Program-made: the position numbers and the translations under genes
NCBI GenBank assembly: GCA_035531755.1
Contig: DATKSK010000072.1
Span: forward strand, 1-35,515
Origin: Acidimicrobiales bacterium
Lineage (GTDB): Bacteria > Actinomycetota > Acidimicrobiia > Acidimicrobiales > UBA8190
Length of the DNA stretch: 35,515 bases
Reading direction: 5' to 3'
In this document: positions 1 to 35,515 of the stretch, piece by piece
Layout: each line of letters opens with the position of its first letter
How positions within the stretch are numbered: position 1 is the stretch's first letter
Notes under the pieces: model-generated
The model's database searches: none
Told to the model about the DNA's origin: nothing
Seen by the model: the letters and a program-made list of their open reading frames with translations, nothing else

Positions 1-4
1 GGCG

Positions 5-436
5 TCAGCCGGGGTCTTGGTAGCGCGCCACCGAGAAGGCGAAAAGCAGCGGGATGTCGAGGGTGAAGACGACCAGCGAGGCGAGCATCGCCCCGAGCAT
101 CGCCCCCCGGGTGTGGTCGAAGATGAAGATGAAGGCCAGCAGTGCGCCGATGCAGCCGTAGGCCAGGAACGTCCAGCCGAAGACGCGCCGGAACACGGTC
201 CAGGCGAAGGGCCGGATCCGGCTCACGATGGCGGCGTTGACGACAAGGAGCACCCCCCCGATGGCGATGAGGGTGGCGGCCGGCCCCCCTGGCGCGGGGC
301 GGGGCAGATGAGCGGCGAGGTAGATCCCGGCGGCGATCACGAAGGCCAGGGTGGCCAGGGCCAGCCCGGCCACGGGGGGCATGGCGCGCTCGGCGCCCGG
401 CACAGCCTGCGTCATGGTGGCGTCGGTGGCGTTCAT
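5..436 (-). CDS. small multi-pass membrane protein, unknown function
   Basis: A 143-residue protein that I do not recognise by family. About four hydrophobic stretches are visible, at roughly residues 22-42, 54-72, 83-107 and 115-135, so it is very likely an inner-membrane protein. The ATG at 436 overlaps the TGA of the upstream gene in an ATGA arrangement, so the two are almost certainly co-translated and may form one complex. The reading frame stays open far upstream of this ATG (to 895), but that part is an Arg/Pro-rich shadow of the neighbouring gene, so the overlapping ATG is preferred. No catalytic motif is visible. Confidence 0.75.
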   Translation of the reverse strand: MNATDATMTQAVPGAERAMPPVAGLALATLAFVIAAGIYLAAHLPRPAPGGPAATLIAIGGVLLVVNAAIVSRIRPFAWTVFRRVFGWTFLAYGCIGALLAFIFIFDHTRGAMLGAMLASLVVFTLDIPLLFAFSVARYQDPG

Positions 437-1047
437 GTCGTAGCCAGCCTGGTCATGATCATCAAGGTTGCCACCTGGAGGGCGCCGGTGATCCCGGCGG
501 TGTAGATGAAGCGGCGCATCAGCCGCCCGATGCGCTCGCCGTTGGGGATCGGCTTCTTCAGCTCGAAGAGCACGGCCAGGTTGGCCGGCTCGAGGAGCCC
601 CAGGGCGATGATGGCCATCACTCCGACGACGATCATCGAGGCCACCACCCAGCCGTGGTGGGTATGGCTGCTCAAGATGAAGCCCTCGTGCCGGGCGAGC
701 TGCCATCCGGCGGCCAGGGTGACGATCACCAGCGTCGGCATGAGCAGGAGCATCTTCGGCATGAACCGGGCGGAGAACTCGACCCGCGCCGGGATCGATA
801 GCCGCCCGAGGATGGGGCCGACGATGAACCCGACGAAGAGGTCGATGCCGGTCCACAGCCCGCCGCCCACGACGTGGAAGAAGTCGAGCGCCCACAGCCG
901 GTTCGAGGCGATGGCTACGACCAGCGCCGCCAGGACCACGGCCACCGCCGGGATGGCGCGCAGCGGGACGATCTGGAAGTCCGGCCTCGGCGCCGCGCCC
1001 GCTCCGGGCGCGGCCCCTGCCGGCGCCTCCACGGTGACGTCGGCCAT
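433..1047 (-). CDS. multi-pass membrane protein, CopD/DUF2269-like in appearance
   Basis: A 204-residue protein with about five transmembrane segments after a short Ala/Pro-rich cytoplasmic N-terminus (residues 1-25). The segment FFHVVGGGLWTGIDLF near residues 56-71, with a histidine followed by a Gly-rich turn, resembles the first helices of CopD or DUF2269-like integral membrane proteins. A further His cluster (SSHTHHG, about 126-132) lies in a loop and could bind metal or haem, but that is inference. A strong ribosome site (AAGGGGGG) lies about 7 bases before the ATG at 1047. The stop overlaps the next gene's start by 4 bases, so the two form an operon. Function unknown. Confidence 0.8.
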   Translation of the reverse strand: MADVTVEAPAGAAPGAGAAPRPDFQIVPLRAIPAVAVVLAALVVAIASNRLWALDFFHVVGGGLWTGIDLFVGFIVGPILGRLSIPARVEFSARFMPKMLLLMPTLVIVTLAAGWQLARHEGFILSSHTHHGWVVASMIVVGVMAIIALGLLEPANLAVLFELKKPIPNGERIGRLMRRFIYTAGITGALQVATLMIMTRLATT

Positions 1048-1276
1048 CTGGTACCCCCCTTCGACGTGCTCCTCGGCGAATTCGGGCTCACACTACGCCT
1101 CGGCGCCGCTCCCGGGCAGGCAAGTGCCGGCCCCCGACCGGGAGACGGCATGACGCTGTCGAAGCGACCGACGACGCGCCGGGGGACCCTCACACGAGCA
1201 GTCGCCCCCGGGTTCGAGAGAGGCTCATCTGCTGGTCGGTTGGTGGACAAGGAACTGGGGCCCTCACCAGGCGTGA

Positions 1277-1295
1277 TGTTGTGTTTCTGACAACA
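1277..1295 (-). terminator. small hairpin just after the tRNA 3' end
   Basis: TGTTGT and ACAACA form a 6-bp stem with a 7-base loop, starting 2 bases past the tRNA-Ser discriminator base on the minus strand. No T-run follows, so it may be a processing or weak termination structure rather than a classical terminator. Confidence 0.3.
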
Positions 1296-1296
1296 G

Positions 1297-1381
1297 CGGA
1301 GGGAGGGGGATTCGAACCCCCGGACCGTTGCCGGTCAAGGCTTTTCAAGAGCCTCGCATTCGTCCGCTCTGCCATCCCTCC
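1297..1381 (-). tRNA. tRNA-Ser (anticodon TGA)
   Basis: On the minus strand the 7-bp acceptor stem GGAGGGA/TCCCTCC closes with discriminator G. The T arm is GGGGG-TTCGAAT-CCCCC. The anticodon stem AGGCT/AGCCT holds the loop CTTGAAA, giving anticodon TGA, which reads UCA and other UCN serine codons. A long variable arm (GACCGGCAACGGTC region) follows the anticodon stem, as expected for a class II serine tRNA. The length is 85 bases. The CCA end is not encoded (the next bases are CTG) and must be added by the CCA-adding enzyme. Confidence 0.95.
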
Positions 1382-1404
1382 CGGGGTCGCACGATACCGC
1401 CGCT

Positions 1405-2364
1405 TCAGGACGGGCGGATCTGCGACCGCAGTGACCGGACCCAGTCGTCGGCGTCGCGCCATGCGGCGTCGGCGCGGGCGCGCACCGCGGGGCCATGCTC
1501 ACCGGCGGCGGGGTAGGAGCCCAGGAACTTCACGCCCGCGAGCTCCGCGTGCAGGACGCGCAGGCAGTCGGCCACGACCTCGTCGGCGACATGCCCTTCG
1601 AGGTCGATCAGAAAACAGTAGTCGCCGAGCCCGCGTTTGGTGGGTCGCGACTCGAGCTTCGTCAGGTTGATGCCGCGCGCCGCGAACTCGCTCAGGATCG
1701 CGTGCAGGCTCCCGGGTCGGTCCTCGCGCTGGAAGCACACGATGCTCGTCTTGTCGTGACCGGTCGGCGCGGGCAGTCCCTTCGACGCCAGCGCCACGAA
1801 GCGCGTCTGATTGTCCGGGTGGTCCTCGACCGCGGCCACGAGGACGTCGAGCCCGTAGAGGTGCGCGGCCAGCTTCGGTGTGAGAGCGGCGGTGTCGCTT
1901 CGGCGTTCCTGCCCGACGATGCGCGCCGCCTCGGCCGTGGAATTCGTCGGCACGACTTCGGCATCGGGGAGCCGCCCTGCGAGGAACCGGCGACACTGTG
2001 CCGTCGCATGGGGGAACGACAGGACCCGCGTGATGGCCCCGAGGTCCGTCCCCGCCGGTCCCGCCAGGTTGATGTGCACGTCGAGGACGACCTCGCGCTG
2101 GATGAGCAGGTCGGCCCCGAAGACCAGGCTGTCCACGGTGATGGGCACGGAGCCCTCGATGGAATTCTCGATCGGGACGAAGGCGAGCGAGGCACGGCCG
2201 CTCCCGACGGCGTCGACCGCTTCGGCCAGGGTGGCGGCCGGGACCACCGACGCCGTGGCGTAGTCGGGCTGGGTGAACAACGCCTCCTCGGTGAAGGTCC
2301 CGGCGGGGCCCAGGAAGACGATGACCTCCTCGCTCGTGGCCTCGCCGGTCGCAGGTGCATCCAT
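1405..2364 (-). CDS. pheA: prephenate dehydratase
   Basis: Converts prephenate to phenylpyruvate, the committed step of phenylalanine synthesis. The 319-residue product has the usual stand-alone layout. The catalytic type-II binding-fold part carries GPAGTFTEEA (19-28), PIENSIEGSV (64-73) and the catalytic NQTRF (185-189). A C-terminal ACT domain (about 205-285) follows, with PGSL (217-220) and ESRP (238-241), the residues that usually bind phenylalanine for feedback inhibition. No chorismate mutase domain is attached, as is common in actinobacteria. The ATG at 2364 is chosen because a TATCCT -10 element ends 7 bases before it, which suggests a leaderless transcript. It is divergent from larB across only 23 bases. 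Confidence 0.96.
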   Translation of the reverse strand: MDAPATGEATSEEVIVFLGPAGTFTEEALFTQPDYATASVVPAATLAEAVDAVGSGRASLAFVPIENSIEGSVPITVDSLVFGADLLIQREVVLDVHINLAGPAGTDLGAITRVLSFPHATAQCRRFLAGRLPDAEVVPTNSTAEAARIVGQERRSDTAALTPKLAAHLYGLDVLVAAVEDHPDNQTRFVALASKGLPAPTGHDKTSIVCFQREDRPGSLHAILSEFAARGINLTKLESRPTKRGLGDYCFLIDLEGHVADEVVADCLRVLHAELAGVKFLGSYPAAGEHGPAVRARADAAWRDADDWVRSLRSQIRPS

Positions 2365-2371
2365 GTGCGGC

Positions 2372-2379
2372 AGGATAGT
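2372..2379. promoter_or_regulatory. overlapping divergent -10 elements for pheA and larB
   Basis: On the minus strand TATCCT (2377-2372) lies 7 bases before the pheA ATG. On the plus strand GATAGT (2374-2379) lies 8 bases before the larB ATG. The two hexamers share four base pairs, so polymerase could presumably serve only one direction at a time. Any -35 regions would fall inside the opposite coding sequences. No good TTGACA match is seen. Confidence 0.45.
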
Positions 2380-2387
2380 GGGCACCC

Positions 2388-3137
2388 ATGGACGAGCCCG
2401 CCCTGCGCCAATTGCTCGACGACGTCCGCTCCGGCGCCGTCGCGCCCGACGATGCCGTGGCGCGCCTGCGCCGCCTTCCCTTCGTGGACCTCGGCTTCGC
2501 CCGCGTCGATCACCACCGGGCGCTGCGCCAACGCGCCTGCGAGGCGGTCTACGGACCGGGGAAGACACCGGAGCAGTGCGCTCGGATCGTGGCCGAGCTG
2601 CTGGCCGAGCCCGCCGACAGCCCGGTGCTGCTCACCCGCGCCGACCCCGCGCAGGTGGCGGCCGCGCTCGAGGCCTCGCCCGGCGGGGAGGTGACGACGC
2701 CCGGGACGCTCGCCACGGTGTGCTGGCGCCCGGCGCCTCGTCGCACCGGGCGGGTGATGGTCATCACCGCCGGCACCGCCGACCTCCCCGTGGCCGAGGA
2801 GTGCACCGCCGTCCTGCGGGCGTTCGGGTTCGCCCCCGCCCTGGTGACCGACTGCGGGGTGGCAGGGGTGCACCGGGTCCTGGCGTCGGTCGACGAGCTG
2901 GCCGATGCCGATGCCGTGGTGGTGGTGGCCGGCATGGAAGGGGCACTCGCCAGCCTGGTGGCCGGCATCACCGGCGCGCCGGTCGTGGCCGTGCCCGTCT
3001 CCACGGGGTACGGGGCCGCGCTCGAGGGCGTCACCGCCCTGCTCGCCATGCACGCGTCGTGCGCCGCCGGCCTGACGGTCGTCGGCATCGACAACGGTTT
3101 CGGTGCGGCGTGCGCCGTGGCCCGGATGCTCCCGTGA
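2388..3137 (+). CDS. larB: nickel-pincer cofactor biosynthesis protein LarB
   Basis: LarB carboxylates the pyridinium ring of nicotinic acid adenine dinucleotide and releases AMP, the first step in making the nickel-pincer nucleotide used by lactate racemase and related enzymes. The 249-residue protein has the LarB N-terminal region (FVDLGFARVDHHR, 32-44; YGPGKTPEQ, 55-63). It also has the AIR-carboxylase-like C-terminal domain with ITAGTADLPVAEE (126-138), AGMEGALASL (181-190), PVSTGYGAALEG (203-214) and HASCAAG (222-228), which includes a likely functional cysteine. Its TGA overlaps the GTG of larC, so the two are translationally coupled. Confidence 0.95.
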   Translation: MDEPALRQLLDDVRSGAVAPDDAVARLRRLPFVDLGFARVDHHRALRQRACEAVYGPGKTPEQCARIVAELLAEPADSPVLLTRADPAQVAAALEASPGGEVTTPGTLATVCWRPAPRRTGRVMVITAGTADLPVAEECTAVLRAFGFAPALVTDCGVAGVHRVLASVDELADADAVVVVAGMEGALASLVAGITGAPVVAVPVSTGYGAALEGVTALLAMHASCAAGLTVVGIDNGFGAACAVARMLP

Positions 3138-4450
3138 CCCTGCCGACCCCGGCGTCTTCTCCGTCGTCGTCCTTGCTGCCATGGGCGCCCGACGAGGAGG
3201 GGCCACAGCCGCGCACGCTGGCGTGGTTCCACTGCTTCGCCGGCATCGCCGGCGACATGGCGCTCGGGAGCCTTCTCGACGCCGGCGCCGATCTCAGCGA
3301 GGTGCTCACGCTCCTGCGCCGCATGCCCGTGGGGGGGTGGAGCCTGCGGGCCGAGCCCGTGCTCCGGGCAGGCATCGCGGCGACGCGTGCCGTGGTGGAG
3401 GTCACCGACGACGTCGTCGTGCGGACGCACGCGCACATCGTGGGGCTCGTCGAGGAGGCGCGCCTGCCGCCTCGGGTCGCCCGTCGCGCCCTCGTCACGT
3501 TCGCGGCACTGGCCGATGTCGAGGGACGCCTCCACCGGCGGCCGCCGGGGCAGGTGCACTTCCACGAGGTCGGCTCGCACGACGCCATCGTCGACGTGGT
3601 CGGCACGGCCGCCGCGCTCGAGGTCCTCGGGGTCGACGAGGTGGCGGCCTCACCCGTGGCGACGGGCCTGGGGACGGTCAGGAGTGCGCACGGCTTGCTC
3701 CCCAACCCCTCGCCGGCGGTGGTCCGGCTGCTCCGGGGCATTCCCACCTGGGGCCGTGACCTCCCGGTGGAGCTCACGACGCCGACGGGCGCCGCCATCG
3801 TGGCTGCGCTGGCCGGGCAATTCGGGCCGCTGCCTCCGATGCGCATCGCCGCCACGGGCTTCGGCGCGGGGGCCCACGAGCTCGACGGCCTCCCCAACTG
3901 CACCCAGGTGGTCGTGGGTACGGCGGTGGCCCGTCCCCCTGCTCAGGGCCAACCCGTCGTGCTGCTCGAGGCCAACCTCGACGACGCCACCGGGGAGGTC
4001 CTGGCGCATGCCGTCGAGGCGATCATGACGGCGGGAGCGCACGACGCGTGGATCACGCCCGTGCTGATGAAGAAGGGCCGGCCGGGGCACACCGTCAGCG
4101 CCCTCGCAGACCCTGCCCTCGCCGACGCCGTGCGGGCCGTGCTGCAGGAGGAGACGGGCACCCTCGGCGTCCGCGGCGCGGTCCTCGAGCGTTGGCCCGT
4201 CACCCGGGAGACGGCCAGCGTCGAGATCGACGGTGTGCGCGTCGGCGTGAAGGTCAGCCCCGGCCGGGTGAAAGCCGAGCAACGAGACGCCGCCCGGGCC
4301 GCCGCCGCGAGCGGCCGGCCCCTGCGCGACGTGCTCTTCCGGGCGGAGGCCACCTGGCGGTCCCGCGCAGACGATCCCCAGGGTGGTCACGACGGGTCGC
4401 CGCCGGGGCCCGTTCCGACCGTGCCGCCCGAGCGCCCCGCACCCGCCTAG
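3134..4450 (+). CDS. larC: nickel-pincer cofactor nickel insertase LarC (single ORF)
   Basis: LarC is the CTP-dependent cyclometallase that inserts nickel into the pincer cofactor. The 438-residue frame begins with a GTG at 3134 that overlaps the larB stop (GTGA). The family signature FHCFAGIAGDMALGSLLDAG lies at residues 32-51, VHFHEVGSHDA at 141-151, and an ELTTPTGAA segment near 213-221. In Lactobacillus plantarum LarC is made from two frames joined by programmed frameshifting; here one continuous frame covers both parts. The last 25 residues are Pro/Gly-rich and look disordered. No larA or larE gene is in the window, so the enzyme served by the cofactor is not identified here. Confidence 0.94.
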   Translation: MTLPTPASSPSSSLLPWAPDEEGPQPRTLAWFHCFAGIAGDMALGSLLDAGADLSEVLTLLRRMPVGGWSLRAEPVLRAGIAATRAVVEVTDDVVVRTHAHIVGLVEEARLPPRVARRALVTFAALADVEGRLHRRPPGQVHFHEVGSHDAIVDVVGTAAALEVLGVDEVAASPVATGLGTVRSAHGLLPNPSPAVVRLLRGIPTWGRDLPVELTTPTGAAIVAALAGQFGPLPPMRIAATGFGAGAHELDGLPNCTQVVVGTAVARPPAQGQPVVLLEANLDDATGEVLAHAVEAIMTAGAHDAWITPVLMKKGRPGHTVSALADPALADAVRAVLQEETGTLGVRGAVLERWPVTRETASVEIDGVRVGVKVSPGRVKAEQRDAARAAAASGRPLRDVLFRAEATWRSRADDPQGGHDGSPPGPVPTVPPERPAPA

Positions 4451-4506
4451 TAGCCCTTGGTCGGTCCGGGTGAGCGGTCCCCGGCCCGGGCGCCGGCGGA
4501 CGCCGG

Positions 4507-4512
4507 TACCGT
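4507..4512 (+). promoter_or_regulatory. -10-like element TACCGT, 8 bases before an ATG
   Basis: TACCGT fits TANNNT and sits 8 bases before the start at 4521, with no ribosome site in between. This fits a leaderless transcript. Confidence 0.35.
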
Positions 4513-4520
4513 GGGTTGCG

Positions 4521-4910
4521 ATGGACGGATCCGTGCCTCGCGATCAGCAGGAGCCTCCCGACGATCCCGAGGCGTGGACCCACGAGCAGTGGATCACCTG
4601 GCTCGAGGCGACCGACGATCCCGACGAGGGCGCGGCCCGCCGCGGTGCCGGTGGGCGGCGCTGGCGTGACCGGCGCCCGGCCGGCGTTCTCGGGGCCGCC
4701 ATGCTCGGCCTGCGCGACGCCATCTACGGCCGGCCCGACGACGAGGTCGTGATCGTGGCCGACGCCGGCGGTGACCCACCCGGCGACGACCTGCACGAGG
4801 TCCACCTCGACCTCGAGCACCCCGAGCGGTCCGAGGTGGTGGTACGCCGCCGCCGGCCGCCCGAAGCGGGGGAGGGGGCGTCGCATGTGGGCGACGAGGT
4901 GCAGCGGTAG
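4521..4910 (+). CDS. small acidic conserved-looking protein, unknown function
   Basis: A 129-residue protein that I cannot assign. The N-terminal third is acidic and Trp-rich (AWTHEQWITWLEATDD, residues 17-32). It is followed by a basic patch (RRGAGGRRWRDRRP) and then by GAAMLGLRDAIYGRPDDEVV. The C-terminal part has alternating hydrophobic and acidic residues (DLHEVHLDLEHPERSEVVV), as in a beta-hairpin domain. There is no signal peptide or membrane segment. It follows larC by 70 bases but probably has its own leaderless promoter. The ordered amphipathic C-terminal segment favours a real gene over a chance frame. Confidence 0.65.
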   Translation: MDGSVPRDQQEPPDDPEAWTHEQWITWLEATDDPDEGAARRGAGGRRWRDRRPAGVLGAAMLGLRDAIYGRPDDEVVIVADAGGDPPGDDLHEVHLDLEHPERSEVVVRRRRPPEAGEGASHVGDEVQR

Positions 4911-5076
4911 CCGCCGACGAAGGTCGAGCGGCGTCGGTGCGTCGACCGCCAGGGTGAATTTCCTCGATGTCCTCCGGGCCCATCCCCTCCATTCGGTCGA
5001 TCCCCCCGCCGTCGTAGGGGCGACCCCGGCGACGTCGCGCGCCGGCCGCGTGGGCCGCGTCCCGCAAGCGACGGCC

Positions 5077-5082
5077 TAGCCT
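5077..5082 (+). promoter_or_regulatory. -10-like element TAGCCT, 8 bases before an ATG
   Basis: TAGCCT lies 8 bases before the start codon at 5091, with no Shine-Dalgarno sequence between them. It is part of the leaderless pattern seen across the window. Confidence 0.45.
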
Positions 5083-5090
5083 GCGGGGCG

Positions 5091-5888
5091 ATGGTGGCGT
5101 GGGTGGGGACCTCGGGTTGGCAGTATGCGCACTGGCGAGGCGGCTTCTATCCCTCCGGCGTTCCCCAGGCACGGTGGCTCGAGTACTACGCGGCCCGGTT
5201 CCGGACCGTCGAGGTGAACTCCGCCTTCTACCGACTGCCCGAGGCGTCCACCGTCGAGAACTGGGGGCACAGGACCCCCGACGACTTCGTGCTGGCGATG
5301 AAGGCGAGCCGCTACCTGACCCATGTCCGCAGGCTCCGCGAGCCCGCCGGCCCGGTGTCGCTGCTCCTCGACCGGGCCCGGCACCTCGGCGCCAAGCTCG
5401 GTCCGGTCCTCGTCCAGCTACCCGCCACCTTCCAGGTCGACGCCGCCGCCCTCCGGGACACGTTGGCCCAGTTCCCGACGGACGTGCGCGTCGCCTTCGA
5501 ACCCCGGCACGACTCCTGGTACACCGACGAGGTGGCGGACGTCCTGTCCACGAGCGGCGCCGCGCTCTGTTGGAGTGACGCACCCGGGAGGCGTTCCCCG
5601 CAGTGGCGCACCGCCGACTGGGGATACGTCCGCTTCCACCAGGGCCGCGCCCACCCGGCGCCGTGCTATGGCCGGGCCGCGTTGCATTCGTGGGCGGAGC
5701 GGATCGCCGGCGTGTTCGAGCCGTCCGAGGATGTGTTCGCCTACTTCAACAACGACGGCTGCGGGTGTGCACTGCGCGACGCCCGTCGATTCGCGCTCGC
5801 CGCCGGCAAGGTCGGGCTCCGCCCCACGCGTGTCCCCACGGCGCGCGACGTGCAGGGGTGCGGGACGGAGGGATGGTCGACACGCTGA
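5091..5888 (+). CDS. DUF72 (YecE-like) domain protein
   Basis: A 265-residue protein of the DUF72/YecE family, a TIM-barrel fold of unknown biochemical role. The hallmarks are the start VGTSGWQYAHWRGGFYP (5-21), EVNSAFYRLP (41-50), the FVLAMKASRYLTH strand (about 66-78), FEPRHDSWY (135-143) and the C-terminal AYFNND segment (217-222). The length is close to that of the family. It is transcribed towards the PHP gene, whose stop lies 48 bases downstream on the other strand. The family assignment is firm, but the function is unknown. Confidence 0.92.
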   Translation: MVAWVGTSGWQYAHWRGGFYPSGVPQARWLEYYAARFRTVEVNSAFYRLPEASTVENWGHRTPDDFVLAMKASRYLTHVRRLREPAGPVSLLLDRARHLGAKLGPVLVQLPATFQVDAAALRDTLAQFPTDVRVAFEPRHDSWYTDEVADVLSTSGAALCWSDAPGRRSPQWRTADWGYVRFHQGRAHPAPCYGRAALHSWAERIAGVFEPSEDVFAYFNNDGCGCALRDARRFALAAGKVGLRPTRVPTARDVQGCGTEGWSTR

Positions 5889-5936
5889 CGCGCGTCGCCA
5901 CCGGCTGCGTAGACGGCCGCGCCGCTCGGCCGCACG

Positions 5937-6953
5937 CTATCCGGAGTGCCCCGCCGTCCACTGCAGCAGCTGCGCCTCCGGCCAGGTGTTCACGATGCGG
6001 TCGGGCGGGACGTCGGCGTCCGCCGCCTTGCGGCAACCGTTGCCGAGCCATTCGAGCTGCCCCGGGGCGTGCGCGTCGGTGTCGATCGACACCAGACATC
6101 CCGCCGCCACCGCCAGGCGGAGCAGGGGGTCGGGAGGGTCGAGGCGCTCCGGCCGTGCGTTGATCTCGACCGCGGTGCCGGTCCGGGCGCACGCCTCGAA
6201 CACCGCGGCGTGGTCGAACTGCGACTCCGGCCGGCCCCGGCCCACGACGATGCGGCCGGTGCAGTGCCCCAGGATGTCGGTGTGGGGGCTCTCGATGGCC
6301 GCAACCATGCGCCGGGTCATCTGGGCGCCGTCCATCTTCAGCTTCGAGTGCACGCTGGCCACGACGACGTCGAGCCGGGCCAGGAGCTCGGGGTCCTGGT
6401 CGAGCGATCCGTCCTCGAGGATGTCGACCTCGATCCCGGTGAGGACGCGGAACGGGGCCAGGTGGGCGTTGACGGCCTCGACCACCTCGAGCTGGCGCAG
6501 GAGCCGCTCGGCGTCGAGCCCGTGGGCGACCGTCAGGCGCGGGCTGTGGTCCGTGAGCACCATGTACTCGTGGCCGAGCGCGGCGGCGGCCTCCGCCATC
6601 TCGGGGATGGGGCTTCCCCCGTCGGACCAGTCGGAGTGGCTGTGGCAGTCGCCGCGCAGGAGGCTGCGCAGCACGGCGGCCTGGCCGTCGAGGACGGGTC
6701 GGGGCTCGTCCTCCAGCTGGCGGAGGTAGGACGGCACGTCGCCGGCGACGGCCTCGCTGATCACCCGGGCCGTGGTGTCACCCACTGCGGGCAGGTCGGT
6801 GAGGCGACGCACGCCGGCCAGCTGCGCCAGGCGGGCCGGATCGGTCTCGTCGACGGTGGCGGCCGCATGCCGGAAAGCCCTGACCTTGTAGGACTCGGCA
6901 CGGTCGGCCTCGAGCAGATAGGCGATCCGGCGCAGCGCGGCGGCAGGGTCCAC
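5937..6953 (-). CDS. PHP-domain metal-dependent phosphoesterase with N-terminal helix-hairpin-helix region
   Basis: A 338-residue protein that resembles the C-terminal half of bacterial family X DNA polymerases. A short helical/HhH-like segment (residues 1-80, with LTDLPAVGDTTARVI at 51-65) precedes a PHP domain. The PHP metal ligands are in DCHSHSDWSDGG (H104, H106), LTDHS (D135, H136), TGIEVDIL, VASVHSK, DILGHCTG and DTDAHAP. It probably acts as a phosphatase or nuclease in DNA repair. The GTG at 6953 is chosen because TAGCCT lies 7 bases before it and homologues begin at this point; a longer frame would overlap the start of the divergent polymerase gene. Its next-door neighbours are DNA-repair genes. 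Confidence 0.9.
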   Translation of the reverse strand: MDPAAALRRIAYLLEADRAESYKVRAFRHAAATVDETDPARLAQLAGVRRLTDLPAVGDTTARVISEAVAGDVPSYLRQLEDEPRPVLDGQAAVLRSLLRGDCHSHSDWSDGGSPIPEMAEAAAALGHEYMVLTDHSPRLTVAHGLDAERLLRQLEVVEAVNAHLAPFRVLTGIEVDILEDGSLDQDPELLARLDVVVASVHSKLKMDGAQMTRRMVAAIESPHTDILGHCTGRIVVGRGRPESQFDHAAVFEACARTGTAVEINARPERLDPPDPLLRLAVAAGCLVSIDTDAHAPGQLEWLGNGCRKAADADVPPDRIVNTWPEAQLLQWTAGHSG

Positions 6954-6960
6954 GCTGCAG

Positions 6961-6966
6961 AGGCTA
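6961..6966 (-). promoter_or_regulatory. -10-like element TAGCCT, 7 bases before a GTG
   Basis: On the minus strand TAGCCT ends 7 bases before the GTG at 6953. It supports both the start choice and leaderless expression of the PHP gene. Confidence 0.45.
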
Positions 6967-7035
6967 TCGAGCGCCCGACCGGTCGGGCGCCGGGCAGAGA
7001 CCCTCCACGGGGCCGATCCGTGCCACCATCGACCC

Positions 7036-8055
7036 ATGGCAGCCGGGCCCCCCACCATCGCCCTCGAGGTGGACGGGCACACCGTCAAGGTCTCCAACCC
7101 GGACAAGGTGTTCTTCTCGGCTCGGGGCGAGACGAAGCTGGACCTCGTCCGGTACTACTTCGCCGTCGGGCCCGGTGCCCTGCGCGGCGTGTACGAGCGC
7201 CCGACCGTCCTGAAGCGCTACCCCGACGGCGCCGAGGGGCCGTTCTTCTACCAGAAGCGTGTGCCTGCGTCCCGGCCGCCGTGGTTGGAGACGGTCACGG
7301 TGAGCTTCCCGAGCGGGCGCCACGCCGAGGAGCTGTGCCCGACGGGCGTGGCGCACATCCTGTGGGCCGTGAACCTCGGGTGCCTCGACCTCAACCCCTG
7401 GCCCGTGCGGCGCGCCGACGTCGACCATCCCGACGAGCTGCGTGTCGACCTCGACCCGCAGCCCGACGTCCCGTTCGAGGCGGTTCGACAGGTGGCACTC
7501 GAGGCCCGCGCCGTGCTCGAGGAGCACGGCCTCGTGGGTTTTCCCAAGACATCGGGGTCGCGCGGCATCCACGTCAACGTCCCCATCGAGCCGCGCTGGA
7601 CGTTCACGGAGGTCCGGCGCGCCGCGCTGGCCCTGGCGCGCGAGCTCGAGCGCCGCATGCCGGGCGTCGCCACCTCGGCGTGGTGGAAGGAAGAGCGGGG
7701 GCGGCGGGTGTTCGTCGACTACAACCAGAACGCCCGGGACCGGACGGTGGCGTCGGCGTACTCCGTCCGCGCCAACCCCGAGGGCCGGGTGTCGTGCCCC
7801 GTCGAATGGGACGAGGTCGCCGACGTCGACCCCGGCGACCTCACCATCGCCACGGTGCCGGCGCGCTTCGGGACCGTCGGCGACCCCGCGGCCGCCATCG
7901 ACGAGCGGCGCGGCGACCTGGGCCTGCTGCTCGAGCTGTCGCACCGCGACGAGGCCGGGGGGCTCGGTGACGCCCCCTGGCCACCGCACTTCGCCAAGCA
8001 GCGCGGGGAGCCGCATCGGGCGGCGCCGAGTCGCTCGCGTCGCCCGGGGGGCTGA
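7036..8055 (+). CDS. LigD-type primase-polymerase (stand-alone PolDom)
   Basis: An archaeo-eukaryotic primase-superfamily polymerase, the type that fills gaps or adds ribonucleotides during bacterial non-homologous end joining. The 339-residue product contains NPDKVFF (21-27), the catalytic DLD pair (D138, D140 in VDLDPQPDVPF), FPKTSGSRGIHV (about 169-180) and the third aspartate D228 in FVDYNQNARDRTVASAYS. No ligase or phosphoesterase domain is fused; the ligase is a separate, convergent gene just downstream. The last 20 residues are Arg/Pro-rich. No Ku gene is in the window. The ATG at 7036 has no clear ribosome site. Confidence 0.93.
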   Translation: MAAGPPTIALEVDGHTVKVSNPDKVFFSARGETKLDLVRYYFAVGPGALRGVYERPTVLKRYPDGAEGPFFYQKRVPASRPPWLETVTVSFPSGRHAEELCPTGVAHILWAVNLGCLDLNPWPVRRADVDHPDELRVDLDPQPDVPFEAVRQVALEARAVLEEHGLVGFPKTSGSRGIHVNVPIEPRWTFTEVRRAALALARELERRMPGVATSAWWKEERGRRVFVDYNQNARDRTVASAYSVRANPEGRVSCPVEWDEVADVDPGDLTIATVPARFGTVGDPAAAIDERRGDLGLLLELSHRDEAGGLGDAPWPPHFAKQRGEPHRAAPSRSRRPGG

Positions 8056-8078
8056 GGACCCAAGCCATTGCCCGGGAC

Positions 8079-8126
8079 GGGGTCACGCCCGGGTCCGGGT
8101 CAGGCCCGGGCCGGGGTCACGCCCGG
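8079..8126. repeat. 14-bp direct repeat flanking a GC hairpin between convergent genes
   Basis: GGGGTCACGCCCGG occurs at 8079-8092 and 8113-8126. Between the copies, TCCGGG and CCCGGG can form a 6-bp stem (one T-G pair) at 8094-8110. The region lies between the ends of the polymerase and ligase genes, and the second copy contains the ligase stop codon. It could act as a bidirectional terminator, although no T-run is present. Confidence 0.4.
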
Positions 8127-9187
8127 AACACGGCGTCGAGCTCTTCGGGCACCGCCGTGTCGAGCTGCGCGTAGGTGCACGACTCCGGCCGCCGGTCGGG
8201 CCGCCAGCGTCGGAACGTGGTGGCGTGCCGGAAGCGGTCGCCCTGCAGGTGGTCGTAGGCCACCTCGCACACGAGCACCGGGTCGAGCGGCTCCCAGCGC
8301 AGGTCCTTGGTGGCGTTCCAGCGTGACGGCGCGCCCGGCTTTCGTCCGGCGGCGGCTCGGTCCTCGAGCTGGGCCCAGCCCGCCCACGGGTGGCCGTCCA
8401 ACGACGCCGGTCGGTAGGGGGCCAGCTCGTCGACGAGCTCTCGCCGCCGGGCCACCGTGAAGGAGGCCGATACGCCCACGTGGTGAAGGACACCGTCGTC
8501 GTCGTACAGGCCGAGCAGCAGCGAGCCGACGATCCCGCCGGCCTTGTGCCAACGGAACCCGGCCACGACGCAGTCGGCCGTGCGCTCGTGCTTCACCTTC
8601 ACCATGACGCGTTCGCCTTCGCGGTACGGGAGGTCCGGGCGCTTCGCCACGACGCCGTCGAGCCCGGCTCCCTCGAAGCGCGAGAACCAGTCGGCGGCGA
8701 CCGCGGGGTCTGTGGTGGCCGGGGTGAGGTGCACCGGGGCCTCGGCGGCCCCCAGGGCTTGTTCGAGCAGGGCGCGTCGCTCACGGAACGGCTCACCCCG
8801 CAGGTCGCGGTCATCGAGCGCCAGGAGATCGAAGCCCACGAACGACGCCGGCGTCGAGGACGCCAGCAGAGCAACACGTGACGCCGCCGGGTGGATCCGC
8901 TGGAGCAGCGCGTCGAAGTCGAGGCCGGCCGAGCCCGCGATCACGATCTCGCCGTCGACGACGGCACGCGCCGGGAACGACCGGCGGATCGGCGCGACGA
9001 GCTCCGGGAAGTACCGGGTGAGCGGCCGCTCGTTGCGACTGCCCAGCTCCACGTCGTCACCGTCCCGGAAGACGACACACCGGAAGCCGTCCCACTTCGG
9101 CTCGTACGTCATGCCCTCGCCGGTGGGGAGCTGCCGTGCCAGCTTGGCGAGCATGGGGGCGACGGGTGGCATCACGGGCAGATTCAT
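8117..9187 (-). CDS. ligC: ATP-dependent DNA ligase, LigC-type
   Basis: Seals DNA nicks using ATP. The 356-residue size and domain order (adenylation domain, then OB domain) match mycobacterial LigC-type ligases. The adenylated lysine is K31 in EPKWDGFR. Other nucleotidyl-transferase motifs are RNERPLTRYFPE, VVDGEIVI (76-83), GFDLLALDD, GLDGVVAKR (175-183) and VMVKVKH (194-200). The OB domain spans about 205-330. The gene is convergent with the LigD-type polymerase, 61 bases apart, so the pair probably serves end joining or a back-up repair path. The ATG at 9187 is the first plausible start; no strong ribosome site or -10 element is seen. Confidence 0.93.
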   Translation of the reverse strand: MNLPVMPPVAPMLAKLARQLPTGEGMTYEPKWDGFRCVVFRDGDDVELGSRNERPLTRYFPELVAPIRRSFPARAVVDGEIVIAGSAGLDFDALLQRIHPAASRVALLASSTPASFVGFDLLALDDRDLRGEPFRERRALLEQALGAAEAPVHLTPATTDPAVAADWFSRFEGAGLDGVVAKRPDLPYREGERVMVKVKHERTADCVVAGFRWHKAGGIVGSLLLGLYDDDGVLHHVGVSASFTVARRRELVDELAPYRPASLDGHPWAGWAQLEDRAAAGRKPGAPSRWNATKDLRWEPLDPVLVCEVAYDHLQGDRFRHATTFRRWRPDRRPESCTYAQLDTAVPEELDAVFRA

Positions 9188-9294
9188 GTCCACACGCTGC
9201 CATGCTCGGCATGCCGCCGCCCGACGGGGTCGGGCCGGGGCGCATGAGCGCCGGGGCGCCCACAAGGTGCGATCCTGGTGCCGGAGGATTCCTC

Positions 9295-10671
9295 ATGGTG
9301 AACCCGATGTTCGTTCACGACCAGCGCATGACGGAGCTGGTCTTCGCCTACTGCCGTGAGCGGCTTGCTCTCGATCCCGTTCCGCTGGACTTCGGCGGGG
9401 ACCAGGAGTCCTTCGACGCCGTGCTGTCCGGGCTGCTCGGGGAGTCCGGGAACGATCCGGCCGAGGTGCTCCGGCTGTTCGCCGAGCACCTGGCGACGGC
9501 CGTGATCTCGTGCGACAGCCCACGCTTCTTGTCGTTCATCCCCGCCGCTCCGACCAAGGCCGCGCTGCTCTTCGACATGATCGTGTCGTGCTCGTCGCTC
9601 CAGGGCACGTCGTGGCTCGAGGCCGCCGGTGCCGTGGCCGCCGAGAACGAGGTGCTGCGGTTCCTGGCGGCGCTGGCCGGGATGCCGCCGGGAGCGGGGG
9701 GCTGCTTCGTGTCGGGCGGCTCGATCGCCAACCTGTCGGCCCTGGTCGTCGCCCGGGACACGGCCGCCATGCGCCTGGGTCGTACCCCGGTGCGCCCTCA
9801 CATCGCCGTGAGCGAGGAAACCCATGCGTCGGTCGGCAACGCGCTGCGCATCCTGGGCGTGGAGGCCATGGTCGTCCCGTCGGCCGACCACCGGCTCACG
9901 GGCGCCGCCTTGCGCGAGGCGCTGGCCGCTCGCGACGGTGCTGCCGGCGCAACGGACGCCGGGGACGTGATCGGGGTGGTGGCCACGGCCGGCACCACCA
10001 ACGCGGGGATCATCGACGACCTGGCGGGCGTCGCGGCTGTGGCGCGCGAGCAGTCGTTGTGGTTCCACGTCGACGCTGCCTACGGCGGAGCGGGTCTCTT
10101 CGCGCCCGTCGTCCGCGACCGGTACGCGGGCATCGAGCACGCCGACTCCGTCGTCATCGACCCGCACAAGTGGTTGTACGCGCCCTTCGACTGCGCTGCA
10201 CTCGTCTATCGCGAGCCCCGGCTGGCGAAGGCGGTGCACGCCCAGGAGGCGTCGTACCTCGACGTCATCCACGACAAGGACCACGAGGTCTGGAACCCGA
10301 GCGACTATGCGGTGCACCTCACGCGCCGGGCGCGCGGGCTCCCGCTGTGGTTCTCGCTCGCCGTGCACGGTGCGGGGGCTTACCGCGATGCCATCGAGAC
10401 GGTGCTCGACACCGCCTGGCGTAGCGCCGAGCTCATCCGCCGGTCACCGCATCTCGAGCTCGTCAGGGACCCCGAGCTGTCGATCGTGCTGTTCCGCCGC
10501 ACCGGTTGGACGAGCGCGGACTACCACGAGTGGTCGGTACGCCTCCTCGACCGTCAGATCGGGTTCGTGACGCCGACGTCATGGGACGGCGAGCCCGCCG
10601 CCCGCCTGGCGTTCCTCCACCCTGGCACGACCGTCGAGATGATCGAGGAGATCATCGCCACGACGGCGTGA
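9295..10671 (+). CDS. PLP-dependent group II decarboxylase
   Basis: A 458-residue enzyme of the aromatic-L-amino-acid/glutamate decarboxylase family (fold type I PLP). It has the family's N-terminal SPRFLSFIP region, the cofactor-binding FVSGGSIANL (about 139-148), ATAGTTNAG, the HVDAAYGG aspartate motif, and the Schiff-base lysine K292 in VIDPHKW. GGAGG lies 8 bases before the ATG at 9295, giving a clear start. The substrate cannot be read from the sequence; aromatic amino acids, glutamate/aspartate and 2,4-diaminobutyrate are all used in this family. It converges with an agmatinase-type gene 32 bases away, which hints at amine metabolism but does not prove it. Confidence 0.92.
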   Translation: MVNPMFVHDQRMTELVFAYCRERLALDPVPLDFGGDQESFDAVLSGLLGESGNDPAEVLRLFAEHLATAVISCDSPRFLSFIPAAPTKAALLFDMIVSCSSLQGTSWLEAAGAVAAENEVLRFLAALAGMPPGAGGCFVSGGSIANLSALVVARDTAAMRLGRTPVRPHIAVSEETHASVGNALRILGVEAMVVPSADHRLTGAALREALAARDGAAGATDAGDVIGVVATAGTTNAGIIDDLAGVAAVAREQSLWFHVDAAYGGAGLFAPVVRDRYAGIEHADSVVIDPHKWLYAPFDCAALVYREPRLAKAVHAQEASYLDVIHDKDHEVWNPSDYAVHLTRRARGLPLWFSLAVHGAGAYRDAIETVLDTAWRSAELIRRSPHLELVRDPELSIVLFRRTGWTSADYHEWSVRLLDRQIGFVTPTSWDGEPAARLAFLHPGTTVEMIEEIIATTA

Positions 10672-10703
10672 TCCTGCGCCGGGCCCGCGCCGGTCCCCGT
10701 CGG

Positions 10704-11729
10704 TCAGCCGGGAGGTCGGCGCCCGTCGAGCAACGGCCCTTCGGCCCGGCGCGCCGCGCCGCCGGCGCCGCCGCCGCGTCGCCGCCATGCCATCCCCGAC
10801 AGGCACTCCAGGACCACGCGGTTGGCCAGGTACGCCGTGACCTCGGCATGGTCGTAGGGCGGGGACACCTCCACGACGTCGACGCCGGCCACGGGGAGCT
10901 CGACGCAGGCGCGGCGCACGGCGTCGAGAAGCTGGCGGCTGGTGAGCCCGCCCGGCTCGGGGGTCCCCGTGCCCGGGGCGGTGCCGGGATCGACGACGTC
11001 GATGTCGACCGAGAGGAACACGGCGTCGCAGTCGTCGGTGGCGATGGCGAATGCCTCGGTGAGGCAGGTGTCGAGGCCGCGGGCGACGATCTCCGTCATC
11101 TCGTAGCACCGCATCCCCTTGCCGGCCATCCAGGCAAGGGTCTCGGGGTCGGGCCAGTAGCCGCGCAGGCCGATCTGCAGGAAACGATCGCCGCGGGCGG
11201 CGCCCGACTCGATCAGGCGGCGCATGGGCGTGCCGTGCCCGTAGAGCGAGCCGAACTGCAGGTCGGCGGTGTCTGCATGGGCGTCGAAGTGCACCACCGA
11301 CACGCGCCCCCACCCGACATGCCGCGCCACGCCGGTGATATCGGGAAGCGCGATGGTGTGGTCGCCACCCAGGACGACGGGCACGGCACCGCTCCCGGCG
11401 ACCACCGCCACCGCCTGCTCGAGCCGTTCCAGCGCGGCCTCGATCTCACCCGGCAGCATCTCCACGTCACCGACGTCGACCACACGCAGCTCGACGAGCG
11501 GGTCGACGCCCAGTGCCAGGTGCGGCCGGCTGCCGTCCTGGGGGAGGTAGTCGGTGAGGCGGATGGCCTGCGGACCGAAGCGACACCCCGGCCGATACGA
11601 GGTGCCGCCGTCGAACGGCGCGCCGATGATCACCGCGCCCGCGTCGGCGTAGCTGGCCGGCTCCCCGAGGTCGGCGGCGGGGACGCCCGCGAACGTGGCG
11701 TCGGGCCCGTACATGTTCCCGGTTCTCAC
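10704..11729 (-). CDS. speB: agmatinase-family ureohydrolase
   Basis: A manganese-dependent ureohydrolase that would split agmatine (or a related guanidino compound) into an amine and urea. The 341-residue protein carries all the metal ligands: GGDHT (121-125, H124), DAHAD (149-153) and SVDIDVVDP (240-248, D242 and D244). It also has the N-terminal GAPFDGGTSYRPG (36-48) typical of agmatinases. The last 20 residues are Arg/Gly-rich and probably disordered. GTG at 11729 is taken as the start; an ATG five codons further in (11714) is also possible. Related family members act on guanidinobutyrate or guanidinopropionate, so the substrate is uncertain. Confidence 0.9.
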   Translation of the reverse strand: MRTGNMYGPDATFAGVPAADLGEPASYADAGAVIIGAPFDGGTSYRPGCRFGPQAIRLTDYLPQDGSRPHLALGVDPLVELRVVDVGDVEMLPGEIEAALERLEQAVAVVAGSGAVPVVLGGDHTIALPDITGVARHVGWGRVSVVHFDAHADTADLQFGSLYGHGTPMRRLIESGAARGDRFLQIGLRGYWPDPETLAWMAGKGMRCYEMTEIVARGLDTCLTEAFAIATDDCDAVFLSVDIDVVDPGTAPGTGTPEPGGLTSRQLLDAVRRACVELPVAGVDVVEVSPPYDHAEVTAYLANRVVLECLSGMAWRRRGGGAGGAARRAEGPLLDGRRPPG

Positions 11730-11765
11730 GTGGACATTCTTCCCGTGCTGCGGCGGCCAGTCGCG

Positions 11766-11793
11766 TTTGGTGAAGTTGCGCCGCTGCTAACGT
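11766..11793 (+). promoter_or_regulatory. possible promoter (TTTGGT, 16-bp gap, TAACGT)
   Basis: TTTGGT at 11766-11771 and TAACGT at 11788-11793 are spaced by 16 bases and lie 59 bases before the small zinc-ribbon gene. The match is weak. Confidence 0.3.
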
Positions 11794-11852
11794 CTCGCCC
11801 GGTGCGCCGGGAAGCATGGTCGGCACTGTCCAACTCGTCGATAGGAGCGACC

Positions 11853-12005
11853 GTGAACCGGCTGGTTACCGCTCGGAGATCCCCGGTGATCTGGCGCTGC
11901 GCCGGCTGCGGGGCCCTCGTGCACCCCGCCAGCGAGGCCGCACCCGTCGCCTGGTGCGCCCGGTGTCAGCGCCACAGCCCGGCCGTGCCCGACGGCGGCC
12001 GGTAG
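11853..12005 (+). CDS. 50-residue zinc-ribbon protein
   Basis: A very short gene that begins with GTG at 11853, preceded by AGGAG at a 5-base spacing. The product has two CxxC knuckles, WRCAGCGALVHP (residues 15-26) and WCARCQRH (34-41), which is the spacing of a small zinc ribbon. The N-terminus is basic. No membrane segment is present. It ends 6 bases before the convergent GNAT stop. The two knuckles plus a good ribosome site are the evidence that it is real. Its role is unknown; such proteins are often nucleic-acid or protein-binding accessory factors. Confidence 0.65.
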   Translation: MNRLVTARRSPVIWRCAGCGALVHPASEAAPVAWCARCQRHSPAVPDGGR

Positions 12006-12011
12006 GCGCTC

Positions 12012-12506
12012 CTACTCGAGCGCCTTGCGGTAGACGTTCGTCACCCGCTGCTCGAAGCCCAGCCGGACATACAGGCGGTTGGCCGCCTCACGGGAGGGCC
12101 GCGACGTCAGGTCCACGGTGCGCGACCCGGCCGCGGCCGCCCTGTCCAGGGCGTCGAGGACGAGGGCCGCGCCCACGCCCCGGCCACGGGTGTCCGTCGA
12201 CACCACCACGTCCTCGATCCAGGCCCGGGGGCCGGTCGGCGCGCTGAACACCACCAGCGTCAACGATCCCAGGATCATGCCGGTCTCGTCGCGCGCCACC
12301 AGCAGCACCGTGGCGGGGGAGTCCACGATCTCCCGGACGGCCGCCTCGGTGAGCACCGGCGCGGAGCTGGACAGCTCGGGCACGAGGGCGCGCAGCGCGG
12401 TCACGACCGCCGGCGTGACGGCGGTGACCTCTTCGACGACGACCGGCCCGGCAGGCTCCTCCGTCTGGTCGGCGCTCACGGACTGGGCAGTGTAGCCATC
12501 CGCCAC
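12012..12506 (-). CDS. GNAT-family N-acetyltransferase
   Basis: A 164-residue acetyl-CoA-dependent acyltransferase. Motif A, the acetyl-CoA pyrophosphate loop, is seen in VVVSTDTRGRGVGAALV (about 99-115; TRGRGVGAAL fits Q/RxxGxG/A). The following helix and the C-terminal ANRLYVRLGFEQR are typical of the fold. The N-terminal 35 residues are variable. The GTG at 12506 has AGGAG about 11 bases upstream. The gene starts 28 bases after the CDF exporter on the same strand, so they may share a transcript. The substrate is unknown. Confidence 0.88.
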   Translation of the reverse strand: MADGYTAQSVSADQTEEPAGPVVVEEVTAVTPAVVTALRALVPELSSSAPVLTEAAVREIVDSPATVLLVARDETGMILGSLTLVVFSAPTGPRAWIEDVVVSTDTRGRGVGAALVLDALDRAAAAGSRTVDLTSRPSREAANRLYVRLGFEQRVTNVYRKALE

Positions 12507-12533
12507 GCTGGTGCTCTCCTGCCAGGTCGACGG

Positions 12534-13730
12534 TCAGGCCCGGCTGTCGTCGTGCGGGCCGTCTGCGGACGGTCCCGTCGGCTCATCGGCGGCCTCGTCC
12601 CGGAAGTGATGGGAGACGACCTCGTGGAAGCTCCGTCCGTCTGGCCCCGCCGGGTTCGTATGGATGACCGCCTCGGCCAGGCGGGGCACCTGGTGCAGGA
12701 GCCGGTGGTGCGCCTCCTGCGCGATGGTGTGCGCGTCGACCAGGCTCAGCACGGGGTCCGACGCGATCTGGATCTCGGCTCGCAGCTCGTGGCCGACCCA
12801 GCGGATGCGCACGCCGCCCACGGCCTCGACCCCGGGCACGGCCCTGAGCACCTCCTCCACCTGGTCGACGAGCTCGGGGTCGACGCTGTCCATGAGCCGG
12901 CGGTACACGGTGCGGACTGCGCCCGACAGCACGATGGCGACAGCCGCCGTGATGACGAGCCCGGCGATGGGGTCCGCACGCGCCGCCCCGGCGGCGGAGG
13001 CGCCCGCACCCACCACCACGGCCAGGGACGTGAACCCGTCGGAGCGGGCGTGCAGACCGTCGGCGACCAGGGCGGCCGAGCCGATCCGGCGGCCGACGCG
13101 CACCCGGTACACCGCGACGAGCTCGTTGCCCGCGACGCCCGCCGCTCCCGCCAGCATGACCCAGCCCGCCCCCGTGACGCGATGGGGGTGCAGGAGACGG
13201 GTGATGGCCTCGTACGCCGCCACGACGGTGGACGCCGCGATCATCGCCACGATCACCAGGCCGGCCAGGTCCTCGGCCCGTCCGAACCCGTAGGTGTAGC
13301 GCCGCGTCGGAGGGCGCCGTCCCATGCGGAAGGCCAGTGCGAGCGGGAGGGCGGTGAGGGCGTCGGCGAAGTTGTGGATCGTGTCGGCGAGCAGCGCCAC
13401 GGAGTGGCTGGCCAAGGCGACGACCAGCTCCACGGCGGCGGTGACGGCCAACGCCGCCAGGGAGACGAACACGGCCCGTGTCCCTGCCGCCGTGGACTCG
13501 AGCACCCGGTCGGACGTGTGCGCGCTGTGGTCGTGGGGGACCACCAGCGACACCAGAAAGCCGCGCAGTCCCCCCTGGTGGCCGTGGTCGCCGCCGTGGT
13601 CGCCGTCGTGGCCGTGGTCGCCGCCGTGGTCGCCGTCGTGGTCGTGTGCAGCGCCGTGGTCGCCGTCGTGGTCGTGTGCAGCGCCGGGGCCGTCCTCGCG
13701 CCCAAGGCGGAGCCGTGTCTGGCGCCGCAC
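12534..13730 (-). CDS. cation diffusion facilitator (zinc-type exporter) with His-rich N-terminal tail
   Basis: A 398-residue CDF proton/metal antiporter that probably expels Zn2+ or Co2+. Six membrane helices lie between about residues 85 and 265. The transport-site pairs are H119/D123 (HNFAD) and H227/D231 (HARSD), an HD-HD set compatible with zinc, cobalt or cadmium. A C-terminal cytoplasmic domain of ferredoxin-like fold (about 275-370) follows. Residues 19-51 hold eleven histidines in HDHDGDHG-type units encoded by a 30-bp tandem repeat, and probably act as a metal buffer. GAGGAGG lies 5 bases before the GTG at 13730. The gene is divergent from the sulfatase by 46 bases. Confidence 0.93.
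   Translation of the reverse strand: MRRQTRLRLGREDGPGAAHDHDGDHGAAHDHDGDHGGDHGHDGDHGGDHGHQGGLRGFLVSLVVPHDHSAHTSDRVLESTAAGTRAVFVSLAALAVTAAVELVVALASHSVALLADTIHNFADALTALPLALAFRMGRRPPTRRYTYGFGRAEDLAGLVIVAMIAASTVVAAYEAITRLLHPHRVTGAGWVMLAGAAGVAGNELVAVYRVRVGRRIGSAALVADGLHARSDGFTSLAVVVGAGASAAGAARADPIAGLVITAAVAIVLSGAVRTVYRRLMDSVDPELVDQVEEVLRAVPGVEAVGGVRIRWVGHELRAEIQIASDPVLSLVDAHTIAQEAHHRLLHQVPRLAEAVIHTNPAGPDGRSFHEVVSHHFRDEAADEPTGPSADGPHDDSRA
13584..13685 (-). repeat. 30-bp coding tandem repeat (about 3.4 units)
   Basis: Units run 13584-13613, 13614-13643 and 13644-13673, with a partial copy to 13685. The first two differ by one base. The third swaps its first 12 bases for GTGTGCAGCGCC. The repeat is in frame (10 residues per unit) and encodes the histidine/aspartate/glycine tail of the CDF exporter, so copy number can change without breaking the frame. 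Confidence 0.85.
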
Positions 13731-13764
13731 GCCACCTCCTCGCCGGACGGGGTCGTGTCCAGCC

Positions 13765-13770
13765 TAAGGT
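13765..13770 (+). promoter_or_regulatory. -10-like element TAAGGT, 6 bases before a GTG
   Basis: TAAGGT ends 6 bases before the sulfatase GTG at 13777, which would place the transcript start on the start codon. The same AAGGT could instead act as a weak ribosome site. Confidence 0.35.
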
Positions 13771-13776
13771 GCGGCC

Positions 13777-15342
13777 GTGCCCGAGACGCTGACACGACAG
13801 CCCGCCGGCGGCCCCGACCCCGCCGGCCGCCGCCCCAACATCCTCCTCGTGGTCTCCGACCAGGAGCGACAGCGCAGCTGGCTCCCGGGCTCCGTGCGCC
13901 TGCCCTGGCGGGAGCGGTTGATCGCCGAAGGCCTCGAGTTCACCCGGTATTTCACGCACTCCTCCCCGTGCTCACCGAGCCGCGCGAGCCTCTTCACCGG
14001 CCGGTATCTGCCGGGGCACGGCGTGGTCGACAACGTGATCATGCCGGAGCACGTGGAACTCGACCCCGCCGTGCCGACCCTCGGCTCTCTCCTGCGCGGC
14101 GCCGGCTATCGGTCCTCCTACATCGGCAAGTGGCACCTGTCGCAGTCCGCGCAGCCCGACATGGAGGCATACGGCTTCGCCGACTGGGACGGCAACGACC
14201 GCCACTTCATGGGGTGGGCAGGGACCGGCGTCCATTTCGACCCGGTGATCGCGTCCAACGCCGCCCACTGGCTGCGTGCGAACGCCGCACCGACAGACGG
14301 GGCGGACGCCCCACCCTGGTTCCTGACCGTCGCGCTGGTCAATCCGCACGATGTCATGTGGTTCCCCGTCGACCAGCCCGGCTACGAAGAGCGGCATCCG
14401 GAGGAGGTGGCCTCGATCCGCGGCGTGCTCGAGAGCGCGGCGTGGAAGGAAGACGACCCGCTGCCCGTCTACCGCAAGGACTACGACGAGGTGCTCGAGT
14501 CCCTCCCCGCCAACTTCCACGACGACCTCCACACCAAGCCCGAGGCGCACCGTCAGTGGCGCTGGGACCAGCAGCACGGCCTGTGGGGCTACATCGACCC
14601 CTCCGACACCAAAGCGTGGCTGCGCCACCTCGACTACTACGTCGAGCTGCAGCGACTCGCAGACGAAAGCCTCGGGACGGTGCTGGGCGCCCTCGAGGAG
14701 AGCGGCGCCTGGGACGACACCATCGTGATCTTCACCTCCGACCACGGCGACATGTGCGGGTCGCACGGCCTTCGCTCCAAGGGGCCCTTCGTGTACGACG
14801 AGATCATGCGGGTACCGCTGTACGTCCGCGCCCCGGGTCTCACGCGGGCCGGGTCCACGACGGAGGCCCTCGCCACCCACGTCGACCTGGCCTCCACCAT
14901 TTGCGCGCTCGCCGGGGTCGGTCCCGGGGTGGCCGAGGGTCCGGCTGGGCTGCAGGGCGCGGACCTCTCACCGGTCCTTGCGGACCCGACGTCGTCGGTG
15001 CGTGACCACGTGTTGTTCGCCCAGGACTCCGCCCAGACCCGCAATCTCAATGCCGTGCGCTACGCGCTGCGCGGCTTCTTCGACGGCCGGACCAAGTACG
15101 CGCGGTACTACGGGGTGGGCGGGGGCAAGCCCTCCACCGGGCTGTGGGGCAAAGACCCGGGCCGGAAGCTCTTCGACGTCGACTGCGACTTCGACGACCA
15201 GGATCACGAGTGGTACGACCACGACACCGACCCGCTCGAGCTGGTGAACCTCGCTCACGACCGGGCCCGGCGCGTCGAGCTGCGCGAGATGTTCGACCGC
15301 CTCCGGGAGTACGAGGGGCGGGAGATGACTCCCGGTCCCTGA
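13777..15342 (+). CDS. type I (formylglycine) sulfatase
   Basis: A 521-residue sulfate-ester hydrolase of the alkaline-phosphatase superfamily. The signature SPCSPSRASLFTGRY (63-77) contains C65 in CxPxR, which is the residue changed to formylglycine by a formylglycine-generating enzyme; that enzyme is not in the window. Other active-site parts are VVSDQER (25-31), IGKWHLS (about 111-117), NPHDV and TSDHGDMCGSHGL (about 318-330). There is no signal peptide, so it appears cytoplasmic. The usual double aspartate near the N-terminus is SD here. The substrate cannot be told; aryl, choline or sugar sulfates are possible. Confidence 0.93.
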   Translation: MPETLTRQPAGGPDPAGRRPNILLVVSDQERQRSWLPGSVRLPWRERLIAEGLEFTRYFTHSSPCSPSRASLFTGRYLPGHGVVDNVIMPEHVELDPAVPTLGSLLRGAGYRSSYIGKWHLSQSAQPDMEAYGFADWDGNDRHFMGWAGTGVHFDPVIASNAAHWLRANAAPTDGADAPPWFLTVALVNPHDVMWFPVDQPGYEERHPEEVASIRGVLESAAWKEDDPLPVYRKDYDEVLESLPANFHDDLHTKPEAHRQWRWDQQHGLWGYIDPSDTKAWLRHLDYYVELQRLADESLGTVLGALEESGAWDDTIVIFTSDHGDMCGSHGLRSKGPFVYDEIMRVPLYVRAPGLTRAGSTTEALATHVDLASTICALAGVGPGVAEGPAGLQGADLSPVLADPTSSVRDHVLFAQDSAQTRNLNAVRYALRGFFDGRTKYARYYGVGGGKPSTGLWGKDPGRKLFDVDCDFDDQDHEWYDHDTDPLELVNLAHDRARRVELREMFDRLREYEGREMTPGP

Positions 15343-15409
15343 CCATCGCCGGGCGGGCCCGACACGTGGGCTGCCCGGTTGGACCGCGTCGTCGGCTCGA
15401 CGCGCGGGG

Positions 15410-15450
15410 CGGGTCGGTGGGTGGGTCGGTCGGTCGTGGCGGATCGGTGG
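15410..15450. repeat. G/T-rich low-complexity stretch with GGTCGGT units
   Basis: Short imperfect repeats of GGTCGG/GGTGGG lie in the gap between the convergent sulfatase and FMN-barrel genes. No gene or clear hairpin is seen here. Confidence 0.4.
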
Positions 15451-15457
15451 GAGCCGC

Positions 15458-16498
15458 TCAGCGTCGGCCCGGCAGCCGCACCTCGGGCACGGGCTGGAAG
15501 CGGCGCTGTGCTTCGGCCGCCAGCCGTGGTGACAGCCGGCGGCCCTTTGTCAGAAACCCGATGGCCGTCCTCGCCCGCCCGCCGGCCAGGCTCCAGTCGG
15601 CCAAGGCACGCTCGGCCCGGAACCGCACCGCAGCGCCACGTACGCCGTCGGCGTCCACGGTCCCGATGAACGTCCGGTTCTCCTGGCCCGTGAAGACCTC
15701 GGGGTGCGCGTGCATGGTCAGGCACGCGGGCCCGGCCGTGACGGCCGGCGCGCCGGGTCCGAGGTGGAGACGGAAGCCGTCGTCGAGCAGCTCCGAGCGG
15801 GCCACGGGCAGGCACGCCGGGAAGCCGTTGTCGTCGACCACCGTGAGGTCGCGCATGGGCAGCCGCCCCACCGCCCCTTCGGCCACGGTGCGCCACGACG
15901 CCGGGGGGGCGAGCCAGGCGCTGGGCTGCGCGCCGCCCGGCGCCGGGTCGGACAGGGGCGCCGCCGTGGCCTCGGGCGCCTCCCAGGTGCGCGCCGGCTC
16001 CTCCAGGGCGCGCGACGGCCACCAGCGGATGTGCACGGGTGTGACCTCGACCCAGATGCGTGCGTAGTACCACGCCAGTCGCCTGAGCACGAAGCGCGGC
16101 TGGCCCTTCGTCGCGGCGGGGATCTTCTCCATGCTCACGCGCACGTAGCGGTCGGTGTTGGCCTGGAGGTCGGCGTCGCGGACGGTGGCCAGCCCCTGCA
16201 CCAGTACGACGGGGGGATCGACGAGCCCCGACCCGACGGGGTCCGCGAACAGGAGGCACACGCGCGGGTCGCGGCGCGCCCGCTCCGCCTTCGCAGGGTA
16301 CGTGAGCCCCGTCGACACGTCGAGGGTCCTGCGCTCGCCTCCCATGTAGGGAGTGGTGGGCATGGTGACGGGTTTGCCGGCCCGCGTCAGGCTGGCGAAC
16401 TCAGCGGTTACCGAGCGGGCGAACACCTCGAGCAGTTCGTCGGGCCAGACCGCGGGGTTGGCCGCCCAGGGTCCGGTCGGAGGATCGCTCTGGTCCAT
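15458..16498 (-). CDS. FMN-binding split-barrel (PPOX-like) protein, probably two barrels
   Basis: A 346-residue protein of the pyridoxamine-phosphate-oxidase/flavin-reductase-like split-barrel superfamily. Residues about 25-150 (AEFASLTRAGKPVTMPTTPYMG, split as one strand pair; RRDPRVCLLFADP; PPVVLVQGLATV) form one recognisable barrel. Residues about 215-330 (MRDLTVVDDNGFPACLPVARSE, LTMHAHPEVFTGQENRTFIG) look like a second. Proteins of this class bind FMN or F420 and act as oxidases, reductases or haem-degrading enzymes. TAGGGT lies 8 bases before the ATG at 16498. The gene is upstream of, and on the opposite strand from, the sulfatase, with no functional link visible. Confidence 0.8.
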   Translation of the reverse strand: MDQSDPPTGPWAANPAVWPDELLEVFARSVTAEFASLTRAGKPVTMPTTPYMGGERRTLDVSTGLTYPAKAERARRDPRVCLLFADPVGSGLVDPPVVLVQGLATVRDADLQANTDRYVRVSMEKIPAATKGQPRFVLRRLAWYYARIWVEVTPVHIRWWPSRALEEPARTWEAPEATAAPLSDPAPGGAQPSAWLAPPASWRTVAEGAVGRLPMRDLTVVDDNGFPACLPVARSELLDDGFRLHLGPGAPAVTAGPACLTMHAHPEVFTGQENRTFIGTVDADGVRGAAVRFRAERALADWSLAGGRARTAIGFLTKGRRLSPRLAAEAQRRFQPVPEVRLPGRR

Positions 16499-16506
16499 GC
16501 GCCGCG

Positions 16507-16512
16507 ACCCTA
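16507..16512 (-). promoter_or_regulatory. -10-like element TAGGGT, 8 bases before an ATG
   Basis: On the minus strand TAGGGT ends 8 bases before the ATG at 16498. No ribosome site lies between them. Confidence 0.4.
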
Positions 16513-16559
16513 CCGTCGGGGGCCGGCTGGCCGGGGGGGGGGCCTCGGCCGCGGCGCTG

Positions 16560-17228
16560 TCAGACCGCGGCGACGAACATCTGCTGGCAGATGGCCGGCC
16601 CCAGAGCCACGGTCGTACCCCCGACGTCGAGGGTGAGGGTGCCGTCGGGCGCCCGATCGCGCACGCGCGCCGAACGCCCCGGTATGAGGCCGTGCTCGTC
16701 GAGGAATTCCAGCGAGGCCATGTCCAGCTCGACCTCCTCGGTGATCCGCTCGACCATGACCGTCTCGCCGGGCTCGACGTCCGCCAGGCTCACCTGGGCG
16801 CCGGCCTTCGCAGCGGGGCGACGGGCACCGGGGATGGGATTGCCGTGCGGGCACGTGCTCGGGTTGCCCAGCAGCTCGACCAAGCGGTCCTCGACCTCGT
16901 CGGAGATGACGTGCTCCCAGCGGCCCGCCTCCAGGTGGGCCTTGTGCCACGGCAGCCCGATGACGTCGACGAGCAGGCGCTCGGCCAGGCGGTGCTTGCG
17001 GATGACACTGTCGGCGAGCACCCGGCCCTGGGTCGTCAGCGCGATGGTCCGTCCCGACCGGTGGACGTAGCCGTCGGCGACGAGCCGGTCGAGCATCTCC
17101 GAGACCGACGGCGCCGACCGCCCGAGGCGCTCGGCGATGCGAGCCTGGATGACGGGCGTGCCCTCCTCGGTGAGGGACTGGATGGTCTCGAGGTACTCCT
17201 CGACCGGTGGGTGGAAGCCGTCGGTCAC
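16560..17228 (-). CDS. DtxR/IdeR-family metal-dependent repressor
   Basis: A 222-residue regulator with a winged-helix DNA-binding part (HTH about 27-50), a dimerisation/metal domain and a C-terminal SH3/FeoA-like domain (about 146-222). Compared with DtxR as I remember it, ancillary-site ligands H79, E83 and H98 are present, and E105 and H106 of the other site are present. The DtxR Met10 and Cys102 positions are Glu (E11) and Gly (G102), so the metal preference may differ from that of iron sensors. The GTG at 17228 is chosen because TAGGCT lies 7 bases before it and the known N-terminal helix starts there; an in-frame GTG at 17267 is possible. It is divergent from a ZIP transporter with an iron box. 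Confidence 0.93.
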   Translation of the reverse strand: MTDGFHPPVEEYLETIQSLTEEGTPVIQARIAERLGRSAPSVSEMLDRLVADGYVHRSGRTIALTTQGRVLADSVIRKHRLAERLLVDVIGLPWHKAHLEAGRWEHVISDEVEDRLVELLGNPSTCPHGNPIPGARRPAAKAGAQVSLADVEPGETVMVERITEEVELDMASLEFLDEHGLIPGRSARVRDRAPDGTLTLDVGGTTVALGPAICQQMFVAAV

Positions 17229-17235
17229 GTGCCGG

Positions 17236-17241
17236 AGCCTA
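17236..17241 (-). promoter_or_regulatory. -10-like element TAGGCT, 7 bases before a GTG
   Basis: On the minus strand TAGGCT ends 7 bases before the regulator GTG at 17228. It supports this start and a leaderless transcript. Confidence 0.45.
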
Positions 17242-17295
17242 TCGGCGGTTCCCGGCGTCCCCGACACGGCTTCGGCGGCGAGACCGCCCTCGGTG

Positions 17296-17329
17296 TTGTC
17301 ACATTTCTTAGGTTAGCCTAACCTAAGAA
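17296..17329 (+). promoter_or_regulatory. ZIP promoter overlapped by a perfect DtxR/IdeR iron box
   Basis: A 25-base palindrome at 17305-17329 has 12-base arms that match exactly around a central C. Its core TTAGGTTAGCCTAACCTAA (17308-17326) matches the known DtxR/IdeR consensus at every position. TTGTCA (17296-17301) and TAACCT (17319-17324), 17 bases apart, make a good promoter for the ZIP gene, and the palindrome covers its spacer and -10. A metal-loaded DtxR-type repressor bound here would block polymerase. Confidence 0.9.
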
Positions 17330-17371
17330 TCTCGGGCCCCTGCGGCCCCGACCAGCCGGAGCCCTACGTCG

Positions 17372-18214
17372 ATGTCCCCACTCAACACGATCCTCCTCGG
17401 TGCCGTGGCCGGGGTGACGATCGTCTGTGGCATGCCCATCGGCCGGATGCGAGAGCCCCGGCTCGGGCTTCGATCCTTCCTCAACGCCCTCGCCGTCGGC
17501 GTGCTCGTGTTCATCCTCTACGACGTCCTCCAGCACAGCCTGGAGCCGATCTCCACTGCCATCTCGCCGTCGAGCGGGTCCCACCACCGAGACCTGGCGA
17601 AGGCCGCCGGCCTGGCCGCCCTGCTCGCCGCCGGCCTGACCGTGGGGATGCTCGGCCTGGTGGGCTTCGACCGCTGGCTGGCGAGGCGCGGCACGGTGGA
17701 CGGTCCCGGCGCCGCCACCGCCGACCGGATCGCCTCAGGCAGGGTCTCACGTCCGCGTTCGCACCAGCTCGCCCTCTTCATCGCCACCGGCATCGGCCTG
17801 CACAACTTCGCCGAGGGCTTGGCCATCGGCCAGTCGGCGGCCAGGGGCGCCATCGGCTTCGCCGTCGTGCTGGTGGTCGGCTTCGCGTTGCACAATGCCA
17901 CCGAGGGCTTCGGCATCGTGGCTCCCATGGCCGGCGAGACCGAGCGGCCCTCATGGGGTTTCCTCATGGTGGCCGCGCTGATCGGCGGGGGACCCACCGT
18001 CGTCGGCACCGCCATCGGTCGGAGCTTCGCCAACACGGCCCTGTCGGTGGCGTTCCTGGCCCTGGCGGCAGGGTCGATCCTGTACGTGGTCGTGCAGCTC
18101 GTCAGCTTGGCGGCTCGCCGCCCCGGGCACCGCGAGATGCTCCTGATCGGTATCCTGGTGGGCCTGCTGCTGGGTGTGATCACCGACCTCATCGTCACCG
18201 CGGGGGGCGCGTGA
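17372..18214 (+). CDS. ZIP-family divalent metal transporter
   Basis: A 280-residue importer of zinc, iron or manganese in the cytoplasmic membrane, with about eight helices. The two conserved intramembrane metal motifs are HNFAEGL (H144-L150) and HNATEG (H174-G179), which lie on helices IV and V and form the binuclear metal centre in this family. A His-containing loop (SHHRD, 70-74) lies between helices II and III. The start at ATG 17372 is preceded only by a distant GGAG. A consensus iron box covers the promoter, so it should be repressed when metal is plentiful, by the divergent DtxR-family gene. This fits import of iron or manganese better than export. Confidence 0.93.
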   Translation: MSPLNTILLGAVAGVTIVCGMPIGRMREPRLGLRSFLNALAVGVLVFILYDVLQHSLEPISTAISPSSGSHHRDLAKAAGLAALLAAGLTVGMLGLVGFDRWLARRGTVDGPGAATADRIASGRVSRPRSHQLALFIATGIGLHNFAEGLAIGQSAARGAIGFAVVLVVGFALHNATEGFGIVAPMAGETERPSWGFLMVAALIGGGPTVVGTAIGRSFANTALSVAFLALAAGSILYVVVQLVSLAARRPGHREMLLIGILVGLLLGVITDLIVTAGGA

Positions 18215-18266
18215 GCACGATACCGTCGTGACCGGCGCCTGATCCCCGCGGCGCCCATTTCCCCCC

Positions 18267-20348
18267 ATGCCCCCGACGAACGAACCCAGCGACCCTTCGC
18301 CCCGGCCCACGCGGCCGAGGCGGTCGTCACGGGTGGTCGCCCGCCGTCGACGTACCGTCGTCGCGGTCCTGGCGGCCGTCGTGGTCACCGTCGTCGTCGT
18401 GGTCGTGAGCGGTGGGTCGGGCAGGAAGCCCGTCGTCGCCCCGAGTCGACCCGCTACCCACCGCACCCACACGTCCCGTGTCGTCCCGGCCGTCGAGGCC
18501 GGCCTCCTTCCGTGGTCGCTCGGCAGTGCGCTGTCCCGGGAGGTCGTCCTGCCCGGCCCCGGGCAATCGCTCACCGTCCTGGGCGGGTTGTCGCCCGCGA
18601 ACAGCTCGCTCGACCGGGTGTTCTCGCTCGACACCACGTCAGGACAGGTGGCCGACCTCGGAACGTTGCCGGCGGGCGTGCACGACGCGGCGGGGGCCCG
18701 ACTGGGGTCCACGGACCTCCTCTTCGGTGGCGGCAGCCCGCAGACCGTGGCGGGCACCGTGGCTCTCACCGCGCCGGTGGGCGCCGGCACCGTGACCGCA
18801 TCCGTCGCCGGCCGGCTCCCGCAGCCTCGGTCGGACGCGGCTGCGGTCACGATCGGGTCGACGGCGTACGTCGTCGGTGGGTACGACGGGACCACCGCCG
18901 ACCCGCAGGTCCTGTCGACCCGGGACGGCGTGCACTTCTCCACCGTGGCGACGTTGCCCGTGCCCGTCCGCTACCCCGCCGTCGCCGCGGTCGGCAACCG
19001 GATCTACGTCTTCGGTGGCGAGGCGGTCGGGGGTGCCCATGCCGGCACCCCGGTCGACTCGGTGCAGGTGGTGGACGTGTCGGCCCGGACGGCGAAGACC
19101 GGCGCGCCCCTGCCGACCCCCCTCATGGGAGCATCTGCCGCCGTCATCGGCGGCCAGGTGTACATCGCCGGCGGGGCGTCGGTGGCGGCGCCGCCCGGCG
19201 CGGCCGGACCGCCGGGCGGCGACGCCGTGTGGGCGTACGACCCGGGCACCGGGGCGACGCTCCGGGCCGGCACGCTGCGCCAGCCGGTCGCCTTCGGCGC
19301 CGTCCAGGTGGTGGGGAACCGGGCCTGGCTGATCGGGGGCGAGGACAACGGCACCCTCCTGGCCGCGGTCCAGATGTTCACGCCGAACGCGGCGTTCGGC
19401 GCCGCCGGCAAGCCGGGGGCCGGCTCGCCGTTCTTCGGGGACAAGCTGCTCGTCGCCGACCGGGGGAACGACCGGCTCCTCCTGCTCGACGACACCGACA
19501 CCATCGTCTGGTCCTATCCGTCGGCGACGAAGCCGCCACCGCCGGGCGGCTTCTACTTCCCGGACGACGCCTTCTTCGTCAACCACGGCACCGAGATCGT
19601 CTCCAACCAGGAGGAGAACGAGACGATCGTGATCCTCGGCTATCCGTCCGGCTCGCTGCTCTGGAGCTACGGCCACCCGCACCAAACCGGATCGGCGCCG
19701 GGGTACCTGCACGAGCCCGACGACGCCTATGTGCTGAAGAACGGCGAGATCACGGTGGCCGACGCCCAGAACTGCCGGATCCTGTTCATCAACAAGGACG
19801 GCACCATCGCGAGGCAGATCGGCACGACGGGGGTGTGCACCCATGACCCTCCCACCAGCGTGGCCTCGCCCAACGGCGACACCCCGCTGGCGGACGGCAA
19901 CGTGCTCGTGTCGGAGATCACCGGTTCGTGGGTCACCGAGTACACACCCCAGGGCGGTGTCGTGTGGAGCGTGCACGTGCCGCTCCACTACCCGTCGGAT
20001 CCGCAGCAGCTGGGCCCCGACCTGTACCTGATCGCCGACTACGCCGACCCCGGGGCCATCGTGGAGTTCAACCGGGAGGGACAGATCCTCTACCGGTACC
20101 AGCCCACGTCGGGTCCCGGCGCCCTCAACCAGCCGTCGTTGGTCGAGATGCTGCCGAGTGGGGTGTTCTTGACGAACGACGACTACCGGAACCGGATGGT
20201 CGCCATCGACCCGACCACCCAGGCGCTGGTGTGGCAGTACGGCGTGACCGACACGGCGGGGACCGCGCCCGGGCTGCTGAACACCCCCGACGGGTTCGAC
20301 CTCCTCCTCCCCGACGGCTCCACGCCGACGCACAAGGCGACCTCGTGA
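18267..20348 (+). CDS. membrane-anchored protein with Kelch and PQQ/arylsulfotransferase-like beta-propellers
   Basis: A 693-residue extracytoplasmic protein. A basic N-terminus (RRSSRVVARRRR, 18-29) is followed by one hydrophobic helix (about 30-48) that serves as a signal anchor. Residues about 75-375 contain Kelch-type repeats (GGLSP, GGGSPQTV, YVVGGYDGT, IYVFGGEAV, VYIAGGASV, WLIGGEDN), making one propeller. Residues about 390-685 form a second propeller of PQQ/NHL or arylsulfotransferase type (LLVADRGNDRLLLLDD, IVWSYPS, SLLWSYGHPHQTG, VVWSVHVP, LVWQYGV). No catalytic residues are evident, so it may bind a ligand or a cell-wall polymer. The GT-rich N-terminal helix is encoded by low-complexity DNA. 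Confidence 0.85.
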   Translation: MPPTNEPSDPSPRPTRPRRSSRVVARRRRTVVAVLAAVVVTVVVVVVSGGSGRKPVVAPSRPATHRTHTSRVVPAVEAGLLPWSLGSALSREVVLPGPGQSLTVLGGLSPANSSLDRVFSLDTTSGQVADLGTLPAGVHDAAGARLGSTDLLFGGGSPQTVAGTVALTAPVGAGTVTASVAGRLPQPRSDAAAVTIGSTAYVVGGYDGTTADPQVLSTRDGVHFSTVATLPVPVRYPAVAAVGNRIYVFGGEAVGGAHAGTPVDSVQVVDVSARTAKTGAPLPTPLMGASAAVIGGQVYIAGGASVAAPPGAAGPPGGDAVWAYDPGTGATLRAGTLRQPVAFGAVQVVGNRAWLIGGEDNGTLLAAVQMFTPNAAFGAAGKPGAGSPFFGDKLLVADRGNDRLLLLDDTDTIVWSYPSATKPPPPGGFYFPDDAFFVNHGTEIVSNQEENETIVILGYPSGSLLWSYGHPHQTGSAPGYLHEPDDAYVLKNGEITVADAQNCRILFINKDGTIARQIGTTGVCTHDPPTSVASPNGDTPLADGNVLVSEITGSWVTEYTPQGGVVWSVHVPLHYPSDPQQLGPDLYLIADYADPGAIVEFNREGQILYRYQPTSGPGALNQPSLVEMLPSGVFLTNDDYRNRMVAIDPTTQALVWQYGVTDTAGTAPGLLNTPDGFDLLLPDGSTPTHKATS

Positions 20349-20391
20349 CGTCGACCTCGTGACGTCGACCTCGTGACGTCGACCTCGTGAC
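20341..20391. repeat. 14-bp tandem repeat (3 full units plus a partial one)
   Basis: The unit CCTCGTGACGTCGA runs exactly three times (20341-20354, 20355-20368, 20369-20382), then 9 bases of a fourth. The stop codon of the two-propeller gene lies in the first unit. The exact identity of the units suggests recent slippage. Confidence 0.9.
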
Positions 20392-20393
20392 GG

Positions 20394-20420
20394 CGGGCCT
20401 GCCCGGGCCGCCCCGGGGGG
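20394..20420. terminator. GC-rich hairpin region between convergent genes
   Basis: CGGGC/GCCCG (20394-20405) and an adjoining CCCGGG/CCCGGG block lie between the two-propeller gene and the 54-residue gene. It is a candidate bidirectional terminator, without a T-run. Confidence 0.3.
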
Positions 20421-20422
20421 TG

Positions 20423-20587
20423 TCAGGCGGCGCGACGAGGAGTGGGGTCGCACACCCGGCGTAGCTGGCGGTCGAGCTCGACGACCGAGCGGGCAGCCCG
20501 GTCGACCTCGAGGTGTGCGTTGTTGGTGGCCCCGGTGCCGCTCAATTGACGGGCCGCCTCGAACAGGTTCCGCAGCCGCATGCGCAT
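20423..20587 (-). CDS. 54-residue basic protein, unknown function
   Basis: A short gene whose ATG at 20587 follows a perfect AAGGAGG at a 6-base spacing. The product starts MRMRLRNLFEAARQL and continues into a predicted amphipathic helical region (LEVDRAARSVVELDRQLRRV, residues 26-45), ending in PTPRRAA. It has one cysteine, no membrane segment and a net positive charge. The longer frame upstream of this ATG is Arg/Pro/Gly noise. I do not recognise the family. The strong ribosome site and the helical heptad-like pattern are the main support. It lies 435 bases downstream of the CYTH-CHAD gene on the same strand. Confidence 0.6.
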   Translation of the reverse strand: MRMRLRNLFEAARQLSGTGATNNAHLEVDRAARSVVELDRQLRRVCDPTPRRAA

Positions 20588-20861
20588 CGCCGCCTCCTTG
20601 CCACAGGTTCGTCCTCTTCTCCTCGCACGGTACGGCGGGCGCGTTGCCGCACCGTCACGGCTGTGTGAACGCCACGGGAAATGTCGATGATCGGTGCGCG
20701 CATCCCGGAAGGGTGCCCGGGCCGGGGTGTCGCTGAACGGTCGTCCAGAGTTCGCCGGAAGGGCCCCGTCCCGTCGCGCCCCGTTCATGTCGGGCGCGTA
20801 CGGTGACACGGGTGGACGCCGGCCGATGGGCCGTGGGCGGCGGCCGGGAAAGGCACGCGCG
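20588..20861. other. gap without a recognisable gene
   Basis: This upstream region of the 54-residue gene holds no reading frame that looks coding. Part of it (about 20590-20700) is less GC-rich than its surroundings and may carry that gene's promoter, but no clear hexamer pair could be chosen. Confidence 0.4.
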
Positions 20862-20902
20862 GAGCGCTCCCGCGCTCCCTCCCCCTCGGGGCGGGAGCGC
20901 TC
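20862..20902 (-). terminator. perfect 12-bp stem hairpin downstream of CYTH-CHAD
   Basis: GAGCGCTCCCGC (20862-20873) and GCGGGAGCGCTC (20891-20902) are exact inverted repeats around a 17-base loop. The structure begins about 110 bases past the stop of the CYTH-CHAD gene. It is the strongest GC stem in the region and probably ends or stabilises that transcript. No T-run follows. Confidence 0.5.
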
Positions 20903-21012
20903 TCCTCCCGGGCCCGGTCGCCGCCGACGGCCTCCGGCGGAAGGCCCCGGTCCTGTCGAGGTCACGCCGGTACCGGCATCCGACCGGCCGCGGCCCGCGG
21001 ACCGGTCGCGTC

Positions 21013-22932
21013 TCAGCGATGCTCGGAGTGGGGCCCTCCCCCGTTGGTCGAGGGGTGGGCCCCTGCGTCGGTGCGGCCCGGGGTGGCATCGGGTGGCCAG
21101 GGCGGGGGAGCGGTCGCCGGCCGGGTCGGGGCCGTGTCGGGGCCGTGGGTCGTCGGAGCGAGCCCGGCGGGCCGCGCCGTCGGTGGCGCGCCCGGACTAC
21201 GGGGGGCGGAGGTGGCGGGCCCGGTCCCGGTCGCCGGGCCCGGCCGGATGCCCGCGGTGGTGGCCGCCGGCCCGGGCCACCGGTACAGCGCGCCGCGTTC
21301 GAGGCGGCGCTGCTGCATCAGGTTCATGAGCTTGCGCCATTCGGGCCCGCGCAGCTCGTGGAGGAGGCCGGGCACCTTGCGGGCGAGCCGGTTCGACTCG
21401 TGGCGGTAGCGCTCGGCCACGCCGCCCATGACGAACACCGTCGTGGGGGACAGCCCGGAGCCCTCGGCCGTGGCCAGCTCGTGCAGCCGGGCCGCGGCCA
21501 CCCTGGCGTCCTGCATCAGGCCCAGGGCGTCCTGGAGCCGGACGACGTGGCGCACGTATTTCGCGGTGTGGCCGTCGTAGATCCCCGACACGAACTCCAG
21601 CGCGTAGCGCAGGCGCTTGCCGCGGATCCGAGTGCGGTGGTAGTCGACGGGGTCGCCGCTGCGGCGCGCCCGGCGGGCCGCCTTGGCGGCGGCGCGGTGA
21701 AGGCCGTCGACGAGGTCGGGGACGATCGCGACCGCGGGGGCGCGTGCCGCCGCGGAGCGTCGGGACGGACCCTGGCGCAGCATGGTGGTGAACCCGGCGA
21801 CCAACCGCTCGTAGCGGGCGGAGTCGAGGCATGCCAGCAGGTTGTCCCGGGCGTCGGCGCGCTCGCGGCCCAGCAGGGTCGCCAGGTCGGCGAGCGCCCC
21901 GCGGTCCTCGTCGGGGACCTCGTCGAGCCAGTCGTCCAGCCGCTCGAGCTGGACGTCGAGGTCACGCACCGCGCCGAGGACGTCCGCCAGCCATCCGAGC
22001 TCCATCCGCACGTGGCGGGCCCGGACCGGCAGGGCATCGGAGAAGAGCGACAGGGCGGCCCGCATCCTGCGGGTGGCCACGCGCATGTCGTGCAGCTCCT
22101 CGGCGTCCTCGCCGAGGCGGGTGCCGGCCTCGTGGGCGAGCATGACCGAGAAGTTCTTCCGCAGCACGGCGAAGGCCACGTCGCCCACCGACGGGTCGGC
22201 ACCGGGCACGGTCGGCCCCAGGTCGGGCGGGGGTGGCACGCGCAGGCCGGCCGCCAGCAGGCCGGCTTCGAACTTCGACAACGCGGCCGGCTGGAGCCCG
22301 CATTCGCGCCGCAGCGTCTCGACCATGGGCGTCAACGGCTCCACCCACGCCGGCTCGACCTCGACCTCGACCCGCTGCAGCCGAACCGGTTGGTGGTCGT
22401 TGCCCACGACGATGGTGGTGTCGTCGAGCGCCACTTCCGCCACCAATTCGTCGGCCACCCGCAGGTCGTAGGGCCGGCGGCGGGTGCGGACCTCGAGCAC
22501 CGCCTGCAGCGGCCGCCTCCCGGCGAGGGCGCGCAGGCGCCATCCGACCGGCCCGTGCGTGCCCAAGGCGCCCACGCCGTCGGCGGGTAGGGGCTCGGTC
22601 ACCTCGAGCCGGCGCCGCAGGCCGGCGTTCGCCTCGGCCATGCCCTTCAGCGTGACCTCGCCGTGGCCGCCCCGGTGGCGGACCCGCAGCACGAAGCCCG
22701 CCCGCCCGATCCGCCAGTCCGCGGTGTCCAGGTACGTGTCGACGAGGCGCTCCGCCGGACGCGCCGACGCGGTCACCGTCGACGGGACGATGTCCGACGC
22801 CCGGTCGGCGAACGGGCCGTGGGTGCGCTGCTCGGGGAGCCCGGCGAGCCAGCGTTCCACCGGCCGGAGGTCCAGCGCGTCGAGCTGCCACTCGATCTCG
22901 ACGTCGGTCGGGGCCGTGCCGCGTGCCGCCAC
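21013..22932 (-). CDS. CYTH-CHAD domain protein
   Basis: A 639-residue protein. The N-terminal CYTH (triphosphate tunnel) domain spans about 10-225; its ExExK motif is changed to EIEWQ (12-16), so the usual lysine is missing. It keeps TYLDTADWRIGRAGFVLRVR, read as two strands, and FEAGLL near its end. The CHAD domain spans about 250-540, with the histidine/arginine helices HDMRVATRRMR (281-291) and YHRTRIRGKRLRYALEF (431-447). CHAD domains bind polyphosphate, and CYTH domains hydrolyse or bind triphosphates. Residues about 565-639 are a Pro/Thr/Gly-rich disordered tail. TAGCCT lies 6 bases before the GTG at 22932. It is divergent from a Nudix hydrolase, a neighbour that also acts on phosphoanhydrides. 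Confidence 0.93.
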   Translation of the reverse strand: MAARGTAPTDVEIEWQLDALDLRPVERWLAGLPEQRTHGPFADRASDIVPSTVTASARPAERLVDTYLDTADWRIGRAGFVLRVRHRGGHGEVTLKGMAEANAGLRRRLEVTEPLPADGVGALGTHGPVGWRLRALAGRRPLQAVLEVRTRRRPYDLRVADELVAEVALDDTTIVVGNDHQPVRLQRVEVEVEPAWVEPLTPMVETLRRECGLQPAALSKFEAGLLAAGLRVPPPPDLGPTVPGADPSVGDVAFAVLRKNFSVMLAHEAGTRLGEDAEELHDMRVATRRMRAALSLFSDALPVRARHVRMELGWLADVLGAVRDLDVQLERLDDWLDEVPDEDRGALADLATLLGRERADARDNLLACLDSARYERLVAGFTTMLRQGPSRRSAAARAPAVAIVPDLVDGLHRAAAKAARRARRSGDPVDYHRTRIRGKRLRYALEFVSGIYDGHTAKYVRHVVRLQDALGLMQDARVAAARLHELATAEGSGLSPTTVFVMGGVAERYRHESNRLARKVPGLLHELRGPEWRKLMNLMQQRRLERGALYRWPGPAATTAGIRPGPATGTGPATSAPRSPGAPPTARPAGLAPTTHGPDTAPTRPATAPPPWPPDATPGRTDAGAHPSTNGGGPHSEHR

Positions 22933-22938
22933 GGGCGG

Positions 22939-22944
22939 AGGCTA
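22939..22944 (-). promoter_or_regulatory. -10-like element TAGCCT, 6 bases before a GTG
   Basis: On the minus strand TAGCCT ends 6 bases before the CYTH-CHAD GTG, placing the predicted transcript start at the start codon. Confidence 0.45.
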
Positions 22945-23026
22945 GCCGTTGCCATCGGCTCCGTCGCCGGGGCCTTCCGGCCAGCGACGATGTCCGAGGG
23001 TCCCCGATCGCCGGGCCCCGCGTGGG

Positions 23027-23032
23027 TAGGTT
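23027..23032 (+). promoter_or_regulatory. -10-like element TAGGTT, 6 bases before an ATG
   Basis: TAGGTT ends 6 bases before the Nudix ATG at 23039. No ribosome site is present, so the gene is probably leaderless. Confidence 0.45.
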
Positions 23033-23038
23033 CGCGTC

Positions 23039-23497
23039 ATGGGTCGGGTGGTCACGCGGGCGCTGGGGCGGGCGAAGGCGCGCCACGACCTGGTGCGCGC
23101 CGCCGGGGGGATCCTGCTGCGGGAGGTCCGTGCCGGCCGGTTCGAGGTCGCCGTCGTGCACCGGCCCGAGCGCGACGACTGGTCACTCCCCAAGGGGAAG
23201 CTCGACCCCGGGGAGTCCTACGAGGAGGCCGCCCTGCGCGAGGTCCTCGAGGAGACCGGCTACCGCTGCCGACTGGAGCGCTTCATCGGCTTCACCGAGT
23301 ACCGCGACCGCCGGGACCGGCCCAAGGTCGTCGGGTACTGGATCATGGAGGTCCTCGAGGGGGAATTCGTCCCGTCGGACGAGGTCGACGAGTTGCGGTG
23401 GCTCGAGCTCGACATCGCTGTGCGTGCCCTCACCTACGGGCGCGACCGGGAGCTCCTGGCCTCGATCGACGCCGTCGCCCTGGCCCACTCGGGCTGA
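23039..23497 (+). CDS. Nudix hydrolase
   Basis: A 152-residue hydrolase of nucleoside-diphosphate-linked compounds. The Nudix box (G53 to Y75) is complete: GKLDPGE begins it, R67-E68 and E71-E72 are the metal-binding core, and G74 closes it. The preceding WSLPKG is typical of MutT/diadenosine-polyphosphate-type members. The N-terminal segment VRAAGGILLRE (19-29) matches the first strand of actinobacterial MutT1-like proteins, but no histidine-phosphatase domain follows. Likely substrates are oxidised nucleotides or dinucleoside polyphosphates. It is divergent from the CYTH-CHAD gene with 106 bases between, so a shared role in phosphate-anhydride turnover is possible. Confidence 0.92.
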   Translation: MGRVVTRALGRAKARHDLVRAAGGILLREVRAGRFEVAVVHRPERDDWSLPKGKLDPGESYEEAALREVLEETGYRCRLERFIGFTEYRDRRDRPKVVGYWIMEVLEGEFVPSDEVDELRWLELDIAVRALTYGRDRELLASIDAVALAHSG

Positions 23498-23567
23498 CCA
23501 GGGGCACCAGGGACGCTCCGTGGGCCGGACTCCCCGGACTCCCCCGACTCCCGAGCCCGGACTGGGC

Positions 23568-23596
23568 TTGCCAATCGGAGGGGACCTCGTTAGGCT
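23568..23596 (+). promoter_or_regulatory. possible promoter (TTGCCA, 17-bp gap, TAGGCT)
   Basis: TTGCCA (23568-23573) and TAGGCT (23591-23596) are 17 bases apart. This is one of the better -35/-10 pairs in the window, and it lies about 50 bases before the small membrane-protein gene. Confidence 0.4.
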
Positions 23597-23647
23597 GACA
23601 AGGTCACGCAGGGCGAAGTTAATCTCACTTACCGCGCGGGGGTAGGC

Positions 23648-23893
23648 ATGAGCGGGCGAACCGTCGCGGCGGCCGACGCGACAGTGGGCGGAGGGGCCCG
23701 CCAGGCGCGGGCTGCCCAGGCAGCACCGAGATCGGGGAGCCTGCACCGACGGGGCGCCGTGGCTGCGGCCGCGGCCGCCGTCCTGGCCGTGGTGGCCGTC
23801 GTCTTCGCCCTCCACGACGGGCCGTCGACGTCGACGCCGGTGCCCACGTCGGGGTCGGTCCCGTCCGGGAACGCGCCCGCCGGCCACCCCTGA
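23648..23893 (+). CDS. small single-pass membrane protein, unknown function
   Basis: An 81-residue protein with an Ala/Gly-rich N-terminus, a basic turn (SLHRRG, 31-36), one hydrophobic helix (about 37-54, GAVAAAAAAVLAVVAVVF) and a Ser/Thr/Pro-rich C-terminus (55-81), probably outside the cell. A plausible promoter lies upstream and a G-rich stretch lies just before the ATG. The opposite strand also has an open frame, but with no sensible protein pattern. There is no family recognition. The helix and the separate promoter are the only support. Confidence 0.5.
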   Translation: MSGRTVAAADATVGGGARQARAAQAAPRSGSLHRRGAVAAAAAAVLAVVAVVFALHDGPSTSTPVPTSGSVPSGNAPAGHP

Positions 23894-24039
23894 TCCCGCC
23901 CGACCCGGCGTGTCGTCGGCCGACGGGGAGCAGACGAAGACCGGCCGGCGGTCGCGGGCGGCGATGGCGACCCGGAACGAGCCGGCCGCCTCGACGACGT
24001 CGGGCCAGGAATCCGGTGTCGGCCCGCTGTCCCCGGTCC

Positions 24040-25053
24040 CTACGGGCCAGCGGGCTCCGCATCGTCCCGGGCGTCGCGCGACGATTGGAGGGTGGCGGTG
24101 ACGGACACCTCCGGCCGGCGCTCCTCCTGGCGGGGATACGTCTGGAGCATCTCGATGTCGGCTGGCGTGAGCGGTGGCACGATGATCCCGCGGGGCCACA
24201 GCCGGCGGGCCACGACGACGTTGGCTTCGGCCGCGTACAGCACGACCCGCGCCAGGAGGTAGATCCACCACAGAGCACCGAGCACGATGGCGAACAACCC
24301 GTAGACCTGGCTCATGTGACGCAGCTCGTGGCCCACGAGGAGCGCGCCACCGATCTGTAGGGCGCCGTAGGCGAGGCCCGCGAGTACGGCACCGAGCAAG
24401 AGGTGCCGCCAGGTCACCGTCCTCGGCGTGAGGATCCGGAAGATGGCCACCATCAAGGCCCCGTCGACCACCAGGGACCCGAGGATCTCGAGGCACCGCA
24501 CGATCAGGGTCACGTGGCTGCCGAACGCGGCGACACTCGACAACCCGATGCTCGCGGCCAGGAAGACGACGGCGATGCCCAGGGTGGCCAGACCGCGCAG
24601 CGTCCTCGGGACGAATCCCGGCCGGTCGACCTGCGGGACGTTCCACACCTGCGCCATGGCGTGTTGCCCGCTCTGGACCGAGCCCACGGCTCCCCACAGC
24701 AGGCCGAGCACCCCCACTGCGATGCCGAACACGCCGTTGCGGCGAAGCCCGTGGATGTTGTCGGCGAGCGACAGGCGCCCGCTGTTGCTGCCGATGACCG
24801 GGAACTGCGAGAGCGCCGAGCTCACCACGCGGTGCTCGAAGGACGGGTTCCCCCCGGCCACGATGCCCAGCAGCGTCACCAGCACGAGCAGGAGCGGAAA
24901 GAGGGTGAGGAACCCGTAGTACGTCAGCTGGGCGGCAAGGGCCCCGCAGTTGTCGTCGCCGAACTTCTTGTTGATGGCGAACAGGATCGCCACGACCCGA
25001 GTCCGCCGCTGCGCGCTGTCGAGACGGCGCGCCAGTCGTGCGAAGAAGCTCAT
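24040..25053 (-). CDS. YihY/BrkB-family membrane protein
   Basis: A 337-residue inner-membrane protein of the YihY (formerly called RNase BN or BrkB) family, whose function is not settled. It has the typical start, a basic cytoplasmic N-terminus (residues 1-35) followed by LAAQLTYYGFLTLFPLLLVLV (about 39-59, here read in two parts). Five further helices follow, with the conserved WGAVGSVQSGQHAMAQVWNV region (119-138, in two halves) and YGLFAIVLGALWWIYLLA (about 254-271). The last 40 residues are polar. A G-rich ribosome site (AGGGGG) lies close to the ATG at 25053. A decayed reading frame upstream ends in an ATGA overlap with this start. Confidence 0.92.
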   Translation of the reverse strand: MSFFARLARRLDSAQRRTRVVAILFAINKKFGDDNCGALAAQLTYYGFLTLFPLLLVLVTLLGIVAGGNPSFEHRVVSSALSQFPVIGSNSGRLSLADNIHGLRRNGVFGIAVGVLGLLWGAVGSVQSGQHAMAQVWNVPQVDRPGFVPRTLRGLATLGIAVVFLAASIGLSSVAAFGSHVTLIVRCLEILGSLVVDGALMVAIFRILTPRTVTWRHLLLGAVLAGLAYGALQIGGALLVGHELRHMSQVYGLFAIVLGALWWIYLLARVVLYAAEANVVVARRLWPRGIIVPPLTPADIEMLQTYPRQEERRPEVSVTATLQSSRDARDDAEPAGP

Positions 25054-25205
25054 GTCCCCCTGCCCGTGGGTTTCCCGGGCTCGACCGCTCCGTATCCCCC
25101 AGGACGCCGACGCGGACCGTGCCGGCGGTCGTTCGTGGGGCGTCGTCTCCCGGCACGCGCCCCCGGAGTGCCGGGAGCCGGTGTGTCCTTCAGCGCGACA
25201 CGATC

Positions 25206-25340
25206 ACGGACGTGGTCGAGCTTGCCGTCGTCGCAGTGCGCCCGGTCGGGCTTCTCGAGCTTCAGGATCGCCACCTCGTGCTCCTCGGCGAAGTCGTGGA
25301 CCGCCTTGCGGAGGCGGTTGCCGATCTTATTGAACAGCGC
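25206..25340 (-). pseudogene. possible remnant of a conserved protein
   Basis: About 45 residues on the minus strand read like real protein: ALFNKIGNRLRKAVHDFAEE, then HEVAILKLEKPDRAH, then CDDGKLDHVR. From memory this resembles the FN...NR...KPDRSRWDDRKLDHV segment of a family of larger actinobacterial proteins of unknown function. No start codon with a ribosome site precedes it. After residue DHVR the frame turns into Arg/Pro/Gly noise until a stop at 25050 that overlaps the YihY start. It therefore looks like a piece of a gene with both ends lost. The family assignment rests on recollection only. Confidence 0.35.
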
Positions 25341-25406
25341 CGGGGAGGGGACCGGGTTTCCCAGGTGCCCGGTGAGGCCCGACCCCTCCCGCGAATGAGT
25401 TGGCGT

Positions 25407-25464
25407 AACGTCAGGGGGAGACACCTGACCAGGAGGACTCCCGATGGCCGAGCGCCCTGACGTT
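25407..25464 (+). promoter_or_regulatory. leader with mutually exclusive hairpins before the epimerase
   Basis: AACGTCAGG (25407-25415) can pair in two ways. Its GTCAGG part can pair with CCTGAC (25424-25429) to form a short hairpin just before the ribosome site. The whole 9 bases can instead pair with CCTGACGTT (25456-25464) inside the leader ORF, enclosing AGGAGG (25431-25436) and the leader ATG in the loop. Only one of these can form at a time. A regulatory role is inference. Confidence 0.35.
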
Positions 25465-25479
25465 GCGGGCGAGCCGTGA
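25444..25479 (+). CDS. 11-codon leader ORF translationally coupled to the epimerase
   Basis: AGGAGG (25431-25436) lies 7 bases before an ATG that opens a frame encoding MAERPDVAGEP and stops at TGA 25477-25479. That stop overlaps the GTG start of the epimerase (GTGA). The epimerase itself lacks a good ribosome site, so ribosomes probably reach it by re-initiating after this short ORF. The peptide is not rich in any single amino acid, so classical attenuation by amino-acid starvation is unlikely. Confidence 0.5.
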   Translation: MAERPDVAGEP

Positions 25480-26570
25480 CCACCGATGCGGTCCTCGTCA
25501 CCGGCGCCCTCGGACTCGTCGGAACGGCCGTCGTTCGCCGACTCGTCGAAGAGGGCCGCCACGTGGTCGCCACGGATCTCGACGTACCGGACAACCGCAA
25601 GAGGGCACGCGGTCTTCTTCGCTCCGGACAGGTGGAGGTCCACTGGGCGGACCTGACTGACGTGGGCGCGGTGGACACCCTCGTCATGGAGGTGGATCCC
25701 GGCGCGATCATCCACCTCGCCGCAGTGATACCGCCAGTCTGCTACACGCGCAGGAACCTCGCACGCATGGTCAACGTGGATGCGACGAAGTCACTTGTTC
25801 GCGCCGCGTCCGCGCTCCCGTCACCGCCGCGGTTCGTCCTGGCGTCCAGTGTCGCGGTCTACGGCGCCCGCAATCCGCACCGCGGCACGGCCCTATTGAC
25901 GGCAACGACGCCGGTCGATCCCTGCGACCTGTACGGAGCCCACAAGGTGGAGGCGGAACAGGCATTGAGGTCGTCTGGCCTGGAGTGGGTGATCCTGCGC
26001 CTCGGTGGCGTGATGACTCCCGTACCACGGTCGGATGTGGGACAGGACATGGTGTACTTCGAGGGCTTGTTGCCCGTCGACGGGCGCATCCAGACGGTGG
26101 ATGTCCGCGATGTCGCGAGCGCGTTCGCCAGGGCCACGACCACCGGTGCCACCAAGGAGGTGCTCCTCATCGGCGGAGACGACTCCCATCGGGTGGTCCA
26201 GGGAGCGCTCGGCTCCGCCATGGCCGGAGCCATGGGACTTGTCGGCGTCCTGCCCCCCGGTCGGCCCGGTGACCCCGACAGCGACCGCGACTGGTTCACC
26301 ACGGACTGGATGGACACAGTTCGCGCCCAGGAGGTGCTGTCCTTTCAGCACCACTCCCTGCCGGACATGTTCGCCGAGACCCGGGACGAAGTCGGCTGGC
26401 GGCGATGGCCGCTCAGGGCGGCCGCGCCGATCATGCGCGCATACGTGCGGTCGAGGTCCCCGTATCGCCACCGCACCGACGTCTATGCAGACCCGTGGGG
26501 AACCATCAACCGCAAGTGGGGCGACCCCTCACCTGACGGCGCGCAGGGGGTCAGCGCTCCGACACGATGA
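25476..26570 (+). CDS. NAD(P)-dependent epimerase/dehydratase (extended SDR)
   Basis: A 364-residue Rossmann-fold enzyme. The cofactor-binding GALGLVG (G10-G16) follows the first strand, and D34 after the second strand suggests NAD preference. HLAAV (80-84), the catalytic S124/S125 strand (VLASSVAVYG) and Y153-x3-K157 (YGAHK) complete the extended-SDR set. The C-terminal substrate domain runs from about 175 to 340, with a WTTDW-like segment (DWFTTDWMDTV). The family acts on nucleotide sugars, dihydroflavonols or other alcohols, and the substrate is not clear. The GTG at 25476 overlaps the stop of an 11-codon leader ORF. It converges with the substrate-binding lipoprotein gene. Confidence 0.9.
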   Translation: MTTDAVLVTGALGLVGTAVVRRLVEEGRHVVATDLDVPDNRKRARGLLRSGQVEVHWADLTDVGAVDTLVMEVDPGAIIHLAAVIPPVCYTRRNLARMVNVDATKSLVRAASALPSPPRFVLASSVAVYGARNPHRGTALLTATTPVDPCDLYGAHKVEAEQALRSSGLEWVILRLGGVMTPVPRSDVGQDMVYFEGLLPVDGRIQTVDVRDVASAFARATTTGATKEVLLIGGDDSHRVVQGALGSAMAGAMGLVGVLPPGRPGDPDSDRDWFTTDWMDTVRAQEVLSFQHHSLPDMFAETRDEVGWRRWPLRAAAPIMRAYVRSRSPYRHRTDVYADPWGTINRKWGDPSPDGAQGVSAPTR

Positions 26571-26639
26571 CCGGACGCGACCGCGCTACGGCCTCCAGGA
26601 GCAGACCGTCCACACATATCGTCCCGAACGGCCTGGTCT

Positions 26640-28037
26640 CTACGAGGTCGGCCGGACAATCCGGTGGTACCCGGGCGACGTCAGGTAACCGCTCGAAGTG
26701 GGACAAAAGAATCCCGTCGAGGGCGTTGGTGGAACGCGCTGGATCTGGCCGTGCCGCACCTGCGCGAGCAGGAAGCAGCTCGACGAGACTTCCCCGGCGG
26801 GATTGCTGAGAGGAATCAGCCCACCGGAGTCGAACAAGGTCGTCTTGTTGAGGGCCGAGATGAGTCCGGCTCTCGTGGGTGGGTCACCCGCATGCTTCAG
26901 AGCCGCGGCGAAGAGCTCTGCTGATATCCATCCGGAAACCGACTCGATCTCGAAGTTGGGGCGTGCATCGACCTTCTTCATCCATGCAACGAACTGTGTG
27001 ACGGCCGGGATCGTCTTGGCGTCCTGGCCAAGGTACAAGGGGTAACTCTGAAAGATGAACATTCCGTCGGCGGCGCTCCCTGCCAACGCCAACAACCGGC
27101 TCGAGTAGGCAGCACCCTCGATGTTGATCGGTGTGAAGTTCTGTTGTTGCATCTGTCTCGCGAGGGCCGCCGCGAAGTTGTCAGGGAGCTCGAGTGAGAT
27201 GAACATCCGAACACCGGCATCTTTCATGGAGACGATGTCGGGCAGGAAGTTCGTGTCGAACGGTCCCACCCCTCGGTCATAGACGATCCGTATGCCGACC
27301 GAGGTCATTGCTGTCTCAAACGTGTGCTCGATCGCAGCCGTAGCGGGTGTGGCCTTTGCCCAGATGATGCCGACCTTCTTCACGGCCTGGGGGTAGGTGT
27401 GCTGCAAGTACTTGAAGAACCCGAGGGGGTAGTTGTTGACCGGGTTTGGCAGGGCGCTGTAGACGAACGGGTCACTCACCATGCCGGTGTCCAGTGGAAG
27501 CGTGATGTCCGGCACGTGGGCGATGTCGATCAGAGGCTTCTCGGCGGCATCGAGTAGCGAGAAGCCGCCCACCAGCGCGAAGTCGTTGTGGATCTGCGCA
27601 CCGGTTGCCACCGCCACTTCTCCACTCTGGAAGGTGCTGTCCTGGGCGTCGAGAATCAGCTTCCTGCCGTTGACCCCACCTTTGCTGTTGATATATGCAA
27701 AGTACGCCTTCGTGCCGTCTTCAGCTCCCTTGAACAAACCAGGGATAGGTGATCCCAAGTCGTCGACTTGTCCCACCGTCACGGAGTTGGCTGTCACTCC
27801 GGGCGCGGGACCCCGGCCACCATTTGCATGGGCGGACGATGTGGGCTCAGTGGGCGTCTTGGGAGGGGATGCTGCCGAGCCGGCTGACGAGCATGCCGCC
27901 ACGCTGATGGCAAGCATCACGAGCATCAGCGGCGACATCGCGCTCGCGGTGCGACGCCGGCGCACCCGGCTGCCCGGGTACCGCCGATCCGGGATCGTCG
28001 TCCGATCGCAGATTGCCCGGAACTGCCGGTTGACCAT
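26640..28037 (-). CDS. ABC-type substrate-binding lipoprotein (branched-chain amino acid/urea type)
   Basis: A 465-residue extracytoplasmic ligand-binding protein of the Peripla_BP_6 class, which binds branched-chain amino acids, amides, urea or aromatic acids. A basic N-terminus (RVRRRR, 24-29) and hydrophobic stretch end in the lipobox VAAC, with C49 as the lipidated residue. The mature part begins with a Ser/Pro linker, then ITVGQ-like VTVGQVDDLGSPIPGL (86-101), a KAYFAYINSKGGVNGRKL segment (about 109-126) and two alpha/beta lobes. No permease or ATPase genes are next to it, so it is an orphan. TAGGTT lies 6 bases before the ATG at 28037. The base composition is less GC-rich than the first 25 kb, which suggests possible transfer. 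Confidence 0.9.
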   Translation of the reverse strand: MVNRQFRAICDRTTIPDRRYPGSRVRRRRTASAMSPLMLVMLAISVAACSSAGSAASPPKTPTEPTSSAHANGGRGPAPGVTANSVTVGQVDDLGSPIPGLFKGAEDGTKAYFAYINSKGGVNGRKLILDAQDSTFQSGEVAVATGAQIHNDFALVGGFSLLDAAEKPLIDIAHVPDITLPLDTGMVSDPFVYSALPNPVNNYPLGFFKYLQHTYPQAVKKVGIIWAKATPATAAIEHTFETAMTSVGIRIVYDRGVGPFDTNFLPDIVSMKDAGVRMFISLELPDNFAAALARQMQQQNFTPINIEGAAYSSRLLALAGSAADGMFIFQSYPLYLGQDAKTIPAVTQFVAWMKKVDARPNFEIESVSGWISAELFAAALKHAGDPPTRAGLISALNKTTLFDSGGLIPLSNPAGEVSSSCFLLAQVRHGQIQRVPPTPSTGFFCPTSSGYLTSPGYHRIVRPTS

Positions 28038-28043
28038 CGCGGT

Positions 28044-28049
28044 AACCTA
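28044..28049 (-). promoter_or_regulatory. -10-like element TAGGTT, 6 bases before an ATG
   Basis: On the minus strand TAGGTT ends 6 bases before the lipoprotein ATG at 28037. This supports the long signal-peptide start. Confidence 0.45.
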
Positions 28050-28097
28050 CAGTTCGGACCAGTGTCCGCCTGACCGGAATCATCCACTCCAGTGTCG

Positions 28098-28113
28098 CCA
28101 GGGGAGCCCCTGG
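28098..28113. promoter_or_regulatory. 16-bp palindrome in a divergent gap
   Basis: CCAGGGG-AG-CCCCTGG is an exact inverted repeat with a 2-base centre. It lies about 50 bases upstream of the lipoprotein's predicted transcript start, in the 347-base gap shared with the acyltransferase gene. It could be an operator for a dimeric regulator. No other gene is visible in this gap; a weak TTGTTC (28324-28329) near GCTACT (28347-28352) may be the acyltransferase promoter. Confidence 0.35.
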
Positions 28114-28384
28114 GAAGTTCCGGCAGCACCGGCGGCGCGTCCGGAGGCGGTCTGCGCCTGCTCGGGTGTGGTTCAAGACTCGGCGGGCACGTGCCGATGG
28201 GAGGACGGTGAGCCTCGCCACAGGCATGACGCCGCCTATCCGCGGACCATGGGTGCCCTGACCAGGGATATCTCTCGCAGTGGCCGATCCCCGGTAGCCC
28301 CCAGACGTGCGGGAGCGTTCGGGTTGTTCCCGGTGCCGTCACCCTCGCTACTGTCTCGGCCCAGGACATGCAACGGGGACGGCA

Positions 28385-29530
28385 GTGACTCGGCTTGACC
28401 TTGGATCGAGCGAACGCGTCAGCGATGTCGTCCTGCCGCGCCGGCTCGGTTACCTCCCCCAGCTCGATGGGCTCCGAGCCGTCGCCATCGGTATGGTCAT
28501 GCTGTTCCACCTTCTGCCACTGCGGGCCCCCGGTGGCTGGATCGGCGTCGACATCTTCTTCGTGCTGTCCGGGTTCCTGATCACGTCGCTGCTGCTCGAC
28601 GAGCGTGTGATGACCGGCCGTGTGAGGTACGGCCGGTTCGTGCTTCGCCGGTTCTTCCGGCTCTACCCCGGGCTGGTCGCACTCCTGATCGGAGCGACGA
28701 TCTGGGCCGAGATCGTCGGTATCCCCCATTGGGGGACCGTGGTTTCATGGACCGTAGAGGTCCGCCGCAACATCGTCGACATGAGCCAGAACTCCAACCT
28801 GCTCAAGGACAACGTCCTGGGCCCGACCTGGACCCTCGCCATGGAAGATCAGTTCTACGTGGTGTGGCCCATCGTGTTGATCGTGGCGTCACGCTTCATG
28901 AGCCGTCGCGGGATCGCCGGCCTCGCCGCCGCCGGAGCCCTGGCGTCGCTCCTGGTCAAGTGTGCTCTGTACGGCAACGGTGTGGCGGTCCGGCGCCTCA
29001 TCTTCGGGCCTGACTGCACTGCCGGCTTGTTGTTGATCGGATGCGTGGCTGGGCTGCTGTTCGTCAACCGCGATCTCGACCGCCTCCGGGGGGGCGTGCT
29101 GACACGCTTCGCTCCGCCGTGCGTGATGGCCTTGCTCGGCGTGGCCTTCGTACTGGCCCAGGAGACGGATCGTTGGCTGTATGTCGGCCCGACCACGGTG
29201 TTGGCGCTCGCCAGTGCGGTCCTGATCGTCGGCGTGGTCCTCGCCCCGACGACATGGTTTGCCCGCCTGCTGTCGTGGGGCCCCCTTGTCCTTGTCGGGA
29301 AATGGTCGTACTCGCTGTATCTGTGGCACACCCTGGCCTACTTCATCGTCAGCAATTCCGTGGCTCGGGGACGAGCGGGCTTCGTGGGTGTGGCTGAGAA
29401 GCTGGGGTTGGCCTTCGCCCTGGGAATCACCTCGTACTACCTGATCGAACGTCCCGTCAGGAACCTCGGTCGATCCGTCTTGGCACGCTCGCGCCAAGAG
29501 GTCGTGGCGACGGTCATGTCGGCCGACTGA
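28385..29530 (+). CDS. acyltransferase-3 family membrane protein
   Basis: A 381-residue, roughly ten-helix membrane enzyme of the OafA/YrhL class. These transfer acetyl or other acyl groups to sugars of surface polysaccharides, antibiotics or lipids. The family opening is LPQLDGLRAVAIGMVMLFH (about 24-42), with the catalytic-type histidine H42 and R31. GWIGVDIFFVLSGFLIT (51-67) and WTLAMEDQFYVVWPI (about 139-153) follow, and the C-terminal SYSLYLWHTLAYF and SYYLIERPVRNL are also typical. The GTG at 28385 is chosen because the sequence before it is Cys/Arg-rich noise; GGGGAC lies about 6 bases upstream. There is no separate SGNH domain. The product acts at the inner membrane, probably on a surface glycan. 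Confidence 0.93.
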   Translation: MTRLDLGSSERVSDVVLPRRLGYLPQLDGLRAVAIGMVMLFHLLPLRAPGGWIGVDIFFVLSGFLITSLLLDERVMTGRVRYGRFVLRRFFRLYPGLVALLIGATIWAEIVGIPHWGTVVSWTVEVRRNIVDMSQNSNLLKDNVLGPTWTLAMEDQFYVVWPIVLIVASRFMSRRGIAGLAAAGALASLLVKCALYGNGVAVRRLIFGPDCTAGLLLIGCVAGLLFVNRDLDRLRGGVLTRFAPPCVMALLGVAFVLAQETDRWLYVGPTTVLALASAVLIVGVVLAPTTWFARLLSWGPLVLVGKWSYSLYLWHTLAYFIVSNSVARGRAGFVGVAEKLGLAFALGITSYYLIERPVRNLGRSVLARSRQEVVATVMSAD

Positions 29531-29623
29531 CCCTGGTTCGAAGCCGAGGATGTGATGTCTCGGGGGTTCGCACGGTCGCTCTCGACGGTCGGCACTCTCG
29601 GCACTGAATCGATCGGAGTCTCG

Positions 29624-32209
29624 TCAGCGCTTCGCAGGGGGAACGCCCGCGTCGATCGCTTCGCGGGTGGGGGCATGGTGCGCCGGCCACCACGCCGGGT
29701 CGTGCGCTGGGCGGCGGAACAGCCAGAGGTTGCCGAGTGCCCGGGCCTCGCCGTGGAAGGCGTCGCGCACCGCGCACTCGACCCCACCCCCCAGGTCCGT
29801 GCGCCCGGCGTGGGAGTTCTGGTAGTCGTCGCCGCAGATGATTGCTCCTGGCGCAAGCATCGGGAGGGCGGCGTCGATGAGGGCCTTGGTGGCTGCATAG
29901 GTGTGGCCGGCGTCGAGGTGGATGAAGGCGATCGTACGGTCGAAGGTGCGCAAGAATTCGCCGCCCTCCTGTCGGTGTGCCGACACGTGCGGATACGGGG
30001 CGATGTTCTGGAGGAACGTCTGGTACACGTCTCGCGTGCGCGCGGCGGTGACGCTGGGGTGAGCGGCGCCCTCGTCAGTGTTCCCCAGCCACCAGTCGAC
30101 GGCGTGGAGGCTCCGGTCGGTGCCGGCCAGTCCGTGGGCCAGGGCGACTGTCGATCGGCCTTCCCAGCAGCCGATCTCGACGAGCTCGCCGTCCACTTCC
30201 TCGGCTACGACGGTCCGCAGCAGGCCGACGAGGTCGTGTAGCTGGGGTTCGGGGTACCACTCCTCGTGGAAGGCCGCCTCTGGAAGCTCCCCGGGTGGGC
30301 CACCCGGGAAACGAGCGGTGAAATGGTCGGGGAACTCGTCGTGGACCCGTGCGAGCTGGATGTCGTGGACGGTCATTCCGTTCGCCACGAGCGACTCCAC
30401 GGCGTCGTGTACCTGAGGACTGTCGTATTCGGCGTGCGAGTAGGACCGAAGCTTCTGGTGGATCTGCTCCTCGCCTCCGAAATACGACAGGTGCCAGCCG
30501 GCGGCGGTGACGGCGGGGAGCGTCGCGGTGCGCCGCAGGGCGTCGAGCGACCACGGCAGGTCGCGGGCCCGGAGCGCCTTGGGGTGTCGCCACTCCTGCG
30601 GGGAGCGCCAACCCAGCGAGTAGTAGTAGAAGGCCATGTCCAGGCTGACGGGTCCCGACTGGGTGGCGGTGATGATGTCGTCGATAGTGGCGCGGCGCAC
30701 GATCTCGTCCACGTCGCAGACCAGGACCAGATCGTCGGGTGCCGCTCCCGACAGAGCCTGAAGACCGGCGTCGCGCTGCACGCGCTCACGCTCCCACGCC
30801 GATAAGGCAGGATCCGTCTGGACCGCCACATGGTGGAAGGCGACGTCGAACCGGTCGAAGCGGCCGCTGTTCTCGGCAAATGTGAGGGATTTGCGGTCCC
30901 CCCGGAATGTCTGTTCCGACTCGACCACGACGACGTGGTTCACGATGCCCTCGAGCTCCTCCAAGCGAGCCTCGAGCATGTCGAGCTCGTTGTAGAAGAG
31001 CACGCAATCCCACACCGCGGGTGCGCTCAAGGACGGCAACGGCTCACGTTTGCGGGCGGTGACGACGAACGAGCGGGTGTTGAGCTGTTCCAACCGGTGA
31101 CGGTCGACATGCTTGAGCAGGACGTGGCCGAGGTCCAGGTCGACGGCCTTGCCCTCCGGCGGCGCCTCCACCGGGAACAGCACGGCATCCCGGAGGGGCT
31201 CTACGGCCTCGACCTCGAGCCCAGCGGCGCTGAACATGTGGCCAACCGTCGCGGGAGCGAAGAACCGGAGGTGGCTCCGGTCGACCGCTCCCCCGCCGTC
31301 GTAGTCGAAGCTGCCCGCCACCAATGAGGCGATGACGCCCAGATGGGCAATGTTGGGGAGGTTGGCCACGACCACCCCGCCCGGGCGGAGCATGCGGCCG
31401 AGCTCGCCCACCACAGCCCAGGGATCCTCGACGTGCTCGAGGACGTCCGTCGCCACCACGGCGTCGACGGGCCAACGACCGTCGTCATCGTCGTGACGTC
31501 CGTCGGGCTCGGCTCCCACGGAGGCGTCGGCGACGGCGACGGGGCGTACCAGGGCGGGTTGCCGGTACGCAATGGTCGCGCCGAGCGGACCGGGGCCACC
31601 CACCTCGAGGATCGTGCGTGCCCCGAGGGGTACGTGGGAAGCGATCTCCCGGACGGCGCCCGACGCCGTCTCGGTGACCGGCGTCGGTACAGACTCACCC
31701 AGCGACTCCAGCACGGCCCGCGCCCCGGGATCCGAGTACCGCTGCCACGCCGCGTGCGCCGCCTCGACCCGCTCGGCGGTCGACCGCGACGTGTCGCGGG
31801 TCCTCGCCATCAATGGGCACAGGGCGTCGAGCCCGCGTGCCCGCACCCGGCCCGCCCAGTCGATCAGGTCCGTCAACGGCAGTCGGGGCGCGATCTGCAC
31901 GAACGCCGCCAGGACGACAAGGGCCGCCGGTTGCGTCTTCCAGCACTGGTCGATGACGAGACATGCACGCTCGGCATCGTGCAACTCGGTCGCCGCACTC
32001 AGCAACTCGGGCAAGTGGTCGATCCCGGCCGTCGCCACCAGGGACAGAATCTCCGGGTCAGGATGCGCGCCGGTGGCTGGCGGTACGGCGTGCGACGAAC
32101 GACCCGTGTCGAAAGCGGTCAGCTTGGCCGCGAACCATTCACGACTGTGATGGGTGGCCAGCGGGGCGGCAGCGTTGCCGTCGACTGGCGCTTTGCTCGC
32201 AGAAGTCAC
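29624..32209 (-). CDS. three-domain fusion: methyltransferase, GT17 glycosyltransferase, methyltransferase
   Basis: An 861-residue cytoplasmic protein. Residues about 30-170 are helical with no recognised family. A class I SAM methyltransferase follows (about 180-385), with ILEVGGPGP (200-208), ATDVLEHVEDPW (253-264) and LRPGGVVVANLPN (274-286). A family-17 glycosyltransferase domain comes next (about 398-655), with WDCVLFYNELDMLEARL (400-416), VVVESEQTFRGDRKSL (427-442), the DVD sequence in LVCDVDEI (496-503) and WHLSYFGG (572-579). The C-terminus is a second, Methyltransf_24-like domain (about 660-830), with ELVEIGCWEGRST (675-687), IHLDAGHTY (763-771) and IICGDDY (790-796). GGAGGAG lies 6 bases before the GTG at 32209; an in-frame GTG at 32377 lacks this. 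It probably builds and methylates a glycan. Confidence 0.88.
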   Translation of the reverse strand: MTSASKAPVDGNAAAPLATHHSREWFAAKLTAFDTGRSSHAVPPATGAHPDPEILSLVATAGIDHLPELLSAATELHDAERACLVIDQCWKTQPAALVVLAAFVQIAPRLPLTDLIDWAGRVRARGLDALCPLMARTRDTSRSTAERVEAAHAAWQRYSDPGARAVLESLGESVPTPVTETASGAVREIASHVPLGARTILEVGGPGPLGATIAYRQPALVRPVAVADASVGAEPDGRHDDDDGRWPVDAVVATDVLEHVEDPWAVVGELGRMLRPGGVVVANLPNIAHLGVIASLVAGSFDYDGGGAVDRSHLRFFAPATVGHMFSAAGLEVEAVEPLRDAVLFPVEAPPEGKAVDLDLGHVLLKHVDRHRLEQLNTRSFVVTARKREPLPSLSAPAVWDCVLFYNELDMLEARLEELEGIVNHVVVVESEQTFRGDRKSLTFAENSGRFDRFDVAFHHVAVQTDPALSAWERERVQRDAGLQALSGAAPDDLVLVCDVDEIVRRATIDDIITATQSGPVSLDMAFYYYSLGWRSPQEWRHPKALRARDLPWSLDALRRTATLPAVTAAGWHLSYFGGEEQIHQKLRSYSHAEYDSPQVHDAVESLVANGMTVHDIQLARVHDEFPDHFTARFPGGPPGELPEAAFHEEWYPEPQLHDLVGLLRTVVAEEVDGELVEIGCWEGRSTVALAHGLAGTDRSLHAVDWWLGNTDEGAAHPSVTAARTRDVYQTFLQNIAPYPHVSAHRQEGGEFLRTFDRTIAFIHLDAGHTYAATKALIDAALPMLAPGAIICGDDYQNSHAGRTDLGGGVECAVRDAFHGEARALGNLWLFRRPAHDPAWWPAHHAPTREAIDAGVPPAKR

Positions 32210-32447
32210 CGATGGCTCCTCCGCCTCGACGGGCGTGACCGATACCCTTACTTCGGGTCGGTCCGGCGCGCTCTTGAGCCGCCACGGGGCGGCGGGGGAA
32301 TTCTGCACCGCAGGTGGTGGAACCCATCTCGGAGAGTGAGGCTTGGCCCCATTCAGCGCTGCAGACGATGACACCACGAGCAGCGAGTCCTGACACGCAC
32401 AGTGATCCTCATCAAGGTCCTCGGATCAGGTGTCGATCCCTTGCTTC

Positions 32448-32717
32448 ATGACGGCAACCCTTGGACTGCTCGCCGAGGATCGACGGACCACCGTTGTCGA
32501 CGATGAGACCGGGCATGCCCGCGCTCTGCGGGAGGCGGTTGACTCCGACACGTCACCGTGGCGCTTGGCCGCCCTGGCCAACCACGTCGACCCCCACGTA
32601 CGCATGGCTGTTGGCGCGAACCCTTCGGCGCCGGCTCTCACCATCTTGCGGCTCCGACGTGACCTCGACCCCCGTGTCCGAGTGGTCTTGTCTGCATATC
32701 GCGAGATAGACCGATGA
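32448..32717 (+). CDS. LRV (leucine-rich repeat variant)-like small protein
   Basis: An 89-residue protein. From residue about 36 it carries short helical repeats of the LRV/HEAT kind: WRLAALANHVDPHVRMAVGA, then NPSAPALTILRLRRDLDPRVRVVLSA, read as two units with the typical A-N-P and D-P-x-V-R positions. It contains no cysteine, so it cannot hold the iron-sulphur cluster found in the Azotobacter LRV protein. Its TGA overlaps the ATG of the ferredoxin (ATGA), so the two are made together and may interact. Its ATG has no strong ribosome site. Confidence 0.75.
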   Translation: MTATLGLLAEDRRTTVVDDETGHARALREAVDSDTSPWRLAALANHVDPHVRMAVGANPSAPALTILRLRRDLDPRVRVVLSAYREIDR

Positions 32718-32950
32718 AGGTCTGGATCGACCAGGACCTCTGCACCGGTGACGGTCTGTGTGAAGAGATCGCTCCGGCCGTCTTCACGCTGCTCGACGAC
32801 GGCCTTGCCTATGTGAAGGAGAGCGACCACATTCGTCGTGACCCGGGCGGCGCCGCAGGCATGGCACCGGTCCCCGAGGAGTTGGAGGATACCGTTGCCG
32901 AAGCGGCTGAGGAATGCCCTGGCGAATGCATCTATATCGAACAGACCTGA
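32714..32950 (+). CDS. 3Fe-4S ferredoxin
   Basis: A 78-residue single-cluster ferredoxin of the kind that feeds electrons to cytochromes P450 in actinobacteria. Ligands are C10 and C16 (DLCTGDGLCEEIAP) and C68 (EECPGECIYIE). The position that would hold the fourth ligand of a 4Fe-4S cluster is a glycine (G13), so a 3Fe-4S cluster is expected. An extra C72 lies near the C-terminus. No P450 or ferredoxin reductase is in the window. Translation is coupled to the LRV-like gene by a 4-base overlap. Confidence 0.93.
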   Translation: MKVWIDQDLCTGDGLCEEIAPAVFTLLDDGLAYVKESDHIRRDPGGAAGMAPVPEELEDTVAEAAEECPGECIYIEQT

Positions 32951-33086
32951 GAATCCGCTCGGTCCTGGGTCACGTGCGTACTCGGAGCGAGGATGAGATC
33001 CGACGAGGCCGAAGTGCCCGAAAATGTTCCGACCCGGCGATACGGGGCGGGCGGCCCGAGTCCGGGGCGCCCGACCACTGCACTCT

Positions 33087-33099
33087 GAGGACGGTCCTC
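33087..33099. terminator. 13-bp palindrome between convergent genes
   Basis: GAGGAC-G-GTCCTC is an exact inverted repeat about 140 bases after the ferredoxin and 36 bases before the stop of the next, opposite gene. The single-base centre suits an operator or cruciform as well as a terminator. Confidence 0.25.
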
Positions 33100-33135
33100 T
33101 CCGGCTCGACGGCGAGGATCTTGCAGGAACCGCAA

Positions 33136-33462
33136 CTACGGCTTGGTCACGGTCCACCCCCGTCGCCGAAGCTCGGCGGCGATCTGCACGTCAGGCATGC
33201 GACGGATCAACTGCTCGGTGCCAGACAGCTCTGACGCCGGGAGGACAACAGCCGATTCGCCACCGAACTCTGCGGTTTGCAGGCGGTCGATGAACCCTGC
33301 AGCTTCGTCGCGAGTGAACTTGCCAGAAGCCTGACGCTGTGTGAACCCCATCGGGCCACGCGCCTCGCGAAAGTCGGCATGGCCTGCGCCATTGAGGAGG
33401 GCCAGCAGCTCCCGCACCTGGCTTGCCGAGGCGGGTGGGCCTGATTGTTGGCCGAATGCCAT
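33136..33462 (-). CDS. small conserved-looking protein, unknown function
   Basis: A 108-residue soluble protein. Residues 14-61 form a compact motif: QVRELLALLNGAGHADFREA, then RGPMGFTQRQ, then KFTRDEAAGFIDRLQ, resembling a short helical domain that I recall from other actinobacterial proteins of unknown function. The C-terminus, MPDVQIAAELRRRGWTVTKP, also looks ordered. There are no catalytic residues, signal or membrane segment. The ATG at 33462 has no clear ribosome site. The ordered helical pattern is the main evidence for coding. Confidence 0.7.
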   Translation of the reverse strand: MAFGQQSGPPASASQVRELLALLNGAGHADFREARGPMGFTQRQASGKFTRDEAAGFIDRLQTAEFGGESAVVLPASELSGTEQLIRRMPDVQIAAELRRRGWTVTKP

Positions 33463-33965
33463 GGTTGGCAGTCTTGCCGAAGTTGCGAAGGGTCGCTCAT
33501 CCTCTCCGTCGCTCGGTCGGCGAATACCTACAGGGCACAGTCACAGCCCGGAGCACGAAGAGCAGGACCGGCATCCGCCTTTTGGATCCCGGCAGGCGGC
33601 CGTCGAGGCGCCGACCGGATCTTCATGGCCACCAACGCTGCGGGCGTCGCCACACGGCATGTCACGATCGCAAGGAGCCCATGTGCCGGTCACCCCGCCC
33701 GACCGGGGACGAGCCTGTGGCATCGAAGCGATGTGCCGAGGATTCAGGTCGATACGTCGCAGGTCGGGATCCAACTGTTCGCCGAAGAAACTTCAATCAC
33801 AATTCGGAAGACGGCTGATCGTGGGGGTCCGCCCACGGCAACCCGGACAGAACGGCCACGGGCTCTCTAGCCGAATGCGGGCAGCGCTGCTCAAGCGCGA
33901 ATATCAATCGGTCGGAAGTCAACCTGAGCCTCGGTACTGGGCGCGATATATCGGCACATCTCGCA
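33463..33965. other. about 500-base gap without a recognisable gene
   Basis: Several frames are open but none shows protein-like patterns, a ribosome site or a membrane segment. The right end is more AT-rich than the rest of the window and includes the palindrome CGATATATCG (33944-33953). It may contain the decayed 3' part of older genes or the promoter of the small gene on its left. Confidence 0.5.
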
Positions 33966-34013
33966 CGGGATCGATAATCCCGCCACAAGCGCGTTATGCG
34001 CTGGAATGCTTGT
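33966..34013 (-). terminator. two hairpins after the TetR gene
   Basis: ACAAGC (33985-33990) pairs with GCTTGT (34008-34013), starting 18 bases after the TetR stop. CGGGAT (33966-33971) pairs with ATCCCG (33977-33982) around a 5-base loop. Together they probably end the TetR transcript; no T-run follows either. Confidence 0.4.
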
Positions 34014-34031
34014 CCAGAGGGATAGGTCGTG

Positions 34032-34691
34032 CTAGCTCGACTCGGTGGACAACCGACTCCTGACGGCTGATCGAGCACGGGTAACAACCGCGAGGTCATC
34101 GTGAAGAACACTGACGAGGTTCGTCCCGGCGAGGATGACACCCAGCTCGAAGGCGAGCTGCCCGGGGTCGGTGCCAACTGGGAGTTCACCCTTCTCAAGG
34201 GCGACCTTTGTTTCACGCTCCAGCAAGTCACGCCACTGCTGCTGGATGCGGGCCACCTCGTCATGGACACGGCCAGGGCGACCACCAACCTCGGCCGAGG
34301 CGGCCACGAAGAAGCAGCCACCGGGAAAGATTCGGCGCTCCACGTAGGAGAGGAAACCTTCACACAGCGCGAGCAGGCGCTCGCGCCCAGGCTCGGTCGC
34401 ATCCAGTGCAGGGGTGACCACTTCCGTGATGAAGCTGTCGCGTGCTGCGTTGATCGTCGCCAGTTGGAGTTCTTCTTTGGAGCCGAAGAGCGCGTAGACA
34501 CTGCTCTTCGCTATGCCGGTGGCGTCGGCAAGCCGGCCGATCGAAAGCCCTTCGATTCCCTCGATCGTTGCCAGCTGCGCTGCCTGTTCCACGATGCGGG
34601 CACGCGACCGTTCTCCCGGGGCTCGGGTTTGCTTTCTCGGGGTGTCCTCCTCAGGCATCGGCGTATCGTCCCCGTTCTCTCGGCTGGCCAC
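34032..34691 (-). CDS. TetR-family transcriptional repressor
   Basis: A 219-residue regulator. The N-terminal 25 residues are polar. The TetR HTH spans about 27-75, with LSIGRLADATGIAKSSVYALFGSKEEL (49-75, read as two helices and a turn) matching the Pfam TetR_N pattern. The C-terminal ligand domain (about 85-210) contains a FPGGCFFVAASAEVGGRPG region, as in members with a TetR_C_6-type effector domain. The GTG at 34691 lies 5 bases after TAAGAT, as for a leaderless message; the internal ATG at 34658 is an alternative. It is divergent from a methyltransferase gene, with a long inverted repeat between, so it probably represses both. Confidence 0.92.
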   Translation of the reverse strand: MASRENGDDTPMPEEDTPRKQTRAPGERSRARIVEQAAQLATIEGIEGLSIGRLADATGIAKSSVYALFGSKEELQLATINAARDSFITEVVTPALDATEPGRERLLALCEGFLSYVERRIFPGGCFFVAASAEVGGRPGRVHDEVARIQQQWRDLLERETKVALEKGELPVGTDPGQLAFELGVILAGTNLVSVLHDDLAVVTRARSAVRSRLSTESS

Positions 34692-34699
34692 CTTGCATC

Positions 34700-34745
34700 T
34701 TAGACGAACGATCGTTTAGAGTTTCTTGTACGGTCGTTCGTCTAA
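34700..34745. promoter_or_regulatory. probable TetR operator between divergent genes
   Basis: TTAGACGAACGA (34700-34711) and TCGTTCGTCTAA (34734-34745) are perfect 12-base inverted repeats separated by 22 bases. The left arm overlaps a second palindrome, AACGATCGTT (34707-34716). The two arms fit two helical faces for a pair of TetR dimers. The region is AT-rich relative to its surroundings and contains the promoters of both genes: TAAGAT for TetR on the minus strand, and a possible TCTAAA (34741-34746) for the methyltransferase. Confidence 0.75.
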
Positions 34746-34756
34746 AGAGAGGTCCG

Positions 34757-35515
34757 ATGTCGCAGATCACCATGGACTGGGAGGAAGCAGGGCGGGGTTG
34801 GGGAGCCCGAGCCACCGACTGGGCCTACCTGTTCGAGCACTATGCCCGTCCGGCGAACGAGGTCGTCTTCGACCACCTGGCCGTCGGTCCCGGCGTCCGA
34901 CTCTTGGACATAGCGTGTGGGGCCGGTCTGGCCGCACAGTTTGCCGCTCGCCGGGGGGCGGTCGCTTCGGGACTGGATGCATCAGAAGCTCTCGTCTCGA
35001 TCGCCCGAGCCAGGACACCGAGCGGCGACTTCCGGATGGGTGACATGTTCGCCCTCCCGTTCCCTGACGCCGCCTTTGACCTCGTCACCAGCTTCAATGG
35101 GATCTGGAAGGGGTGCGAGGGGGCGCTTCGAGAAGCCCGGCGCGTCCTCGTCCCAGGCGGACGGCTGGGCTTGACCTTTTGGGGCCGTTACGAACATCTC
35201 GGTCTGATGCCCTACTTCTTGAAGGTCATCGAGTTGTCGCCTCCCAGCCATGGTGAAGCAAGCCGTGAGCAAGGTGACACCGGGCGTCTCGGGGTTATCG
35301 AGGACATGCTGCTATCGACGGGGTTCCACCCACTTGAACGCGGGACGGTGAACGTCACAAGCGAGTGGCCGGATCTTGAGACCGCGGTCCGGGCGCTCGC
35401 CGCCGCAGGACCATCTATCCCGGCCATCGAAGCCGTCGGCTACGAAGCCTTCTGCGATGCGTTGGGCGAGGTGATCGAGCCCTTGCACGTCGACGGTCTG
35501 GGGATCCGCATCTCC
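34757..35515 (+). CDS. class I SAM-dependent methyltransferase (3' end outside window)
   Basis: The first 253 residues of a protein with no stop before the window edge. It starts at ATG 34757 after GAGAGG. The Methyltransf_11-type fold is clear: VRLLDIACGAGLAAQFAAR (motif I, about 48-66), GLDASEALVSIARAR (motif with the SAM-ribose acid, 73-87), ALPFPDAAFDLVTSF (about 99-113) and REARRVLVPGGRLGLTFWG (125-143). The N-terminus has WEEAGRGWGARATDWAYLFE, as in small-molecule methyltransferases of this group. Its divergent TetR neighbour and the shared operator imply induction by an unknown ligand, perhaps the methylated substrate. Confidence 0.92.
   Translation, partial: MSQITMDWEEAGRGWGARATDWAYLFEHYARPANEVVFDHLAVGPGVRLLDIACGAGLAAQFAARRGAVASGLDASEALVSIARARTPSGDFRMGDMFALPFPDAAFDLVTSFNGIWKGCEGALREARRVLVPGGRLGLTFWGRYEHLGLMPYFLKVIELSPPSHGEASREQGDTGRLGVIEDMLLSTGFHPLERGTVNVTSEWPDLETAVRALAAAGPSIPAIEAVGYEAFCDALGEVIEPLHVDGLGIRIS

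Follow-up and report, generated by a model that had tools for sequence, protein, structure and literature searches.

The window, the whole 35,515-nucleotide stretch of DNA that was analysed, comes from a soil or water actinobacterium of the Acidimicrobiales and carries two divergent genes with a consensus iron box between them. The gene on the minus strand (16560-17228) encodes P0001, a DtxR-family regulator of 222 aa that consists of a wHTH domain, a metal/dimerisation domain and an FeoA/SH3 domain. The gene on the plus strand (17372-18214) encodes a ZIP-family metal transporter of 280 aa with the motifs HNFAEGLAIG and HNATEGFGIV. The 19-bp operator TTAGGTTAGCCTAACCTAA, at 17308-17326 and assigned to no strand, matches the DtxR/IdeR operator TWAGGTWAGSCTWACCTWA without mismatch, is identical to the consensus TTAGGTTAGSCTAACCTAA as set out in PMC8464063, and ends 46 bp before the ZIP start codon at 17372. 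An earlier sequence-only reading had placed a DtxR-type regulator opposite a consensus operator on a ZIP gene, and the operator, the assignment of the transporter to PF02535 (38.1 bits, cut-off 35.1) and the divergent layout all agree with it.

The same reading had called the site a textbook DtxR/IdeR operator, and the exact match, with none in dinucleotide shuffles of the window (expectation 0.00 even at 3 mismatches), bears this out. The genome scan that it proposed as a check for further copies found none, and the site is the only one with three or fewer mismatches in the 3.28-Mb, 96%-complete genome, in which a reversed control pattern likewise had no match at that threshold. The operator contains an exact 14-bp dyad, TTAGGN4CCTAA (17308-17321, no strand), which is the sole exact copy in the genome and would be the half site of one dimer, and a second, overlapping dyad with one mismatch, shifted by 5 bp (17313-17326, no strand), which would be the site of the second dimer. 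TTAGGN4CCTAA is the half-site consensus proposed from the structures of Saccharopolyspora erythraea IdeR, and the exact and overlapping 14-mers match the two-dimer arrangement published for that protein (PMC8464063). When the 14-bp dyad was sought with one mismatch as a sign of a larger regulon in this genome, only two sites were found besides the operator and its overlap, against six for the control, and thus nothing beyond chance. The operator is apparently the regulator's sole strong one in its own genome, which supports the small circuit proposed earlier.

P0001 scores 56, 105.6 and 48.2 bits against the DtxR/MntR superfamily domains PF01325, PF02742 and FeoA, whose cut-offs are 26, 27 and 23, and it is the genome's sole PF02742 protein. 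A canonical IdeR elsewhere in the genome that owns the operator, which the sequence-only reading had named as grounds for abandoning its case, was looked for and not found, as PF02742 gave no other match in the 96%-complete genome. The regulator falls below the cut-off of the IdeR/DtxR equivalog NF053665 (190.6 against 290 bits) and of the MntR model NF003025 (37.6 against 138 bits). In an AF2 model with a mean pLDDT of 94, the best match is Fe/Co-bound S. erythraea IdeR (SeIdeR, 7b1v; Z 26.6, 44% identity), followed by Mycobacterium tuberculosis IdeR and DtxR, with manganese regulators lower. The regulator is best explained as the Acidimicrobiia counterpart of IdeR, probably reading the IdeR box.

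The residues that would hold the metal are less conventional. P0001 numbering is one higher than that of IdeR in the N-terminal wHTH and coincides with it between the wing and about residue 135, so that Met10 of DtxR/IdeR corresponds to Glu11 of P0001 (codon at 17196-17198, minus strand, as are all codons given here, counted from the start at 17228) and Cys102 to Gly102 (codon at 16923-16925). The phmmer alignment with IdeR (1fx7) has no gaps near position 10 or 102, and it reproduces what had been read from the sequence: Glu for Met10, Gly for Cys102, and H79, E83, H98, E105 and H106 kept. In a three-way alignment of the regulator, IdeR and Bacillus subtilis MntR, position 13 (that of MntR Glu11) is also Glu. 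Among the ligands of the SH3/FeoA domain, in IdeR numbering, E172 is kept and Q175 is replaced by Glu. The base-contact residues S37 and P39 are kept, T40 is Ser, and Q43 is Glu, as it is in 120 of 127 relatives; IdeR Q43A binds DNA normally (PMC8464063), so this last replacement should be tolerated.

The ligand list of the sequence-only reading was correct in the residues that it named and incomplete in that it missed an invariant Cys126-Pro127-His128 motif (codons at 16845-16853, counted from the same start). Cys126 and His128 are present in all 127 relatives, at positions where IdeR has Ser and Phe, and a bridging alignment through a common query places the CPHG motif on ScaR, SloR and MtsR, with Cys126 and His128 at their Cys123 and His125. 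His76, Glu80, Cys123 and His125 form the manganese-sensing site 1 of MtsR and SloR (PMC9253540), and the regulator has the corresponding H79, E83, C126 and H128. Other published sets are not reproduced: SloR site 2 (Asp7/Glu99/Glu102/His103) reads Glu, Gly, Glu, His in the regulator; the MntR set (Asp8/Glu11/Glu99/Glu102/His103) reads Glu, Glu, Gly, Glu, His; and the primary-site sulfur ligands of IdeR and DtxR, Met10 and Cys102, are Glu and Gly. Because Cys126 and His128 stand at streptococcal manganese-sensor positions and restore all four site-1 ligands, the ligands alone cannot name the metal, and the metal sites are best read as a DtxR/MtsR hybrid, a predicted apparatus that fits neither the earlier ligand list nor the standard two-residue rule.

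The substitutions at positions 10 and 102 are clade-wide and not particular to P0001. Among 127 distinct Acidimicrobiia relatives the two positions are mostly Glu and Gly (102 sequences), with Glu and Cys in 15 and Gln and Asp in three, and Met10 occurs in none. Of the five Gln10 sequences, three have Asp102, as though an acidic ligand had to remain at one of the two positions, and the number of lineages behind this pattern is small. Several neighbouring sequences depart further. Two regulator paralogues of one genome (L058 and L060 of G056) have lost primary-site ligands, with H106 replaced by Gly in one and E105/H106 by Ser/Ser in the other, which suggests metal-independent or one-site forms. 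A second DtxR-family class, 35-42% identical and present in many of the same genomes (L062-L065, L067-L075), keeps CPHGF, has Asp for His98 (Ser in L064) and is variable at residue 102. Regulators of the Acidimicrobiia type also turn up in records titled Bifidobacterium breve (L246) and Acidobacteriota (L210), bins that are probably mislabelled or mixed.

The genes that carry the operator in relatives bear more directly on the metal. The full 19-mer is often missing in close relatives, where TTAGGN4CCTAA recurs upstream of regulators and of FTR1. Across 31 genomes, the window genome and relatives from its order, there are 54 exact copies of this dyad, and 24 of them stand no more than 250 bp upstream of genes for FTR1 (13), the regulator (10), ZIP (5) or Nramp (2), six being shared by two divergent genes. 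About 0.02 would be expected upstream of these genes under a uniform null, which is a simple one, although no reasonable correction of it alters the conclusion on placement. The excess in totals is modest (54 against 30 for the reversed pattern), and so it is the position of the dyads that carries the evidence. Further copies precede genes for two siderophore-interacting proteins, an imelysin of the EfeO type, and FbpA-like and Peripla_BP_2 binding proteins, as well as a Lys/Orn monooxygenase, a formyltransferase and cupredoxins, and a ferritin gene follows one copy at a distance of about 280 bp. These targets, with their putative siderophore biosynthesis and uptake genes, have the look of an iron regulon. 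In several of the genomes, among them G018, G050, G036, G014 and G004, a protein of the E10/G102 type is the only DtxR-family match; in others, such as G046, the iron regulon could belong to a second protein of the DtxR class. Counting against the preferred explanation, no operator can be recognised at the regulator gene of many clade members.

The relatives thus support the classical DNA specificity predicted earlier, as their regulators carry the 19-mer or its 14-bp half before themselves and before metal importers, and the association of operator and genes is strong. The changed metal preference predicted with it, for example for manganese, finds no support as a property of this protein, since the substitutions are order-wide and the relatives' targets are iron genes, and a manganese-only preference drawn from residues 10 and 102 is rejected because those targets are mostly iron genes. 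Two further groups of genes lie behind the same sequence. The usual Nramp motif is DPGN, and an Nramp subgroup with GPGLVVMLADTDVGS in its place has the iron-box dyad or the full operator just upstream in G008, G007 and G055 (L079:194-1492, L282:684-1991 and L078:1525-2853). In G019 a ribBA-type riboflavin gene (L267:2036-3283) directly follows an exact dyad, possibly reflecting an iron-controlled flavin supply.

On the transporter side, a scan for consensus sigma-70 promoters found none. By eye, a possible ZIP promoter on the plus strand (17296-17324) consists of TTGTCA (17296-17301) and, after 17 nucleotides, TAACCT (17319-17324), which places the -10 element inside the operator, and it is plausible that the operator covers the ZIP promoter. 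Homologues of the ZIP gene are present in the window genome and in a few of 60 order relatives, and all six order members examined have a dyad matching at 9 or 10 of 10 positions upstream of it. Across the phylum, 11 of 32 homologues have a dyad of at least 9/10, against 0 of 32 for the reversed control, and those of five genomes (G041; G044, with two dyads; G122; G245; G399) keep it without an adjoining regulator. G026 and G054 have the ZIP gene and the regulator on one strand, the former immediately upstream of the latter. ZIP homologues of distant families (L296, L297) likewise stand back to back with a DtxR-family regulator gene, and one of them has the variant dyad TAAGGN4CCTTA.

In several relatives the place opposite the regulator is taken by a different importer. 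FTR1, which is absent from the window genome, is found there in six genomes, with the operator between the two genes intact in G036, with one mismatch in G014, and in further forms in G004, G024, G059 and G008. The simplest reading is that the ZIP protein has taken the place of FTR1 as the importer paired with the regulator. Further candidates for metal control in the window genome are three Fur-family genes (L284, L286 and L285, on contigs C42, C22 and C44 of G000), which adjoin genes for an ABC-3 permease, a NicO nickel transporter and a rubrerythrin, respectively, and whose products are presumably Zur, Nur and PerR. Zinc, nickel and peroxide thus appear to be served by these three proteins, and elimination points to the DtxR-type protein as the obvious regulator of iron, though the third of the Fur proteins could still be an iron sensor.

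Taken together, these observations make it probable that the regulator senses iron, controls its own gene and represses a ZIP importer of ferrous iron. With enough cytoplasmic Fe2+ the regulator would load metal and dimerise, and two dimers would bind opposite faces of the 19-bp operator, blocking both the ZIP promoter and the regulator's own divergent promoter. As iron falls, metal would leave, the repressor would release the DNA, and synthesis of the ZIP protein, which probably imports ferrous iron, would begin. The metal would presumably occupy a DtxR-like primary site formed by E10 (possibly with E13), the backbone of residue 102, E105 and H106, with H79, E83 and H98 joined by Cys126 and His128 in a site resembling site 1 of MtsR and SloR. 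The case for iron rests on the uniqueness of the operator together with that of the DtxR-family protein, the relatives' regulators divergent from FTR1 with the operator between, the dyads before iron genes (some in genomes without another DtxR match), the dyads of ZIP homologues across the phylum, the absence of FTR1 and of an obvious iron Fur, and the closeness of the model to SeIdeR. Against it stands the absence of both primary-site sulfur ligands, which are held to favour Fe2+ (PMC10317159), and the presence of the His/Glu/Cys/His set that serves manganese in MtsR and SloR. Most likely, then, the pair controls iron uptake despite its partly manganese-sensor-like ligands.

It is possible, though we consider it unlikely, that the regulator is a dual Fe/Mn or mainly Mn sensor, acting through E10/E13 and Cys126/His128, and that the ZIP protein imports Mn2+. 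All four MtsR/SloR site-1 ligands are invariant, DR2539 and Treponema denticola TroR answer to both metals, in B. subtilis the M10D/C102E form of DtxR is reported to respond to manganese (PMC2628430), the operator targets include Nramp genes, and the genome has no other Mn-type DtxR. Even so, the relatives' identifiable operator targets are mostly iron genes, the operator is the IdeR box, and iron sensors are closest by sequence and by model. The candidate co-repressor is accordingly Fe, or Fe and Mn: the targets favour iron sensing and the ligands would allow both.

That the ZIP protein is a zinc importer, with the operator serving mainly for regulator autoregulation and its effect on ZIP incidental, is improbable. 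Zinc gave the whole ZIP family its name, and among NCBIfam models that of the zinc transporter ZupT (NF003243) comes nearest, albeit far below its cut-off (52.1 against 252 bits); yet in other parts of the phylum homologues retain the dyad with no regulator beside them, and the Fur-family gene next to the ABC-3 permease probably covers zinc. Least credible, and very improbable, is a non-functional primary site in a regulator that acts constitutively or through another signal. Gly102 brings no side chain, and the two G056 paralogues have lost primary-site ligands, but E105, H106, H79, E83, H98, C126 and H128 are essentially invariant in the 127 sequences, and Asp102 accompanies Gln10 in three of five sequences, as though an acidic ligand were required.

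The iron reading would have consequences beyond this locus, as the Met10/Cys102 pair would then not be required for iron sensing, although residues 10 and 102 are the usual guide to metal selectivity in the DtxR family. With the IdeR box, the relatives' iron genes and partly Mn-type ligands in one lineage, that rule becomes directly testable. We give roughly even chances to a broader statement: that throughout the Acidimicrobiales a DtxR-family sensor governs the IdeR operator and an iron regulon, a sensor that has no sulfur ligand at 10, usually none at 102, and the streptococcal Mn-sensor His/Glu/Cys/His site, and that in this genome the system is reduced to one operator, with ZIP instead of FTR1 as the iron importer. 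The 14-bp half-site that was proposed for S. erythraea IdeR also gains genome-scale support from the data, which make this ZIP subfamily a recurrent iron-box gene in Actinomycetota and hence a candidate ferrous-iron importer. No relevant paper on a DtxR protein of Acidimicrobiia, or on a ZIP gene of Actinobacteria under IdeR, came up in the literature searched, although such work may still exist.

Among known systems, the regulator is closest to IdeR of M. tuberculosis and S. erythraea and DtxR of Corynebacterium diphtheriae, with which it shares the three-domain fold at 44% identity, the 19-bp and 14-bp operator, the ancillary ligands H79/E83/H98/E172 and predicted iron-uptake targets; it differs in Met10 to Glu, Cys102 to Gly, Q175 to Glu, Ser126 to Cys, Phe128 to His and Gln43 to Glu, and in having just one operator, with ZIP as its target, where those proteins have a large regulon. 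The streptococcal manganese regulators MtsR, SloR and ScaR have the same site 1 and an FeoA domain, but they are only about 30% identical in the model alignment, recognise another DNA target and control manganese ABC importers, and SloR has Glu99 where the regulator has Gly102. B. subtilis MntR shares a carboxylate at 10 (Asp8), Glu at 13 (Glu11) and the equivalents of E105 and H106, but, unlike the regulator, it has no FeoA domain, carries Glu99 at position 102 and uses a different operator. ZupT has two HNxxEG motifs; the ZIP protein shares these and the PF02535 family with transporters of the ZupT/BbZIP type, and is set apart by motifs without prolines (HNFAEG and HNATEG) and by its place under an iron box. 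FTR1/EfeU, finally, belongs to a transporter family unrelated to ZIP, yet under putative IdeR-type control in the relatives it occupies the same place, divergent from the regulator with the operator between, that the ZIP gene holds here.
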